Assembly: GCF_017868775.1 (NCBI RefSeq)
Contig: NZ_CP053381.1
Coordinates: 868,001 to 932,000, forward strand
Length of the DNA stretch: 64,000 bases
Reading direction: 5' to 3'
From: Billgrantia sulfidoxydans
Lineage (GTDB): Bacteria > Pseudomonadota > Gammaproteobacteria > Pseudomonadales > Halomonadaceae
Both the position numbers and the translations under genes were made by a program. The notes below the pieces were generated by a model. The model worked only from the letters and a program-made list of their open reading frames with translations, did no database searches and had not been told where the DNA came from. Numbering within the stretch: position 1 is the stretch's first letter; every line of letters starts with the position of its first letter. Positions 1 to 64,000 of the stretch are shown piece after piece.

Positions 1-1
1 G

Positions 2-253
2 CTCGGCCTGGCCACGCGCCTGGCCGACGACCCGCAGGGCACCGCTCGCGAGGTCGCCACGGCGGTGGCGGCGCGCTCGCCCAAGGCCGTGGCCGCGGTG
101 CATGAGCTCTTTGCCCGCTCGGCCGGCATGTCCTAGCGCGAGCGCCTGGCGCTGGAGGCCAGCCTGCAGCGCGGCCTGCTCGGCGGCGAGGAACAACGGG
201 AAGCGGTAGCGGCGCGGATGGCCGGTCGCGAGCCGCGCTTCGGGGATTCGTAG
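2..253 (+). pseudogene. Enoyl-CoA hydratase/crotonase C-terminus interrupted by an in-frame TAG
   Basis: The frame starting at base 2 encodes the end of a crotonase-fold enoyl-CoA hydratase: the segment [18 protein letters not shown] resembles the family helix around SPxA, and the last residues REPRFGDS match the usual R-x-P-R-F-x-D ending. An in-frame TAG at 134-136 cuts the protein after GMS. The same frame then stays open for 38 codons to a second TAG (251-253), and those codons still read as the expected C-terminal helices ([20 protein letters not shown]). This looks like a recent nonsense mutation, or a base-calling error, in an otherwise intact gene whose 5' part lies outside the window. 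The final TAG overlaps the GTG start of radD by one base. The family assignment is from recognition of the C-terminus only. Confidence 0.6.
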
Positions 254-2013
254 TGACCTCGCCATCGCTGAGGCCCTACCAGCACGAGGCCGTGCGCCGC
301 GTCGTGACGCACTTCCGCCACTCCGACGAGCCGGCCGTGGTGGTGCTGCCCACCGGCAGCGGCAAGTCGCTGGTCATCGCCGAGCTGGCGCGCCTCGCCC
401 GCGGGCGGGTGCTGGTGCTGGCCCACGTGCGCGAGCTGGTGGAGCAGAACCACGCCAAGTACCTGGCCTACGGGCTCGAGGCGGATATCTTCAGCGCCGG
501 GCTGGGGCGCAAGGAGAGCGCGCGCCAGGTGGTGTTTGGTTCGGTGCAGTCGGTGGTGCGCAACGTCGAGCGCTTCGACGACGGCCAATTCTCCCTATTG
601 GTGATCGACGAGTGCCACCGGGTCTCGCCGGACAAGGACGCCAGCTACCGTCGCGTGATCGAGCGCCTGCGCCGGGCCAATCCCCGGCTCAAGGTGCTGG
701 GGCTGACCGCCACGCCCTACCGCCTGGGGCAAGGTTTCATCTACTACCGCCACCATCACGGCATGGTGCGTGGCGACGAGGATGGCTTCTTTCGCGACTG
801 CGTGTTCGAGCAGCCGTTGAGACTGATGGTCAAGCAGGGCTATCTGGCGCCGCCGCGGCGTATCGACGCAGCGGTCGAGCGCTACGACTTCTCGGCGCTG
901 GCGCCGGCAGCGAACGGCCTGTTCCGTGAAGAGGAGCTCAACCGTGTGACGGCGGGCAATCGCGCCACGCCGGGCATCGTCGCCGAGATCGTCGCGCGCG
1001 CCGACGGCCGCCAGGGCGTGATGCTGTTTGCCGCCACGGTAGCCCACGCCGAGGAAATCCTCGGCTACCTGCCGTCGGCCGAGGCGGCGCTCGTTACCGG
1101 CACGACGCCGCCGCGCGAGCGCGAGCGACTCATCGCCGCCTTCAAGGCCCGCGAGCTCAAGTACCTGGTCAACGTGGCGGTGCTCACCACCGGCTTCGAC
1201 GCGCCCCATGTCGACCTGATCGCCATCCTGCGGCCCACCGAGTCGGTGAGCCTCTACCAGCAGATCGTCGGCCGCGGCCTGCGCCTTGCGCCGGGCAAGG
1301 GCGACTGTCTGATCCTAGATTATGCCGGCAACCCCTGGGACCTCTACGCGCCTGAGGTGGGCAGCCCGCGGCCGGCCTCGGACACCGAGCCGGTGCAGGT
1401 CGAGTGTCCCGCCTGCGGGCATGCCAACCTGTTCTGGGGTCGCAAGGAGGGGGAGCTCGTCATCGAGCACTTCGGCCGCCGCTGTCAGGGCTTGGTCGAA
1501 GACGAATCGGGCAAGCGTCGGCAGTGCGACTTTCGCTTCCGCTTCAAGGTGTGCGGCGACTGCGGCGCCGAGAACGATATCGCCGCGCGGCGCTGTCACG
1601 GCTGCCAGACCCTGCTGGTGGATGCCGACGACAAGCTCAAGGAGGCGCTGCGCCTTCGGGATGCCCGCGTGCTGCGGGTGGCCGGCATGCAGCTCGAGGC
1701 CACCGTCAACGGCCGCGGGCTGCCGCGGCTCAAGGTCACCTATCACGACGAGGACGGCACCACGTTGTCCGAGTGGTTTGCGCTGGAGACCCCGGCCCAG
1801 CGTGGCGCCTTCGCTGTGGTGTTCCTGCGCGACCATCTGCGTGCGCCGGGAGCGCGCTGGCAGCCGCTGAGCGCCGAGGAGGTCATCGCCGAGCGCCGGC
1901 GCCTGCGCCATCCCGACTTCGTGGTGGGGCGCAAGGTGGGGCGCCACTGGCAGGTGCGTGAAAAGCTGTTCGACTACACCGGGCGCTACCGCAGGGCGGA
2001 AACCGCGGAGTAA
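253..2013 (+). CDS. radD: RadD/YejH DEAD/DEAH-family helicase-like ATPase
   Basis: This superfamily 2 ATPase acts in DNA double-strand break repair and radiation resistance in E. coli. The 586-residue length equals that of E. coli RadD, and the sequence resembles it throughout. The Walker A motif GSGKS is at residues 35-39, the Walker B motif DECH at 119-122, and a [10 protein letters not shown] motif III region follows. The helicase C domain has the [14 protein letters not shown] motif VI. The C-terminal third carries zinc-binding cysteine pairs (CPAC, then CGDC and CHGC). The start is GTG at 253, which overlaps the TAG of the upstream hydratase frame. No strong ribosome-binding site is visible, so translation may be coupled to the upstream gene. 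Confidence 0.93.
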
Positions 2014-2108
2014 AGGGGAGCGCCGCGTTGGCGGGAACGCTGTTTCTCGCACCGCCAACTTGCTAGACTGGCCCGTTGATTGAGCATTCCCCGAGAGGCC
2101 AGCCCCGC

Positions 2109-3068
2109 GTGAGCGAGACGCCCCCCACGGCAGTTGCCGAGCCGCCGGTCGCGAGCGACGCCGAGAGCCAGTCGGCGGTGCTGGCGCGGCTGTTCGACGA
2201 GCCGATCACCGAGCTGCCCGAGGATCTCTACATCCCGCCGGAAGCGCTGCGCATCTTCCTCGAGGCGTTCGAGGGGCCGCTTGACCTGCTGCTCTACCTG
2301 ATCCGCCGCCAGAACCTCGACATCCTGGCCATCGACGTGGCCGCCATCACTCGCCAGTACATCGAGTACGTGGAGCTGATGAAGGCCATGGAGATCGAGC
2401 TCGCCGGCGAGTACCTGCTGATGGCGGCGATGCTGGCCGAGATCAAGTCGCGCACCCTGCTGCCGCGTCCGCCCCGGGAGGGCGGGGAGGAGGACGAGGA
2501 CGACCCGCGCGCCGAGCTGATCCGCCGCCTGCAGGAGTACGAGCAGCTCAAGAGCGCCGCCGAGGCGCTGGCCGAGCTGCCGCGGGTGGGGCGCGACTGG
2601 TTCCCGGCACGGGCGGCGCTGCCGCCGCTGCAGGCGCGGGTGATCCACCCCGACGTGGCGCTCGACGAGCTGCTGGGGGCGCTGGCCGGCATCCTGCGCC
2701 GGGCCGAACTCAACCAGGCCCACCAGGTGGGGCGCGAGGTGCTGTCGACCCGCGAGCGCATGCTGGCGATCATGGAGCGGCTCAATCACGAGCACTACAC
2801 GCCGTTCGAGGCGCTGTTCACCATCGAGGAGGGGCGCGCCGGGGTGATCGTCACCTTCATGGCCATCCTCGAGCTGGCCAAGGAGACGATGATCGAGATC
2901 GTGCAGAACGCGCCGCTGTCGCCGATCCATGTGCGCGCCCGGGCACCGCGGGAGGAGGGGGGAACGTTGGTCTTCGAGGAGGATGGCACCGACGTCGAGA
3001 GCCCCTTTGTTGAAGCCTCGGTGGGCGAAGAAGGCGAGAGCATGCCTCGGGGGGATGACGCCGAATGA
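2109..3068 (+). CDS. scpA: ScpA, kleisin subunit of the Smc-ScpAB condensin
   Basis: ScpA is the kleisin that bridges Smc heads and recruits ScpB in chromosome condensation and segregation. The core starts with FEGPLDLLLYLI at about residues 54-65, followed by the helical N-terminal domain (KSRTLLPRPP), an acidic loop (EEDEDDPR) and a C-terminal winged helix. The N-terminal 45 residues are low-complexity and acidic, as is common in proteobacterial homologues. I start it at GTG 2109, which has a GAGAGG purine run about 10 bases upstream. A TTG at 2076 in the same frame would add 11 residues. The stop overlaps the ATG of scpB by four bases (ATGA), indicating translational coupling. Confidence 0.92.
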   Translation: MSETPPTAVAEPPVASDAESQSAVLARLFDEPITELPEDLYIPPEALRIFLEAFEGPLDLLLYLIRRQNLDILAIDVAAITRQYIEYVELMKAMEIELAGEYLLMAAMLAEIKSRTLLPRPPREGGEEDEDDPRAELIRRLQEYEQLKSAAEALAELPRVGRDWFPARAALPPLQARVIHPDVALDELLGALAGILRRAELNQAHQVGREVLSTRERMLAIMERLNHEHYTPFEALFTIEEGRAGVIVTFMAILELAKETMIEIVQNAPLSPIHVRARAPREEGGTLVFEEDGTDVESPFVEASVGEEGESMPRGDDAE

Positions 3069-3955
3069 CCGCCATGGAGCTGCCCGACAGCCTCGACGAG
3101 ATCCTCGAGGCGGCGCTGCTGGCAGCGGCCGAACCGCTGTCGCTGGAGCGCCTCGAGGGGCTGTTCGACGATCACGAGCGGCCCCGGCGACGCAGCCTGC
3201 GCGAGGCGCTGGAGCGCGTCGCGGCGCGCCACGACCGCGGCGCCATGGAGCTGATCGAGACCGCCTCGGGCTACCAGCTGCGCATTCGCCCGCGCCTGTC
3301 GCCCTGGGTCTCGCGGCTGTGGGACGAGCGCCCGCAGCGCTACTCGCGAGCGCTGCTGGAGACCCTGGCGCTCATCGCCTATCGCCAGCCGGTGACTCGC
3401 GGCGACATCGAGGAGGTGCGCGGGGTGGCGGTGAGCAGCTCGATCATGCGCACGCTGGCCGAACGCGGCTGGATTCGCGTGGTCGGACACCGTGACGTGC
3501 CGGGCCGCCCGGCGGTCTATGCCACCACCCGCCAGTTCCTCGATGACTTCGGCCTCAAGACCCTGGATGAGCTGCCGCCCATGCATGAGCTCAAGGGCAT
3601 GGCGGAGCCGATCTTCGAGGACGAAGCCCCGCCGCCGCCCAGCACCCTGCTGGCCCAGGCCGACGAGGCGGCGAGCGGCGATGAGGAAGGCGTCGGCGAT
3701 GATGGCGGTTACGACATCGAAGACGACGAGGAAGATGGCGAAGTAGGGGCTGGGCGTATCGTCACGGAGGATACGCTCGCCGAAGCGACGGCCGGGACGG
3801 CCGACGTAGCACACGCCGGGAAGGCGTCCGACAGGCCAGGGCTGAGCTTCGCCGATCTCGAAGCGCGCCTGGCCGAACGTGCCCGTACCAGCGTCGACGA
3901 TGACGGCGGAGCGGGGGCGGAATCCACCGACGACGAGAAGTCAGACGACACATGA
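3065..3955 (+). CDS. scpB: ScpB, chromosome segregation and condensation protein
   Basis: ScpB dimerises and binds ScpA as part of the Smc complex. Residues 1-180 carry the two winged-helix domains, including the conserved [20 protein letters not shown] stretch, and [13 protein letters not shown] toward the end of the core. The remaining roughly 110 residues form a long, strongly acidic, low-complexity tail ([22 protein letters not shown]). Such tails are typical of halophilic proteobacteria but are longer than in model ScpB proteins. The ATG overlaps the scpA stop, and the stop overlaps the rluB ATG (ATGA at 3952-3955), so the three genes form one operon. Confidence 0.92.
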
Positions 3956-4809
3956 CCAGCAACACCGAAAAACTGCAGAAGGTCCTGGCCCGGGCTGGGT
4001 TGGGCTCGCGCCGCGAGATGGAAGCGGCCATCGAGGCCGGCCGCGTCAAGGTCAACGGCAAGGTCGCCACGCTTGGCGACCGCATCGAGATGCGCGACCG
4101 GGTCGCCTTCGACGACCGCCCGGTGACCCTGCGCGGCGCCGAGGAAACCCCACGCCGGGTGATCATGTACAACAAGCCGGAAGGCGAGCTGTGCACGCGC
4201 AAGGATCCAGAAGGGCGGCGTACCGTGTTCGAGCGCTTGCCGCGCCTCAAGGGCGAGCGCTGGATCGCCATTGGCCGCCTGGACATCAACACCAGCGGCC
4301 TGCTGCTGTTCACCACCGACGGCGAGCTGGCCAACCGGCTGATGCATCCTTCCACCCAGATCGAGCGCGAGTACGCCGTACGGGTGATGGGCGAGGTGCG
4401 CAAGGAACATATCGTGGCCATGGTCGAGGGCGTCATGCTCGAGGATGGCCCAGCGCGCTTCACCGACGTGCAGGAGTTCGGCGGCGAGGGCATCAACACC
4501 TGGTTCCACGTGGTGATCATGGAAGGGCGCAACCGCGAGGTGCGCCGGCTGTGGGAATCCCAGGGACTCACGGTGAGCCGCCTGAAGCGGGTGCGCTACG
4601 GCAATATCTTCCTCGACAAGCGGGCCAAGGCCGGCGAGTGGGTGGAACTCTCCCAGGACGAGATCGACGACCTGGCGCAGTCCGCCGGCCTGGCGCCGCG
4701 CAAGGTGCCCGAGCTGACGCCGGACGAGAAGAACCGCTGGAGCCGCGACAAGCACAAGCGTCGCCCGGTGCAGGCGATGCGTAAGCCCAGGAATGCCAAG
4801 GGCAGATAG
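3952..4809 (+). CDS. rluB: RluB, 23S rRNA pseudouridine(2605) synthase
   Basis: RluB makes pseudouridine at position 2605 of 23S rRNA. An S4 RNA-binding domain occupies about residues 5-60 ([18 protein letters not shown]). The catalytic domain has the RsuA/RluB signature [20 protein letters not shown], with the presumed nucleophile Asp111. The C-terminus is short and basic ([20 protein letters not shown]), lacking the long extension seen in some homologues. Choosing RluB over RluE or RsuA rests on overall similarity and on its place directly after scpB, a common neighbourhood for rluB. Confidence 0.88.
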
Positions 4810-4842
4810 CGAACGCAGGCAGGACGAAAGTCAAAAAAGTCC

Positions 4843-4871
4843 TTGCCAGCCCAGGGTGCGATCAGTAATAT
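4843..4871 (+). promoter_or_regulatory. Sigma70-type promoter of the tRNA-Lys genes
   Basis: A -35 element TTGCCA (4843-4848) and a -10 element TAATAT (4866-4871) are separated by exactly 17 bases. An A-rich stretch (GTCAAAAAAG) lies just upstream and could act as an UP element. Transcription would start around 4878, about ten bases before the first tRNA. This is the best consensus promoter in the window. Confidence 0.75.
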
Positions 4872-4887
4872 CTGCACCCGTTCGGAA

Positions 4888-4963
4888 GGGTCGTTAGCTC
4901 AGTTGGTAGAGCAGTTGGCTTTTAACCAATTGGTCGTAGGTTCGAATCCTACACGACCCACCA
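4888..4963 (+). tRNA. tRNA-Lys (anticodon TTT), copy 1
   Basis: This is a 76-nt cloverleaf with acceptor arm GGGTCG/CGACCC, D-loop AGCTCAGTTGGTAGAGC, anticodon loop CTTTTAA (anticodon TTT at 4921-4923) and T-arm GTAGGTTCGAATCCTAC. Discriminator A and an encoded CCA end are at 4960-4963. It is identical in sequence to the copy at 4995-5070. Confidence 0.97.
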
Positions 4964-4994
4964 CTCCGGGCCTGGATGCTTGTCTGCAAGTGCT

Positions 4995-5070
4995 GGGTCG
5001 TTAGCTCAGTTGGTAGAGCAGTTGGCTTTTAACCAATTGGTCGTAGGTTCGAATCCTACACGACCCACCA
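4995..5070 (+). tRNA. tRNA-Lys (anticodon TTT), copy 2
   Basis: This is an exact duplicate of the preceding tRNA-Lys, beginning 107 bases downstream after a 31-base spacer, again with an encoded CCA. The spacer has no promoter, and a strong hairpin follows only after this copy, so the two are probably co-transcribed and processed from one precursor. Confidence 0.97.
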
Positions 5071-5076
5071 GATCTC

Positions 5077-5106
5077 GCGCCCCCGCCTCGAAAGAGGCGG
5101 GGGCGC
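5077..5106 (+). terminator. GC-rich hairpin ending the tRNA-Lys transcript
   Basis: Thirteen perfect base pairs (5077-5089 with 5094-5106) close a GAAA tetraloop directly after the second tRNA CCA end. Only TCTGCT follows, without a proper T-run, so it is either a terminator of modest strength or a 3' processing barrier. Confidence 0.6.
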
Positions 5107-5348
5107 TCTGCTATGGGCCGGGGGTGTTCCAGGAGCGACGCCCTCGAGCCCCGCGTCGGCCGCGCGGCCGACGCGGAGGCCATGGGATGGCCACGACCAC
5201 CGCGAAGTGGTGTAAGATACGGCTATGGGTTGAGGTGGCGAGAGACGCCGTTATCAGCCCCAGGCGTATCGTCCGTGCGGAGCGCGCGGTTGGCGATGCA
5301 CCCCGGTACACGCAGGGGGAGCCCCTGCCGGTCACAGTGGTAGACACG

Positions 5349-6377
5349 ATGACAATCATGACTTCCCGCCTCGAGGTGCGCGAGCACCTCGCCCGCGCTT
5401 ACTGCCCGACCCGCATTCCGGCCGAGGACGAAGCGCGCATCGACGAGATCAAGCGCCTCCTCGAGCAGCACAATGCGGTGCTGGTGGCGCATTACTACAC
5501 CGACGATGCCATTCAGCAGCTGGCCGAGGAGACCGGCGGCTGCGTGGCCGATTCGCTGGAAATGGCCCGCTTCGGGGCGCGTCACGACGCCGATACCCTG
5601 GTGGTGGCCGGCGTACGCTTCATGGGCGAGACGGCCAAGATCCTCTCGCCCGAGAAGCGCGTGTTGATGCCCACGCTGGAGGCGACCTGCTCGCTCGACA
5701 TCGGTTGCCCGGCCGACGAGTTCAGTGCCTTCTGCGATCAGCATCCCGACCGCACCGTGGTGGTCTACGCCAACACCTCGGCGGCGGTGAAGGCGCGCGC
5801 CGACTGGGTGGTGACTTCCTCCATCGCGGTGGACGTCATCGAGCACCTGCAGGCCCGCGGCGAGAAGATCCTGTGGGCGCCGGACAAGCACCTGGGCGGC
5901 TACATCCAGCAGAAGACCGGCGCCGACATGCTGCTGTGGGACGGCGCCTGCATCGTCCACGAGGAGTTCAAGGCCAAGGGCATCGAGGACCTGAAAGGGC
6001 TCTATCCCGACGCCGCCGTGCTGGTGCACCCGGAATCGCCGGCCTCGGTGGTGGCGCTGGCCGATGTCGCCGGCTCGACCTCGCAGCTGATCAAGGCGGC
6101 CAGGGAGCTGCCGAACGACAAGCTGATCGTCGCCACCGACCGCGGCATCTTCTTCAAGATGCAGCAGATGGTGCCCGACAAGACCCTGTTCGAGGCGCCC
6201 ACCGCCGGCAACGGCGCGACCTGCAAGAGCTGCGCTCACTGCCCGTGGATGGCGATGAACGCACTGGACAACCTGGCTGGCGCCTTGCGTGAGGGCAGCG
6301 GCGAGATCTTCGTCGACGCCGAGCTGCGCCTGAGGGCGCTCAAGCCGCTGGAGCGCATGCTCAACTTCAATTCCTGA
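5349..6377 (+). CDS. nadA: Quinolinate synthase NadA
   Basis: NadA condenses iminoaspartate with dihydroxyacetone phosphate to give quinolinate in de novo NAD synthesis. The 342-residue protein has the family signatures [38 protein letters not shown] and [20 protein letters not shown]. The three [4Fe-4S]-ligand regions can be seen as [20 protein letters not shown] and [11 protein letters not shown] start at ATG 5349; ATG 5358 is also possible, and the frame runs open upstream through the tRNA region without looking coding. nadC, the next pathway step, is at 15122-15976. The TGA stop is followed at once by a 7-bp tandem array. Confidence 0.93.
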
Positions 6378-6461
6378 GCTTCGGGCTTCGGGCTTCGGGC
6401 TTCGGGCTTCGGGCTTCGGGCTTCGGGCTTCGGGCTTCGGGCTTCGGGCTTCGGGCTTCGG
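6378..6461 (+). repeat. Twelve perfect copies of the heptamer GCTTCGG after nadA
   Basis: The array begins at the first base after the nadA TGA and contains 12 uninterrupted units without a mismatch. Its last GG plus the next G form the base of the terminator stem that follows. It is one of six such arrays in the window, all lying after stop codons in convergent gene pairs. Confidence 0.97.
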
Positions 6462-6498
6462 GTAAAAAGCCCGTGACGTTGTCACGGGCTTTTTACCC
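6460..6498. terminator. Bidirectional terminator between nadA and bepA
   Basis: A perfect 18-bp inverted repeat (6460-6477 with 6481-6498) closes a 3-nt loop. The core stem GCCCGTGAC/GTCACGGGC is flanked by five A on the left and five T on the right, so it has terminator form on both strands, as expected between two convergent genes. Confidence 0.88.
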
Positions 6499-6506
6499 TA
6501 AACTGC

Positions 6507-6548
6507 TCGCGGCTCGCGGCTCGCGGCTCGCGGCTCGCGGCTCGCGGC
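6507..6548 (-). repeat. Six perfect copies of the heptamer GCCGCGA (minus strand) after bepA
   Basis: Read on the minus strand, the array begins at the base following the bepA TGA stop (6551-6549). Six perfect units are followed by GCAGTTTAGGG and then the shared terminator. The unit differs from that of the facing nadA array but fits the same GCYNCGR pattern. Confidence 0.97.
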
Positions 6549-8003
6549 TCAGAACTTCTCCATCGTCTCGCGATAACCGACGAAATCCTCGCGGCGCTGC
6601 TCGATGCGCGCCAGGGCGTTGCCGTCGCCGCTCTGTTCCGCCACTCGGCGGGCCACGTCGAGCTGGCGGATGGCGCGATCGATCTCGCCGGTGAGCTGCA
6701 TCTGCTCGGCCCGTGCCAGGTGGCCCCAGGCCTCGCGGCCGCTGCGACCGGCGGCTTCGGCGAGCAGGGTGAAGATCTGCGGGTCCTCGGGGCGTCGGCT
6801 GGCCAGCTCGTTCAGAATTCGATAGGCCGCGTCGGGGTCGCGCTGCAGCAGCGCTTCGCCCAGGATGCGGGTGGCCGGCACATGGCCCGGCATCAGGCGC
6901 AGGATGCGCCGGCTGCGCTCGATGGCCTCGTCGTAGCGGCCGGCCGTGAAGGCGACCTCGGCGGCGCTGACGGGCAGCAGGGCGAGATCGGGCAGCTCGC
7001 GTGCCAGGCCGTCGAGCTGATTCAGCGCGGTGTCGGTCTGGCCGTGGTGGGCGGCGATCAAGGCGTCGAGATAGCGTCTGGCCGCCGCTGGTGCATCATC
7101 CTGGGCCAGGCGCGTCGCCGCCTGCTGCGGGTCGCGCTGGTTCACCGCCAGCAGCGCCCGGGCGCGCACCAGGTGATAGATCGGGTCACCCTCGCGGGAA
7201 CGCATGGGCTCGAGCTGCGAGGCGCGGGACTCGGCATCGCTGATACGCGATTCGGTCAGCGGATGGGTGAGCAGGAACTCCGGCGGGTTGCCGCCCTGCA
7301 GGCTCACCTGGCGCTGCATGGCGCGGAACATCCTGACCATGGCGTCGGGGTCGAAGCCCGCCTGGGCCATGGTCTGCAGGCCGAGGCGGTCGGCCTCCTG
7401 CTCGAAGCGCCGCGAATAGGCCAGTTGGTCCTGGACGAAGGCGGCCTGGGAGCCCATGGCGGCGGCGATGCCGGCGTCGCCGCCGCCGCTGGCGGCGATC
7501 AGCATGCCGGCCAGCATCGCCGCCATGGCGGGCAGTTGGGTCTGCTCGGCGCGTGCCTGGCCGCGTGAATAGTGGCGCTGGGCGAGGTGGCCCAGCTCGT
7601 GGGCCAGTACCGAAGCGACGGCATCCTCCTCGCTGGCGAAGGCGAACAGGCCGGCATTGACGCCAATGACGCCGCCCGGCACGGCAAAGGCATTGAGGGC
7701 GCGGTTGTCCACCAGCGTCACCACGGTATTGGCGTCGGTGAGCCCGCTGTGGGGGAGCAGGCGGGACACCAGCGATTCGACGTAGTCCTGCGCAATCGGG
7801 TCCTGCCAGGCGGTGACCCGAGCGCGGAACTGGCGCAGCCAGGCCCGGCCCAGGCGGAACTCCTCGCCGGTGATGGCCTGGCTGCTGCCGGTCAGGCTGG
7901 GCAGCCCATAGTCTTGCGTGGCGTTCACCGGCGCCGCTGAGCTCAGGCCCAGGGTCAGCGCGATGGCGCCGGTGGTCAGGCAGGTTCGGGTCTTGCGCAG
8001 CAT
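6549..8003 (-). CDS. bepA: BepA-like periplasmic M48 metalloprotease/chaperone with TPR repeats
   Basis: In E. coli, BepA (YfgC) degrades or helps assemble outer-membrane proteins such as LptD in the periplasm. The 484-residue protein starts with a Sec signal peptide (cleavage likely near PVNA-TQ, residue 28). The zinc motif HELGH is at residues 135-139, and a third ligand is expected in FEQEADRLG. After the protease domain (about 40-270) come roughly 200 Ala/Leu-rich residues forming TPR-like helices. The length is close to the 487 residues of E. coli BepA. The gene converges on nadA across paired heptamer arrays and is divergent from the tusA-like gene. Confidence 0.85.
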   Translation of the reverse strand: MLRKTRTCLTTGAIALTLGLSSAAPVNATQDYGLPSLTGSSQAITGEEFRLGRAWLRQFRARVTAWQDPIAQDYVESLVSRLLPHSGLTDANTVVTLVDNRALNAFAVPGGVIGVNAGLFAFASEEDAVASVLAHELGHLAQRHYSRGQARAEQTQLPAMAAMLAGMLIAASGGGDAGIAAAMGSQAAFVQDQLAYSRRFEQEADRLGLQTMAQAGFDPDAMVRMFRAMQRQVSLQGGNPPEFLLTHPLTESRISDAESRASQLEPMRSREGDPIYHLVRARALLAVNQRDPQQAATRLAQDDAPAAARRYLDALIAAHHGQTDTALNQLDGLARELPDLALLPVSAAEVAFTAGRYDEAIERSRRILRLMPGHVPATRILGEALLQRDPDAAYRILNELASRRPEDPQIFTLLAEAAGRSGREAWGHLARAEQMQLTGEIDRAIRQLDVARRVAEQSGDGNALARIEQRREDFVGYRETMEKF

Positions 8004-8046
8004 GTGCCAGTCTCGTTCGAAGCGGCGGTCGGTTCTCTATCCGACA

Positions 8047-8075
8047 TTGATTCGGCCCGCAAAGTGCCTTTAAAT
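8047..8075 (+). promoter_or_regulatory. Probable promoter of the tusA-like/perM operon
   Basis: TTGATT (8047-8052) and TTAAAT (8070-8075) are separated by 17 bases in the 147-bp gap between bepA and the tusA-like gene, about 75 bases before the chosen start codon. No operator-like palindrome is visible. Confidence 0.45.
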
Positions 8076-8150
8076 CTCAAGGGTTTTGCGCTTTGCTGCA
8101 AGGGTATGTGCCCGTGCTCGGGTGCGCTCGCTATTTTCCCGGGAGACGAC

Positions 8151-8399
8151 ATGGCTGTGCAACCAGATGATGTGCTCGATGCCTGCGGCCTGCCTTGCCC
8201 GCTGCCCCTGCTCAAGGCGAAGCAGGCGCTGGCGCGGCTCGCGCCCGGCCAGGTGCTCGAGATCCTGGCGACCGATGCCGGCTCCTGGCGCGACTTCGAG
8301 ACCTTCGCCGAGCACAGCATCCACGAGCTGATTGCTCGCGAGGAGCGCGGCGAGGTCTACCACTACTGGCTGCGCAAGGGCGAGGAGCCAGCCACATGA
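8151..8399 (+). CDS. TusA/YedF-family sulfur carrier protein
   Basis: This is an 82-residue single-domain protein of the SirA/TusA fold. The N-terminal DACGLPCPLPLLKAKQAL contains the family CPxP motif, whose cysteine carries the persulfide in TusA, plus a second cysteine three residues earlier. I start at ATG 8151 because GGGAGA lies just upstream; the frame is open further 5' but does not resemble the family. Its stop overlaps the ATG of the perM-like gene by four bases. The paralogue cannot be told from sequence, so a role in tRNA thiolation (TusA) or in general sulfur relay are both possible. Confidence 0.8.
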   Translation: MAVQPDDVLDACGLPCPLPLLKAKQALARLAPGQVLEILATDAGSWRDFETFAEHSIHELIAREERGEVYHYWLRKGEEPAT

Positions 8400-9505
8400 C
8401 CCTGCGTGAGGTCTTCAAGGGCTGGGTCGAGCACTATTTCTCCGACGAGGAAGCCGTCATCCTGCTGGTGCTGCTGGTGCTGGGCTTCGCCGCGGTGATC
8501 CTGTTCGGCCGCATGCTGGCGCCTTTCCTCACCGCCCTGGTGATTGCCTTTCTGCTGCAGGGCGGGGTCACGGCCCTGACCCGGCGCGGCGTGCCTCACC
8601 TGCTGGCCGTGATGGTGATCTTCCTCGCCTTCATTGGCGTGCTGCTGGCGCTGGCCTTCATCCTGATGCCGTTGATATGGAACCAGCTGGTGAGCCTGGT
8701 TCAGGAGACGCCACGCATCGTCGCCAGCGGCCAGCGCTGGCTGGACGACCTGCAGGCGCGCTACCCCAACTTCGTCACGCCGGACCAGGTGCAGGAGTGG
8801 ATCGCCGTGGCCGGACGTGAACTGACCCAGTTCGGCCAGCGTGCGCTGACGCTCTCGCTGGCGTCGCTGGGCAACATGCTGGCGCTGATCATCTACCTGG
8901 TGCTGGTGCCGATCCTGGTCTTCTTCCTGCTCAAGGATCGCGAACAGCTGGTCGCGTTCACGCTGTCGTTGTTGCCCCAGCAGCGTTCCCTGATGACGCG
9001 CATCTGGCAGGAGATGGATGCCCAGATCGCCAACTACGTACGCGGCAAGTTCATCGAGATCATCATCGTCGGCACCGTCGCGTTCTTCACCTTCGCCTTC
9101 TTTGGCCTGCCCTATTCGGCGCTGCTGGCGGTGTTGGTGGGCTGTTCGGTGCTGGTGCCCTACATCGGGGCCGCCGTGGCGACCCTGCCGGTGGCCGCCG
9201 TGGCGGGCTTTCATTTCGGCATGAGCGATCAGTTCCTCTACGTGCTCGTCGCCTACGGCGTGATCCAGGCGCTGGACGGCAACGTGCTGGTGCCGATCCT
9301 GTTCTCCGAGGCGGTCAACCTGCATCCGGTGTCGATCATCCTGGCGGTACTGTTCTTCGGCGGGGTCTGGGGCTTCTGGGGGGTCTTCTTCGCCATCCCG
9401 CTGGCAACGCTGCTCAAGGCGTTGGTCTACGCCTGGCCAAGGGGCATCCGGCAGTACCATGACTCACGCCATCCCGCCGAGCTGGAACGGCAGGTCGAGG
9501 AGTGA
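8396..9505 (+). CDS. AI-2E/PerM-family inner-membrane transporter
   Basis: This is a 369-residue polytopic membrane protein of the AI-2E transporter (formerly UPF0118) family. It has paired N-terminal helices (ILLVLLVLGFAAVILFG), a long amphipathic segment (about 100-150), and C-terminal helices with the family-typical GCSVLVPYIGAAVATLP and ALDGNVLVPILFSEAVNLHP. It starts in a four-base overlap with the tusA-like stop, and the pair is common in gammaproteobacteria close to bepA and bcp. Members of this family include exporters of several substrates and Na+/H+ antiporters, so the substrate here is not known. Confidence 0.82.
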   Translation: MTLREVFKGWVEHYFSDEEAVILLVLLVLGFAAVILFGRMLAPFLTALVIAFLLQGGVTALTRRGVPHLLAVMVIFLAFIGVLLALAFILMPLIWNQLVSLVQETPRIVASGQRWLDDLQARYPNFVTPDQVQEWIAVAGRELTQFGQRALTLSLASLGNMLALIIYLVLVPILVFFLLKDREQLVAFTLSLLPQQRSLMTRIWQEMDAQIANYVRGKFIEIIIVGTVAFFTFAFFGLPYSALLAVLVGCSVLVPYIGAAVATLPVAAVAGFHFGMSDQFLYVLVAYGVIQALDGNVLVPILFSEAVNLHPVSIILAVLFFGGVWGFWGVFFAIPLATLLKALVYAWPRGIRQYHDSRHPAELERQVEE

Positions 9506-9512
9506 GGGAATC

Positions 9513-9532
9513 GCCCGGCGGGTGTGCCGGGC
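9513..9532. terminator. Short hairpin between the perM-like gene and bcp
   Basis: Seven GC pairs (GCCCGGC at 9513-9519 with GCCGGGC at 9526-9532) enclose a 6-nt loop in the 48-bp gap between the convergent genes. There is no T-run on either strand, so terminator function is only suggested by position. Confidence 0.4.
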
Positions 9533-9553
9533 AGTGCGTGGCTCCGTTGGGGC

Positions 9554-10030
9554 TCAGCGGCCGGCGTGCAGCGCCTGGGCGGCTTCGAGCACCTCCTGGG
9601 CGTGCCCCTTGACCTTGACGCCACGCCACTCTCGGGCAAGCTTGCCCTCGGCGTCGATCAGGAAGGTGCTGCGCTCGATGCCGAGATGCTCCTTGCCGTA
9701 CAACTTCTTCAGCTTGATGACGTCGAACAGCCGGCAGACTTCTTCCTCCTTGTCGGAGATCAGCTCGAAGTTGAAGGCCTGCTTGGCCTTGAAGTTCTCC
9801 TGGGCACGCAGGCCGTCGCGGGAGACGCCGAGGATGACCGTGTTGGCCGCGTCGAAGGCGGCCTTGCGGTCGCGGAAATCGCCACCTTCGGTGGTGCAGC
9901 CGGGGGTGCTGGCCTTGGGGTAGAAGTAGACCACCACCTGGCGGCCCTTGAGGTCGGCGAGCGAGACAGTGGTATCGCCGGTGGCGGTGGCGCTGAAGTC
10001 GGGTACCGGTTGGCCGATGGCAAGGGTCAT
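9554..10030 (-). CDS. bcp: Thioredoxin-dependent thiol peroxidase, BCP/PrxQ family
   Basis: BCP reduces hydrogen and organic peroxides in the cytoplasm. The 158-residue protein has the thioredoxin-like peroxiredoxin core and peroxidatic Cys45 in STPGCTTEG. The resolving cysteine that many BCPs, including that of E. coli, carry five residues later is absent here (Gly in GGDF). The only other cysteine is in EEEVCRLFDV near residue 98, so resolution may use that residue or an external thiol. The gene is divergent from dapA, as is usual in the bcp-dapA-bamC-purC neighbourhood of gammaproteobacteria. Confidence 0.9.
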   Translation of the reverse strand: MTLAIGQPVPDFSATATGDTTVSLADLKGRQVVVYFYPKASTPGCTTEGGDFRDRKAAFDAANTVILGVSRDGLRAQENFKAKQAFNFELISDKEEEVCRLFDVIKLKKLYGKEHLGIERSTFLIDAEGKLAREWRGVKVKGHAQEVLEAAQALHAGR

Positions 10031-10226
10031 GCGAGGCTCCTTGGCTGGGTCGAAGGCGTATCATTACACGCAGGCCGGGGCGCGCTGTCAAAGCGGGCAG
10101 CAAGAGCGTGTCGGCCGTGCTGTACAGGCTTGTGCGGCCTGAGTACCATTTACCCTTTGCTCGCGGCCCTGTCGAGGTATGACGCCCGAGCGCGGCATGA
10201 GCGGATATGGCGTAGAGGACAAGAGG

Positions 10227-11111
10227 ATGATCACTGGCAGTATCGTCGCCCTGGCGACGCCGATGAAGGCCAATGGCGATATCGACTGGGAGGCGTTGCG
10301 CCGCTTGGTGAACTTCCACCTGGAGAACGGCACCGACGGCATCGTGGCCGCCGGCACCACCGGCGAGCCGACCACCATGTCCTTCGCCGAGCACTTCGAC
10401 GTGATTCGCGCGGTGGTGGAGGAGGTCGACGGGCGCATTCCGGTGATCGCCGGCACCGGGGCCAATGCCACCTCGGAGGCCGTGGAGCTGGCGCGCTACG
10501 CCAGCGAAGTGGGCGCCGACTACTGCCTGTCGGTATGCCCCTACTACAACAAGCCCACCCAGGAAGGGCTCTACCGCCACTTCAAGGCGGTAGCCGAGGG
10601 CAGCCGCCTGCCGGTGATCCTCTACAACGTGCCCGGCCGCACCTGCTCCGATCTCTACAACGAGACCGTGCTGCGCCTTGCCGAGGTCGACAACATCGTC
10701 GGGCTCAAGGATGCCACCGGCAACCTGGAGCGCGCCGAGGACCTCATCGCTCGGCTCGAGGGCAGCGGCTTCATGCTCTACTCCGGTGACGACGGCACCG
10801 CCTGCGAGTTCATGCTGATGGGCGGCAACGGCGACATCTCGGTCACCGCCAACGTGGCGCCCAAGGCCATGCACGAACTATGTGTCGCCGCGGTTGCCGG
10901 TGACGCCGACCGCGCGCACCAGATCAATACCCGGCTGATGCCGCTGCATACCAACCTGGGCATCGAATCCAACCCGATTCCGGTCAAGTGGGCGCTGCAC
11001 CGCATGGGCATGATCGAGCAGGGAATTCGCCTGCCGCTCACCTGGCTGTCCAGCAAGTACCATGCGACGGTGGACGAGGCCCTGCAACTGGCCGGCGTAA
11101 TCGACGATTGA
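10227..11111 (+). CDS. dapA: 4-hydroxy-tetrahydrodipicolinate synthase DapA
   Basis: DapA condenses pyruvate with aspartate semialdehyde, the committed step of lysine and diaminopimelate synthesis. The 294-residue protein keeps all active-site residues at their E. coli positions: Thr44-Thr45 in GTTGEP, Tyr107 in CPYYNKP, Tyr133 and Arg138 in LYNVPGRT, and Schiff-base Lys161 in GLKDATGN. I start at ATG 10227 ([13 protein letters not shown]), preceded by GAGGAC; the longer frame from 10179 adds 16 residues not seen in the family. It is the first gene of a dapA-bamC-MBL-purC cluster. Confidence 0.96.
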
Positions 11112-11163
11112 GGCGGCGTGGAATGTTCCCGCCGCCCCGATACTCTGACTGCAAGGTGAATGC

Positions 11164-12135
11164 ATGAACTCTGCGCTGAAATGGATGCCGCTGGTGGCTC
11201 TCGCCGCCCTGGCCACTGCTGGCTGCGCCCGCGAAGGCTTCTATGACGATCGCAACATCGATTACGTGAAGGCCCAGCGCAGCGCCCCCCTGGTGCTGCC
11301 GCAAGGGCGCAACGAGCAGCGCTATCGCGATGCCATGCCGGTGCCGGAGGCGCAGGGCCGCCTGCACACCGACGGCGAGCGTTTCCGCGCGCCGAGCCCG
11401 GAGCGCCTGCCGGCGAGCCGCGAAGTGGAGCGCGACTTCGTCGAGCGGCGCGAGGTCGGCAGCGACCGCTGGCTGGTGGTCGGCGCCGACCCGGGCATGG
11501 TGTGGCCGCAACTGCAGGATTTCGCCCGGGCTCGCGGCCTGCAGGTGCAGGCCAGCGACGATGCCCGCGGCGTGCTGGAGACCGCCCAGGGCAGGCTGAG
11601 CGTGCGCCAGGGACTGCGCGCCGGCGACAGTGAGGTGCGCTGCGACCAGAATGGGCGTCCGGTGGCGGCCTGTCTCGATGCGCTGGAGCAGCACTTCAGC
11701 GCGCGCAGCGAGAGCGCCAGCGCCGCCTCATTGGCGGGGCAGCAGATCTCCCGCGAGGACCGCCTGCGCTTCGAGCAGCTTGCCAGCGGTGAATGGGTCG
11801 TGCGCATTCCGCTCGACATCGACCGCGTCTGGGCCGAGCTGAACCATCAGCTCGAGGCCGACTTCAGCGTGGAGAACCGGCGCGAACTGCTCGAGCAGAA
11901 CCCCGAGCAGCACGACTTCCTGGTCAGCTACATGACCGCCTCCGAGCGTGGCCGTGGCATGCTGCAGATCATCCTCAGCCCCGACGTGCGCCAGATGCCC
12001 CAGGAGATCCGCCTGGTGCTCGAGTCCGACGGCCCCGAGCGCACCACGCTGCGTGCCGTCAACGAGAGCGAGCGGCGCTTCACCGAAGGAGACGCCCGCG
12101 AGCTGCTCGAGCGGGTGTCGAGCCTGCTGCGCTGA
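11164..12135 (+). CDS. bamC: BamC outer-membrane assembly lipoprotein
   Basis: BamC is an accessory lipoprotein of the beta-barrel assembly complex. The 323-residue precursor has a lipoprotein signal with lipobox ATAGC, making Cys21 the acylated residue. An unstructured N-terminal region (about 22-75, including APLVLPQGRNEQRY) is followed by two helix-grip domains, about 90-190 and 215-320. Identification rests on the lipobox, the APLxLP region and the conserved dapA-bamC-purC gene order. Its stop overlaps the start of the MBL gene (TGATG). Confidence 0.85.
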   Translation: MNSALKWMPLVALAALATAGCAREGFYDDRNIDYVKAQRSAPLVLPQGRNEQRYRDAMPVPEAQGRLHTDGERFRAPSPERLPASREVERDFVERREVGSDRWLVVGADPGMVWPQLQDFARARGLQVQASDDARGVLETAQGRLSVRQGLRAGDSEVRCDQNGRPVAACLDALEQHFSARSESASAASLAGQQISREDRLRFEQLASGEWVVRIPLDIDRVWAELNHQLEADFSVENRRELLEQNPEQHDFLVSYMTASERGRGMLQIILSPDVRQMPQEIRLVLESDGPERTTLRAVNESERRFTEGDARELLERVSSLLR

Positions 12136-12941
12136 TGCCGCTGGGGCCGGCCATCCAGCCACTGCCGGACGCGGGCAAGCTTCGCTTCGCCTCGCTCGGC
12201 AGCGGCAGCAAGGGCAACGCCACCCTGGTCAGCGACGGCGAGACCACGGTGCTGGTCGATTGCGGCTTCGGCCTGCGCGAGACCGAGCGGCGGCTGGCGC
12301 GTCTCGGCCTGCACCCGCGCCAGCTCGACGCCGTGCTGGTCACCCACGAGCACGGCGATCACCTGAGCGGCGTGGGCCCCCTGGCGCGGCGCCACGCGGT
12401 GCCGGTCTATCTCACGCCGGGCACCTGGCTCTCCGGGCGCCTGGGCGAGGTCCCCCAACGCCATTGGATCACGCCGCAGTCGCGCTTCGCGGTGAAGAGC
12501 CTCACGATCGATCCATTCACGGTCCCCCACGACGCCCGCGAGCCGGTCCAGTTCCGCTTCGAATCCCGCGGCTGTCGGTTGGGGGTGCTGACCGACCTTG
12601 GCCACCCCACCGACCACGTCGTCGAGGCGTTTCACGGCTGCGATGCGCTGATCCTCGAGTGCAACCATGATCGCCACATGCTCGAGGTCGGGCCCTACCC
12701 GCCACGGCTAAAGCGCCGGGTGGGCGGCAACTGGGGGCACCTTGCCAACGTTCAGGCGGCAGCGCTGCTCCAGCGCCTGGGCCTCGACCGGCTGCAACGC
12801 ATCGTCTGCTCCCATCTTTCGGAACACAACAACCGCCCCGAGCTCGCCCTCGAGGCATTGGCGCCGCTGCTCGACGGGGACGCCTCGCGCCTGACCATCG
12901 CCGCCCAGGACAGCGGGCTGCAGTGGCAGGCGATCGTCTGA
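12135..12941 (+). CDS. MBL-fold metallohydrolase (YycJ/VicX-like)
   Basis: This 268-residue metallo-beta-lactamase-fold protein has the zinc motif THEHGDH (His71, His73, Asp75, His76). Its GSGSKGN segment (22-28) near the N-terminus is characteristic of the YycJ/VicX/WalJ group. Further ligands are expected in LILECNHD and CSHLSEHN. The start ATG (12135) overlaps the bamC stop, and purC follows after 45 bases. Pseudomonas has the same order. The group is proposed to be nuclease-like in other bacteria; the substrate here is unknown. Confidence 0.82.
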   Translation: MPLGPAIQPLPDAGKLRFASLGSGSKGNATLVSDGETTVLVDCGFGLRETERRLARLGLHPRQLDAVLVTHEHGDHLSGVGPLARRHAVPVYLTPGTWLSGRLGEVPQRHWITPQSRFAVKSLTIDPFTVPHDAREPVQFRFESRGCRLGVLTDLGHPTDHVVEAFHGCDALILECNHDRHMLEVGPYPPRLKRRVGGNWGHLANVQAAALLQRLGLDRLQRIVCSHLSEHNNRPELALEALAPLLDGDASRLTIAAQDSGLQWQAIV

Positions 12942-12986
12942 ATTGCCATCCTCAGGTCATGCCTTCACCCCTCTCTGGAGACTCCC

Positions 12987-13700
12987 ATGGAAAAGCGCCA
13001 AGAACTCTACGCCGGCAAGGCCAAGTCGGTCTACGCCACCGATGACCCCGATCTGCTCGTCCTGCATTTTCGTGACGACACCAGCGCCTTCGACGGCGAG
13101 CGCATGGAGTCGCTGGCGCGCAAGGGCATGGTCAACAACTGCTTCAACGCCTTCATCATGGAAAAGCTGACGGCGGCGGGCATTCCCACCCACTTCGAGC
13201 GGCGCCTCTCGGACACCGAGAGCCTGGTCAAGAAGCTCGAGATGATTCCGGTGGAGTGCGTGGTGCGCAACATCGCCGCCGGGGGGCTGGTCAAGCGCCT
13301 GGGCGTGGAGGAAGGGCGCGAACTCTCGCCGCCCACCTTCGAGCTGTTCCTCAAGAACGACGCGCTGCACGACCCGATGATCAACGAGTCGCTGGCCGAG
13401 ACCTTCGGCTGGGCCACGCCGGAACAGCTCGCCGAGATGAAGGCGCTGACCTTCCGCGTCAACGAGGTGCTCAAACAGTTGTTTGCAGACGGTGACCTGC
13501 TGCTGGTGGACTACAAGCTGGAGTTCGGCCTGTTCAAGGGGCGGATCGTGCTGGGCGATGAGTTCTCGCCGGACGGCTGCCGCCTGTGGGACGCCAAGAC
13601 CCGCGACAAGATGGACAAGGACCGCTTCCGCCAAGGGCTCGGCGGTGTGATCGAGGCCTACGAGGAAGTAGGCCGGCGCATCGGGGTAGAGTTCGCCTGA
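12987..13700 (+). CDS. purC: SAICAR synthetase PurC
   Basis: PurC joins CAIR with aspartate in step 8 of purine synthesis. The 237-residue protein matches the short bacterial form in length, with the ATP-grasp-like N-terminus [14 protein letters not shown], the signature [18 protein letters not shown], and LVDYKLEFG followed by [13 protein letters not shown] ribosome-binding GGAGA lies before ATG 12987. The gene is probably transcribed with dapA-bamC-MBL. Confidence 0.96.
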
Positions 13701-13730
13701 ACAGGCCGAGCGCTCCGGAATCGCTGCCCT

Positions 13731-13755
13731 CGACGCCCTCCTCGCGAGGGCGTCG
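13731..13755. terminator. Hairpin between purC and trmO
   Basis: Ten perfect base pairs (CGACGCCCTC at 13731-13740 with GAGGGCGTCG at 13746-13755) surround a 5-nt loop in the 61-bp gap of this convergent pair. There is no T-tract on either side. Confidence 0.5.
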
Positions 13756-13761
13756 CCGTGT

Positions 13762-14487
13762 TCAGGCCGGGACGATCTCCACCACCTCCAGCCGCGTGAC
13801 CTGTGCCTCCTCGAGGACCCGAAAGCGCACGTCGACATCGCGCAGGCGTACGCCATAGAGTCTCTCTTCCGCCCCTTGGCGATAGGCCGGGCGCGGATCC
13901 TGGGCCAGCACCTGGCGGATCAGTTCGCGCAGCGAGGCGGCGTCGTCGCGTGCGGCCAGCGCCGCCTCGGCCTCGGCGCTGAAGCGCACCTCCAACTGCG
14001 GTGGCGCCTCGGGGGCGTAGCCGGCGCGTGCCTCGGGCCGCGCCTCGACCCAGGGCAGGTAGGGCTTGATGTCGAGCACCGGGGTGCCGCTGACCAGGTC
14101 GCAGCCGCCCAGCACCAGGCGCACCCCCCGGCGGGTGTCGATCTCGAGGAGTTCCACCAAGGACAGCCCCAGGCGGTTGGGGCGGTGCGTGCTGCGGCTG
14201 GCGAACACCCCGACCCTGGCGTTGCCGCCGAGTCGCGGAGGGCGCACCAGCGGCGTCCAGCGCTCGGGGCTGTGGTGGAAGACGAAGGTCAGCCACAGGT
14301 GGCCGAAGGCGTCGAGACCGCGCACCGTCAGGGGGTCGTCGTAGGGAGGAAGAAGTATCAGCTCAGCGTGGGCAGCCGAGGCCAGCCCGGGCTGGCGCGG
14401 CACGCCGAACTTGTCGGGAAAGTCGCTCTCGATGCGGCCGATCGGGTGCATCGGATAGCTGGCGGCGGGGAGCGATGGGCTGGTCAT
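13762..14487 (-). CDS. trmO: TrmO, tRNA (N6-threonylcarbamoyladenosine37-N6)-methyltransferase
   Basis: TrmO (TsaA/YaeB) methylates t6A37 to m6t6A37 in a threonine tRNA. The 241-residue protein has the N-terminal beta-barrel domain with HPIGRIESDFPDKFGVPRQP and the conserved FASRSTHRPNRLGLS and DIKPYLPW motifs, followed by the small C-terminal domain (RPAYRQGAEERLYG). TsaB, part of the machinery that makes the t6A substrate, is encoded at 22696-23400. The gene converges on purC. Confidence 0.92.
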   Translation of the reverse strand: MTSPSLPAASYPMHPIGRIESDFPDKFGVPRQPGLASAAHAELILLPPYDDPLTVRGLDAFGHLWLTFVFHHSPERWTPLVRPPRLGGNARVGVFASRSTHRPNRLGLSLVELLEIDTRRGVRLVLGGCDLVSGTPVLDIKPYLPWVEARPEARAGYAPEAPPQLEVRFSAEAEAALAARDDAASLRELIRQVLAQDPRPAYRQGAEERLYGVRLRDVDVRFRVLEEAQVTRLEVVEIVPA

Positions 14488-14563
14488 GGGGTGGGATTAT
14501 GCCTGCCATTGGCCCCGGCGGCGAGCTTGTGTAACCTGCACGCCGAGTCAGATCACGCGAGGT

Positions 14564-15112
14564 ATGGCAGGGAAGATGGAAACGATGACGACGAACGATG
14601 CGCCGACGATGAGGAGCGGTTCGCCGCGGATCCTCTACCGGCAGGCCAAGGCACGTGATGCTGCCGATCAGGCCGAGGTCTTCCATCACGCCGTGATGCA
14701 GGGCGCGGCCGCACACTACAGCGTGGCGGAGCGTGAGGCGTGGGCCGCGACGATGCCGCGTGAGGGCAGCGTATGGGCCGCGCGACAAGCCCTCTACACC
14801 ACGCTGATGGCCACCTGCGACGGGCGCTGTGTCGGCTTCCTCGAGCTGGACCTTCCCAAGGGACATGTCCAGACCCTCTACGTCTGGCCGTCGCTGGCGC
14901 GACGCGGCATCGGCTCGACCCTGCTGGTACATGCCGAGCGCATGCTGCTCGAGCATGGCCATGGCCACGTCACCCTCGATGCCAGCCGCATGCTGGCCGA
15001 GAGCCTGCTGCGCCGCGGCTGGCAGGATCTCGGCGTCGAGTGGGTCACGCGGGGCGGAGTGCAGCTCGAGCGAAGGCGCCTGGAGAAGCGCCTCACGGCG
15101 ATCGAGACCTAG
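14564..15112 (+). CDS. GNAT-family N-acetyltransferase
   Basis: This is a GNAT-fold acetyltransferase of about 180 residues. The acetyl-CoA loop is visible as RRGIGSTLLVHAE, preceded by the beta strand GRCVGFLELD and followed by HVTLDASRMLAESLLRRGW. Similar PA4866/YhbS-type enzymes are common, but the substrate cannot be read from sequence. The start is uncertain: ATG at 14564, 14576 and 14585 are all possible, none with ideal ribosome-binding spacing. It is divergent from trmO and converges within 9 bases on nadC. Confidence 0.75.
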   Translation: MAGKMETMTTNDAPTMRSGSPRILYRQAKARDAADQAEVFHHAVMQGAAAHYSVAEREAWAATMPREGSVWAARQALYTTLMATCDGRCVGFLELDLPKGHVQTLYVWPSLARRGIGSTLLVHAERMLLEHGHGHVTLDASRMLAESLLRRGWQDLGVEWVTRGGVQLERRRLEKRLTAIET

Positions 15113-15121
15113 AAAAACGGA

Positions 15122-16012
<891 letters not shown>

Positions 16013-16053
16013 TCATTATAGGGAATCCAGCTCCAGGACGTCAGGGGAACGAG

Positions 16054-16623
16054 ATGAGAATCGAGGAAGGCTGGCTAGAGGGGGTCCGGCGCGTGCCGTC
16101 GCCCAACCAGGATGCGCGCCCGGAGGGCGAGGTCTCGGCGGTGGTGCTGCACTCGATCAGCCTGCCGCCCGGCCAATTCGGCGGCGAGCACATCGAGCGA
16201 CTGTTCACCAACACCCTGGATGCCTCGGCGCATCCCTTCTTCTCCGGCATCGCCCAGCTGCGGGTCTCGGCCCATCTGCTGATCCGGCGCGACGGCGAAT
16301 GCGTGCAGTTCGTGTCGTTCGACCGACGTGCCTGGCATGCCGGTCGTTCCTGTTGGATCGATGGGGGGCGGGCACGGCGGGCGCTGAACGACTTCACTGT
16401 CGGCATCGAACTGGAGGGTGACGAGATCCATGCCTATCGCGACGCCCAGTACCGCGCCCTGGCCGCGGTCACGAAGACTCTCAACGTCAACTATCCTGAC
16501 ATGAACTTCGCGCGTATCACCAGCCATGCGCGCGTGGCGCCGTTGCGCAAGAGCGATCCCGGCCCGGCCTTCGACTGGGCTTATTTCCGCCAGTGTCTCA
16601 AGGCGTTAAAAAACGGCGAATGA
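16054..16623 (+). CDS. ampD: AmpD, cytoplasmic 1,6-anhydro-N-acetylmuramyl-L-alanine amidase
   Basis: AmpD cleaves recycled anhydro-muropeptides in the cytoplasm and thereby keeps AmpR-type beta-lactamase induction low. The 189-residue zinc amidase has the presumed ligands in VVLHSISLPPG, in SHARVAPLRKSDPGPAFDW (His and Asp), and the FVSFDRRAWHAGRS region. It has no signal peptide, which separates it from the periplasmic AmpDh/AmiD enzymes. nadC is immediately divergent, a common gammaproteobacterial arrangement. Confidence 0.93.
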   Translation: MRIEEGWLEGVRRVPSPNQDARPEGEVSAVVLHSISLPPGQFGGEHIERLFTNTLDASAHPFFSGIAQLRVSAHLLIRRDGECVQFVSFDRRAWHAGRSCWIDGGRARRALNDFTVGIELEGDEIHAYRDAQYRALAAVTKTLNVNYPDMNFARITSHARVAPLRKSDPGPAFDWAYFRQCLKALKNGE

Positions 16624-16945
16624 GACGTGTGCCAGGGTAAGGGTGCAATCATACGGTAGTTTTATTACATTTCGTCCCGGCCCGGCCGTAGGCGTAAATG
16701 GTTGTCGTAACATCTTGTGTTGCAATGCAATGCTCAACTTATGGAAAAAAATTCCATTTCTCTGAGATTGGCAGGAAGGCCACTTTACGGTATGTTCTAC
16801 GCCATTCGTTGTATGCGCTTCTGTAAAATGACTACAACAGCCGCGTCGCGGCCTGACATTCCCCTGATCGTCAGTAGCATCGACCTGCCCTTCGTCCGCG
16901 CACGGGGGGCAACCTGACATCACATTGTCACTCGGAGAGACGTCT
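16624..16945 (+). promoter_or_regulatory. Leader and promoter region of aceE-aceF
   Basis: This AT-richer 322-bp gap holds no convincing gene. A good promoter candidate is TTGGCA (16768-16773) and TATGTT (16791-16796), spaced 17 bases, giving a leader of about 145 bases. Just upstream lies the inverted repeat ATGGAA-N5-TTCCAT (16741-16757), a possible operator. I did not find a match to the E. coli PdhR operator form AATTGGTNNNACCAATT. A GGAGAGA ribosome-binding site precedes ATG 16946. Confidence 0.5.
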
Positions 16946-19618
16946 ATGAGTCTGGAGGCAAGAGAAGATTTCGATCCGGTCGAAACCACGGAATGGCTGG
17001 ATTCCCTGGAATCGGTCCTGGATCGTGAGGGCGAGGAACGCGCCCGGTACCTGCTGACGCGCCTGGCCGACCGGCTGCGCCGCGACGGCATGCAGGCACC
17101 CTTCTCGGTGACGACGCCGCATCGCAACACCATCCCGGTGCATCGTGAAGCCCCGATGCCGGGCGACCTGTTCATGGAGCGGCGTATCCGCTCACTGATT
17201 CGCTATAACGCCATCGCCCAGGTCATCCGCAACAACCGCGCCAACCCGGGGCTCGGCGGCCACATCGCCAGCTTCATGTCCGCCGCCACGCTCTACGACG
17301 TCGGCTTCAATCACTTCTTCCGAGCGCCCAACGGCGACTTCGAGGGCGACCTGGTCTACATCCAGGGCCACGTGGCGCCGGGCGTGTACGCGCGCGCCTA
17401 CCTGGAAGGACGCCTCACCGAGGCGCAGATGGACAAGTATCGCCAGGAAGTCGACGGTGACGGCCTCTCCTCCTATCCGCATCCCTGGCTGATGCCGGAC
17501 TTCTGGCAGTTCCCCACTGTCTCCATGGGCCTCGGGCCGATCCAGGCGATCTACCAGGCCCACGTGATGAAGTACCTCGATTCGCGCGAGCTCAGGAGCA
17601 TGCACGATCGCAAGATCTGGTGCTTCATGGGCGACGGCGAGTGCGACGAGCCGGAATCGCTGGGCGCCATTCACCTGGCCAGCCGCGAGAAGCTCGACAA
17701 CCTGATCTTCGTCATCAACTGCAACCTGCAGCGCCTGGACGGCCCGGTGCGCGGCAACGGCCGCATCATCGACGAACTCGAAGGGGTCTTCCGCGGTGCC
17801 GGCTGGAACGTGCTCAAGGTGGTCTGGGGCCGGCTGTGGGACCCGCTGTTCGAGAAGGACAAGAAGGGCATCCTGCAGAAGCGCATGGACGAGGCGGTCG
17901 ACGGCGAGTACCAGAACTACAAGGCCATCGACGGCGGCTACACCCGCGAGCACTTCTTCGGCAAGTACCCGGAAACCGCCGAGATGGTCAAGGACATGTC
18001 CGACGAGGACATCTGGCGCCTGAACCGCGGCGGCCACGATCCGTTCAAGGTCTACGCCGCCTATCACGAGGCAGTGAACAACGCCAACGGCCGCCCCACC
18101 GTGATCCTGGCGCACACCGTCAAGGGCTACGGCATGGGCAGCGGCGAGGGCGAGGCTTCGATGGAAGCCCATCAGGTCAAGACCATGGAGTACGAGGCGC
18201 TGCGCAAGTTCCGCGACCGCTTCGGTATCCCGCTGACCGACGAGCAGCTCAAGGAGGTGCCGTACTATAAGCCGGACGACGACTCGCCCGAGCTCAAGTA
18301 CATGCACCTGCAGCGCGAGCGCCTGGGCGGCTACCTGCCGCAGCGCCGCAGCGACTTCGAGGCGCTGACGATCCCCAGCCTCGAGGACAAGACCTTCGCC
18401 ACCCAGCTGGCCGGTTCCAAGGGGCGCGAGATCTCCACTACCATGGCCTTCGTGCGTATCCTCAACGGCCTGGTGAAGGACAAGAAGATCGGCCAGCAGG
18501 TGGTGCCGATCGTGCCCGACGAGGCGCGCACCTTCGGCATGGAGGGCATGTTCCGCCAGCTCGGCATCTACACCTCCGAAGGCCAGAAGTACGAGCCCGT
18601 CGACAAGGGCCAGATCATGTTCTACCGCGAGGACAAGAAGGGCCAGATCCTCGAGGAGGGCATCACCGAGGCCGGCGCGATGTCGGCGTGGATCGCCGCG
18701 GCCACCTCGTACAGCAACCACAACCTGCCGCTGCTGCCGTTCTACATCTACTACTCGATGTTCGGCTTCCAGCGCATCGGCGACCTGGCCTGGGCCGCCG
18801 GCGACCTGCAGGCGCGGGGCTTCCTGGTCGGCGGCACCGCCGGGCGCACCACGCTCAACGGCGAGGGCCTGCAGCACCAGGACGGCCACAGCCACCTGCA
18901 GGCGGCGACCATCCCCAACTGCCGCAGCTACGACCCGACCTACGCCCACGAGGTCGCGGTGATCGTCCAGGATGGCCTGAAGCGCATGTTCGCCGACAAG
19001 GAGAACTGCTTCTACTACCTGACGGTGATGAACGAGAACTACGAGCACCCCGAGCTCGAGAACGTGCCGGCCGATGACATCATCAAGGGCATGTACCTGC
19101 TGCGCGAGCACCGAGGCGACAAGGGCCACGTGCAACTGCTCGGCTCCGGCACCATCCTGCGCGAGGTGGAAGCCGCCGCCAAGATGCTCGCCGAGGAGTG
19201 GGGCGTGGGCGCCGACGTGTGGAGCGTAACCAGCTTCAACGAGCTGCGCCGCGAGGCCCTGCTGCTCGAACGCGAGGCGTTCGTCAACGCCGCCGACGAG
19301 CCGGTCAAGCCCCACGTCACCCGCTGCCTGGAAGGGCGCGAGGGGCCGGTCATCGCCTCCACCGACTACATGCGGCTGTTCGCCGATCAGGTCCGCGCCT
19401 GGGTGCCGACCGACTACCATGTACTGGGAACCGACGGCTACGGCCGCTCCGACACCCGCGAGAAGCTGCGCCACTTCTTCGAGGTCGATCGCTACTTCGT
19501 GACCGTGGCGGCGCTCAAGGCCCTGGCCGATCGCGGCGAGCTGGATCGCAAGGTCGTCGCCGAGGCGATCAAGAAGTACGGCATCGACCCCAACAAGCCC
19601 AATCCGCTGACGAGCTGA
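16946..19618 (+). CDS. aceE: Pyruvate dehydrogenase E1 component (homodimeric) AceE
   Basis: AceE is the thiamine-diphosphate-dependent decarboxylase of the pyruvate dehydrogenase complex. The 890-residue length is typical of the homodimeric gammaproteobacterial E1. The ThDP-binding motif is seen as GDGECDEPESLGAIHLAS with the NCNLQRLDGPV segment about 25 residues later. Other family blocks are GGHIASFMSAATLYDVGFNH and the late DGYGRSDTREKLRHFFEVDR. I chose ATG 16946, which follows CGGAGAGA; a TTG at 16925 would add seven residues. aceF follows 61 bases later. Confidence 0.96.
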   Translation: MSLEAREDFDPVETTEWLDSLESVLDREGEERARYLLTRLADRLRRDGMQAPFSVTTPHRNTIPVHREAPMPGDLFMERRIRSLIRYNAIAQVIRNNRANPGLGGHIASFMSAATLYDVGFNHFFRAPNGDFEGDLVYIQGHVAPGVYARAYLEGRLTEAQMDKYRQEVDGDGLSSYPHPWLMPDFWQFPTVSMGLGPIQAIYQAHVMKYLDSRELRSMHDRKIWCFMGDGECDEPESLGAIHLASREKLDNLIFVINCNLQRLDGPVRGNGRIIDELEGVFRGAGWNVLKVVWGRLWDPLFEKDKKGILQKRMDEAVDGEYQNYKAIDGGYTREHFFGKYPETAEMVKDMSDEDIWRLNRGGHDPFKVYAAYHEAVNNANGRPTVILAHTVKGYGMGSGEGEASMEAHQVKTMEYEALRKFRDRFGIPLTDEQLKEVPYYKPDDDSPELKYMHLQRERLGGYLPQRRSDFEALTIPSLEDKTFATQLAGSKGREISTTMAFVRILNGLVKDKKIGQQVVPIVPDEARTFGMEGMFRQLGIYTSEGQKYEPVDKGQIMFYREDKKGQILEEGITEAGAMSAWIAAATSYSNHNLPLLPFYIYYSMFGFQRIGDLAWAAGDLQARGFLVGGTAGRTTLNGEGLQHQDGHSHLQAATIPNCRSYDPTYAHEVAVIVQDGLKRMFADKENCFYYLTVMNENYEHPELENVPADDIIKGMYLLREHRGDKGHVQLLGSGTILREVEAAAKMLAEEWGVGADVWSVTSFNELRREALLLEREAFVNAADEPVKPHVTRCLEGREGPVIASTDYMRLFADQVRAWVPTDYHVLGTDGYGRSDTREKLRHFFEVDRYFVTVAALKALADRGELDRKVVAEAIKKYGIDPNKPNPLTS

Positions 19619-19628
19619 TCCGGTGGCC

Positions 19629-19648
19629 AGGCGGGCCCGGGCCCGCCT
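19629..19648. repeat. Perfect 20-bp palindrome between aceE and aceF
   Basis: AGGCGGGCCC followed by its exact reverse complement lies in the 61-bp intercistronic gap, ten bases after the aceE stop. In RNA it would fold as a very stable hairpin with a minimal loop. There is no T-run, so it more likely stabilises or processes the aceEF message, or attenuates it, than fully terminates it. Confidence 0.6.
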
Positions 19649-19679
19649 GTTCCAGGCACGATTTGGAAGGAGCGCGACC

Positions 19680-21677
19680 TTGAGTAGCGAAATCATCAAA
19701 GTTCCCGACATCGGCGGCAGCGAAGATGTCGAAATCATCGAAATCGCCGTATCCGAAGGCGACGTCATCGAGCCCGAGGACACCCTGATCACGCTGGAGT
19801 CGGACAAGGCCAGCATGGACGTGCCGTCGCCCAAGGGCGGCAAGGTCGTTCGTGTGCTGGTGAAGGAGGGCGACACCGTCTCCGAGGGCGACGACATCGT
19901 CGAGCTCGAGGTGGAAGGTGGCGGCAGCGATGGCGGCGGCGAGAAGGCCGAGGCCAAGCGAGAAGAGGCGCCCAAGGAATCCCCGGCCGCCGAAGAGAAG
20001 CCGGCGGCGAAGAAATCCTCCGGCGGCGGCAAGCGTACCGTCGAGATCAAGGTGCCGGATCTGGGCGGTTCCGAGAACGTCGAGGTCATCGAAGTGGCGG
20101 TCGCCGAGGGCGATGAGGTGAGCGAGGAGGACCCGCTCATCACCCTGGAGTCGGACAAGGCCTCCATGGACGTGCCCAGCCCCCATAGCGGTAAGCTGGT
20201 GTCCCTCACCGTCAAGGAGGGCGATACCGTTTCCGAGGGCGACGTGATCGGCACCATGGAGATCGCCGGCGAAGGCGGCGAAGAGGCCGAGCCGGAAGCC
20301 GTCGAGACCACCGCGGAGCCCGCCGAGCAGGCCGAGGCCCCCGCCGAGGAGGAGGCGACGAGCGGCGAGCCCGAGCGCAAGGAGATCCGCGTGCCCGATC
20401 TCTCCGGTTCCAGCGACGTGCCGGTCATCGAGATCGCCGTCAGCGCCGGCGACGAGGTGAACGAGGAGGACCCGCTGATCACCCTGGAGTCCGACAAGGC
20501 CTCCATGGACGTGCCGAGCCCCTACAAGGGCAAGCTGATCGAACTCACCGTCAAGGAGGGCGACACCGTCTCCGAGGGCGACCTGATCGGCTATATCGAG
20601 GTGGTTGGGGCCAAGCCGCGGGCGGCCACGCCCAAGGCCAGCAAGGCGCCGAGCGAGCCCAGCGAAAAGCCGGCTTCGCCCACCCAGGCCAAGCCGACCC
20701 CGGCCGGTACGCCGAGCCCCGAGGCGCAGATGGCGGCCCACAAACCGCGCGACGGCAAGCTGGTCCACGCCGGCCCCGCGGTGCGCATGCTGGCCCGCGA
20801 ACTCGGCGTCGACCTGGGGCTGGTCAAGCCGAGCGGGCCCAAGGAGCGAGTGCTCAAGGAGGACGTCCACGCCTACGTCAAGCAGGTGATGGCAGGCCAG
20901 GCCAAGGCGCCTGCTGCCGCGCCGGCGGCGAGTGGCGGCGCGGGCATCCCGCCGGTACCGGACCAGGACTTCAGCCAGTTCGGTGAAATCGAAGAGAAGC
21001 CGATGGGGCGTCTGCTCAAGATGGGCGCCACCAACCTTCACCGCAGCTGGCTCAACGTGCCTCACGTGACCCAGTTCGACGAGGCCGACATCACCGAGCT
21101 GGAAGCCTTCCGCAAGTCGATGAAGGCCGAGGCCGAGGCCCAGGGCGCCAAGCTCACCCCGCTGCCGTTCCTGATCAAGGCGTGTGCCTTCGCCCTGCGC
21201 AAGTTCCCCCAGTTCAACGTCAGCCTGAAGAGCGACGGCGAGACCCTGGTGTGGAAGAAGTACGTCCACATCGGCGTTGCCGTGGATACCCCGGACGGCC
21301 TGATGGTGCCGGTGATTCGCGACGCCGACAAGAAGTCGCTGATCGACCTGGCCAAGGAGAGCGTCGAGCTGGCCGGCAAGGCGCAGTCTAAGAAGCTCAA
21401 GCGCGAGGAGATGACCGGCGGCTGCTTCACCATCTCGAGCCTGGGCTCCATCGGCGGTACCGCCTTCACGCCGATCGTCAACGCCCCGGAGGTGGCCATC
21501 CTCGGCGTCTCCAAGGCGCAGATGAAGCCGGTGTGGAACGGTGCCGACTTCGAACCGCGGCTGATGATGCCGCTGTCGCTCTCCTACGACCACCGGGCGG
21601 TGAACGGGGCCGATGCCGCGCGCTTCACCGCCTTCCTGGCGGCGGCGCTGAGTGACATCCGGCGACTGCTGATGTAA
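19680..21677 (+). CDS. aceF: Pyruvate dehydrogenase E2, dihydrolipoyl acetyltransferase AceF with three lipoyl domains
   Basis: AceF transfers acetyl groups to CoA and forms the core of the pyruvate dehydrogenase complex. The 665-residue protein has three lipoyl domains, each with the identical motif LESDKASMDVPSP; the lipoylated lysines are Lys43, Lys160 and Lys273. Ala/Pro/Glu-rich linkers join them to a peripheral subunit-binding domain (about 375-410, AGPAVRMLARELGVDL). A catalytic domain follows, with His638 in SYDHRAVNGADA. I start at TTG 19680, placed 8 bases after GGAAGGAG and giving the family N-terminus SSEIIKVPDIGG. No lpd gene follows. Confidence 0.95.
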   Translation: MSSEIIKVPDIGGSEDVEIIEIAVSEGDVIEPEDTLITLESDKASMDVPSPKGGKVVRVLVKEGDTVSEGDDIVELEVEGGGSDGGGEKAEAKREEAPKESPAAEEKPAAKKSSGGGKRTVEIKVPDLGGSENVEVIEVAVAEGDEVSEEDPLITLESDKASMDVPSPHSGKLVSLTVKEGDTVSEGDVIGTMEIAGEGGEEAEPEAVETTAEPAEQAEAPAEEEATSGEPERKEIRVPDLSGSSDVPVIEIAVSAGDEVNEEDPLITLESDKASMDVPSPYKGKLIELTVKEGDTVSEGDLIGYIEVVGAKPRAATPKASKAPSEPSEKPASPTQAKPTPAGTPSPEAQMAAHKPRDGKLVHAGPAVRMLARELGVDLGLVKPSGPKERVLKEDVHAYVKQVMAGQAKAPAAAPAASGGAGIPPVPDQDFSQFGEIEEKPMGRLLKMGATNLHRSWLNVPHVTQFDEADITELEAFRKSMKAEAEAQGAKLTPLPFLIKACAFALRKFPQFNVSLKSDGETLVWKKYVHIGVAVDTPDGLMVPVIRDADKKSLIDLAKESVELAGKAQSKKLKREEMTGGCFTISSLGSIGGTAFTPIVNAPEVAILGVSKAQMKPVWNGADFEPRLMMPLSLSYDHRAVNGADAARFTAFLAAALSDIRRLLM

Positions 21678-21694
21678 TCATTGCCGAAAGCGGT

Positions 21695-21728
21695 ACCGAC
21701 GGCGCCCTGCGGGGCGCCGTCGGTCTTT
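21695..21728 (+). terminator. Terminator after aceF
   Basis: Thirteen perfect base pairs (21695-21707 with 21712-21724) enclose TGCG, followed by CTTT. It sits 18 bases after the aceF stop and separates the pdh operon from adk. Confidence 0.8.
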
Positions 21729-21916
21729 GGAGCCTCCACTTTCGGGAGGGGAGACCAAAGTGCAACCCGGCCATAATTGGCTGAAAATGCAGTGGCTTTG
21801 GCCAGGCGCGAGAGGCCTGGGCCGCGGCGTAGAGTTGTCTGGCGACGCCGCCGCGGTTATCGTTCATGACATTCCCTTTACCCACAAGAATTTCCACTCT
21901 CTCAAGGAGCAGCTAG

Positions 21917-22573
<657 letters not shown>

Positions 22574-22597
22574 CGTCTGGCTACAGGTCGTTTCTGA

Positions 22598-22619
22598 ATG
22601 GCCCGCCTCGGCGGGCCAT
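22598..22619 (+). terminator. Hairpin after adk
   Basis: ATGGCCCGCC (22598-22607) pairs with GGCGGGCCAT (22610-22619), 24 bases after the adk stop. The loop is very short and no T-run follows, so termination strength is doubtful. Confidence 0.5.
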
Positions 22620-22695
22620 CGTCGTCATGGGCCATCGTCCCGCGTCACGCGGCGGCGTATAATGATCCGCCCATGCCCTGACCCGACGCTTCCCT

Positions 22696-23400
22696 ATGCC
22701 GAACCTGCTGGCTCTCGATGCCTCCTCCAGCGCCTGCTCCGCCGCCCTGCTGATCCAGCGTGGTGGCGGCGAACCGAGGCTGGTGTCCCGTTTTGCCCTG
22801 ACCCCCCGCGAACATACCCGCCGGCTGCTACCGATGGTCGACGAGGTGCTGGCCGAGGCGGGCCTGACCGTCGCCGAGCTGGACGCCGTGTCCTATGGGC
22901 GTGGCCCCGGCTCCTTCACCGGGCTGCGCATCGCCGCCGGCACGGCCCAGGGGCTGGCCTACGGCCTGGACCTGCCGCTGCTCGGCGTGTCGACCCTCGA
23001 GGCGCTGGCCCTCGCGGCTCATCGTCGTCACGGTGTCGCGAATGTGGTCACCGCCATGGATGCGCGCATGGGCGAGATCTACGTCGCCGCCTGGCGCTGT
23101 CGTGACGGTGCGACCGAGCCACTGCTCGCGGAGGCCGTGATGCCGCCCGAGCAGCTTCAGCTGCCCCCGGCCGACGGCCGCGAGGGCTGGTACGCCATCG
23201 GCTCGGGTTGGTCGCTGTGGGAGGCGATGCCGGCCGAGGTGCAGGCAGCCATCAGCCGGCGCGACGCCGAAGCCGAGCCGGCGGCCGAGGAAATGGTACT
23301 GCTGGCCGCCCGAGACTATGCCCAGGGGGCTCGTCCTGCCGCCCATGAGACCCAGCCGATCTACCTGCGCGACCAGGTGGCGTGGCAGAAGGGCAAATGA
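22696..23400 (+). CDS. tsaB: TsaB, t6A-modification complex subunit
   Basis: TsaB (YeaZ) is the non-catalytic partner of TsaD and TsaE in threonylcarbamoylation of A37 in ANN-decoding tRNAs. The 234-residue ASKHA-fold protein starts with [16 protein letters not shown] and carries the diagnostic [20 protein letters not shown] and [15 protein letters not shown]. It overlaps rsmJ by four bases. trmO, which acts on the t6A product, is in this window at 13762-14487. Confidence 0.93.
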
Positions 23401-24116
23401 ACCGTCGCGACCGGCCGCGAGACACTGAGTCAGAAAGTGGCGAGCTGACGTTGCGCCGCGAAGGGGATGCCCTGGTGCTGGCCGGCGACCCGGCCCGCTA
23501 CGGCAAGCCGCTCAGGGTCGATTTTGCCGAAGGCCGTGCCGCCCATCGGCGCCGCTTCGGCGGTGGACGGGGGCAGCTCATCGCCCGTGCTTGCGGTCTG
23601 GCGGCCGGCGTGACCCCTAGCGTAATCGATGCCACCGCCGGCCTGGGGCGCGACGCCTTCGTGCTGGCGAGCCTCGGCGCCGAGGTGCTGCTGATCGAGC
23701 GCGTGGCGGCGATCCATGCCCTGCTGGAGGATGGCCTGGCGCGCGCCGCCGCCGACCCCGAGGCGGCGGCGATCGTCGCCCGCATGCACCTGGTGCATGG
23801 CGACGCCGTTCGCGACCTCGCCGCGCTGGTCGCCGCCGGCCCGGTGGCGCCCCAGGTGATTCACCTCGACCCCATGTTCCCCCACCGCGAGAAGTCGGCG
23901 CTGGTGAAGAAGGAGATGCGTCTGTTCCGCGAGCTCGCCGGCGACGATGCCGACGCGCCGCGGCTGCTCGAGGTGGCGCTGGACGTGGCCAGCCACCGCG
24001 TGGTGGTCAAGCGGCCACGCAAGGCACCGCCCATTGAGGGCCCGGCGCCGCAGCACGCCATCGAAGGCAAGACCAGCCGCTACGACCTCTATGTCCATCG
24101 CTCCTTGAAGGCTTGA
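23397..24116 (+). CDS. rsmJ: RsmJ, 16S rRNA (guanine1516-N2)-methyltransferase
   Basis: RsmJ (YhiQ) methylates G1516 of 16S rRNA. The 239-residue SAM-dependent enzyme has motif [18 protein letters not shown], the acidic residue ending strand 2 in VLLIER, and the catalytic-site [19 protein letters not shown]. The C-terminal block [10 protein letters not shown] and [11 protein letters not shown] is specific for the family. Its ATG is embedded in the tsaB stop (ATGA), so it is translationally coupled. It ends 14 bases from the convergent plsB stop. Confidence 0.92.
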
Positions 24117-24130
24117 TACGGCCGAGCCGG

Positions 24131-26572
24131 CTAGCCGTGGCTGATGAGCTGCAATCGGTGGCGCAGGGCTGGATCGTACAGCTCGCCGGTTCGCTGCGCG
24201 GCGCTACGCAGCCGCTCGTCATACCAAAGCCGCTCTTCCCGCATCCAGATCCAGCCCTCGGCCTCCAGGCTGTCGATCAGGCTGGCGAACAGCTTGCGAT
24301 CGAAGAATTCCGGTGCGTCGCGTCCGGTGAGCAGGGCCAGGCGCTCGGTCAACTGCTGGCTGCGTTCCGCCAGGGCTTCGCGCCCCAGTGTGCCGGCCGG
24401 CTGGCTGAGCAGGATCGTCAGCAGCAGGTAGCCGCGCTCCAGCGAGGGCTGCATCAGCCTCGCCAGCAGGCGTAGCTGCTCGCCGGCCTCCAGCGTGCCG
24501 GGCCGTTGCCAGCCATCGGCATGGGGTTGCAGCAGGCCCTCCTGGCACAGCACCTCCAGCATGGCGGGTAGCGCCTGGGGCAGGGCGGCCGGCTCGAGGA
24601 ACAGCTCTCGGGCCAGGATCGGCCAGGGGGGACCGAGCTGCGCCTGGAGGCTGTCGAGGTCGTGGCGTGGGGCATGGCGGAAGGCGAAGGCGGCGAGGCC
24701 GGGCAGGGCGAAGAGGTGCAGCACGTTGTTGCGATACCACACCAGCAGGCTGGCCTGTTCCGCCGTCGCCGTGAGAATGTCGCCCAGCGCATGGGGGCGG
24801 CGCTCGATCATGCCCAGCGCCACGACTTCGTCGATCCAGGCGTCGGGCTCGCCCCGAGGCAGGCTGACGTGCTGCCCCCCGGGCCCGTGGCGCTGCAGGG
24901 CGGCCAGCAGGGCGAGCTGGCGTGCCATCAGGCTGGCCTCGATGGCGTGATGCGGCGTGGCCAGCAGTACCAGCGCCACCAGGTTGACCGGGTTGAGCGC
25001 CGCCGCGGCGTTGATGCGCCGGGCCAGCTCGTCGCCGAGCCGCGGCACGGCCTGGTTGAGCCAGGCCGGCTTGGCCGGGCCGAGATCGTCGCGCCAGCCC
25101 GGCGTGGTGTCATCGAGCCAGGGGCCGAGCGCCAGCGGCTCGCCGACGTTGACCGTGACCTTGCCGAACGGCTGGCGCAACTGGCCGAGCACACGCAGCA
25201 GGGCCAAGGGCGTCTCCTTGCGCTTCTTGCCGCCGCGCAGCTCGCGCTGGTAGCTGGCGTTCTCGATGATGCGCTCGTAGCCGACGTAGACGGGAACGAA
25301 GGCGAGCCGGGGCGGGCTGGTGCCCGCGGCGCTGCGGCAGAACGAGCGCAGCGTCATCGACAGCATGCCGGGGCGTGGCGCGAGCATGCGCCCGCTGCGC
25401 GAGCGGCCGCCCTCGATGAAGTACTCCAGCGGATGGCCGCGCTCCAGCAGGCGGTGCAGGTACTCATTGAAGACCGCGGCGTAGAGCGGTTTGTCGCGGA
25501 AGCTGCGGCGCAGGAAGAAGGCCCCGCCGCGGCGCAGCAGCGGGCCGATCAGCGGCATGTTCAGGTTGCGCCCGGCGGCGATGTGCGGCGGCATCAGGCC
25601 GTCGCGATAGAGCACGTAGGAGAGCAGCAGGTAATCGATGTGGCTGCGATGGCAGGGCACGTAGACCAGCGTATGATCGCCGGCCAGCGCCTTGACCCGT
25701 TCGAGCCCGCGTACCTCGACGCCGTCGTAGAGCCGGTTCCACAGCCGGCGCAGCAGGCCGTCCATGAAGCGCAGCACCGGATAGGTCATGTTCGAGGCGA
25801 TCTCGCGGCCGTAGCGCAGGGCGCGCCGCTGGAGCCGCTGCGGGGAGCGCTTCTCGGCCGGCGCCAGCTCGCCGATCACCCGACGCACCTCGGGGCTCGC
25901 CGCCACGCCCTCGATCAAGGTACGGCGGTGCGAGAGGTCGGGGCCAAGCACGCGCGTGCGCATGCGCCGGAAATGAACGCGCAGCAGGCGTGCGCTCTTG
26001 CGATTGGCCACGGCGGGGCCTCGCGCGTCCAGCAGGTCGCGAAGCTTGAGCGGCGCGCCGAAGTGCACCTCCACGCTCTTGCCATTGACCAGCACCGACA
26101 GCGCTCGGCGCAGGCGCCCGGTCAACTGCCAGCTGTCGGCCGCCAGCAGATGCCAGAAGCCGAAGCGCTTGCCCGGCGCGCGCCCCCAGAACACGCTCAC
26201 CGGAACGAGCTGGATATCGGCCTCGGGGTGCTCGGCGAGGTACTCCAGCGCCTGGCGGAAGGGCGCCTCCAGGGCGCGCCTGTGCTGCCATAGCCGGCGC
26301 TGCCTGGCGGGCAGTGCGACACTGGCCGGCAGCTCGCGATCCTCCAGGCGGATTCTGCCGCGTGACGGCGGAAGCCCATGGCGCTGGCACAGCACGTCGA
26401 GCAACAGGGCGTCGGAGAGCGCCGGGTGGGGCAGCACGTAGAGGGTGGGGTGGGCAGGGTCGAGGGGCAGGTCGCCGGGGTCGGGTTCGATGAGGCGGGT
26501 CTCGACCCAGGCCTTGATCAAGCCCTTCCAAGGGGCGTGAAGTGCAGCGAGCAGAGTCTGGGCTAGGGCCAT
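24131..26572 (-). CDS. plsB: Glycerol-3-phosphate 1-O-acyltransferase PlsB
   Basis: PlsB adds the first acyl chain to sn-glycerol-3-phosphate at the inner membrane. The 813-residue length fits the family. Acyltransferase block I is VPCHRSHIDYLLLSYVLY (HX4D near residue 305). Block III follows as EYFIEGGRSRSGRMLAPRPG, and FVPVYVGYERIIE is block IV. I start at ATG 26572 (MALAQTLLAALHAPW), with CGAGG upstream. The frame stays open for another 1.2 kb opposite the cls gene but does not look coding there. It is divergent from cls, so two phospholipid genes share a 123-bp region. Confidence 0.94.
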   Translation of the reverse strand: MALAQTLLAALHAPWKGLIKAWVETRLIEPDPGDLPLDPAHPTLYVLPHPALSDALLLDVLCQRHGLPPSRGRIRLEDRELPASVALPARQRRLWQHRRALEAPFRQALEYLAEHPEADIQLVPVSVFWGRAPGKRFGFWHLLAADSWQLTGRLRRALSVLVNGKSVEVHFGAPLKLRDLLDARGPAVANRKSARLLRVHFRRMRTRVLGPDLSHRRTLIEGVAASPEVRRVIGELAPAEKRSPQRLQRRALRYGREIASNMTYPVLRFMDGLLRRLWNRLYDGVEVRGLERVKALAGDHTLVYVPCHRSHIDYLLLSYVLYRDGLMPPHIAAGRNLNMPLIGPLLRRGGAFFLRRSFRDKPLYAAVFNEYLHRLLERGHPLEYFIEGGRSRSGRMLAPRPGMLSMTLRSFCRSAAGTSPPRLAFVPVYVGYERIIENASYQRELRGGKKRKETPLALLRVLGQLRQPFGKVTVNVGEPLALGPWLDDTTPGWRDDLGPAKPAWLNQAVPRLGDELARRINAAAALNPVNLVALVLLATPHHAIEASLMARQLALLAALQRHGPGGQHVSLPRGEPDAWIDEVVALGMIERRPHALGDILTATAEQASLLVWYRNNVLHLFALPGLAAFAFRHAPRHDLDSLQAQLGPPWPILARELFLEPAALPQALPAMLEVLCQEGLLQPHADGWQRPGTLEAGEQLRLLARLMQPSLERGYLLLTILLSQPAGTLGREALAERSQQLTERLALLTGRDAPEFFDRKLFASLIDSLEAEGWIWMREERLWYDERLRSAAQRTGELYDPALRHRLQLISHG

Positions 26573-26695
26573 CCGATTGCCTCGAGGTCGAATCGAGGGG
26601 CCAGTATAGCCATGGCGCCAGGCTCGGGTCAGGTGCTTTCCCTCGACGGGCAAACGTGCGTCAATCACGGCAGGCAAGGAGACGGGAGGCGTGCC

Positions 26696-27817
26696 ATGCA
26701 TGGCATGTGGCGGGACGGCAATCGGTTCGAGCTGCTGGCGGAGTCGTCGTGCTTCCTGCCGGCGATGTTCACGGCCATGGAGCGGGCGCGCCGTTCGATC
26801 CTCGTCGAACTCTACCTGATGGAGTCGGGAGAGCTGGCCACGACGCTGATCGATACGCTGTGCCGTGCCGCGACGCGCGGCGTGACGGTCGCGCTGATGC
26901 TGGATGCCTATGGCTCCATGGGGCTGGGCGGCGAGGATCGACGCCGCCTGGAGCAGGCCGGCGTGGCGCTGCGGCTGTTCAACCCGCTGGGGCTGCACTC
27001 GCTGGCACGCAACCTGACCCGTGACCATCGCAAGCTGGTGGTGGTCGACGGCGCCGTCGCCTTCACCGGCGGCTTCGGCGCGGTCGATGAGTTCCTGAAA
27101 GCCTGGTACGAGGTGGCGGTGCGTATCGAGGGGCCGGTCGTTGCCGATTGGGTACGGCTGTTCTCGCGGGTATGGGATTCGCCGATGACGCGTGGCGCCG
27201 GCGATGCGGCTCTGGTACGCCACCTCCAGCTCGAGTTCCACCCACACGAGGACTACCACGCCATGCGTGGCCGCGTGGTGTGGGGGCAGGGCTATCGCTA
27301 CCAGGCCATCCGCCACTCGCTGTATGGCCGGGTGTCGTCGGCCCAGCGTCGCATCTGGCTGTGCACGCCCTATTTCGTGCCCACCTTCAGCCTGCGCATG
27401 CGGTTGGCCCGTGCGGCTCGCCGCGGCGTCGACGTACGCCTGCTGCTGCCCGGCCAAGGCCACGACCACCCCTGGGTGCGCTATGCCGGCCAGCGCTTCT
27501 ACCGGCGCCTGCTGCGCGCCGGCGTGCGCATCTTCGAGTTCCAGCCCACCTTCATTCACGCCAAGTTCTCGCTGGTCGACCAGTGGTCGAGCCTGGGCTC
27601 GTGCAACTTCGACCACTGGAGCCTGCACTGGAACCTGGAAGCCAACCAGGAGGTGGAGGATACCCGCTTCGCCGGCGAGGTGGCGGCGCTGTTCGAGCGC
27701 AACTTCACCGCCAGCCACGAGATCACCTACCAGGCCTGGGTGCGGCGCCCGCGCTGGCAGCGCTTCAAGGAGTGGCTGTTCGGCAGCTTCGATGCCTGGC
27801 TGACGCGGCTGCGCTAG
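26696..27817 (+). CDS. Cardiolipin synthase ClsB-like phospholipase D family protein
   Basis: This 373-residue protein has two complete HxKxxxxD motifs: His111-Arg-Lys113...Asp118 (HRKLVVVDGAVAFTGG) and His288-Ala-Lys290...Asp295 (HAKFSLVDQWSSLGSCNFD). It lacks N-terminal membrane helices, as in ClsB (YbhO) and unlike ClsA, so it probably acts at the membrane surface making cardiolipin. I start at ATG 26696, seven bases after GGGAGG; the longer frame overlaps the plsB promoter. The TAG stop shares its G with the first unit of a 7-bp tandem array. Confidence 0.83.
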   Translation: MHGMWRDGNRFELLAESSCFLPAMFTAMERARRSILVELYLMESGELATTLIDTLCRAATRGVTVALMLDAYGSMGLGGEDRRRLEQAGVALRLFNPLGLHSLARNLTRDHRKLVVVDGAVAFTGGFGAVDEFLKAWYEVAVRIEGPVVADWVRLFSRVWDSPMTRGAGDAALVRHLQLEFHPHEDYHAMRGRVVWGQGYRYQAIRHSLYGRVSSAQRRIWLCTPYFVPTFSLRMRLARAARRGVDVRLLLPGQGHDHPWVRYAGQRFYRRLLRAGVRIFEFQPTFIHAKFSLVDQWSSLGSCNFDHWSLHWNLEANQEVEDTRFAGEVAALFERNFTASHEITYQAWVRRPRWQRFKEWLFGSFDAWLTRLR

Positions 27818-27837
27818 CCACGAGCCACGAGCCACGA
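27817..27837 (+). repeat. Three copies of the heptamer GCCACGA after cls
   Basis: The first unit begins with the G of the cls TAG stop codon and three perfect units follow in register. Only GCTAAACTTCTGC separates it from the longer facing array of the UPF0149 gene. Confidence 0.93.
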
Positions 27838-27850
27838 GCTAAACTTCTGC

Positions 27851-27941
27851 CCGAAGCCCGAAGCCCGAAGCCCGAAGCCCGAAGCCCGAAGCCCGAAGCC
27901 CGAAGCCCGAAGCCCGAAGCCCGAAGCCCGAAGCCCGAAGC
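27851..27941 (-). repeat. Thirteen perfect copies of the heptamer GCTTCGG (minus strand) after the UPF0149 gene
   Basis: Read on the minus strand, the array starts nine bases after the TAA of the UPF0149 gene and has 13 perfect units, then GCAGAAGTTTAG. The unit is the same as that downstream of nadA (6378-6461), with its own gene again providing the sense direction. Unlike the other two loci there is no obvious T-tailed hairpin here. Confidence 0.97.
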
Positions 27942-27950
27942 CGGGAACGC

Positions 27951-28595
27951 TTACCGCTTGCCCTTGCCTCGGCCCGCGGGTTTCTTCTTGCGCGGCACCG
28001 GCTTGGGTGTCTCGGGCGGTACCCGATAGTGCAGGTAGAGGTCCAGCACCAGGTCGGGCAGCTGGGCGGCCAGCGACTCCAGGCGCGCGGTGTCCGCCGT
28101 CATGTCGGCCATGTCCGGCTCGTCGTCGAACAGGCCGGAGAGCGCCATGAACGGCAGCAGCAGGGTGGCGACCGTCTCCTCGTCCTGCTCGAACCAGGCG
28201 GCCTCGTCGAGGAACACCCCCTCCATGAAGCCGGCGCACCAGTCGCCGATGGGCGTCTCCTCCGGGACCGAGCCGTCCAGGGTGAGTTCGAAGGGCAGCT
28301 CGGGCAGGCCGCCCTGCTCCAGGGTGTCGATGGCGTTGCCGCGAAGTTTCTCCAGCAGGCCCAGTATCTCGCTGCGCTCGGCGTCGTCGGTAAAGCTCGG
28401 CTCGCCGTGGAACAGCTCGGCCACCCAGGCAGCGGCCTCGATCTCGCGTGGCGCCACGGCCAGGGCGACGAGAAAACCATGGGCCGAGATCAGGTCCAGA
28501 GCATCGGGATCGACGCGCTCGGAGTCGAGAAACTCATCGAGGCGCTCGAGTTCGTCGTCCTCGAGCAGGGGCTGGGGCAGGGGCGTATCGGACAT
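27951..28595 (-). CDS. UPF0149 (YecA/YgfB) family protein
   Basis: This 214-residue, very acidic, helical protein belongs to the UPF0149 family. Typical features are the N-terminal LLEDDELERLDEFLDSE and the pattern SAHGFLVALAVAP, followed by DWCAGFMEGVFLDEAAW and LPFMALSGLFDD. The last 20 residues are Lys/Pro/Gly-rich and basic. It lacks the C-terminal SEC-C zinc motif of YecA, so it is closer to YgfB-like members. YgfB acts in Pseudomonas beta-lactamase regulation, but I cannot assign that role here. Its TAA is followed by the heptamer array. Confidence 0.8.
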   Translation of the reverse strand: MSDTPLPQPLLEDDELERLDEFLDSERVDPDALDLISAHGFLVALAVAPREIEAAAWVAELFHGEPSFTDDAERSEILGLLEKLRGNAIDTLEQGGLPELPFELTLDGSVPEETPIGDWCAGFMEGVFLDEAAWFEQDEETVATLLLPFMALSGLFDDEPDMADMTADTARLESLAAQLPDLVLDLYLHYRVPPETPKPVPRKKKPAGRGKGKR

Positions 28596-28679
28596 CGGGC
28601 CTCTCGCATGGCATCGTGAAGGCGGAACGTGGCCGCGCTGGGCTGGACAGCGCCGTGGCGGGACGTCATTTTAGCACCC

Positions 28680-29249
28680 ATGAAACGACCTGCGCTCTCC
28701 GATCCCTGCCCCGAGTGGCTGGCAAGTCTCGACGATGCCGCGCTACACCACGCCCTGCTGGAGCGGGTGGAGGTGGCCTGGCAGCTGTGTCGCGACTACC
28801 ATCCCAGGCTGCCCCGGCCCGGGGTCTGGTGCGACCTGCGTGGCAAGTGCGCCGGCCAGGCCCACTACGGCCGTGGCGGGCTGCGCTTCAACCCGGTGCT
28901 GTACCGCGAGAACCGCCATGCCTTTCTCAGCGAGGTGGTGCCCCACGAGATGGCTCACTGGCTGGTCCGGCACCTGAGCGATGGTCATCGGGCCAAGCCC
29001 CACGGGCGCGAGTGGCGCACCGTGATGACACGGCTGTTCGGGCTCGAGCCGCGGGTGACCCATCGCTTCGATGTCGAACGCGCGAGCCCCACGCCTTATC
29101 GCTATCATTGTGGCTGCCAGGAGCACTTCTTCACTTCACGTCGTCACTCGCTGGCGCGCAATGGACGCCGCTACCGCTGTTTGTCGTGTGCTCAGACCTT
29201 GGTCTATCAGCCCTTTGTAGAGCATGGAAAAGTTACTACAAATGTATGA
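28680..29249 (+). CDS. sprT: SprT-family zinc metalloprotease-like protein
   Basis: This 189-residue SprT-like protein has the zinc motif HEMAHW (His89, Glu90, His93) and a C-terminal zinc-ribbon-like set of cysteines (CGC near residue 142 and CLSC near 167). Family members relate to Spartan proteases, but bacterial SprT function is poorly defined. I start at ATG 28680 (MKRPALSDPCPEW); the frame allows 17 more residues. The 3' end of the coding region contains a perfect 12-bp palindrome that matches the putative CrbR motif of the downstream acs promoter. Confidence 0.85.
   Translation: MKRPALSDPCPEWLASLDDAALHHALLERVEVAWQLCRDYHPRLPRPGVWCDLRGKCAGQAHYGRGGLRFNPVLYRENRHAFLSEVVPHEMAHWLVRHLSDGHRAKPHGREWRTVMTRLFGLEPRVTHRFDVERASPTPYRYHCGCQEHFFTSRRHSLARNGRRYRCLSCAQTLVYQPFVEHGKVTTNV
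29195..29207 (+). promoter_or_regulatory. Putative CrbR site, upstream acs copy (GACCTTGGTCTAT)
   Basis: The site is GAC-N4-GTC followed by TAT, and lies inside the perfect palindrome AGACCTTGGTCT within the last codons of sprT. Its centre is 76 bp upstream of the second copy at 29271. The same motif occurs four times at 49217-49322. Assignment to CrbR is inferred from co-occurrence with the CrbS/CrbR genes and the acs target. Confidence 0.45.
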
Positions 29250-29270
29250 TTCATAAAGAAAAAATCGTGA

Positions 29271-29310
29271 TACCAAGGTCTAAGAGTTAGGCCCGCTTCG
29301 ACGGTATATG
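29271..29310 (+). promoter_or_regulatory. acs promoter: putative CrbR site plus -10 element
   Basis: TACCAAGGTCTAA (29271-29283) matches the GAC-N4-GTCTA motif with one change in the left half. A -10-like TATATG lies at 29305-29310, its centre 32 bp from the centre of the site, so the site would sit at about -41.5. No -35 hexamer is present at the right distance, which is typical of an activator-dependent promoter. The leader to ATG 29401 is about 85 bases. Confidence 0.55.
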
Positions 29311-29400
29311 CTGAAGGGCGAATCTGATGCCGGCGCAATCCATAACAAGGCAGCCGGTAACATCCACCGAGAGGGTGCATCTCCTGGAAGAGGCTAGCCA

Positions 29401-31347
<1,947 letters not shown>

Positions 31348-31380
31348 TTTGTCCAGCGTCCCATTGCTAGAAACGACCTC

Positions 31381-31403
31381 GCCGGCCTTCGGGCCGGCTT
31401 TTT
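31381..31403 (+). terminator. Terminator after acs
   Basis: GCCGGCC (31381-31387) and GGCCGGC (31392-31398) close a TTCG tetraloop and run directly into five T. This is a classic intrinsic terminator for acs. On the minus strand it lies just after the ku gene but lacks a T-tract there. Confidence 0.92.
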
Positions 31404-31407
31404 CGTC

Positions 31408-32610
31408 TCAGCCTGCGCTGGCGATGGCCTTGGCCAGCTCGGCCTTGCTCATGCGGCTGCGGCCGGGCACGTCGAGCTGCTGGGCGCGCTCGTAGAGCTC
31501 GTCGCGGGAGAGGCTTTCCAACTCGGCCAGCTCGGCGGGCCGACGCTTGCCGCGTGGTGCCGCCTTGCCGTCGCTCTCTCCGGCGGCCCTCTTGCCCGCG
31601 CCGCGCTGGCCTGAGGGGCGCTTCTTGGTCTCGCTGCGCTTGGCCGCCGGCTTGCCGCGCCCATCCGGCTGGCCCTTGCCGGTGTCTTCGCGCCTATCCT
31701 GGCCGGGCGGGCGCCCTTCGGCGAGGCTCTGCTTGAGCACCTGCATCAGGTCGATCACTTCGCCGCCCTGTTCCGGCTCGACATCGGGCGCGTCCTCCTC
31801 GCCCAGGGCGATCACGTCCTCGCCGCGCTCGAGCTTCTCTTCGGCACGCGCGACGATGCGCTGGCTCTGCCGGTCCTGTAGCGCTTCGCGTTCGAGATCC
31901 TCCTCGCTCAGTGCCTCGATGGCCTGTTGCATCGCCTTCACTCTGCTCTTGTCGACCTTGGAAGGCTCGGGCAGGTCGATGTCGTCCGGGGTGCGCAGCT
32001 CTTCGGCGAAGCGCAGCGTCTCGGCGCGCAGGATGCCTTTCTCGGCAATGATCGCCACCAGATACTCCTTGCCGCGCATGACGAAGGTGGCGATACCGGC
32101 GCGCCCGGTGGCCTCCATGCTTTGCGCCAGCAGACGGTAGGCCTTGGTCACGCCCTTGTCGGGGGTCATGAAATAGGCGCGTTCGAAGTACATCGGGTCG
32201 ATCTCGTCGAGGCCGACGAAGCGCTTGAGATCGATCTCCTGGGACTTCTCCGGCGCCAGCGAATCGAGCTCGCGATCCTCCACCACCACGAATTCGTTCT
32301 TCTCGACCTCGTAGCCGCGGATCAGCTCGTCGTAGTCGAGCACGCGCTCCTCCTTCTCGCAGAAGTAGCGCCGCGCCAGCGGTGTGCCGTCGCGGTCGAC
32401 CATGCGCAGCGACACCGGCTTGGGGCGGTTGGCCGGGTAGAGGTTGACCGGCAGGCTGACCAGACCGAAGGTGATGGTGCCCGACCACAGCGGGCGCGGG
32501 CCGCTGGCGTGGAAGCGTTTGTTCTCCTCGCCCTGGGCCGATTCGTCCTTTTCCTTCGTGCGGCGCTTGTCCTTCGGCGTGGGCTTGGTTTTCGATTTCG
32601 GGCTAGGCAC
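31408..32610 (-). CDS. Ku protein with basic linker and C-terminal SAP-like domain (second Ku)
   Basis: Bacterial Ku binds DNA ends in non-homologous end joining and recruits LigD. The 400-residue protein has the Ku core at about residues 35-290 (LWSGTITFGLVSLPVNLYPA, FMTPDKGVTKAYRLLAQSM). A Lys/Arg/Gly-rich linker (about 300-360) follows. The C-terminal 37 residues (ELESLSRDELYERAQQLDVP, MSKAELAKAIASAG) resemble a SAP or Rho-N DNA-binding module. The start is GTG 32610, overlapping the end of the other ku gene by eight bases. It is the last gene of the ligD operon. Confidence 0.9.
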   Translation of the reverse strand: MPSPKSKTKPTPKDKRRTKEKDESAQGEENKRFHASGPRPLWSGTITFGLVSLPVNLYPANRPKPVSLRMVDRDGTPLARRYFCEKEERVLDYDELIRGYEVEKNEFVVVEDRELDSLAPEKSQEIDLKRFVGLDEIDPMYFERAYFMTPDKGVTKAYRLLAQSMEATGRAGIATFVMRGKEYLVAIIAEKGILRAETLRFAEELRTPDDIDLPEPSKVDKSRVKAMQQAIEALSEEDLEREALQDRQSQRIVARAEEKLERGEDVIALGEEDAPDVEPEQGGEVIDLMQVLKQSLAEGRPPGQDRREDTGKGQPDGRGKPAAKRSETKKRPSGQRGAGKRAAGESDGKAAPRGKRRPAELAELESLSRDELYERAQQLDVPGRSRMSKAELAKAIASAG

Positions 32611-33382
32611 GCTTGCGCTCCTTCTTGAGGCTGGCCTCGAGCGCCTTGGAGAGATCGTCGGAAGCTTCGCGCCGGCGAATCGGGGTGACCTTGACGCGCT
32701 TGCCGCGCCGCTTGGCCTCGATCAGCTCCAGCACCCGCTCGCGATACTCGTCGTGGTATGCCTCGGGGTCGAACTCCGCCTCCAGCATGCCGATCAGCTG
32801 GCGTGCCATGTCGAGTTCCTTGGCGTCGAGTGCCTTGCCCTTGGGGGGCTCCAGTGCGTCGACCGGTACCACCTGCTCCTCGTGGCGCAGCGACATCAGC
32901 ATCGGTACGCCGCGATGCAGACGCAGGGCGCCGACATAGCTCTTCTTGCGCATGACCCAGCGTGCCAGGCCCTCCTTGCCGCTGTTGCCCAGCGCCTCGG
33001 CCAGGGCGAAATAGAGCGACTCGCTGCCATCCGGGCCGAGGAAGTAGGGCCGGTCGTACCAGCGGTGGTCGATCACCTGCGGCGGCATGAAGCGGATCAC
33101 CTCGATATCGCGGCCCGAGTCCGGCTCCAGCGCCTCGAGTTCCTGCTTGTCGAACACCACCAGGCTGCCCTCGTCGGTGCGATAGGCGCGGCGGGTCTCG
33201 GCGTGAGGCACGATCTCCTCGGTGTCGGGATTGACCATGGCCTGCTTGACCGGTGAGCGGTCCTTCTCGTGCAGCAGACGGAAGTGCACGCTGCGATCCT
33301 GCACCGCGGAGTAGAGCTTGACCGGTACCTCCACGTCACCGAAGCGGATCACGCCTTTCCACATCGCCCGTGCCGCCATCAT
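32603..33382 (-). CDS. Ku protein, core-type (first Ku)
   Basis: This 259-residue Ku homologue contains little beyond the core domain: MWKGVIRFGDVEVPVKLYSA at the start, VIDHRWYDRPYFLGPDG and ARWVMRKKSYVGAL in the middle, and a short basic tail (KALEASLKKERKRA). It starts in a four-base overlap with the stop of the small cysteine-rich gene. Its stop overlaps the start of the longer Ku. Two adjacent ku genes of unlike size suggest a heterodimer or division of labour, as proposed for bacteria with several Ku proteins. Confidence 0.9.
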   Translation of the reverse strand: MMAARAMWKGVIRFGDVEVPVKLYSAVQDRSVHFRLLHEKDRSPVKQAMVNPDTEEIVPHAETRRAYRTDEGSLVVFDKQELEALEPDSGRDIEVIRFMPPQVIDHRWYDRPYFLGPDGSESLYFALAEALGNSGKEGLARWVMRKKSYVGALRLHRGVPMLMSLRHEEQVVPVDALEPPKGKALDAKELDMARQLIGMLEAEFDPEAYHDEYRERVLELIEAKRRGKRVKVTPIRRREASDDLSKALEASLKKERKRA

Positions 33383-33582
33383 CGCTTCTCCTTCTGGTAG
33401 GCATCTTCCTCATGACATTCGGGGCACAGCGTCTCGCGGCTCTCGTAGCGTGTCTCGACGCAGACCGGACAGATCGGCCGGTCGCAGTAGATGCAGTGGT
33501 AACCCGCCTCATAGTGAAAGGTGCGCAGGCAGAACTGACAGGTCTCGGGGCCGGACTCCATCCACCACGGCGCATCGCTCAT
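33379..33582 (-). CDS. Small cysteine-rich, probably zinc-binding protein in the NHEJ operon
   Basis: This 67-residue protein has CxxC-type pairs CQFC, CIYC, CPVC and CPEC plus two histidines, consistent with two zinc-ribbon-like sites. I do not recognise a named family. It lies between ligD and the first ku. An ideal ribosome-binding site GGAGGAAC stands 4 bases before its ATG, and its stop overlaps the ku ATG (ATGA), so it is translated as part of the operon. The context suggests an accessory role in DNA-end processing, but this is only inference. It could be a general metal or redox protein. Confidence 0.8.
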   Translation of the reverse strand: MSDAPWWMESGPETCQFCLRTFHYEAGYHCIYCDRPICPVCVETRYESRETLCPECHEEDAYQKEKR

Positions 33583-33614
33583 CTCGTTCCTCCGGGTCGT
33601 GATCCAGGCCGTCG

Positions 33615-36176
33615 TCACTTCACGCCCACGGCCTTGAGCAACTGGGTATCCAGCGGGCGCGCCGCCTCGTCGAACCCCGCCCAGGGGTCCTCGCCCAGCG
33701 CCGAGAGCCGCCGCCGCAGGTTCCCGACGTTGTAGCGGTCGGCGCGTAGCGCGGCGTTGAGCTCGTCCCAGCGGATCGGTACCGCCACCGGGGCGTTCCT
33801 GCGTGCGCGCACGGTATAAGAGGCCACCGCCGTGGCGCCGCGGCCGTTGCGCAGGTAGTCGATGAAAATACGCCCTTCGCGCTTGGCCTTGGACATGTTG
33901 GTGGTCAGCCGCTTGGGGTCGTCCTTGGCATGCGCTTCGGCCACTCCCTTGGCGAAGGCCTTGGCTTGCTCCCACTCGGCGCTGGGTTCGAGCGGCACCA
34001 CCAGGTGCAAGCCCTTGCCGCCGGTGGTGCGCAGGAAGGGCGTCAGCCCCAGCGACTCGAGGCGCTCCCGCAGGGTGCCGGCGACGCGCAGGATCTCCTT
34101 CCAGGCGACGCCTTCGTCGGGGTCGAGGTCGAATACCAGCCCGTCGGGCTGTTCCAGGTGATCGATGCGGCTGCCCCAGGGGTGGATCTCCAGCGCACCG
34201 GCCTGCACCAGGCCGATCAGGTCGGCGGCCGTTTCGACGTAGACGTACTCGGCGCTGCCCTGCTTTTCGGGCACGTCGAGACGCGGCACGCTGGCGGGAA
34301 TGGCGCGGCGCGGGTGCTTCTGGAAGAAGCATTCGTCGTTGCGCCCTTGGGGGCAGCGCACCAATGACAGCGGCCGGCGGGCCAGGTGGGGCAGCACCCA
34401 CTCGTGGATCTGCTCGTAGAAACGCGCCAGGTCGAGCTTGGTCAGGCCCTGCTCGGGAAACAGCACCCGCTCGGGGTGGGTGAGGCGTACGCCGAGCAGT
34501 GAGGTCTCGTCCCTGCGCTTGCGGGTGGCTGGCTTGCCCAGGCTGTCGTGCTCTTCCGGCGTGCCTTCGGTGGCCATCTCCTTGGTCGGGGTCATGCGGA
34601 TCTCCTCCGGGTTGCGATCCTCGCGCAGGCCGCGAAAGGCCGGGTGGCGCAGGCGGCCGTCGCGGGTGCGTTCGGTGAACTCCACCTCGATCACCAGTTC
34701 GGGGCGTACCCAGTGCACCGAGCGACCGTCCGGCACGCTGCCGTGGAAGGGCGAACGCTTCACCTCGAGTGCCTGCAGGGTGGCGCTCAGCCGCTCCAGC
34801 AGGCGGTTGTTGAAGCCGGTGCCGACGCGGCCGGCGTAGACCAGTCCCTGCCTGCCGTAGGCGCCCATCAGCAGTGAGCCGAAGCCGCTGCGCGAGCCGC
34901 CGGGGTCGGTATAGCCGCCGACGACGAACTCCTCGTGGCTGACGCACTTGACCTTCAACCAGTCGCGGCTGCGCTTCTGCTGGTAGCGGCTGTCGGCGCG
35001 CTTGCAGATGATGCCCTCGAGACCCATCTGACAGGCGCGTTCGTGGAAGGCCCTGCCGTGGGTCTCGAGATGGTCGGAGTAGCGAATCGTGCCGTTTTCC
35101 ATGTCGGCGGCGTCGAGCAGTGCCGCCAGGGTGCGCTTGCGCTCGAGCAGCGGCACGCCGGCCAGGTCGTAGCCTGACAGATAGGGCAGGTCGAACACCT
35201 GATAGACCAGGGCAGCGGTGCGGCCGCTGGACAGCGCCTCCTGCAGGTCGCCGAAGCGGCTGACCCCGTCCTTGCCCATGGCCACCACCTCGCCGTCGAG
35301 CAGCGCCGAATCCACCGGCAGCGGCTCGAGCACCCGGGCGATCTCGGGGAAGCGGTGGGTCCAGTCCTTGCCGTTGCGGGTGATCAGGCGCACCTCGCCC
35401 TGGTCGATACGCGCGAGCAGACGATAGCCGTCGAGCTTGATCTCGTGGATCCACTCGCCCTGAGCCGGCACCTCGCGGGCCAGGGTGGCAAGCTGCGGTT
35501 TCACCTCGCGCGGCAGCTTCGCCCGCCGGGCACCGTCGAGGCCGCTGGGGTCGGGTGGGGCAAGCGTGGCCTCACCCGCATCGTCGGACGAACCCCAGGT
35601 GTTATCGCGATCCTCGGCGATCTCGCGCATGCTGCGCCCGCTGGCGACGCTCGCGTCAAGTTCCACCGTGAGCGAATCCTCCATGCGCGCCTTGTCGTCG
35701 TGGCGCTTGATCATCAGCCAGTTGCGCCCGTGCTTGTCCTGGCGCTTGCCGCTCATGCGGGTCAGCGTCCAACTGCCCTTGAGCCGCTCACCGTCCAGTT
35801 CGATGTCGATTCGATCCGGCTTGGGCTTGCCCTTGAGCTGCCAGGTGCCGCGGTCCCATAGCATAACGGTGCCGCCGCCGTAGGCCTTCTGGGGGATGAC
35901 CCCCTCGAACTCGCCATACTCCAGCGGGTGGTCCTCCACCTCGACGGCCAGGCGCTTCTCGCCGGGCTCGAGGCTCGGCCCCTTGGGCAGGGCCCAGCTC
36001 CTGAGCACGCCCTCCTGCTCCAGGCGCAGGTCGAAGTGGTCGTGGCTCGCCGCATGCTTGTGCATCACGTAGAGATTGCCCGCGGCGGCTTCGCTTCGCG
36101 CCTCGCCGGCGGGCTCGCGCGTCCGCGTGAAGTCGCGCTTGCGGCGGTACTCCTCGAGTCGTTCCATCGGCTCCAT
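33615..36176 (-). CDS. ligD: Multifunctional ATP-dependent DNA ligase LigD (PE-LIG-POL order)
   Basis: LigD processes and seals broken ends in bacterial NHEJ. The 853-residue protein has the three domains in the Pseudomonas order. A 3'-phosphoesterase (about 36-155, with the HKHAASHDHFDLRLE metal site) comes first. The ATP ligase (about 225-530) carries the adenylation motif KLDG at 247-250. A primase/polymerase of the archaeo-eukaryotic type (about 570-850) has FDLDPDEGVAW and RTTGGKGLHLVVPL. I start at ATG 36176 (MEPMERLEEYRRKRDF); a TTG at 36200 or an ATG at 36167 are alternatives. It heads the operon ligD-small protein-ku-ku. Confidence 0.95.
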   Translation of the reverse strand: MEPMERLEEYRRKRDFTRTREPAGEARSEAAAGNLYVMHKHAASHDHFDLRLEQEGVLRSWALPKGPSLEPGEKRLAVEVEDHPLEYGEFEGVIPQKAYGGGTVMLWDRGTWQLKGKPKPDRIDIELDGERLKGSWTLTRMSGKRQDKHGRNWLMIKRHDDKARMEDSLTVELDASVASGRSMREIAEDRDNTWGSSDDAGEATLAPPDPSGLDGARRAKLPREVKPQLATLAREVPAQGEWIHEIKLDGYRLLARIDQGEVRLITRNGKDWTHRFPEIARVLEPLPVDSALLDGEVVAMGKDGVSRFGDLQEALSSGRTAALVYQVFDLPYLSGYDLAGVPLLERKRTLAALLDAADMENGTIRYSDHLETHGRAFHERACQMGLEGIICKRADSRYQQKRSRDWLKVKCVSHEEFVVGGYTDPGGSRSGFGSLLMGAYGRQGLVYAGRVGTGFNNRLLERLSATLQALEVKRSPFHGSVPDGRSVHWVRPELVIEVEFTERTRDGRLRHPAFRGLREDRNPEEIRMTPTKEMATEGTPEEHDSLGKPATRKRRDETSLLGVRLTHPERVLFPEQGLTKLDLARFYEQIHEWVLPHLARRPLSLVRCPQGRNDECFFQKHPRRAIPASVPRLDVPEKQGSAEYVYVETAADLIGLVQAGALEIHPWGSRIDHLEQPDGLVFDLDPDEGVAWKEILRVAGTLRERLESLGLTPFLRTTGGKGLHLVVPLEPSAEWEQAKAFAKGVAEAHAKDDPKRLTTNMSKAKREGRIFIDYLRNGRGATAVASYTVRARRNAPVAVPIRWDELNAALRADRYNVGNLRRRLSALGEDPWAGFDEAARPLDTQLLKAVGVK

Positions 36177-36462
36177 CCTTGGCCGCTGACGCTCAGGCAA
36201 AAGGCCTCGCCTCTCAGCCTAGCCCCGCTTGGCGCGGGGGCCAAATCCGTGGCACGCCGCCGCGGCGTTTCCCGGTCTCACCGGCCCGATTCGCCAGCAA
36301 GTCATTGGCCTTTGCGTGCCGTTTTGTTTCCCGGGGTTTGGAAGGGTAAAGAATCGTCTTCCTCATGGAACCTTGGGCGGCGGCTACTTATCTTGAGAAG
36401 TGTATGGAACACAGGAAAGCCACTGACTGGCTCTCCCTCGCAACTGTCATGGAGATAGACGG

Positions 36463-37752
36463 ATGAAGCGGAATATCTTTGTCGTGGCGCTGGAAGACCA
36501 GCAGCGCCAGGAGCTGGAAACTCTACGGCATTCGGAAAAGGTCAAGGTGCACAGCCTGTTGTCGGTCAAGGAGGCTGTCGAGTCGCCCAACTTTTCGTTC
36601 AATGCCCTGTTGGATGAGGCACGTAGCAAGCTCGAGTCGTTTTATGGCTCCGTAGACGCCATTGTGGCCCAGTGGGACTTTCCCACGAGTGTGATGGTCC
36701 CGATCCTGTGCCGGGAGTACGACATCCCCTCGCCTTCGGTGGAGAGCGTGCTCAAGTGCGAACACAAGTACTGGAGCCGGCTCGAGCAGCAGAAGGTCGT
36801 TCCCGAAGTGGTACCGGAATTTTGTGGCGTCGATCCGTTCGCGGAGGACCCGCTCTCTCAGGTCTCTCTGAAGTACCCGTTCTGGATCAAGCCGGTCAAG
36901 GCGTTCTCCTCGCACCTGGGGTTCAAGATCGAGAACGACGAGCAGTTTCATGCAGCCATCAAGGAGATTCGCGAAGGCATCCGTCAGCTGGGCGACCCCT
37001 TCAACGAGGCGCTGAATCATGCCGAGTTGCCCCCGGAAATCCAGCACATGGACGGCAATTCCTGTATCGCCGAGCAACTCGTCGCAGGCGTGCAGGGCGC
37101 TCCGGAGGGGACCGTTTATCGCGGTGAATTCAACGTGCACGGCATCATTTCCCAGCCCAGCACGGAGATGAGCGATGCGCCTTACGACCGTATCGAATAC
37201 CCCAGCCACCTGCCGGAGCCCGTCCACCGTCAGATGATCGAGGTCTCCAGGAAGTTTCTCGAGCATATCGGCTACGACAATGGCTGCTTCAACGCCGAGT
37301 TCCTCTGGGATGAGTCGCAAGACAAGCTGTGGCTGATCGAGGTCAACACGCGTATCTCCCAGTCCCACAGCGAGATATTCATCATGGTCGACGGCATGTC
37401 GAACCATGAGGTGGCCGTCGATATCGCGCTGGGTGAGCGGCCCTCCCTGGCCAACCGCCTGGGCGAGCATGCCGTCGCCGCCAAGTGCTTCATCCCCTAC
37501 AAGCACGAGGATGGTATCGTCCGGCGAGTTCCGAGCCGTGAGGAGATCGAGGCGCTTGCCGATCGCTTTCCCGGGACCAAGGTGCGGATCGATGTGCAGC
37601 CGGGCGATCGATTGGGCGAGCTGATGCACCAGGACAGCTTTAGCTACCGCCTGGGAACCCTCTATGTTGCGGGTGAGGATCACGAACAGGTCGATCAGCG
37701 CTACAAGGCTTGCCTGGAGGCGCTCCAGTTCGAGATCGAACCCATTCAATGA
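36463..37752 (+). CDS. ATP-grasp domain carboxylate-amine ligase of unknown substrate
   Basis: This is a 429-residue ATP-grasp protein. The ATP-binding lysines are expected in YPFWIKPVKAFSSHLG and the metal-binding Glu/Asn in LWLIEVNTRISQSHSE (about residues 285-305). The N-terminal 100 residues form the pre-ATP-grasp domain with VDAIVAQWDFPTS. Relatives include amino-acid ligases and carbamoyl-phosphate-synthase-like enzymes, which join a carboxylate to an amine via an acyl phosphate. The GC content is lower than in neighbouring genes. It is followed after 17 bases by a CocE/NonD-type hydrolase, so the two products probably work on related amide or ester compounds. The substrate cannot be inferred. 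Confidence 0.8.
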   Translation: MKRNIFVVALEDQQRQELETLRHSEKVKVHSLLSVKEAVESPNFSFNALLDEARSKLESFYGSVDAIVAQWDFPTSVMVPILCREYDIPSPSVESVLKCEHKYWSRLEQQKVVPEVVPEFCGVDPFAEDPLSQVSLKYPFWIKPVKAFSSHLGFKIENDEQFHAAIKEIREGIRQLGDPFNEALNHAELPPEIQHMDGNSCIAEQLVAGVQGAPEGTVYRGEFNVHGIISQPSTEMSDAPYDRIEYPSHLPEPVHRQMIEVSRKFLEHIGYDNGCFNAEFLWDESQDKLWLIEVNTRISQSHSEIFIMVDGMSNHEVAVDIALGERPSLANRLGEHAVAAKCFIPYKHEDGIVRRVPSREEIEALADRFPGTKVRIDVQPGDRLGELMHQDSFSYRLGTLYVAGEDHEQVDQRYKACLEALQFEIEPIQ

Positions 37753-37769
37753 ACCCGAAAGGAGGAACC

Positions 37770-39812
37770 GTGAGTGTCGTAGACTCGTTTCCCTACCAGG
37801 TTCGCGAGATAGAGAACGTCTTCATCCCGATGCGTGACGGGGCTCAGCTGGCAGCCAGGATCTGGCTGCCGGAGGAGGCCGAGCGCACGCCGCTGCCGGC
37901 AATCATGGAGTACATCCCCTACCGCAAGCGCGATATCACCCGCGGGCGGGATGCCGCCAACCATGCCTACCTGGCCGGACACGGCTATGTCTGTGTCCGG
38001 GTCGACATGCGCGGCAGCGGCGATTCGGACGGCGTGCTCACCGACGAGTACACCCAGCAGGAACAGGAGGATGGCGTCGATGCCATCGCCTGGCTCGCCG
38101 AGCAGCCCTGGTGCGACGGCAATGTCGGCATGATGGGTATCTCCTGGGGTGGCTTCAACAGCCTGCAGGTGGCGGCCAAGCAGCCGCCGGCGCTCAAGGC
38201 GATCATCAGCATCTGCTCGAGCGACGATCTCTATGCCGACAACATGCACTACATGGGCGGCTGCCTGCTCGGCGACAACCTGTCCGAGGCGACCGTGATG
38301 TTCGCCTTCAATACCCTGCCGCCAGACCCTCAGATCGTCGGCAACCGCTGGCGCGACATGTGGTTCGACCGCATGGAGAACAGCGGGCTGTGGCTCGAGC
38401 AGTGGATCGAGCACCAGCGTCGCAGCGCCTATTGGTCCACCAGCTCGGTCAACGAGTACTACTCGGCGATCCAGTGTCCGGTCTATGCCATTGGCGGCTG
38501 GGCAGACGGCTTCACCAATACCGTGCTGCGCCTAATGCAGCATCTGGAAGTGCCGCGCAAAGGATTGATCGGGCCCTGGGGCCACAAGTACCCCCATCAG
38601 GGTATCCCCGGGCCGGCCATCGGCTTTCTACAGGAATCGCTGCGCTGGTGGGATTACTGGCTCAAGGGCAAGGACACCGGCATCATGGACGAACCCATGC
38701 TGCGTGCCTGGGAGCAACACAGCGTGCCGCCGGACACCTCGTACGACGAGCGTCCCGGCCGCTGGATAGGTGAGGCGAGCTGGCCGTCCGACAATATCAG
38801 CATGCGGCGCTACGGCCTGGGTCCCTATACCATCGCCATGGGCGAGGGGCATGGCGGCCCCCATCAGCAGGAGGGGCATGAAAGCGCGCTGGCGCTGCAG
38901 TCTCCCATCAGCGTGGGGCAGTCGGCGGGCAAATGGTGCTCCTATGCCGCCACGCCGGACCTGCCTGGCGACCAGCGCGAGGAGGATGGCGGTTCGTTGA
39001 TTTTCAGCAGCCGCCAGCTGGCCGAGCCGCTCGAGATCTTCGGCATGCCGATGGTGGAGTTCGAGCTCTCCTGCGACAAGCCGCAGGCGATGCTGGCCGT
39101 GCGTCTCTCCGACGTGGCGCCGGATGGCAAGTCGACCCGCGTCACCTATGGCCTGCTCAACCTGTCGCATCGTGACAGCGACGCCGATCCCGAGCCGCTG
39201 GTGCCGCATCGGCGCTATCGGGTGCGCATCCCGATGAACGGCATCGCCCAGTGCTTTCCGGTTGGTCACCAGCTGCGCCTGTCGGTCTCGACCTCCTACT
39301 GGCCGCTGGCCTGGCTGCCGCCGGAGCCGGCCCAGGTGGACATCTACCCGGACAGCTGCGCGCTGGTGTTGCCGGAGCGAACGCCGGGCGAGGAGGATAC
39401 GCGGCTGCCCGACTTCGACGAGCCCGAGGAGGCCCCGCCGCTGGAGACCCATACCTTCTCCGCCAGCGAGCACAACTGGTTGCTGCATCGCGACCTGGCG
39501 ACCAAGGAGTCGACCCTGGAAGTCATCAACGACCAGGGGCACTTCCGCATCGAGGACATCGGTACCGAGGTGCGCCGCAGTACTCGGGAGTGGTACAGCA
39601 CCGTCAACGACGACTTCACCTCGGCGCGCGGCGAGACCTATACCGAGCGCTCCTTCAAGCGCGACGACTGGAACGTGGAAATCTACACGCGCAGCATCCT
39701 GAGCTGCGACGAGAGCAATTTCTTCGTCCACGCTCAGCTCGATGCCTATGAAGACGACTACCGGGTCTTTTCCAAGAACTGGGAGAAGGTGATTCCCCGC
39801 GATCACATGTAG
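37770..39812 (+). CDS. CocE/NonD-family (X-Pro dipeptidyl-peptidase S15-type) hydrolase
   Basis: This 680-residue alpha/beta hydrolase has the nucleophile Ser125 in GISWGGF, the acid in IGGWADGFTN and the histidine in GPWGHKYPHQG. A C-terminal jelly-roll domain (about 370-570) of the S15/CocE type follows, and then about 110 extra residues. Family members cleave esters or amide and peptide bonds (cocaine esterase, X-Pro peptidase, cephalosporin acylases). There is no signal peptide. GTG 37770 is preferred over ATG 37749 because AAAGGAGGAAC sits just before it. It lies 17 bases after the ATP-grasp gene, implying one operon. Confidence 0.87.
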   Translation: MSVVDSFPYQVREIENVFIPMRDGAQLAARIWLPEEAERTPLPAIMEYIPYRKRDITRGRDAANHAYLAGHGYVCVRVDMRGSGDSDGVLTDEYTQQEQEDGVDAIAWLAEQPWCDGNVGMMGISWGGFNSLQVAAKQPPALKAIISICSSDDLYADNMHYMGGCLLGDNLSEATVMFAFNTLPPDPQIVGNRWRDMWFDRMENSGLWLEQWIEHQRRSAYWSTSSVNEYYSAIQCPVYAIGGWADGFTNTVLRLMQHLEVPRKGLIGPWGHKYPHQGIPGPAIGFLQESLRWWDYWLKGKDTGIMDEPMLRAWEQHSVPPDTSYDERPGRWIGEASWPSDNISMRRYGLGPYTIAMGEGHGGPHQQEGHESALALQSPISVGQSAGKWCSYAATPDLPGDQREEDGGSLIFSSRQLAEPLEIFGMPMVEFELSCDKPQAMLAVRLSDVAPDGKSTRVTYGLLNLSHRDSDADPEPLVPHRRYRVRIPMNGIAQCFPVGHQLRLSVSTSYWPLAWLPPEPAQVDIYPDSCALVLPERTPGEEDTRLPDFDEPEEAPPLETHTFSASEHNWLLHRDLATKESTLEVINDQGHFRIEDIGTEVRRSTREWYSTVNDDFTSARGETYTERSFKRDDWNVEIYTRSILSCDESNFFVHAQLDAYEDDYRVFSKNWEKVIPRDHM

Positions 39813-39829
39813 GGCCATGGCCTGCGAAT

Positions 39830-39856
39830 AGCGCCGTCCCCTCGCGGGGCGGCGCT
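39830..39856 (+). terminator. Hairpin after the CocE-type hydrolase gene
   Basis: AGCGCCG-T-CCCC pairs with GGGGCGGCGCT around a TCGC loop, with one bulged T, 17 bases after the stop. GTTG follows, so there is no T-run and the call is tentative. Confidence 0.45.
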
Positions 39857-39938
39857 GTTGGCGTGGCGCTGCTGCTGCGACCGCCACGCTGGTCTCGAGT
39901 CCCTCACTGGCGCCAGGCGCGCTTGCGACAAATGCCAC

Positions 39939-39963
39939 AAAAAACCCCGGCGGAGCGCCGGGG
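39939..39963 (-). terminator. Terminator of the ferritin-like gene
   Basis: On the minus strand CCCCGGCG and CGCCGGGG (39963-39956 and 39952-39945) close a 3-nt loop and are followed by six T (A at 39939-39944 on the plus strand). It lies 50 bases after the stop of the gene at 40013-40531. Confidence 0.88.
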
Positions 39964-40012
39964 AAGCGAGGGGCCTACGGAGGGGCATTCGCGATGTGTC
40001 AGGAAACGGTGC

Positions 40013-40531
40013 TCAGGTCTTGGCGCGCAGGTCGCCGTCCTCCGAGCGCTCCAGGAACTGGCGCGTGGTCGCGTCGAGATGCTGGCCGAGCCATTCGGCC
40101 ATGGCTTCCTCTTCCCTGAGGATATCCTCGCAGATGCGGGCAATTTCCGGCTTGGAGGCCTTCTCCGCCGCCTGGATCAACGCCTTGTAGCTGGCGATTT
40201 CGAAATGCTCGAAGGCGTAGCTGGCGAGGCCGCCCTTGACCACTTCGTCACTGGCCATCATGCCGCCCATGGCCTGGCCGAAGGCTGTCAGCTTGCCGCC
40301 GAGGTCCTTCACGGTGGACAGGTCGCTACCGAGCAGCGAGATGCACTGTTCGATCTTCTCCGCCTGGCCGCGTGTCTCGCTCAGGTGTTGCTCGATGCGT
40401 GCCTTGAGCTGTGGGTAGTGCTCCAGGCGGCTGGCCTGGGCTTCCAGCATCTTCTCCGCCTGCTTCTCCATGGCATGTGCATCGCGCAGCCAGTCTTCCA
40501 GGTGCTTGGGAGTCTGCGGTTCGGTGCCCAT
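40013..40531 (-). CDS. Ferritin-like DUF892 (YciE/YciF-type) stress protein
   Basis: This 172-residue all-helical protein belongs to the DUF892 ferritin-like family. Four-helix-bundle metal-ligand candidates are seen in DAHAMEKQAEKMLEAQ, HLSETRGQAEKIEQC, YAFEHFEIASYKALI and LREEEAMAEWLGQHL. Members such as YciE and YciF are induced by osmotic and general stress. It is followed on the same strand upstream by a KGG-repeat gene, another stress-type protein, but the 195-bp gap contains a hairpin, so they may be separate units. Confidence 0.85.
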   Translation of the reverse strand: MGTEPQTPKHLEDWLRDAHAMEKQAEKMLEAQASRLEHYPQLKARIEQHLSETRGQAEKIEQCISLLGSDLSTVKDLGGKLTAFGQAMGGMMASDEVVKGGLASYAFEHFEIASYKALIQAAEKASKPEIARICEDILREEEAMAEWLGQHLDATTRQFLERSEDGDLRAKT

Positions 40532-40665
40532 GGGCTGTCTCCTTGCGGTTGCGATCGGTGAGGTAGCCGAGCACTTGTACGGGCCGAATCGGCTCCGGAT
40601 CGCCGGAACCAGGCCCGACGTGACCCGGGCCGATGCCTGTCGGCGACCGTTCAGTGAGTGAGAAG

Positions 40666-40695
40666 AAGCTGCCGGAGAACACGCTCCGGCAGCTT
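40666..40695 (-). terminator. Hairpin after the KGG-repeat gene
   Basis: Twelve perfect base pairs (AAGCTGCCGGAG at 40666-40677 with CTCCGGCAGCTT at 40684-40695) enclose a 6-nt loop, 31 bases after the stop. The minus-strand continuation CTTCTCACTC is only moderately T-rich. Confidence 0.65.
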
Positions 40696-40726
40696 GGGTG
40701 GGTCAAGGCGTTCGCGAGAACGGCAT

Positions 40727-41014
40727 TCAGCTGTTCTTGCCGCCCTTGCGCCCCGCCTCGGAGGCCTTCTGACGATCGTTGGCGAAGTTGCCACCGCTGT
40801 GCTGGCCGCCTTTCTGGCCGGCCTGGGAGGCCTTCTGCGGGTCATTGGCGAAGTTGCCACCGCTGTGCTGGCCGCCTTTCTGGCCGGCCTGGGAGGCCTT
40901 CTGTGGGTCGTTGGCGAAGTTGCCGCTGCTACGCTGACCACCCTTGTGGCCGGCTTCTGAGGCCTTCTTGGGATCGTTGGCGAAGTTTCCGGGATTCTGG
41001 TTGCGCTGTGCCAT
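40727..41014 (-). CDS. Small hydrophilic stress protein with four KGG repeats (Con-10/GsiB type)
   Basis: This 95-residue protein consists almost entirely of four 22-residue repeats of the form GNFANDPQKASQAGQKGG. Each contains the stress-induced KGG motif known from Con-10, GsiB and YciG. Such proteins are hydrophilic, largely disordered and induced by desiccation, heat or stationary phase. E. coli yciG likewise lies beside yciF and yciE, which encode the DUF892 proteins found next door here. I start at ATG 41014, preceded by AAGGAGATTACC; the frame extends 11 codons further upstream. Confidence 0.88.
   Translation of the reverse strand: MAQRNQNPGNFANDPKKASEAGHKGGQRSSGNFANDPQKASQAGQKGGQHSGGNFANDPQKASQAGQKGGQHSGGNFANDRQKASEAGRKGGKNS
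40781..41012 (-). repeat. Four tandem 66-bp coding repeats in the KGG gene
   Basis: The block starting GGCGAAGTT occurs at 40781, 40847, 40913 and 40979, exactly 66 bp apart. The first two units are nearly identical at the DNA level and the outer ones are more diverged. Such repeats can expand or contract by recombination in multiples of 22 codons. Confidence 0.92.
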
Positions 41015-41336
41015 GGTAATCTCCTTGAATCCTTTCCGCATGAGCATTCATGCATGTACTTCCATTTACCGGGAATCCGGCACTGCTGGCGTTTGCCATC
41101 GTCTTTGAAGATAGAAGCCGCTTTTAACGCTCATCAAGGGGGTTGCTGTTTCCAAGTGAAAAGAAAGTTGTCCCGGTTCGCTTGCGGTTCCCTCGCCGCC
41201 GGCGTTGGCCAAAGCGTTGTCGACAACATGCTTCATTCGCTTGGGAAGCGCCTTGGCATGGGGTAACATGCGGTGAACAGTTAAGAGCCCAAGTGGCGGC
41301 CCCAGGCCCCGAGCTCGAGGAACCGGAGGAGAATCC
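41015..41336. other. Intergenic region between the KGG gene and crbR
   Basis: This 322-bp region must hold the divergent promoters of the KGG gene and crbR. It contains a perfect 12-bp palindrome GTTGTCGACAAC at 41216-41227, a possible operator. I could not find a convincing -35/-10 pair for either gene, nor a copy of the GAC-N4-GTCTA motif. GGAGGAGA precedes the crbR start. Confidence 0.4.
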
Positions 41337-41999
41337 ATGGCCTTTGCCCAGAAATTCATCGTTGCCGATGACCATCCGCTGTTCCGTGCAGCGCTGACGC
41401 AGGCACTGCGCCAGCTGGCGCCCCAGGCCGAGATCGTCGAGTCCGACACCATGGAGGCCACCTGCGAGGTCGTCACGCGCCACCCCGATGCCGACCTGAT
41501 TCTGCTCGACCTGCATATGCCGGGTGCCCATGGTTTTTCGGGCCTGATCCAGCTGCGTGGCCAGACCCCCGACATTCCGGTGGCGGTGGTGTCCGGCAGC
41601 GACGAACCCCATGTGGTGCGTCGTGCCATCGATTACGGGGCCTCGGGCTTCATCCCCAAGTCCTCTTCGTTGCAGCTGATCGCCGAGGCGGTGGGCGAGA
41701 TCCTCGACGGCGAGGTGTGGCTGCCCCAGGAGCTGGCCGATGCCCTGGGCGATGCCAACGAGGAGGAGACCCGCTTCGCCGAGGCCATCGCCTCGCTGAC
41801 GCCGCAGCAGTTCCGTGTGCTCAACATGCTCACCGAAGGCCTGCTCAACAAGCAGATCGCCTATGAGCTGAACGTCTCCGAGGCCACCATCAAGGCCCAT
41901 GTCACCGCTATTCTGCGCAAGCTGGGCGTGCACTCACGCACCCAGGCGGTCATCGCGGCGCAGAAGCTCGAGGTGGAGCCGCCCAAGGTCGAATCCTAG
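41337..41999 (+). CDS. crbR: CrbR-like NarL/FixJ response regulator (acetate switch)
   Basis: This 220-residue regulator has a receiver domain (acidic Asp11-Asp12, phospho-acceptor Asp58 in LILLDLHMPG, Lys in FIPKSSS) and a LuxR-type helix-turn-helix (about 150-212, LTPQQFRVLNMLTEGLLNKQ). It faces the gene of a CrbS-type transporter-histidine kinase. In Vibrio and Pseudomonas this pair (CrbS/CrbR, MxtR/ErdR) activates acs and linked genes. It is convergent with crbS here. Its TAG stop merges into a heptamer array. Confidence 0.85.
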   Translation: MAFAQKFIVADDHPLFRAALTQALRQLAPQAEIVESDTMEATCEVVTRHPDADLILLDLHMPGAHGFSGLIQLRGQTPDIPVAVVSGSDEPHVVRRAIDYGASGFIPKSSSLQLIAEAVGEILDGEVWLPQELADALGDANEEETRFAEAIASLTPQQFRVLNMLTEGLLNKQIAYELNVSEATIKAHVTAILRKLGVHSRTQAVIAAQKLEVEPPKVES

Positions 42000-42061
42000 C
42001 TTCGAGCTTCGAGCTTCGAGCTTCGAGCTTCGAGCTTCGAGCTTCGAGCTTCGAGCTTCGA
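41999..42061 (+). repeat. Nine perfect copies of the heptamer GCTTCGA after crbR
   Basis: The array starts with the G of the crbR TAG stop codon, and nine units follow without mismatch, leading straight into the terminator stem at 42063. Confidence 0.97.
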
Positions 42062-42062
42062 G

Positions 42063-42101
42063 CGAGGGGCCCACGATCATGTCGTGGGCCCCTCGTGTTT
42101 T
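42063..42101 (+). terminator. Terminator after crbR
   Basis: Fourteen perfect base pairs (42063-42076 with 42082-42095) enclose TCATG and are followed by TGTTTT. On the minus strand there is no T-run, so it mainly serves crbR. Confidence 0.85.
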
Positions 42102-42110
42102 GCATGCTGC

Positions 42111-42145
42111 CCGTGGCCCGTGGCCCGTGGCCCGTGGCCCGTTGC
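42111..42145 (-). repeat. Four perfect plus one degenerate GCCACGG heptamer (minus strand) after crbS
   Basis: Read on the minus strand, one base after the crbS TAA comes GCAACGG and then four perfect GCCACGG units, ending in GCAGC. It is the short partner of the facing crbR array. Confidence 0.92.
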
Positions 42146-42146
42146 G

Positions 42147-45100
42147 TTAGGCGCTGGGCGCCCGGCTGGCCTGCAGCGTACGGGTCAGCAGGGCACGCAG
42201 CGCGGCGGGGCGCACCGGCTTCTGCAGCAGGTGGTAGCCGCTGCGGCGAATCTCCTCGGCGACCTCCTCGGTGCGATCGGCGGTGATCACGATGCCCGGC
42301 ACCGCGCCCTGCAGCCGTTCGCTGAGCGCCTCCAGCGCCATCAGGCCGGTGACCTCGTTGTCGAGGTGGTAGTCGGCGAGTATCGCATCCGGCTCGCCGT
42401 CGAGGTTGCGCAGCACCGACTTGGCCCCGCCGATGGTGGTGGCGGTGTAGACCTCGCAGCCCCACCCCGACAGCATGGCGCGCATGCCCTCGAGGATCAG
42501 CGTCTCGTTGTCGATGCACAGGATGCGGGTCCCCGCCAGCTTGTTGCCCACGCGGCGCGGCGAGGCGGCTTCCTCGGCACGCTCGGCGGCGCTGCGCGGC
42601 GCCACGACCGGCACGCTGACCGAGAACATGGTGCCGACGCCTTCCCGCGAGAAGACCTTGATCGGATGGTCGAGCACGCGACTCATGCGATCGGCGATCG
42701 ACAGCCCCAGGCCCAGGCCCTTCTCGCTCTCCTTGTGCCGTGTGGCCTGGTCCAGACGGCGGAACTCCTGGAAGATCTCGGCCTGCTTGGACTCGGGAAT
42801 GCCCGGGCCCGAGTCCCACACCTCGATGGTCAGCCGCGAGCTGCGGCGACGGCAGCCCAGCAGCACCCGGCCCTCCTGGGTGTAGCGCAGCGCATTGGAG
42901 AGGAAGTTCTGCACGATTCGGCGCAGCATCTGCGGGTCGCTGTCGACCCATTGCCGGGTCGGCACCACCACCAGGTCGAGGCCGCGATCCTCGGCCATCA
43001 CCTCGAACTCGGCGCGCAGCGGCTGGAAGATGTCGGCCAGGGCGAAATGACTGCGTCGCGGGGTGAGGGCGCCGGCATCGAGCTTGGAAATGTCGAGCAG
43101 GGTGCCGAGCAGTTCCTCGGCCGCCTGCAGCGAATTGTCGATGTGGCCGATGGTGCGCTTCATGTCGTCGGCGTCCATCTCGTGAGACAGCGCCGAGGTG
43201 AACAAACGGGCGGCGTTCAACGGCTGCAGCAGGTCGTGGCTGGCGGCGGCGAGGAAGCGCGTCTTGGAGGCGTTGGCGTCCTCCGCCACCTGCTTGGCCT
43301 GGCGCAGGGCCTGCTCGGCCTCGGCGCGCACGCGGTTCTCCTGGCGCAGGGCGGTGTTGGCCTCGGATAGCGCCTGGGTGCGCTCGCGCACGCGCTCCTC
43401 CAGGGTCTCGTTGGTCTCCTTCAAGGCGATCTCCGCCAGGCGCCGCTCGGTGATGTCCTGGTAGAGCGCAAAGAAGCCGAGGATGGCGCCGCTATCGCCG
43501 AAGTGCGGGGTGTAGGTCACCAGCATGTAGCGCAGGTCGTCGGCGATACGCATCGACACTTCGAAGCTGACCCGCTCGCCGGCCAGGGCGCGGCGGATCC
43601 AAGGGTCGCGCTCGCGGGCCATCTGCTCGCTGATGACGGTCTCGAGGGGCTTGCCGATGACCTCGTTGCGGTCGATGCCGAAGGCCTGCTCGTAGGCGCG
43701 GTTGGTGAAGAGGTAGCGGCACTCCTTGTCGAAGTAGGCGATCAGTGCCGGCACGTTGTCGGTGTAGATGCGGATATTGTTCTCCGAGCGGATCAACGCC
43801 TCTTCGATGCGCTTCTGCTGGGTGATGTCCTGGTAGGTGTAGACGAAGCCGCCTCCCGGCATGGGGTTGCCCTGGACCTCCAGCACGCTGCCATCCTGGC
43901 GGTAGCGCACGTAGCGGTGGGGCTGGCCGTCGCGGATATTGTCGATCAGCAGTTGGACGTGTTCCTCGGGGTCGCCGGGACCGTACTCGCCGTTATGGGC
44001 GTTGTAGCGGAAGATCTTGTCCATCGGCGCGCCTACCCGGATCAGGTGATCGGGAAAGCGGAACAGCTCCAGGTAGCGCTGGTTCCACACCACCAGGCGC
44101 ATGTTCTGGTCGACCACGCTGATGCCCTGGTTGATGTTCTCGATGGTGGCCTGCAGCAGGGCACGGTTGAACTCCAGCACCTGGGAGGCCTCGTCGACGA
44201 TCGAGATCACGTCCGAGATGCCGATGCCGCGCCCCTGCAGCGCCGAGTTGACCACGATGCGCGCCGAGGAGGCGCCGAGCACCGAGGCCAGGAAGCGTTC
44301 GGTGAACTGGATCACGTCGATGGAGGCGCGGTTGCCGTCCTCCAGCGGTTTGCCGGTGCGCCGCGCGTAGTCGTCGAAGGCGCGAGTCACCTGGCCGGCG
44401 GCGAGGAACCGCTCGCACAGCACCTTGAGATCGCCGACGGTGGTGGCGCCGGTCCAGGGGCGGTTGACCGAGGTCTGGCGGGTCTCGACGCTGTCGACGA
44501 ACAGCGAGGCCTGGATGCGCTCGACCACCCGCTGCGAGGTGATCTGCGAGACGAAGATGTAGCAGAACAGGTTGACCCCGAGCGAGAGCATCACCCCATG
44601 GGTGAAGGAGTCGCCGAAATTGAGCCCGAACAGCGCGGTCGGGGTCAGCCAGGGATGGTCGAAGGGGCCGCCAACGAGCCACTCGGCCGGTAGCACGCCG
44701 GCCTGGATCATGCCCGGCATCAGCAGGCTGTAAGCCCAGATGGCGAACCCGGCGTTCATGCCCACCACCACGCCGAGGCGGTTGCCGCGCTTCCAGTAGA
44801 GCCCACCGAGCAGGGCCGGGGCGAACTGGGCCGCCGCGGCGAAGGAGAGCATGCCGATCGAGGCCAGCGAGGTGAACTCGCCGATCAGGCGGTAGAAGCC
44901 GTAGGCCAGCGCCAGGATCACCCCGATGGTGATGCGCCGTGCCTGGAGCACCAGGCGACCGTAATCGCGCGGACGGGCATCCAGCCAGCGCAGGCGGAAC
45001 AGCAGCGGGATCACGATCTCGTTGGAGATCATGATCGAGACCGCCACCGTGGCCACGATCACCATGCCGGTGGCGGCGGAGAAGCCGCCGATGTAGGTGA

Positions 45101-46094
45101 GCAGGGTCAGCCACTGCTGGCCGGCGGCCATCGGCAGCGCCAGCACGAAGGTGTCGGGTTCCACCGAGCCGTCGGGGAACAGGGCCAGGCCGGCGGCGGC
45201 GATGGGCAGGATGAAGAAGGCGAAGGCCACCAGATAGAGCGGGAACAGCCAGCGCGCCTTGGCAGCATCATTGGGGTGGGTGTTCTCCACCACGGCGACG
45301 TGGAACTGGCGTGGCAGGCAGAAGATCGCCAGCATCGCCAGCAGCGTCTGGGCCCAGAAGCCGCGGCCGAAATCCTGGTCGGCGAGCTGACGCTGCAGCT
45401 CCATCTGGGTGTCGGCGATGGCCATCAGCTCGCCGAGGCCATCGAACATGCCCCAGGTGACGTAGGCGCCCAGGATCAGGAAGGCCAGCAGCTTGACCAT
45501 CGACTCGAAGGCGACGGCGTGGATCAGCCCCTCGTGGTGCTCGGTGGCGTCGGTGTGGCGGGTACCGAACAGAATGGCGAAGGCGGCCATCACGATGGCC
45601 ACGAAGAAGGCCGTATCGCCGAAGAGCGGGGTGTGGGTGATGTCCGCTGCTTCCGTCAGCACGGCGAACGAGGTCGACACGGCCTTCAACTGCAGGGCGA
45701 TGTAGGGCAGCGTGCCGATCAGCGCGACCAGGCTGGCGAAGGCGGCCAGGGACTGCGCCTTGCCGTAGCGCGAGGCGATGAAGTCGGCAATCGAGGTGAC
45801 GTTCTGCCGCTTGGCCACGCGGATCATCTTGGCCAGTATCGGCCAGAACAGCAGGAAGGTGAGGATCGGGCCGACGTAGATGCTGGCGAAGGACCAGCCC
45901 GCGGTGGCGGCTTGGCCGACCGCACCGTAGAAGCTCCAGGAGGTACAGTAGATGGCCAGCGCCAGGATGTAGATGACCGGGCGCTGGCGGCTGGCGCCGC
46001 GCCGACGCGCGTTGCGGTCTCCCAGCCAGGCGATGCCGAACAGGATGGCGATGTAGAGCAGTGAAACGGCGATCAGCAGCCAACCGGCAAACAT
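42147..46094 (-). CDS. crbS: CrbS-like hybrid sensor kinase with N-terminal sodium/solute symporter domain
   Basis: This 1315-residue protein combines a sodium/solute symporter-like module with a kinase. The multi-helix membrane domain spans about 1-550 (YCTSWSFYGAVGQAATAGW). A linker leads to two PAS regions (about 660-790 and 790-920), a coiled coil and a HisKA domain with SHDLLQPLNAARLF. The HATPase has NALRYTQEGRV and KGLGLGLSI. A C-terminal receiver domain carries the phospho-acceptor in ILADYHLDNE. This matches CrbS/MxtR, which senses acetate-linked signals. I start at ATG 46094, preceded by GGGAGGAAAC; the frame starts six codons earlier. Confidence 0.9.
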   Translation of the reverse strand: MFAGWLLIAVSLLYIAILFGIAWLGDRNARRRGASRQRPVIYILALAIYCTSWSFYGAVGQAATAGWSFASIYVGPILTFLLFWPILAKMIRVAKRQNVTSIADFIASRYGKAQSLAAFASLVALIGTLPYIALQLKAVSTSFAVLTEAADITHTPLFGDTAFFVAIVMAAFAILFGTRHTDATEHHEGLIHAVAFESMVKLLAFLILGAYVTWGMFDGLGELMAIADTQMELQRQLADQDFGRGFWAQTLLAMLAIFCLPRQFHVAVVENTHPNDAAKARWLFPLYLVAFAFFILPIAAAGLALFPDGSVEPDTFVLALPMAAGQQWLTLLTYIGGFSAATGMVIVATVAVSIMISNEIVIPLLFRLRWLDARPRDYGRLVLQARRITIGVILALAYGFYRLIGEFTSLASIGMLSFAAAAQFAPALLGGLYWKRGNRLGVVVGMNAGFAIWAYSLLMPGMIQAGVLPAEWLVGGPFDHPWLTPTALFGLNFGDSFTHGVMLSLGVNLFCYIFVSQITSQRVVERIQASLFVDSVETRQTSVNRPWTGATTVGDLKVLCERFLAAGQVTRAFDDYARRTGKPLEDGNRASIDVIQFTERFLASVLGASSARIVVNSALQGRGIGISDVISIVDEASQVLEFNRALLQATIENINQGISVVDQNMRLVVWNQRYLELFRFPDHLIRVGAPMDKIFRYNAHNGEYGPGDPEEHVQLLIDNIRDGQPHRYVRYRQDGSVLEVQGNPMPGGGFVYTYQDITQQKRIEEALIRSENNIRIYTDNVPALIAYFDKECRYLFTNRAYEQAFGIDRNEVIGKPLETVISEQMARERDPWIRRALAGERVSFEVSMRIADDLRYMLVTYTPHFGDSGAILGFFALYQDITERRLAEIALKETNETLEERVRERTQALSEANTALRQENRVRAEAEQALRQAKQVAEDANASKTRFLAAASHDLLQPLNAARLFTSALSHEMDADDMKRTIGHIDNSLQAAEELLGTLLDISKLDAGALTPRRSHFALADIFQPLRAEFEVMAEDRGLDLVVVPTRQWVDSDPQMLRRIVQNFLSNALRYTQEGRVLLGCRRRSSRLTIEVWDSGPGIPESKQAEIFQEFRRLDQATRHKESEKGLGLGLSIADRMSRVLDHPIKVFSREGVGTMFSVSVPVVAPRSAAERAEEAASPRRVGNKLAGTRILCIDNETLILEGMRAMLSGWGCEVYTATTIGGAKSVLRNLDGEPDAILADYHLDNEVTGLMALEALSERLQGAVPGIVITADRTEEVAEEIRRSGYHLLQKPVRPAALRALLTRTLQASRAPSA

Positions 46095-46186
46095 GTTTCC
46101 TCCCCCCGGCATGTGCCGACCATTCTAAAGGGATATCGGCCCGAGGACACTCGGGCCGAGGGGTGGCGTTGGCCGGCTGCGGCGAT

Positions 46187-46702
46187 TCACTCGGCGGCGC
46201 AGACTGCCCGATAGAGGCCGGACTCACGGTCCAGCTCGCGCAGGGCATCGATCTGCGGCTGGCGGCTACCGTTGATGAGCGGCACCAGTTCGGCCGAGGA
46301 GCAGTTCATCAGGTACGGCTGGTGCTCCAGGCGGTCCACATAGTCTTTCTCGAAGCGATACAGAATGAACTCGACCAACGGGTGGTCGTCGGTCTGGCGT
46401 CGCTCCATGCTGCTGTGATCGACCACGCTGAAGCCGACCGTCAGGGGGACGGCGTAGGTCCACGGGCGCCAGAACATCCGGTCCTGCTTGGTTTCGACCA
46501 CCTGCGCCGTCGCCGGCAGCTGATCGCGCTTGTGCTCATACCAGCTGTACTCATGGTTGATCTGATAGCCAAGGATGCCGAGGCCGGCAAAGACCGGGAC
46601 GATCCAGCGGGGCAGCCGCTTGCCGCTCAGGGTGCGCAGCAGAAGTCCGATGCCCGCGGCGCCCAGTCCGGCGAAGACCGCCGCGATCAAGTGCCAAATC
46701 AT
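46187..46702 (-). CDS. Unknown small membrane protein in the acetate-switch cluster
   Basis: This 171-residue protein has two predicted N-terminal membrane helices (about 2-24 and 32-48). A soluble domain follows (YEHKRDQLPATAQVVETKQD, MFWRPWTYAVPLTVGFSVVD), ending with two spaced cysteines (NCSS, AVCAAE). I do not recognise a characterised family. It lies between crbS and the actP-like symporter on the same strand, separated from the latter by a hairpin. The position suggests a link to acetate transport or sensing, which is inference only. Confidence 0.75.
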   Translation of the reverse strand: MIWHLIAAVFAGLGAAGIGLLLRTLSGKRLPRWIVPVFAGLGILGYQINHEYSWYEHKRDQLPATAQVVETKQDRMFWRPWTYAVPLTVGFSVVDHSSMERRQTDDHPLVEFILYRFEKDYVDRLEHQPYLMNCSSAELVPLINGSRQPQIDALRELDRESGLYRAVCAAE

Positions 46703-46722
46703 GTTGGGAGCTTCCTGACAGC

Positions 46723-46750
46723 CATCGGGCTTCCCGAAGGAAGCCCGATG
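46723..46750 (-). terminator. Hairpin after the actP-like gene
   Basis: Twelve perfect base pairs (CATCGGGCTTCC at 46723-46734 with GGAAGCCCGATG at 46739-46750) enclose CGAA, 46 bases after the symporter stop. No T-run follows on the minus strand, so it may attenuate rather than end transcription into the downstream unknown gene. Confidence 0.6.
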
Positions 46751-46796
46751 GGGGATGGGTTCCGGCGCCGGGACGACGCCGGGGTAGGATTATGAC

Positions 46797-48578
46797 TCAG
46801 TGGTCGACCGCCATGCCAGCTCCCTTGGGATAGCGAACGCTCTCCACCAGGTCCTGGATCTCCTGGGGCGGCTCCTGGGTGGCCTTGGAGAGGGCGAAGG
46901 CCACGGCGAAGTTGATCATTGCACCCACCGCACCGATGGAGAGCGGCGAGATACCCAGCACCCAGTTGTCCGGGGTGTCCGGCAGGTTGTTGGTGCCGGG
47001 GATGAAGAACCAGCCCTTGTAGATGAAGATGTAGACCACGGTGAAGATCAGACCGGCCAGCATGCCGCCGATGGCACCGACGTTGTTCACCCGCTTGGAG
47101 AAGATGCCCATCATCAGCGCCGGGAACAGCGAGGCGGCGGCGATACCGAAGGCCAGTGCCACCACCTGGGCGGCGAAACCTGGCGGGTTGGCCCCGAGGT
47201 AGGTGGCCACCACGATGGCAACGGACATGGAGATTCGCGCCGCCAGCAGCTCGCCCTTCTCGGAGATGTTGGGATTGATCGAGCCCTTGATCAGGTCGTG
47301 ACTGATCGCCGAGGAGATGGCCAGCAGCAGACCCGCGGCCGTCGACAGGGCAGCCGCCAGACCGCCCGCGGCGATCAAGCCGATGACCCAGCCGGGCAGG
47401 TTGGCGATCTCCGGGTTGGCCAGTACCAGGATGTCGTTGTTGACGGTCAGCTCGTTGCCTTCCCAACCGCGGTCGGCGAAGTCGGCGCTGCCGTTGTAGA
47501 ACTGGATGCGACCATCGTCGTTCCTGTCCTCGAAGGAGATCAGGCCGGTCTCCTCCCAGGTGCGGATCCAGTCGGGACGATCCTCATAGAGGATGGGGTT
47601 GGTAGCGGCTTCCTCCATGTTCCCGACCTGTCCGGCCATTTCCGGGTAGATGGTGGTGGCGAGGTTCAGTCGCGCCATGGAGGCCACGGCGGGAGCGGTC
47701 AGGTAGAGAAGGCCGATGAAGACCAGGGCCCAGCCGGCGGACCAGCGAGCGTCGGCTACCTTCGGCACGGTGAAGAAGCGGATGATGACGTGGGGCAGAC
47801 CGGCGGTACCGATCATCAGCGTCAGGGTGAACAGCACCATGTTGAGCTTGTTGTCCACGTCCGCCGTGTACTCGTTGAAGCCCAGTGCGGTGACCACTTC
47901 GTTGAGCTTGGTCAGCAGCGGTACGCCGGATTCGACATGACTGGAGAACAGGCCCAGCGGCGGGATCGGGTTGTTGGTCAGCTCCAGGGAGATGAACACC
48001 GCCGGAATGGTGTAGGCGACGATGAGCACGATGTACTGTGCCACCTGGGTGTAGGTGATGCCCTTCATGCCGCCGAGTACCGCGTAGAAGAAGACCACTA
48101 CCGCCGCGATGATCAGGCCGGTGGTGGCGTCGACCTCCAGGAAGCGCGAGAAGGCCACGCCGGCCCCCGCCATCTGGCCGATGACGTAGGTCACCGAGGC
48201 CACGATCAGGCAGATGACCGCGACCAGTCGGGCCTGCTTGCTGTAGAAGCGGTCACCGATGAATTCGGGCACGGTGAACTTGCCGAACTTGCGCAGGTAG
48301 GGCGCGAGCAGCATGGCCAGCAGTACGTAACCACCGGTCCAGCCCATCAGGAACGTCGAGTTGGCGTAGCCGCCGGCGGCGATGAGGCCCGCCATGGAAA
48401 TGAACGAAGCGGCCGACATCCAATCGGCGCCGATCGCCATGCCGTTGGTGACGGGGTGAACCCCGCCCCCGGCAACATAGAAGTCTTTGGTCGAGCCCGC
48501 CTTCGCCCATATCGCGATGCCGATGTAGATCGCAAACGAGCCTCCGACGAAGAGGACGTTGATGGCAAATTGACTCAT
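46797..48578 (-). CDS. Sodium:solute symporter, ActP-like (VC_2705 subfamily)
   Basis: This 593-residue, about 13-helix symporter of the SSS family resembles the acetate permease ActP. Features include GGVHPVTNGMAIGADWMSAA, LAPYLRKFGKFTVPEFIGDR and LSTAAGLLLAISSAISHDLI. A roughly 50-residue insertion (about 330-385, IRTWEETGLISFEDRNDDGR) is typical of the larger VC_2705-type members that pair with a small DUF4212 subunit. That subunit gene lies six bases upstream. Acetate or another short organic acid is the likely substrate, given acs and CrbS/CrbR nearby. Confidence 0.87.
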   Translation of the reverse strand: MSQFAINVLFVGGSFAIYIGIAIWAKAGSTKDFYVAGGGVHPVTNGMAIGADWMSAASFISMAGLIAAGGYANSTFLMGWTGGYVLLAMLLAPYLRKFGKFTVPEFIGDRFYSKQARLVAVICLIVASVTYVIGQMAGAGVAFSRFLEVDATTGLIIAAVVVFFYAVLGGMKGITYTQVAQYIVLIVAYTIPAVFISLELTNNPIPPLGLFSSHVESGVPLLTKLNEVVTALGFNEYTADVDNKLNMVLFTLTLMIGTAGLPHVIIRFFTVPKVADARWSAGWALVFIGLLYLTAPAVASMARLNLATTIYPEMAGQVGNMEEAATNPILYEDRPDWIRTWEETGLISFEDRNDDGRIQFYNGSADFADRGWEGNELTVNNDILVLANPEIANLPGWVIGLIAAGGLAAALSTAAGLLLAISSAISHDLIKGSINPNISEKGELLAARISMSVAIVVATYLGANPPGFAAQVVALAFGIAAASLFPALMMGIFSKRVNNVGAIGGMLAGLIFTVVYIFIYKGWFFIPGTNNLPDTPDNWVLGISPLSIGAVGAMINFAVAFALSKATQEPPQEIQDLVESVRYPKGAGMAVDH

Positions 48579-48584
48579 GCTGGC

Positions 48585-48845
48585 TTACTCCCCGAGGCCG
48601 AACTGCTGGTCGAGCCGATTCATCTTCCAGGCATAGAAGAAGATCAGCACGATGAAGGTCAGGATGGATCCCTGTTGGGCAAACCAGAAGCCCAGGTCGG
48701 TACCGCCGACAGGAATACCTGACAGCAGGGGGCGAAACAGGATGGCGCAGCCGTAGGAGACGAATGCCCAGACGATCATACAGCCGGTTATCAGGCGTAG
48801 GTTCGCCTTCCAATATGCAGTCGCGTTGGATTTGTCATCTGCCAT
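48585..48845 (-). CDS. DUF4212 small subunit of the sodium:solute symporter
   Basis: This 86-residue protein has two membrane helices (LITGCMIVWAFVSYGCAILF and a second near residue 50-70 containing TFIVLIFFYAWKMN). It belongs to the small partner family always encoded next to VC_2705-type symporters. I start at ATG 48845 (MADDKSNATAYW), preceded by GGAGAG; a GTG at 48860 is in frame but would lose that site. It is the first gene of the symporter operon. Confidence 0.85.
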   Translation of the reverse strand: MADDKSNATAYWKANLRLITGCMIVWAFVSYGCAILFRPLLSGIPVGGTDLGFWFAQQGSILTFIVLIFFYAWKMNRLDQQFGLGE

Positions 48846-49540
48846 AGTGATGCTCTCCACTTGTTGTTAAGGTTGGGAAGTCGCCAAGAGAGTTGTTACC
48901 AAGGTCATCAGGGGGAGGCACCAAGCGAGTCGAGCGGTTAGTCGATGACGCCAGCCAGCGCCTGTTGATCCCATGATCCCTGCGGACGAGCCGCACTTCC
49001 CACCACGTCTGGTCATCTATCACCGAGCCGCGTTAATTAGGCGCTTTTTCCCCGATGGCTCATTGGCAATAGTGGTCAATAAAACAGAAAAATAAAATCC
49101 CAGACTTTCGTATCATGAGCAAACTATAATGCTCTTATCTTCATTTTAATTCTTTAAGATCAATGGGTTGGTTTCTTGTTGCATGGCGGGTGCGGTGGTG
49201 CTCCCTTTGGTGATAGGACGATTGTCTAGCCTTGGACTTTTGTCTATGCCTTTCGCCTGTAAGACCAATGTCTAGTTCTAGTGGCAAGCTTTCGAAAGCC
49301 GTTCTCTTTGACGTTGGTCTAGGTTATGTCTGGAAAGTCGGGACTGTTATTCTGCCTCGGTAAGACCGGTTCGATGCGAATGGCGTTGAGCGGGGCGAGG
49401 TGTTTCTACAAGTTCGGGCGACAGGGACGTACATGCCCAGGATGGGTGCTCCCTTGGTACCGCGACCTGCCAGCCAGGCCTCACTTTCCGACTCGTTCGA
49501 GCGCTGACGGCGATGACGGCCGCACCACGAGGGTTACCAC
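48846..49540. promoter_or_regulatory. 695-bp divergent control region of the symporter and DUF294 operons
   Basis: No credible gene lies here. The section 49040-49200 is AT-rich and contains a perfect TATAAT at 49125-49130 on the plus strand but no good -35. The region holds five matches to the acs-promoter motif: TACCAAGGTCATC at 48897-48909 and four GAC-N4-GTCTA sites at 49217-49322. A perfect 12-bp palindrome GCTTTCGAAAGC is at 49288-49299. The size and motif density point to complex regulation of both operons. Confidence 0.6.
49217..49322 (+). promoter_or_regulatory. Cluster of four GAC-N4-GTCTA sites (putative CrbR operators)
   Basis: The sites are GACGATTGTCTAG (49217-49229), GACTTTTGTCTAT (49235-49247), GACCAATGTCTAG (49263-49275) and GACGTTGGTCTAG (49310-49322). 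The right half GTCTA is invariant and the left half GAC completes a dyad across four variable bases. All four are in the same orientation. The last is centred about 33 bp before a -10-like TGTTAT (49345-49350), consistent with activation of the DUF294 gene. Assignment to CrbR is inferred from the identical motif at acs. Confidence 0.5.
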
Positions 49541-51361
49541 ATGGTCGATGTCGATCTTACTCAGCCCCCGTTCTCCTTTTTGAATGAAGAGGGGCGTGAG
49601 CGTGTGCGTCATGGCATTGACCTGGCCTACTTCGATCGCGACGAGATCATTCTGGAGACCGGCCAGCCCGGGGAGTATGTGTTCCTCATCCACAAGGGCG
49701 AGGTGGCCGAGCTGGATACCACCCAGCCGGGAGCCCGCGAGCGGATCGGCCATTACACGGCAGGCGACCTGTTCGGCGCCATCAGTATTCTCAACGGCAA
49801 GAGTCGCTATCGCTTCCGTGCCGAGCAGGAGTGCCTCTGTTACCTGATGCCGAAGGCGCTGTTCCTGCAGCTATGCGACGATTACCCCGCCTTCGCCGAG
49901 TTCTTTCGTCAGACCCTGGCCCACAAGACGCGCCTGCTGACCGAGCAGCGCGCCGAGGGCGGGGTGACCATGGCCGGCTTCATGCTGGCCAAGGTCAGCG
50001 AGTGCATGCGGCCGCCGCTGTGCATGGGGGCGGAGGCGACCATTGCAGAAGCGGTGGCCAGGCTGCACGAGAGCCACGCCGACAGTCTGCTGGTGGAGAG
50101 CGAGCAGGGCGCAGGCATGGTCACCAAGACCGACCTGCTCGAAGCGCTGGTGCTGCAGGGGCGCGAGAAGCAGAGCCCGCTGCGGGACATCGCGCATTTC
50201 GCGCTGGTCACGGTGCGCCCCGATCAATACCTGTTCGAGGTGCTGGTGACGATGACCCGCCACAAGGTGGAGCGAGTGGTTGTCCTCGAGCGGGAATCTC
50301 CTGTCGGCGTGGTCGAGCTGACCGATGTGCTGAGCTATTTCTCCAGCCGCAGTTACGTCGTCAGCCTGCAGGTGGAGCAGGCCGATAGTCTCGATGCCCT
50401 GTTTCGTGCCAGCCGTCGGACCCCCGAACTGGTCAAGGCGCTCATGGCGCAAGGCGTCAAGCTGCGCTTCGCCATGGGCCTGCTGGCGGCACTCAACGGG
50501 CGCATCATGTCCAAGGCGTGGGGTTTCTTGATCGACGAGCGCTATCACCAGGAGAGCTGCCTGATGGTGATGGGCAGCGAAGGGCGTGGCGAGCAGATCC
50601 TCAAGACCGACCAGGACAATGGCCTGATCCTGGCCGATGGTCTCGAATGGCCCGAGGTGGGCGAGCAGATGCAGCGCCTCACCGAGACGCTGATCGAGCT
50701 GGGCTACCCGCCTTGTCCGGGCAACATCATGGTCAACAATCCCGAGTGGGTGGGCTCCGTCAGCCAGTGGCGCGAGCGCATTGCCCGCTGGGCTCGGAGA
50801 CGCGATGGCGATAGCCTGATGAAGCTCGCCATCATGCTCGACTCCCATGCGGTAGCCGGCAACCCGGCGCTGCTCGAGCGGGTTCGCGAAGCGCTGTTCG
50901 AGGAGTGCTCGCGTGACGAACTCCTGCTCTCCTATTTCGCCCGCACGGCGCTGCGCTTCTCCACGCCGCTGACCCTGTTTGGCTCACTCAAGAAGCCCCA
51001 GCACGGCATCGACATCAAGAAAGGCGGCATATTTCCCATCGTGCATGGGGTGCGCACCATGGCGCTGGAGCGGCGTATCAAGCCCACCTCCACGCTGGAG
51101 CGCCTCGAGGCCTTGGCGGCGGATGGCAGGCTGGAGGAGCGCGTCGCCGAAGATCTGGCCGAGGCGCTGTCGCTATTCACCGAGCTGCGCTTGAAACAGC
51201 AGCTCGAACGTCTCGATGGTGACGGCGACGGCAAGAGCCCGGACCGCGTCGTGGTCCAGCAGCTGTCATCGCTGGAGCGCGACCTGCTGCGCGAAGCGCT
51301 GCATATCGTCAAGGACTTCAAACAGAGCCTGTCGCAACGCTATCACCTCGAGTATTCCTGA
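49541..51361 (+). CDS. cNMP-binding/CBS/DUF294 nucleotidyltransferase-like protein
   Basis: This 606-residue cytoplasmic protein has a cyclic-nucleotide-binding-like domain (about 15-130, with GEYVFLIHKGEVAEL). Two CBS domains (about 150-270, TVRPDQYLFEVLVTMTRHKV) follow. Next comes a GlnD-like DUF294 nucleotidyltransferase with GSEGRGEQILKTDQDNGLIL near residue 345, and a C-terminal DUF294_C helical domain. Such proteins are encoded beside acetate symporter genes and DnaQ-like exonucleases in Vibrio and Pseudomonas. The reaction is unknown. GAGGG precedes the ATG, and the exonuclease gene follows 41 bases later. Confidence 0.85.
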   Translation: MVDVDLTQPPFSFLNEEGRERVRHGIDLAYFDRDEIILETGQPGEYVFLIHKGEVAELDTTQPGARERIGHYTAGDLFGAISILNGKSRYRFRAEQECLCYLMPKALFLQLCDDYPAFAEFFRQTLAHKTRLLTEQRAEGGVTMAGFMLAKVSECMRPPLCMGAEATIAEAVARLHESHADSLLVESEQGAGMVTKTDLLEALVLQGREKQSPLRDIAHFALVTVRPDQYLFEVLVTMTRHKVERVVVLERESPVGVVELTDVLSYFSSRSYVVSLQVEQADSLDALFRASRRTPELVKALMAQGVKLRFAMGLLAALNGRIMSKAWGFLIDERYHQESCLMVMGSEGRGEQILKTDQDNGLILADGLEWPEVGEQMQRLTETLIELGYPPCPGNIMVNNPEWVGSVSQWRERIARWARRRDGDSLMKLAIMLDSHAVAGNPALLERVREALFEECSRDELLLSYFARTALRFSTPLTLFGSLKKPQHGIDIKKGGIFPIVHGVRTMALERRIKPTSTLERLEALAADGRLEERVAEDLAEALSLFTELRLKQQLERLDGDGDGKSPDRVVVQQLSSLERDLLREALHIVKDFKQSLSQRYHLEYS

Positions 51362-51402
51362 GGGCGCTAGCGGCTGGGCAGGTAGGTACAGAGGAGGTAG
51401 GC

Positions 51403-52032
51403 ATGTTTCGAGCGCTGCGCCGGGCCCACGATCGTCGGCGTCATGCGGGTGGCGAGTATGGCTGGCTGTTCCGCCCCTACACCGGGGATGAACTCGTCGC
51501 CATCGACTGTGAGACCACCGGGGTCGATACGCGTACTGCCGAGCCCGTCTCCATCGGTGCGGTCAAGGTCCGCGGCGACAGGGTGCTGACCAGCGAGTCG
51601 CTCGACCTGCGCCTCCGGCGCCCCGCCACGCTGACCGGCGATTCCATCCGCGTGCATGGCCTGCGCGGCGTCGACCTGGACGACGGCATCGGCCTGGATG
51701 AGGCCCTGGCAACCCTGCTCGACTTCATCGGCAACCGCCCGCTGCTGGGCTGGCGCCTCGACTTCGACCTGGCCATTCTCAACCGCCAGCTACGGCCGCG
51801 CTTCGGCTTCGACCTGCCCAACAGCGGCATCGACGTGGCGCAGTTGTATCACCGCCAGCAGCGGCGCAGCGTGATGGAGCCCGAGCCGCGTGCGCAGCGC
51901 TTCGAGGCGGTGGCCGAGGCGCTCGGCGTGCCGGTCATGGGGCGTCACACCGCGCTGGGCGATGCCGTGACCACGGCGCTGATGTACCTGCGCCTGGAGC
52001 GGGCGGGGATGCAGGACCGCCGCGAGGCGTGA
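51403..52032 (+). CDS. DnaQ-like DEDDh 3'-5' exonuclease
   Basis: This 209-residue exonuclease has Exo I (AIDCETTGVDT), Exo II (LLGWRLDFDLAILNRQL) and Exo III (HTALGDAVTTALM) motifs of the DEDDh family. An N-terminal extension of about 28 residues (FRALRRAHDRRRHAGGEYGW) precedes it. It resembles the exonuclease domain of Pol III epsilon but lacks the C-terminal part that binds the polymerase. Start ATG 51403 has GAGGAGGTAG upstream. It is paired with the DUF294 gene in many gammaproteobacteria; the shared function is not established. Confidence 0.88.
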   Translation: MFRALRRAHDRRRHAGGEYGWLFRPYTGDELVAIDCETTGVDTRTAEPVSIGAVKVRGDRVLTSESLDLRLRRPATLTGDSIRVHGLRGVDLDDGIGLDEALATLLDFIGNRPLLGWRLDFDLAILNRQLRPRFGFDLPNSGIDVAQLYHRQQRRSVMEPEPRAQRFEAVAEALGVPVMGRHTALGDAVTTALMYLRLERAGMQDRREA

Positions 52033-52116
52033 GTCGCTCCACGGCGTCGCCTCCGGGCGGCGTCGATGGTAGGATGTGCGGCCTCACCCACCGTTCGCTC
52101 TGGCAGTGCCCCGACC

Positions 52117-53049
52117 ATGCAAGACGCCGTCACCTTCGACCCCCGTGCCGTTGCCGATCTCGATACTCCTCAGCAGCAGAGAGAGGCGGAGCCCCCGCTG
52201 GAGCAGCTCGACGCCAAAGGGCGGCGTGAGTTCAACAAGTTGCAGAAGCGCCTGCGTCGCCAGGTGGGCAACGCCATCATCGACTACGGCATGATCCACG
52301 AGGGCGATCGGGTCATGGTCTGCCTGTCGGGCGGCAAGGATAGCTATTCCCTGCTCGAGATCCTGCGCAACCTGCAGCGCAATGCGCCGGTAAACTTCTC
52401 GCTGGTCGCGGTCAACCTCGACCAGAAGCAGCCGGGCTTTCCCGAGCATGTGCTGCCCGAGTATCTCGAGACCACCGGCGTCGAGTACTACATTCTCGAG
52501 CGCGACACCTACTCGGTGGTGAAGGAGAAGACGCCGGAGGGCAAGACCACCTGCGCGCTCTGCTCACGCCTGCGGCGCGGCTCGCTCTACGGCTTCGCCG
52601 AGGAGATCGGTGCCACCAAGGTGGCCCTGGGACACCACCGCGAGGACATCCTCGAGACGCTGTTCCTCAACATGTTCTATGGCGGCAGCCTCAAGGCGAT
52701 GCCGCCCAAGCTGCTCTCCGACGACGGCAAGAACATCGTCATTCGACCGCTGGCCTACTGCCGCGAGGCCGATATCGCCGAGTTCGCAAGGCTGATGGCT
52801 TTCCCCATCATTCCCTGCAACCTGTGCGGCTCCCAGCCGAACCAGCAGCGCCAGGTGGTCAAGGAGATGCTGGCCGAGTGGGAGCGCAAGCACCCGGGAC
52901 GCATCGAATCGATGTTCAAGGCGGTGACCAACGTGGCGCCGTCGCAGCTCGCCGACCGCGAGCTGTTCGACTTCGAGGGGCTCGAGGCCAAGCAGGTCCG
53001 GCTGCGCGAGCGGCGCATCGATGCCCTGAACGTTTCCAACGATAGCTGA
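52117..53049 (+). CDS. ttcA: tRNA 2-thiocytidine(32) synthetase TtcA
   Basis: TtcA thiolates C32 of some tRNAs using ATP and an iron-sulfur cluster. The PP-loop SGGKDS is at residues 71-76, and the cluster-linked cysteines are in CALC (146-149) and CNLC (234-237). [14 protein letters not shown] upstream of the loop and [19 protein letters not shown] near the end are family blocks. I start at ATG 52117, giving 310 residues; an ATG at 52066 would add 17 residues. In many relatives ttcA neighbours fnr, as here. Confidence 0.93.
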
Positions 53050-53069
53050 GTCGCGTCCGGTGGCGAATC

Positions 53070-53105
53070 GAAGAGGCCCGCCTGGCTAGCCAGGCGGGCC
53101 TCTTC
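53070..53105. terminator. Perfect 36-bp palindrome between ttcA and fnr
   Basis: Sixteen base pairs (53070-53085 with 53090-53105) enclose CTAG, so the whole 36 bases are a perfect palindrome. It lies 20 bases after the ttcA stop and 35 bases from the fnr stop and probably ends both transcripts, though only TCTCGTTT follows on the plus strand. Confidence 0.8.
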
Positions 53106-53140
53106 TCGTTTCGGGGTCAGCGCGCGTGGGATCGACCGCT

Positions 53141-53887
53141 TCAGTGGTCGTCGTGGGCCTGGGCCACCAGCGCCTCGAGGTTGAGGATGTTGACCTCGCG
53201 ACCGGAGACCTCGACCAGCCCCTGCTGCTGGAAACGCCCGAGAATGCGGCTGACCGTTTCCACGGCCAGGCCCAGGTAGTTGCCGATATCGGCCCGCGAC
53301 ATGGAGAGGCGGAAGCTGTAGGGCGAGTAGCCGCGGCGGCGGAAGCGATCCGACAGGCTCGAGAAGAAGCTGGCCAGGCGCTGATCAGCGGTCTTGCGCG
53401 ACAGCAGGCGCATCATCTTGCGGTCGTCGCGCAGCTCCTTGCTCATGCTGCGGTAGAGCTGGCCGCGCAGCTCCGGCAGCTGCTCGGAGAGCTGGTCGAG
53501 CCGGTCGAAGGGGATCTCGCACACGGTGGTGGTCTCGAGCGCGATCACGCTACCGGGGTAGAGCTGCTCGTCGATCCCGTCGAGGCCGACCAGTTCGCTG
53601 GGCAGGTAGAAGTTGGTGACCTGGTCCTCGCCCGAGCCCTCGGTGGTGACCTGCTTGAGGCTGCCGGAGCGCACCGCGAAGACGCTGCTGAAGGCACTGC
53701 CCTGGCGGAACAGCGATTCGCCCTTCTTCAGCGGCGAGCGGCGCCGGATGATGGCGTCGAACTGTTCCATGTCCTCGAGTTCCAGAGCGAGGGGCAGGCA
53801 CAGCGAACTCAGGCTGCAGTTCTGGCAACGGGTTTCATGCAGCAGCGAACGCCGCTTGCCGAGCGCATTGGCTGCGTTGACCGGCAT
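53141..53887 (-). CDS. fnr: Fnr/Anr oxygen-sensing transcription regulator
   Basis: Fnr/Anr carries an oxygen-labile [4Fe-4S] cluster and activates genes for low-oxygen growth. The 248-residue protein has the four cluster cysteines Cys21, Cys24, Cys30 and Cys123. A CRP-like effector domain (about 35-150) is followed by a dimer helix and a helix-turn-helix with ETVSRILGRFQQQG, whose Glu, Ser and Arg are the FNR-type DNA-reading residues. It is encoded downstream of hemN in the cbb3 region, as in Pseudomonas. AGGAGGTGGAG precedes the start. Confidence 0.95.
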   Translation of the reverse strand: MPVNAANALGKRRSLLHETRCQNCSLSSLCLPLALELEDMEQFDAIIRRRSPLKKGESLFRQGSAFSSVFAVRSGSLKQVTTEGSGEDQVTNFYLPSELVGLDGIDEQLYPGSVIALETTTVCEIPFDRLDQLSEQLPELRGQLYRSMSKELRDDRKMMRLLSRKTADQRLASFFSSLSDRFRRRGYSPYSFRLSMSRADIGNYLGLAVETVSRILGRFQQQGLVEVSGREVNILNLEALVAQAHDDH

Positions 53888-53898
53888 GCTCCACCTCC

Positions 53899-53912
53899 TT
53901 GATCGTCGTCAT
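53899..53912 (-). promoter_or_regulatory. Partial Fnr/Anr box at the fnr transcription start
   Basis: TTGATCGTCGTCAT (plus strand) matches TTGAT-N4-ATCAA in one half fully and in the other only partly. A promoter candidate TTCACC/CATAAT (minus strand, 53946-53941 and 53924-53919, spacing 16) would place the start of transcription over this box, a position for self-repression. The match is weak. Confidence 0.35.
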
Positions 53913-54006
53913 GGAGGCATTATGGAACATTAATGAAGCAGGTGAAATGCCCCTTGCGACCTTTGGCCGCAATTCGATTAGGCCGCCTCGAGCGATTGCG
54001 CCCCGC

Positions 54007-55422
54007 TCAGACGATGCGCGAGAACTCCGGACCAGGCTGCGGCGGCAGCCGGGCATCGAAGGCCATGGCGAGGTGCCGGATCAACAGCCGGCCGATGGGG
54101 GTGGCAATGAGCCGGTGCCCCTCCAGGGAGACCAGACCGTCACGCTGGAGCGCTTCCAGGCGCGACAGGGCGCCGGCCAGGTAGCGCGGCGCCTCGATGC
54201 CGAAGGTCTCGCTCAGCTCGTCGAGGTCGAGCGCCATGTCACACATCAGGCGCTCGATCGCATGCCGCCTGACCCGGTCATCGAAGGTCAGCCGGATACC
54301 CCGCGCGGTAGGCAGACGGCTGGCATCGAGGGCCGCTTCGTAGTCGGCGAGGCGGGTATGGTTCTGGGCATAGACGTCATCGATGCAGGAGATGGCCGAG
54401 ACCCCGAGGCCCACCAGGTCGCACTGGGCATGGCTCGAGTAGCCCTGGAAGTTGCGCTGCAGGGTACCCTCGCGTTGGGCAATCACCAGGCTGTCGCTGG
54501 CGCGGGCAAAGTGATCCATGCCGATGTGCACGTAGCCGGCGCCGGTCAGCATGGCGATGGTGGTGCGCAGTATCGCCAGCTTCTCCTCGGGCCCGGGGAG
54601 GTCTTCGGCGCGAATGCGGCGCTGCGCCGTGAAGCGCTCGGGCATGTGGGCATAGTTGAAGACCGAGATTCGCGCCGGCGCCATGGCGATGACCTGCTCC
54701 AGCGTGGCGGCGAAGCTGTCCCGGGTCTGCAGCGGCAGCCCGTAGATCAAGTCCAGGTTGAGCGAGCGAAAGCCGAGCCGGTCGGCCTCGTCGAGCAGCG
54801 CCTCGGTGAGGATGCGCGGCTGGATGCGGTTGATGGCCCGCTGCACCCGCGGGTCGAGGTCCTGAACGCCGAGGCTCAGGCGATTGAAGCCCAGCGCCTG
54901 CAGGTGGCGCAGGGTGAAGACGTCGGCCTCGCGCGGGTCGATCTCGATGGCGTAGTCGCGGTCGCGGGCGCTGGAGAGGCCGAAGCGGGCGTCGAGGCGA
55001 TCGATCAGGTCGCTCATCTGGTCGAGGCTGAGAAAGCTCGGCGTGCCGCCGCCCCAGTGCAGCTGGGCGACTTCGCGACGCGTATCGAGGTATGGCCTGA
55101 GCAGCACCATTTCCCTGTCCAGTCGCGAGATGTAGGGCTCCGCGACCCTGGCGTTCTTGGTGGCGATCTTGTGGCAGGAGCAGTAGTGGCAGGCCTTGCG
55201 ACAGAAGGGAATGTGCACGTAGAGCGACAGCGGCCTGCCGTCGGCGTTGCTGCGAGCCAGGGCCGCCTGATAGGCCTGTTCGCCGAAGTCGTCACGGAAC
55301 GAATAGAGGGTGGGATACGACGAATAGCGCGGGCCGTGGGTATCGTAGCGCCTCAGCAGGGCCTCGTCCCAGGCGAAAGGATCGGCCATCGCTCGATGCA
55401 CGGACATCGCGGGAACGGACAT
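54007..55422 (-). CDS. hemN: Oxygen-independent coproporphyrinogen III oxidase HemN
   Basis: HemN makes protoporphyrinogen IX anaerobically by radical-SAM chemistry. The 471-residue protein has FDxxLLRRYDTHGPRYSSYP at the start and the cluster motif CRKACHYCSC with Cys74, Cys78, Cys81 and Cys83. The WGGGTPSFLS and GVQDLDPRVQRAINRIQP segments follow. I start at ATG 55422, which has GGAG seven bases upstream; upstream codons run through the Anr box and promoter and are unlikely to be translated. It lies between safE and fnr, where Anr control is usual. Confidence 0.93.
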   Translation of the reverse strand: MSVPAMSVHRAMADPFAWDEALLRRYDTHGPRYSSYPTLYSFRDDFGEQAYQAALARSNADGRPLSLYVHIPFCRKACHYCSCHKIATKNARVAEPYISRLDREMVLLRPYLDTRREVAQLHWGGGTPSFLSLDQMSDLIDRLDARFGLSSARDRDYAIEIDPREADVFTLRHLQALGFNRLSLGVQDLDPRVQRAINRIQPRILTEALLDEADRLGFRSLNLDLIYGLPLQTRDSFAATLEQVIAMAPARISVFNYAHMPERFTAQRRIRAEDLPGPEEKLAILRTTIAMLTGAGYVHIGMDHFARASDSLVIAQREGTLQRNFQGYSSHAQCDLVGLGVSAISCIDDVYAQNHTRLADYEAALDASRLPTARGIRLTFDDRVRRHAIERLMCDMALDLDELSETFGIEAPRYLAGALSRLEALQRDGLVSLEGHRLIATPIGRLLIRHLAMAFDARLPPQPGPEFSRIV

Positions 55423-55452
55423 GATGGCACTCCGAAAGGCTAACATGGACAC

Positions 55453-55494
55453 AATGTAGCGGTACGCTGGCCCAAGCGGATTGAGCTGCGTCAA
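55453..55494 (-). promoter_or_regulatory. Anr-dependent class II promoter of hemN
   Basis: TTGAGCTGCGTCAA (55481-55494) matches the Fnr/Anr consensus TTGAT-N4-ATCAA in the critical TTGA and TCAA. A -10-like TACATT on the minus strand (55458-55453) is centred 32 bp downstream, so the box lies at about -41.5. The first bases of the transcript would be near 55446, 24 bases before the start codon. Confidence 0.7.
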
Positions 55495-55525
55495 ACGAAG
55501 TGAAGGTCGTGTCTCGGCCGCGCGT

Positions 55526-56227
55526 TCAGTGGCCTGGCGCTCCATGCGGCAACAGGTTCGCCACCTGCCACAGGGCGAAGGCGATGATCGCGAGGGCGGC
55601 CAGGGTGCGGGTCGCCGGGTGGCGGATCAGCGTGCCGAGCTGACGCGCAGCGAAGCCGGTGACCAGCAGCGCGGGCAGGGTGCCGAGGCCGAAGGCCGCC
55701 ATCAGCGCCGCCCCGCGCCAAGGGTCGGCCGTGGCCAGGCTCCAGGCCAGCATCGAGTAGACCAGCCCGCAGGGCAGCCAGCCCCATACCGCGCCGAGGC
55801 CAATGGCCTGGGGGATCCTGACCACCGGCATCAGCCGCTTGCCGACCGGCTCCAGATGGCGCCACAGGTGGCGGCCCAGAGCCTCCACCTTGAGCAGCCC
55901 CTTCCACCAGTTGGCGATATACAGCGCCATCAGGATCAGCATGACGGCGGCGAGCAGCTGCAGGCCGATGCGTGCCCCCGGGGTCAGCGCCACCAGGGTG
56001 CCGAGCGAGGCGACCAGGGCGCCGGCGGCCGTGTAGCTGGCGATGCGACCCAGGTTGTAGCCGAGCAGCAGCCCCGAGAGCCGGGCCGGACTGCGCATGC
56101 TGGGCGGCACGGCGAAGGTCAGCGCGCTCATGATGCCGCCGCACATGCCGATGCAGTGGGCGCCGCCGAGCAAGCCGAAGACGAAGGCCGCCAGCAGCGG
56201 CGGCAGGCCGAGTCCGGTGGGATCCAT
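55526..56227 (-). CDS. Sulfite exporter TauE/SafE-family protein of the cbb3 region
   Basis: This 233-residue membrane protein with about six helices has the signature GGAHCIGMCGG near its N-terminus and GWLPCGLVYSMLAWSL later. These are typical of the DsbD/SafE-like proteins found after ccoS. The conserved cysteines suggest a role in copper or thiol handling during cbb3 oxidase assembly, but this is not proven. Its ATG overlaps the ccoS stop by one base (TGATG), so it belongs to the ccoGHIS unit. Confidence 0.85.
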   Translation of the reverse strand: MDPTGLGLPPLLAAFVFGLLGGAHCIGMCGGIMSALTFAVPPSMRSPARLSGLLLGYNLGRIASYTAAGALVASLGTLVALTPGARIGLQLLAAVMLILMALYIANWWKGLLKVEALGRHLWRHLEPVGKRLMPVVRIPQAIGLGAVWGWLPCGLVYSMLAWSLATADPWRGAALMAAFGLGTLPALLVTGFAARQLGTLIRHPATRTLAALAIIAFALWQVANLLPHGAPGH

Positions 56228-56460
56228 CAGCGCTCCGCCGGGCCGTCGTCACCCTCGCTGGCCGGCTTGCGCCGGCCGGCCTGGCGCCGCCGTTCGCGCT
56301 CTTCCGGCGTCAGGTCGTTGTCGTCCTCGTCGAACAGGATGCGGTGGGCCGGCCCTTCGAGATCCTCGAACTGATCGTTCTTCACCGCCCAGAAGAAGGC
56401 CCATACGGCCAGGCCGAGCAGGATCAGCGAGAGCGGGATGAGCAGGTAGAGAATGGTCAT
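56227..56460 (-). CDS. ccoS: cbb3 oxidase maturation protein CcoS
   Basis: This 77-residue protein has one N-terminal membrane helix (MTILYLLIPLSLILLGLAVW) and the family motif FFWAVKNDQFEDLEGPAHRI, followed by an acidic then basic hydrophilic tail. CcoS is needed for cofactor insertion into cbb3 oxidase in Rhodobacter. Its ATG overlaps the ccoI stop (ATGA). Confidence 0.92.
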   Translation of the reverse strand: MTILYLLIPLSLILLGLAVWAFFWAVKNDQFEDLEGPAHRILFDEDDNDLTPEERERRRQAGRRKPASEGDDGPAER

Positions 56461-58946
56461 GCATTCACCATTTGGGCGTCGCGGTCTGGGGGCTGGCTGG
56501 GGCGCAGGCGGAAGCGGTTGAGGCGCAGTGCGTTGCCCACCACCACCAGCGAGCTGCCGGACATGCCCAGCGCCGCGACCCAGGGCGGTACGACGCCGAT
56601 GGCGGCCAGCGGCAGCGCCGAGAAGTTGTAGCACACCGACCAGATCATGTTCTGGCGCATGATCCGGCGGGTGGCACGGGCGATCTCGATCGCCTCGACG
56701 ATACGCATCAGGCGCGGGCTCAGCAATACCGCATCGGCGCTGGTGCGGGCCAGGTCGGTGGCGCCGTTCATGGCGATAGACACGTCGGCGCCGGCGAGCA
56801 CCGGCACGTCGTTGATGCCGTCGCCGATCATCGCGACCTTCTCGCCGGCCGCCTGGCACGCCCGGATGCGCTCGAGCTTGCCCTCGGGGCTGACGCCGGC
56901 GTGCCAGGTCTCGAGTCCCAACTGGCCGGCCAGGCGGCGTACCGCCTCGCGGGTATCGCCGGAGAGCAGTTCGACGCGTATGCCTCGCGCCATCAGCTCG
57001 GCGATGGCCTGCTCGGCATCGTCGCGCAGTCGGTCGCGCAGGGCGAACCAGGCGCGCGGCTCGCCGCCCTCGCTGAGCAGCAGCCACTGGCCGTCATCCG
57101 GCGCCGTGAGGGCGTGGCCGGGGGCGGCGAAGTCGGCGCGCCCCAAGCGCCAGCGCTGGCCGTCGAGCGTGCCCTCGACGCCCTGGCCGGTACGGCTGCT
57201 CCTGTCGCTTGCGTCCACCGTCGCCTCGCGCCAGGGGCGGAAGGCGCGGGCGATGGGATGCTCCGAGTGGGCCTCCAGCGCCGCGCCGATCACCCTGGCG
57301 CGCCCGGCCGAAAGCCCGCCGAGCGGGCGGGTGTCGACCAACTGCATCTCGCCGCAGGTCAGGGTGCCGGTCTTGTCGAAGATCACCCGGTCGACCTGGG
57401 ACAGCGACTCGATGGCGTCGGCGCGGGTGATTAGCACCCCGCGCCGGCGCAGCTGGCCGTGGCCCGCGGTGAGCGCGGTGGGTGTGGCCAGCGCCAGGGC
57501 GCAGGGACAGGTCACCACCAGCACCGAGAGTGTCACCCACAGCATGCGGCTGGGGTCGATGAACCACCAGGCGGTTGACACGCAGGCGGTCACCACCAGC
57601 AGGCGCAGCACGAACAGGTGCGACATGCGCGCGGCCATCTGGGCCAGCCGCGGGCGGCTGGCGAAGGCGCGGTCGGTGAGATCGACGATGCCGGCCACCC
57701 GCGCCTCCTTGCCGGCGTGGGTGACGCGCACCACCAGCGGACTCTCGATGTTCTGGCTGCCGCCGGTGACGCTGTCGCCGATGCGCCGGGTCACCGGCAG
57801 GTACTCGCCGGTGAGCATCGACTCGTCGAGGCTCGACTCGCCCTCCTCGATCACGCCGTCAGCGGGCACGCCGTGGCCCGGCTTGACCACGACGCGGTCG
57901 CCGGCGGCGAGTTCGCTGGCAGGCAGGATGCGCTCCTCGCCGTCGGCCTCGAGGCGCACCGCGGAGAGCGGCAGGGCGCCGGTCAGGGCGTTGCCGGTAT
58001 GCCCGCTGCGCCGCCGTGCGCGGGCCTCGACGTAGCGGCCGAAGAGCAGGAAAAAGGTGAACATCGCGACCGAGTCGAAATAGACCTCGCCGCTGCCCGA
58101 GAGCACGGCATAGCCGCTGGCCAGGTAGGCGCCGCCGATGGCGATCGAGACCGGCACGTCCATGCCCAGCACACGCGCACGCAGGTCGCGCGCGGCGTTG
58201 CGGAAGAAGGGCACCGCGGAGAAGAACACCACCGGCGTGGCCAGGGCGAACGACAGCCAGTGGAACAGTGCGAGGAAGTCCTCGCTGATCTCGCCGGGGC
58301 CGGCTGCGTAGATGGGAATCGAGAACATCATCACCTGGGCCATGCCCACCGCGGCCACGATCAGCCGGCGGATGTTCATGCGCTCCTCGAACTGCAGCCG
58401 CTGCTGGGCGGCATCCGGTTCGTAGGGCTGGGCAGCGTAGCCGATGGCGGCCATCTCGGCGAGGAGCCGCGACAGCTTGAGCCGCGCCGGGTCCCAGGCT
58501 ACTCGCACGCGATGATGGGTAAGGTTGACGGCGCTGGCGGTCACGCCCTCCAGGGCGTTGAGGCGATGCTCGATCAACCAGGCGCAGGCGGCGCAGGTGA
58601 TGCCGTCCACCGCCAGCGTCGCATGGACCTCACCGTCGTCGCCCTCGGCATGCACGAACTGGCGCTGCAGGCCCGGGTCGTCGAACACCGCCCAGGTCTC
58701 GGCCTTGACCGCCTGGCGCTCGTCGGGGCGCTCCGGCAGCTCGGTGCGGAATCGGTAGTAGCTGGCGAGCCCGCCGTCGACGATGGCGTGGGCCACCGCC
58801 TCGCAGCCGGGGCAGCACAGGGGGTGGGTCGCCTCGTCGAGGGTGATCGACCAGGGGGCCTGGGCGGGCACCTGGCTACCGCAGTGGTAGCAGCTCTGGC
58901 TGGGCTCCGCCTGGCCGGCGGTCGGGCTCGTGTCGTTATGCGTCAA
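56457..58946 (-). CDS. ccoI: Copper-translocating P1B-type ATPase CcoI (CtpA/CopA2 type)
   Basis: CcoI pumps copper for cbb3 oxidase assembly. The 829-residue protein starts with a cysteine-rich segment (CYHCG, CCPGC) typical of this subgroup and one metal-binding domain with GITCAAC (Cys118, Cys121). Membrane metal motif CPC is at 480-482, the phosphorylation site DKTGT at 524-528, and GDGINDVPVLAGADVSIAMN near the C-terminus. The start appears to be TTG 58946, with a weak ribosome-binding site, 20 bases after ccoH. Downstream it overlaps ccoS. Confidence 0.93.
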   Translation of the reverse strand: MTHNDTSPTAGQAEPSQSCYHCGSQVPAQAPWSITLDEATHPLCCPGCEAVAHAIVDGGLASYYRFRTELPERPDERQAVKAETWAVFDDPGLQRQFVHAEGDDGEVHATLAVDGITCAACAWLIEHRLNALEGVTASAVNLTHHRVRVAWDPARLKLSRLLAEMAAIGYAAQPYEPDAAQQRLQFEERMNIRRLIVAAVGMAQVMMFSIPIYAAGPGEISEDFLALFHWLSFALATPVVFFSAVPFFRNAARDLRARVLGMDVPVSIAIGGAYLASGYAVLSGSGEVYFDSVAMFTFFLLFGRYVEARARRRSGHTGNALTGALPLSAVRLEADGEERILPASELAAGDRVVVKPGHGVPADGVIEEGESSLDESMLTGEYLPVTRRIGDSVTGGSQNIESPLVVRVTHAGKEARVAGIVDLTDRAFASRPRLAQMAARMSHLFVLRLLVVTACVSTAWWFIDPSRMLWVTLSVLVVTCPCALALATPTALTAGHGQLRRRGVLITRADAIESLSQVDRVIFDKTGTLTCGEMQLVDTRPLGGLSAGRARVIGAALEAHSEHPIARAFRPWREATVDASDRSSRTGQGVEGTLDGQRWRLGRADFAAPGHALTAPDDGQWLLLSEGGEPRAWFALRDRLRDDAEQAIAELMARGIRVELLSGDTREAVRRLAGQLGLETWHAGVSPEGKLERIRACQAAGEKVAMIGDGINDVPVLAGADVSIAMNGATDLARTSADAVLLSPRLMRIVEAIEIARATRRIMRQNMIWSVCYNFSALPLAAIGVVPPWVAALGMSGSSLVVVGNALRLNRFRLRPSQPPDRDAQMVNA

Positions 58947-58966
58947 GGGTCGTCACTACGCTCGTG

Positions 58967-59485
58967 TCAGCTGCGCCGCTCGACGCCGGGCGTGAGGCTG
59001 AAGCTCTCCTCGCTGGGAAAGCGAGCCTCTCCCACCAGGCGCCACTCGGGCGATTCGGTGCCGGGCTGCAGCTGCAGGTACCAGCGATGGCGCAGGTTGT
59101 CGGGCGCCTGGCCCAGGTAGCGGCCGTCGCGCACGTGCTCCAGCGTCAGGTCCTGGTCGCGGTCGTCCTGGGTGGGGAAGATCAACCGCAGGTGGAGCCG
59201 CTCGGGGCGGTCGTCGCCGTCGAGCTGGACGATGATGTCGCTGGTCAGCGGGTCGATGCGCAACTCGGCGTCGAGGTTCAGCTCGTTGGCGCGTTGCTGC
59301 TTGGCCAGCACCATGTTGATGGCGCGACCGTGCTCGTAGTAATCCTCCTGGACCATGCCGTCGAAGGAGCGTACCGAGAGCACGGCGAAGGTCGAGCTGA
59401 CGCCGATCGCCGAGAACAGCAGGCCGAGCAGGAACCATGGCCAGAACTGCTTGTACCAGGGGGTGGGGGAGGTCATGTCGGTCAT
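58967..59485 (-). CDS. ccoH: cbb3 oxidase assembly protein CcoH (FixH)
   Basis: This 172-residue FixH-family protein has a single N-terminal membrane helix after WYKQFWPWFLLGLLFSAI and a periplasmic domain with the family block VQEDYYEHGRAINMVLAKQQ. CcoH associates with CcoN during cbb3 assembly. Its ATG overlaps the ccoG stop by four bases. Confidence 0.9.
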   Translation of the reverse strand: MTDMTSPTPWYKQFWPWFLLGLLFSAIGVSSTFAVLSVRSFDGMVQEDYYEHGRAINMVLAKQQRANELNLDAELRIDPLTSDIIVQLDGDDRPERLHLRLIFPTQDDRDQDLTLEHVRDGRYLGQAPDNLRHRWYLQLQPGTESPEWRLVGEARFPSEESFSLTPGVERRS

Positions 59486-60921
59486 CTCCGGATATTGCCG
59501 ATGAAGCGGGCCTCGCGCTCGAGCGCGATGCGCTCGTCGTGCTGCGATTGCAGCAGCAGCTCGATCGGGTGGCTGGGCAGCTCCAGCACGGCGGGGTCGG
59601 CGGTGACCTGCACGGCGAACAGCCGCGAGCTGCCGGCCGGTACCTGTAGCGTCTCGGTGTCGAGTTCGAGGCCGGGCAGGCCGCGAGCCGCGAGCTGGTA
59701 GTCGTGGTCCCGGTCGTCGAGGTTGCGCACGGTCAAGGTATAGACGTTGCTGATACGCCCGTCACGGGTCATCTGGTAGAGCTGGCCGCGCTCGCGCTCC
59801 ACTTCGAAGTTGAGCGGCGTGCGGTCGCCCAGCGTCCAGGCGAACAGGCCGATCATCACCATCAGGGCGGCGAAGTAGCCGAGCAGGCGGGGACGCAGGA
59901 TATGGGACCGTTTTGCCTGCAGGGCGTTCTCGGTGGTGTAGCGGATCAGCCCGCGTGGATAGCTCATGCGATCCATCACGCTGTCGCAGGCATCGATGCA
60001 GGCGGCGCAGGTGATGCACTCGTACTGCAGGCCGTCGCGAATGTCGATGCCGGTGGGGCAGACCTGTACGCACAGGTCGCAGTCGATGCAGTCGCCGTGG
60101 CCGGCTTCGCGGGCCTCGGCGTGGCTCAGGCTCCTCTTGCGCGACCCGCGGGGTTCGCCGCGGGCGGCGTCGTAGGAGACGATCAGGGTGTCGGCGTCGA
60201 ACATCACCGACTGGAAGCGCGCATAGGGACACATGTAGATGCACACCTGTTCGCGCAGCCAGCCGGCGTTGAGGTAGGTGAAGACCAGGAAGAAGCCGAC
60301 CCAGAAGTAGGACCAGCCATGGGCCTCGAGGGTGGGCAGTTCGGCGACCAGCGCGCGAATCGGCGTGAAGTAGCCGACGAAGGTGACACCGGTGGCCAGC
60401 GCAATGGCCAGCCAAATGGCGTGCTTGGCCCCCTTGCGCCAGGCCTTGTCGAGGCTCATGGGTTCGCGGTCGAGCTTGATGCGGCGGTTGCGCGAACCCT
60501 CCAGGCGATGCTCCACCCAGATGTAGAGGAAGGTCCACACGCTCTGGGGGCAGGTGTAGCCGCACCAGACGCGTCCGGCGAACACGGTGATGAAGAACAG
60601 GCCGAAGGCGCAGATGATCAGCAGCCACGACAGCAGCACGAACTCCTGCGGGTAGAAGGTGGCGGCGAAGATATGGAACTCACGCCCGGGCAGGTCGAAC
60701 CAGATCAGCGGGCGATCGCCCCAGGTCAGCCAGGGCAGGCCGAAGAAGGCCAGCATCAACAGCCAATTCGCCGCGCGGCGTACCCGCTGGAAGAACCCCT
60801 TGATCTCGCGCACGTAGATGTGACGCCGGCTGGCGTACATGTCGTGCTGGACCGTCGCCTGGGGCGTGTGGTGGCCCACGATTTCCGGGGTCACGTCTCG
60901 AGTGGGAATCTTGTCGCTCAT
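59482..60921 (-). CDS. ccoG: cbb3 oxidase accessory protein CcoG (RdxA/FixG), polyferredoxin
   Basis: CcoG is a membrane-bound iron-sulfur protein that acts in copper reduction for cbb3 assembly. The 479-residue protein has N-terminal helices with RVWCGYTCPQ, the CIYMCPYARFQ motif, and two 4Fe-4S sets: Cys278, 281, 284, 288 in CIDCDLCVQVCP and Cys302, 305, 308, 312 in CITCAACIDAC. A C-terminal Ig-like domain follows. I start at ATG 60921 (MSDKIPTRDV); the frame is open 36 codons further. A hairpin lies between ccoP and this gene. Confidence 0.93.
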   Translation of the reverse strand: MSDKIPTRDVTPEIVGHHTPQATVQHDMYASRRHIYVREIKGFFQRVRRAANWLLMLAFFGLPWLTWGDRPLIWFDLPGREFHIFAATFYPQEFVLLSWLLIICAFGLFFITVFAGRVWCGYTCPQSVWTFLYIWVEHRLEGSRNRRIKLDREPMSLDKAWRKGAKHAIWLAIALATGVTFVGYFTPIRALVAELPTLEAHGWSYFWVGFFLVFTYLNAGWLREQVCIYMCPYARFQSVMFDADTLIVSYDAARGEPRGSRKRSLSHAEAREAGHGDCIDCDLCVQVCPTGIDIRDGLQYECITCAACIDACDSVMDRMSYPRGLIRYTTENALQAKRSHILRPRLLGYFAALMVMIGLFAWTLGDRTPLNFEVERERGQLYQMTRDGRISNVYTLTVRNLDDRDHDYQLAARGLPGLELDTETLQVPAGSSRLFAVQVTADPAVLELPSHPIELLLQSQHDERIALEREARFIGNIRR

Positions 60922-61007
60922 GTCGGACTCGCGGCGGGCCGCGCTGGCCCGCAAGGGGAAGGCAATGAAGAGGGCTTCATTGTATCGGGAGCCCGTCGCG
61001 TGGCGGG

Positions 61008-61032
61008 GCAGTGCGACGGTGGGTCGCACTGC
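61008..61032 (-). other. Intercistronic hairpin between ccoP and ccoG
   Basis: GCAGTGCGAC and GTCGCACTGC pair perfectly around GGTGG, and the stem extends with one bulged base. There is no T-run. It divides the structural genes ccoNOQP from the assembly genes ccoGHIS and may lower read-through or protect the 3' end of the ccoNOQP message. Confidence 0.6.
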
Positions 61033-61050
61033 CCGCCCGGGCGGGAGCCG

Positions 61051-61980
61051 TCAGTCGCGTAGTCGCAGGCTGTAGATGTAAGCGGCGACCAGGTGGACGC
61101 GCTCTGCACCGATGTAGGCCTCCTGGGCCGGCATGTGGCCGTTGCGGCCGTTACGCAGGGTCTGGCGCACCGAGTCGGCAACGCTCTGACCGGGCGCCTG
61201 GTAGAGCCAGGTGTCGTTGGTCAGGTTGGGCGCGCCAAGGGCCTGGTTGCCGGTACCGTCGGGTCCGTGGCAGGCCGCGCACACCGAGGTGAAGACCGCC
61301 GAGCCCAGCTCGGCGCGCTCGGCGTCGTGCTCCAGGCCGGAGAGTGCCAGCACATGGTTGGCGACGTTCTCGATGTTCTCCTCGCCGAGCTGTTGCCAGG
61401 AGGGCATCAGGCCGTTGCGCCCGCGTACCAGGGTGGTCTGGATCTGCTCCGGCTCGCCGCCATACAGCCAGTCGTCGTCGGTCAGGTTGGGGAAGCCGTA
61501 GCCGCCCTGGGCGTTGGCGCCATGGCACACCGCGCAGTTGTTGAGGAAGATCCGCTCGGCGACCTGCATGGCCTCGGCATCCTGGGCCAGCTCGGGAATC
61601 GGGATCTCCTCGTACTGGGCGAAGATCGGCGTGAAGCGCTCTTCCGCCTGGGCGACCTCCTCCTCCCATTGCCCCTCCTGGGTCCAGCCGAGCAGGCCGG
61701 CGAAGTTGCCAAGCCCGGGGTAGAGCAGCAGATAGCCGAGCGAGAACACCACGGTGGCGACATACAGCTGGAACCACCAGCGCGGGAGCGGGTTGTCGTA
61801 CTCCTCGATCTCGTCCGCGGCATGGCCGGTGGTTTCCACGTTGCCGTCGGCATCGGGCACCTTGTCGGTCTTGCGGTTGGCATACAGGATCCAGAAGGCG
61901 AAGGCGATGGAGCCCAGCGTTATCAAGATGATCCAGGCGCTCCAGAACCCGGAAAGGGAGTCATCCCATAGATTGCTCAT
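61051..61980 (-). CDS. ccoP: cbb3-type cytochrome c oxidase subunit III CcoP (di-heme)
   Basis: CcoP is the di-heme c-type cytochrome that feeds electrons into cbb3 oxidase. The 309-residue protein has two N-terminal membrane helices (about 10-33 and 70-90). The heme motifs are CAVCH at 149-153 and CAACH at 234-238, with axial-methionine candidates in GLMPSW and GHMPAQ. Its ATG overlaps into ccoQ (ATGA at 61977-61980). Confidence 0.95.
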   Translation of the reverse strand: MSNLWDDSLSGFWSAWIILITLGSIAFAFWILYANRKTDKVPDADGNVETTGHAADEIEEYDNPLPRWWFQLYVATVVFSLGYLLLYPGLGNFAGLLGWTQEGQWEEEVAQAEERFTPIFAQYEEIPIPELAQDAEAMQVAERIFLNNCAVCHGANAQGGYGFPNLTDDDWLYGGEPEQIQTTLVRGRNGLMPSWQQLGEENIENVANHVLALSGLEHDAERAELGSAVFTSVCAACHGPDGTGNQALGAPNLTNDTWLYQAPGQSVADSVRQTLRNGRNGHMPAQEAYIGAERVHLVAAYIYSLRLRD

Positions 61981-62216
61981 GCGTTTTCGTCTCCCCTGTC
62001 TTTACGGGAATCGGCTTCGCCTGCCTGCTCGCGGAGCGAGCCCTGCTGCGAGGCGCTGCGGTCTCGGTTCGATTGTTCGTCTTCATCGGCGAAGGGCAGC
62101 TGGGCCGCTTCGTCGAAGTCCGGCTTGCGCCGCCGGGAATAGGCCCACCAGACGATGCCGAGGAAGGCGATGATCAGCAGACCGGTGATGATGCCGCGAA
62201 AGGTACCGGTATCCAT
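61977..62216 (-). CDS. ccoQ: cbb3 oxidase subunit CcoQ (FixQ)
   Basis: This 79-residue protein has one membrane helix (ITGLLIIAFLGIVWWAYSRR) followed by the conserved KPDFDEAAQLPFADED and then a long hydrophilic tail. The tail makes it larger than many CcoQ proteins. It lies two bases after ccoO and overlaps ccoP. Confidence 0.9.
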   Translation of the reverse strand: MDTGTFRGIITGLLIIAFLGIVWWAYSRRRKPDFDEAAQLPFADEDEQSNRDRSASQQGSLREQAGEADSRKDRGDENA

Positions 62217-62218
62217 GA

Positions 62219-62827
62219 TCAGCGCGTGCCCTCGAGCACGGTCCCCAGCTGCTGCAGGTAGGCGACCAGGGCCGTGATCTCCTGCTGGCCGCGTACCTCG
62301 CGGGTGGCACCCTCGATCTCCTCGTCGGTGTAGGGCACGCCGAGGCTGCGCAGGACTTCCATCTTGCGCGGGGTGTCCTTGCCGTCGAGGGTGCGCTCGA
62401 ACAGCCAGGGGTACGCCGGCATGACCGACTCCGGCACCACGTCGCGCGGGTTGTACATGTGGGCGCGATGCCAGTCGTCGCTGTAGCGGCCGCCGACGCG
62501 GGCCAGGTCCGGCCCGGTGCGCTTGGAGCCCCACAGGAAGTTGTGCTCGTAGACCGACTCGCCGGCCACGCTGTAGTGACCGTAACGCTCGGTCTCGGCA
62601 CGGAACGGGCGCACCATCTGTGAGTGACAGCCCACGCAGCCCTCGCGACGATAGATGTCACGCCCCTCCAACTCCAGAGCGGAGAGGGGGCGCAGGCCAT
62701 CGACCGGCTCCGTGGTCTGCTTCTGGAAGAACAGCGGAACGATCTCGGCCAGGCCGCCGAAGCTGATCACCACCAGAATCAGCACGGCAAGCAGGCCAAC
62801 GTTCTTTTCGACGATCTCGTGTTTCAT
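62219..62827 (-). CDS. ccoO: cbb3-type cytochrome c oxidase subunit II CcoO (mono-heme)
   Basis: CcoO is the membrane-anchored monoheme cytochrome c of the oxidase. The 202-residue protein has an N-terminal helix ([20 protein letters not shown]), the heme motif CVGCH at 64-68 in [18 protein letters not shown], and the axial-Met region [15 protein letters not shown]. It follows ccoN by 22 bases. Confidence 0.95.
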
Positions 62828-62849
62828 TGGTGTCGGTTTCCCCGGTTAC

Positions 62850-64000
62850 TCAGGCAGACTGCGGAATCGGCTGCTGGCTGGCGGCTTCACTGCGCTTGAC
62901 GGTCATGAAGACGTTGTAGGCCATGATCAGCATGCCGGTGACCCAGAACAGGCCGCCGATCAGGCGCACGATGTAGCCCGGTCCGCTGGCCTCGACGGCC
63001 TCGACGAAGGTGTACATCAGCGTGCCGTCCGGGTTGATGGCGCGCCACATCAGGCCCTGCAGGATGCCGTTGACCCACATCGAGGCGATGTAGAGGACGG
63101 TGCCGATGGTGGCCAGCCAGAAGTGCACGGCGATCAGCCCGACCGAGTGCATCTCAGTGCGGCCGAACAGGCGCGGAATCAGGTGGTACATGGAGCCGAT
63201 GGTGATCATCGCCACCCAGCCCAGGGCGCCGGCGTGGACGTGGCCGATGGTCCAGTCGGTGTAGTGGGACAGCGCGTTGACCGTCTTCACCGCCATCATC
63301 GGCCCCTCGAAGGTCGACATGCCGTAGAACGACAGGGCCACGACCAGGAAGCGCAGGGTCGGGTCGGTGCGCAGCTTATGCCAGGCGCCGGAGAGGGTCA
63401 TCATGCCGTTGATCATGCCGCCCCAGGAGGGCGCCAGCAGGATGATCGACATCACCATGCCCAGCGACTGCGCCCAGTTGGGCAGGGCGGTGTAGTGCAG
63501 GTGGTGTGGGCCGGCCCACATGTAGATCATGATCAGCGCCCAGAAGTGGACGATCGACAGGCGATAGGAGTAGACCGGGCGCTCGGCCTGCTTGGGCACG
63601 AAGTAGTACATCATGCCGAGGAAGCCGGCGGTCAGGAAGAAGCCCACCGCGTTGTGGCCGTACCACCACTGCACCATGGCGTCGATGGCGCCGGCGTAGA
63701 TCGAGGTGGAGTACATCCACGACACCGGGATCGCCGCGTTGTTGACGATGTGCAGCACCGCCACGGTCAGGATGAAGGCGGCGAAGAACCAGTTGGCCAC
63801 GTAGATGTGGGAGGTCTTGCGCTGCTTGATGGTCATCAGGAAGACGATGGCATAGCTGACCCAGACCACGGCGATCAGGATGTTGATCGGCCACTCGAGC
63901 TCGGCGTACTCCTTGGTGGTGGTATAGCCCAGCGGCAGCGTGACGACCGCCGACAGGATCACTGCCTGCCAGCCCCAGAAGGTGAAGGCGGCCAGGCGGT
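62850..64000 (-). CDS. ccoN: cbb3-type cytochrome c oxidase subunit I CcoN (5' end outside window)
   Basis: CcoN holds the heme b/b3-CuB centre of the high-affinity oxidase. The 382 visible residues begin with [20 protein letters not shown], so roughly 90 N-terminal residues are missing, judged from a family length near 475. Conserved parts include the CuB-region [38 protein letters not shown] and [17 protein letters not shown]. It is the first gene of ccoNOQP; its promoter and expected Anr box lie beyond the window end. Confidence 0.96.

Follow-up and report, generated by a model that had tools for sequence, protein, structure and literature searches.

Tandem arrays of 7-bp units at gene borders of Billgrantia sulfidoxydans and related genomes are probably slippage-driven, fast-turnover extragenic repeats whose extent is limited by coding sequence, ribosome-binding sites, and terminators. 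Their architecture is already published for Xanthomonas and Nostoc (PMC4692102, in the part of its text available to us), and the present arrays belong to that class; new here are other units that mostly lack G-tracts, exact abutment on the stop codon, and turnover of the unit at a single site. The DNA studied, henceforth the window, is a stretch of 64,000 nucleotides (positions 868001-932000 of a 4,491,948-bp contig; genome label G000) in which ORFs and genes were called by a codon-usage script. Three facing pairs of arrays lie in it at convergent gene ends, with the following features.

5358..6377, plus strand: nadA (quinolinate synthase), TGA stop (PF02445, gene call)
6378..6462, plus strand: 12 perfect GCTTCGG units, immediately 3' of the nadA stop (sequence, TRF)
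6460..6498, no strand: inverted repeat with an 18-bp stem and an A-run/T-run, bidirectional terminator-like (sequence, fold)
6505..6550, minus strand: 6 perfect GCCGCGA units, immediately 3' of the stop of the bepA-like gene (sequence, TRF)
6549..8003, minus strand: bepA-like M48 peptidase with TPR (PF01435/PF14559)
26696..27817, plus strand: gene for a PLD-domain protein, TAG stop (PF13091)
27816..27839, plus strand: 3 GCCACGA units, the first unit base being the G of TAG (sequence)
27849..27942, minus strand: 13 GCTTCGG units, 9 bases past the stop of the UPF0149 gene (sequence)
27951..28595, minus strand: UPF0149 gene (PF03695)
41337..41999, plus strand: response regulator (LuxR-type) with a GerE domain, TAG stop (domain search)
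41998..42063, plus strand: 9 GCTTCGA units, the first unit base being the G of TAG (sequence)
42064..42094, no strand: hairpin with a 14-bp stem, between the two arrays (fold)
42109..42142, minus strand: 4 GCCACGG units, 8 bases past the stop, with one degenerate unit in between (sequence)
42147..46094, minus strand: hybrid sensor kinase gene (PAS/HisKA/HATPase/Response_reg)

Sequence and TRF bear out the original prediction for the positions, units, and copy numbers of all six arrays, and sequence and folding do so for the inverted repeat with its 18-bp stem at nadA/bepA; the identities of nadA and of the bepA-like M48/TPR gene also hold. The first units are offset from the stop by 0, 0, -1, 9, -1, and 8 bases in the order listed, where -1 denotes a G of TAG common to stop and unit; the claims that each array starts no more than 9 bases from the stop and that, at two arrays, the G of TAG is the first unit base are thus correct. 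By the gene calls, 3 of the 10 convergent gene pairs in the window carry arrays and the remaining 7 are free of them, again as had been stated. Since the six arrays are the top six period-7 TRF rows in the window, chance offers no reasonable account of them. With regard to phase variation, the three pairs all lie downstream of stops, beside genes such as nadA, according to the gene calls. The proposed pairing of a long GCTTCGR array with a short GCCNCGR array describes all four perfect pairs of this genome, three of them in the window and the fourth at 642 kb; the pairs of the relatives do not follow it. A consensus terminator scan of the window did not pick up the 18-bp stem, probably because its T-run sits within the stem, and an Rfam search of the window placed no family over the arrays, its sole two matches being tRNAs. 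These two tRNA genes lie upstream of nadA (4888-5070), have equal scores of 78.5 bits, and belong to an exact 76-bp direct repeat with copies 107 bases apart. A separate 66-bp tandem repeat (40730-40987; 3.9 copies by TRF) is located within a minus-strand ORF (40727-41047).

We extended the analysis to the rest of the genome and to its relatives, which were compared with one genome per species. Of 111 matches to (GCYNCGR)3 in the own genome, 100 were placed and located at least ten array regions; with about nine further matches beyond position 3,999,783, at least one additional array is likely. Five of the ten located regions (a minimum) are convergent, five are co-directional, and none is divergent. 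Together with stretches around arrays from three relatives of the same genus (G066, G072, and G070), the window and 15 other own stretches make up a four-genome set of 1.09 Mb; as most of these stretches were picked for their arrays, frequencies in them are not genome-wide and comparisons of one placement with another inside them are fairer. A period of 7 is almost invariant among intergenic arrays of at least three units: it is found in 15/15 in the own genome (349 kb, comprising the window, seven array-chosen stretches, and eight others) and in 33/35, 36/37, and 31/31 in the mostly array-selected stretches of the other three. The units are freer. Other own-genome array regions use GCTACGR, and the four-genome set includes further units such as AGCCGTA, AGCGCCG, and TCGGGGT. 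Array-free intergenic regions of the sampled stretches display no lag-7 excess; hence seeds are not general and there is no overall heptad background.

Placement relative to genes was scored for the 84 GCYNCGR arrays of the four genomes that have a called gene on both sides. Forty-nine run in the sense direction after a stop and 35 are antisense, pointing away from a start; together with the five co-directional own regions, the latter contradict the notion that the arrays are restricted to gene ends or convergent pairs. The predicted enrichment just after stops is borne out in these genomes: 24 of the 49 stop-side arrays begin at -3 to +2, against 2.7 expected under uniform placement within the same gaps, with 18 more at 3 to 15 bases, 5 beyond 15, and 2 below -3. 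On the start side, 34/35 keep at least 10 bases before the start codon and one lies closer. The 5' end of the array is nearer its ORF border than the 3' end in 72/84 (inward polarity), and the 3' end is found at a border once in 84. Among the units, GCTTCGG has the weakest inward polarity (6/10), and GCTTCGA reaches 8/9. Regions of 40-600 bp holding arrays of any 7-mer comprise 29/89 convergent, 47/366 co-directional, and 3/127 divergent ones.

A scan of species genomes with (GCTWCGA)4 provided an independent set of at least 117 stretches, from which 80 loci were examined. Forty of these belong to Halomonas, Salinicola, Chromohalobacter, Litchfieldella, or Modicisalibacter, and the rest to Alcanivorax, Shewanella, Psychromonas, Paraglaciecola, and others, including some Planctomycetota, Verrucomicrobia, and Bacteroidota. 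Scored as in the four genomes, with 23 arrays that have no called gene on one side left out, 59 arrays gave an inward polarity of 33/59 (17/34 in the Halomonadaceae genera and 16/25 elsewhere). The predicted strand preference therefore stands in the four genomes and is weak in these independent contigs, which suggests that such sharp limits may be peculiar to certain genomes. Among the Halomonadaceae genera of this set, GCTACGA is inward in 10/14 and GCTTCGA in 5/18, with 5 of the latter having the 3' end exactly at the stop. This tendency of GCTTCGA is a real exception to the polarity rule of GCYNCGR; since the complementary strand of (GCTTCGA)n can be read as AGCTCGA, this unit has no unambiguous polarity, a possible reason for the reversal. 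At eight loci of Halomonas and Chromohalobacter (L070, L075, L083, L084, L092, L122, L125, and L133), GCTTCGA or GCTACGA arrays have the 3' end at or near the stop and CTG before the array, opposite to the polarity usually seen. Exact stop abutment recurs in Alcanivorax (L093 and L124) and Shewanella (L107), but is infrequent in the independent set (5/57 GCTACGA or GCTTCGA arrays). An AGC lead was rejected as a special feature of the class as a whole: in 369 Gammaproteobacteria, AGC-led period-7 arrays occur in 41 genomes and the reversed control, a pattern that also hits arrays of the GCTACGA kind, is about equally frequent (about 40).

The history of individual sites is most readily followed at nadA/bepA. 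We found nadA in 89/90 genomes, dropped four with partial matches, and read 85 loci, 71 of which retain the convergent bepA-like gene. Arrays of at least three units are present in 18 of these 71, 17 with period 7 and one, in G087, with period 8; the other 53 have none. Outside G072, 19/19 arrays start -3 to +7 from the stop; the three G072 arrays are set 103-350 bases into a long region. The bepA side alone displays eleven period-7 units (GCCGCGA, AGCAAGG, GGGCAAC, AGCTGCA, AGCGCCA, CGCGCCG, AGCGCCG, AGCGGCA, AGCCGGA, AGCTGGA, and AGCCGCA), and period-7 presence there (15 species, with G087 scored as none) requires 13 changes on the nadA tree, 12 of them forced by well-supported branches. Units on the nadA side are GCTTCGG and GCTACGA, the former in 12 copies in G000, 2 each in G012 and G110, and 1 in G064, where a lone GCTTCGG abutting the nadA TGA represents a resident seed at the place of the twelve. 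By autocorrelation, lag 7 is the single best lag in 28 of the 48 nadA/bepA regions of 60-400 bp and ties in 9; of the 31 without a perfect array, it is the single best in 12 and ties in 9. At PLD/UPF0149, the best 30 of 88 UPF0149 matches were read; 26 retain the PLD neighbor and 6 of these have arrays, 5 with period 7 and one, again in G087, with period 8. GCTTCGG on the UPF0149 side occurs in about 13 copies in G000, 11 in G065, 6 in G085, and 1 in G032 between similar flanks, and G077 has ten AGCTGGA where G000 has GCTTCGG. Copy numbers from 1 to 13 between similar flanks indicate that arrays change in place, and the different units at one orthologous site indicate that various resident 7-mers can be amplified there; both sites were chosen for the arrays of the window and so may be hot spots. 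The two 8-bp arrays of G087 (CGGCCAAG and AGGCCAAG, at L286 in nadA/bepA and L370 in PLD/UPF0149) look as if the period had shifted in that lineage. Two further observations were made: a dispersed element (GGCGCCGGGGACAGG...), about 100-130 bp long, occupies four nadA/bepA regions (L230, L242, L246, and L274) in species that are array-free there and is found elsewhere in G070 (L217, L222, and L224), and a 281-bp intergenic region of G069 (L356) has period-7 arrays of GCGAGGT and GCGAGGG amid many similar degenerate heptads.

The change in place seen at orthologous sites supports the homogenization or slippage originally read from the perfect copies. On the account that we favor, arrays would arise from 7-mers resident at gene borders and be altered in situ through slippage or unequal exchange, processes that could account for the homogeneity of the arrays, the differences between their units, and their turnover. 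Arrays would expand into unconstrained border space until they reach the stop codon, the ribosome-binding site, or the central terminator, where selection would halt them, which might produce the sharp limits. The period itself may reflect a preference of slippage, as in the proposal, attributed to Mrazek et al. 2007 in the available parts of PMC4679880 and PMC4692102, that it corresponds to a polymerase contact length. Self-folding of the unit was rejected as the cause of period 7, as 17 distinct units fall at random percentiles among permutations of their own letters (mean percentile, 0.53-0.60), leaving hairpin-driven slippage unsupported. Slippage alone, however, does not set the inward polarity or the excess of facing heptads, nor does it explain the RGC at the 5' side of the units in these genomes.

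Enterobacterial REP/BIME elements are palindromic, are placed at convergent and intercistronic sites, and avoid divergent promoters; REP sequences are fixed, and they are linked to RAYT transposases. Our arrays share the palindromic design, the convergent and intercistronic placement, and the avoidance of divergent regions, but they have a period of 7 with free units, and the own genome has no PF01797. It is conceivable, though rather unlikely, that they are REP-like functional elements, in which the inward arms would form a long imperfect transcript hairpin around or in place of a terminator and would protect 3' ends or insulate neighboring genes, the heptads being its slip-prone stem. The bias of placement (29/89 convergent against 3/127 divergent regions, with co-directional ones at 47/366) resembles that of REP. 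The four genomes contain 9 perfect facing array pairs, and RGCN4RGC faces the main array from beyond it on the opposite strand in 59/69 array regions, against 19.4 expected from shuffles; the motif is likewise in excess on the array's own strand, the site of degenerate tails (52/69 versus 16.3). The two sides of array regions pair at a mean of -0.62 kcal per nt (shuffled, -0.54), compared with -0.52 (shuffled, -0.51) for array-free regions. Folding is strong at nadA/bepA (z, -7.7), where arm pairs with arm around the terminator, and at the response regulator/hybrid kinase locus (z, -7.1), but PLD/UPF0149 has no excess folding on the plus strand (z, -0.1) and little on the minus strand (z, -2.5). 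Moreover, real arms beat the median swapped partner in just 59/150 cases in array regions (306/548 in array-free ones), so the true partner has no advantage over a swapped one and, if anything, a disadvantage. Base-pair coevolution of the facing arms was therefore rejected, and this comparison supports neither selection for pairing itself nor a function needing the pair; the 53/71 species with no array of at least three units at the orthologous nadA/bepA site also speak against a REP-like element.

That the arrays are mobile or written by an enzyme, with a transposase or reverse transcriptase placing MITE/REP-type elements at gene borders, appears quite unlikely. Among the sampled loci, dispersed sequence is shared by 20/28 array regions of G072 (array-free, 14/139), by 8/23 of G070 (10/107), and by 3/18 of G066 (5/102), and G066, G101, and G072 have a recurrent core that bears a terminator; an element-borne origin is thus possible in G072 and, to a lesser degree, in G070 and G066. 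In the own genome, however, 0/10 array regions share sequence with other sampled loci (array-free, 15/159), and arrays within a genome differ in their units, as templated products would not. A core element common to the sampled loci was accordingly found in none of the own regions and in part of those of G066, G070, and G072. A RAYT transposase was rejected, as PF01797 (Y1 transposase) has no match in G000; among the 13 genomes with at least ten array-pattern matches, 9 have none either. As a separate observation, a dispersed palindromic element (GACCCACATGGACGTGGG...GGGAACACGAATAGCC) lies beside several heptad arrays at five G072 loci (L187, L191, L193, L196, and L197). We regard as highly improbable a repeated site for a single-strand binding protein (Csp or S1 type) that would recognize the period and not the sequence: the nearly fixed period and varying unit at nadA/bepA would suit it, as would the reported capacity of each heptamer to take up one CspB in a weakly sequence-specific manner (PMC4679880, from the text available), but arrays are gained and lost between close relatives. 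A very unlikely, more speculative variant is that the cell reads, or an enzyme writes, period 7 and inward polarity and not sequence, such that heptads with RGC at the 5' end and free inner letters would be laid from both ORF borders inward, the facing arms being kept unlike so that no perfect palindrome results. The weak polarity outside the four genomes makes this less likely; if true, it would mean a gene-border element that is indifferent to sequence and renews itself. As to the endings of facing units, identical units occur in 0/9 facing pairs (1.8 expected from these few pairs), all six perfect pairs of G000 and G070, genomes that have both kinds of ending, set an A-ended unit against a G-ended one, and A-ended units face each other in the three perfect pairs of G066 and G072; these few pairs hint at avoidance of perfect palindromes.

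The arrays fit within a class of repeats that the available text of Rehm et al. 2015 (PMC4692102) describes for Xanthomonas and Nostoc: intergenic arrays of 2 to 26 units of GGGAATC or GGGGA(C/T)T with period 7, mostly no more than 50 bp from a stop (sense, some overlapping it) or a start (antisense), nearer their 5' neighbor ORF, under-represented between divergent ORFs, and variable in length and sequence among related species. That text counts opposite-strand convergent heptamer pairs at 70 in Xcc and 75 in Xac; the paired, sense-oriented arrangement, for which the original prediction knew of no precedent, thus has one in the pairs of 7-nt arrays near convergent stops of Xanthomonas. Measured against that portion of the paper, the present arrays are likewise tandem and intergenic with a unit length of 7, have 5' ends near an ORF border (72/84 in the four genomes and weakly so, 33/59, in independent contigs), form convergent pairs (9 perfect ones and facing heptads in 59/69 versus 19.4 expected), and are rare at divergent ORFs (3/127 versus 29/89 at convergent ones). 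They differ from the same description in their units, which are GCYNCGR and other RGC-led heptamers with several per genome; in the variation of the unit at one site among related species; and in the start of 24/49 stop-side arrays within -3 to +2 of the stop. They also differ from the G-quadruplex GGGNATC family, which has a G3 tract per unit: 59/83 GCYNCGR arrays (6/14 in the own genome, counted from the unit table) have no such tract, evidence against a common basis of the architecture in G-quadruplexes, and GGG recurs every 7 bases in the GCTTCGG and GCCACGG arrays. The TAACTGA arrays of Beggiatoaceae, in the available part of PMC4679880, are also intergenic heptamers but have a single invariant unit and mostly lie shortly before start codons, and convergent gene-end pairs are not found in that part of the paper, unlike in our material. 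The same source reports that indels in heptamer arrays of Cyanothece are mostly in 7-nt steps.

Among long SSRs, heptamers are reportedly the commonest class in the majority of the bacterial genomes surveyed (Mrazek et al. 2007, according to the available text of PMC4679880), and the reason offered for this is no more than a proposal. For this class, the genus represents a natural experiment, with one convergent site in 71 species at which heptamers differ, arrays are gained and lost, and copy number ranges between 1 and 13. Period and polarity thereby become testable questions, and the arrays could serve as strain-typing markers.
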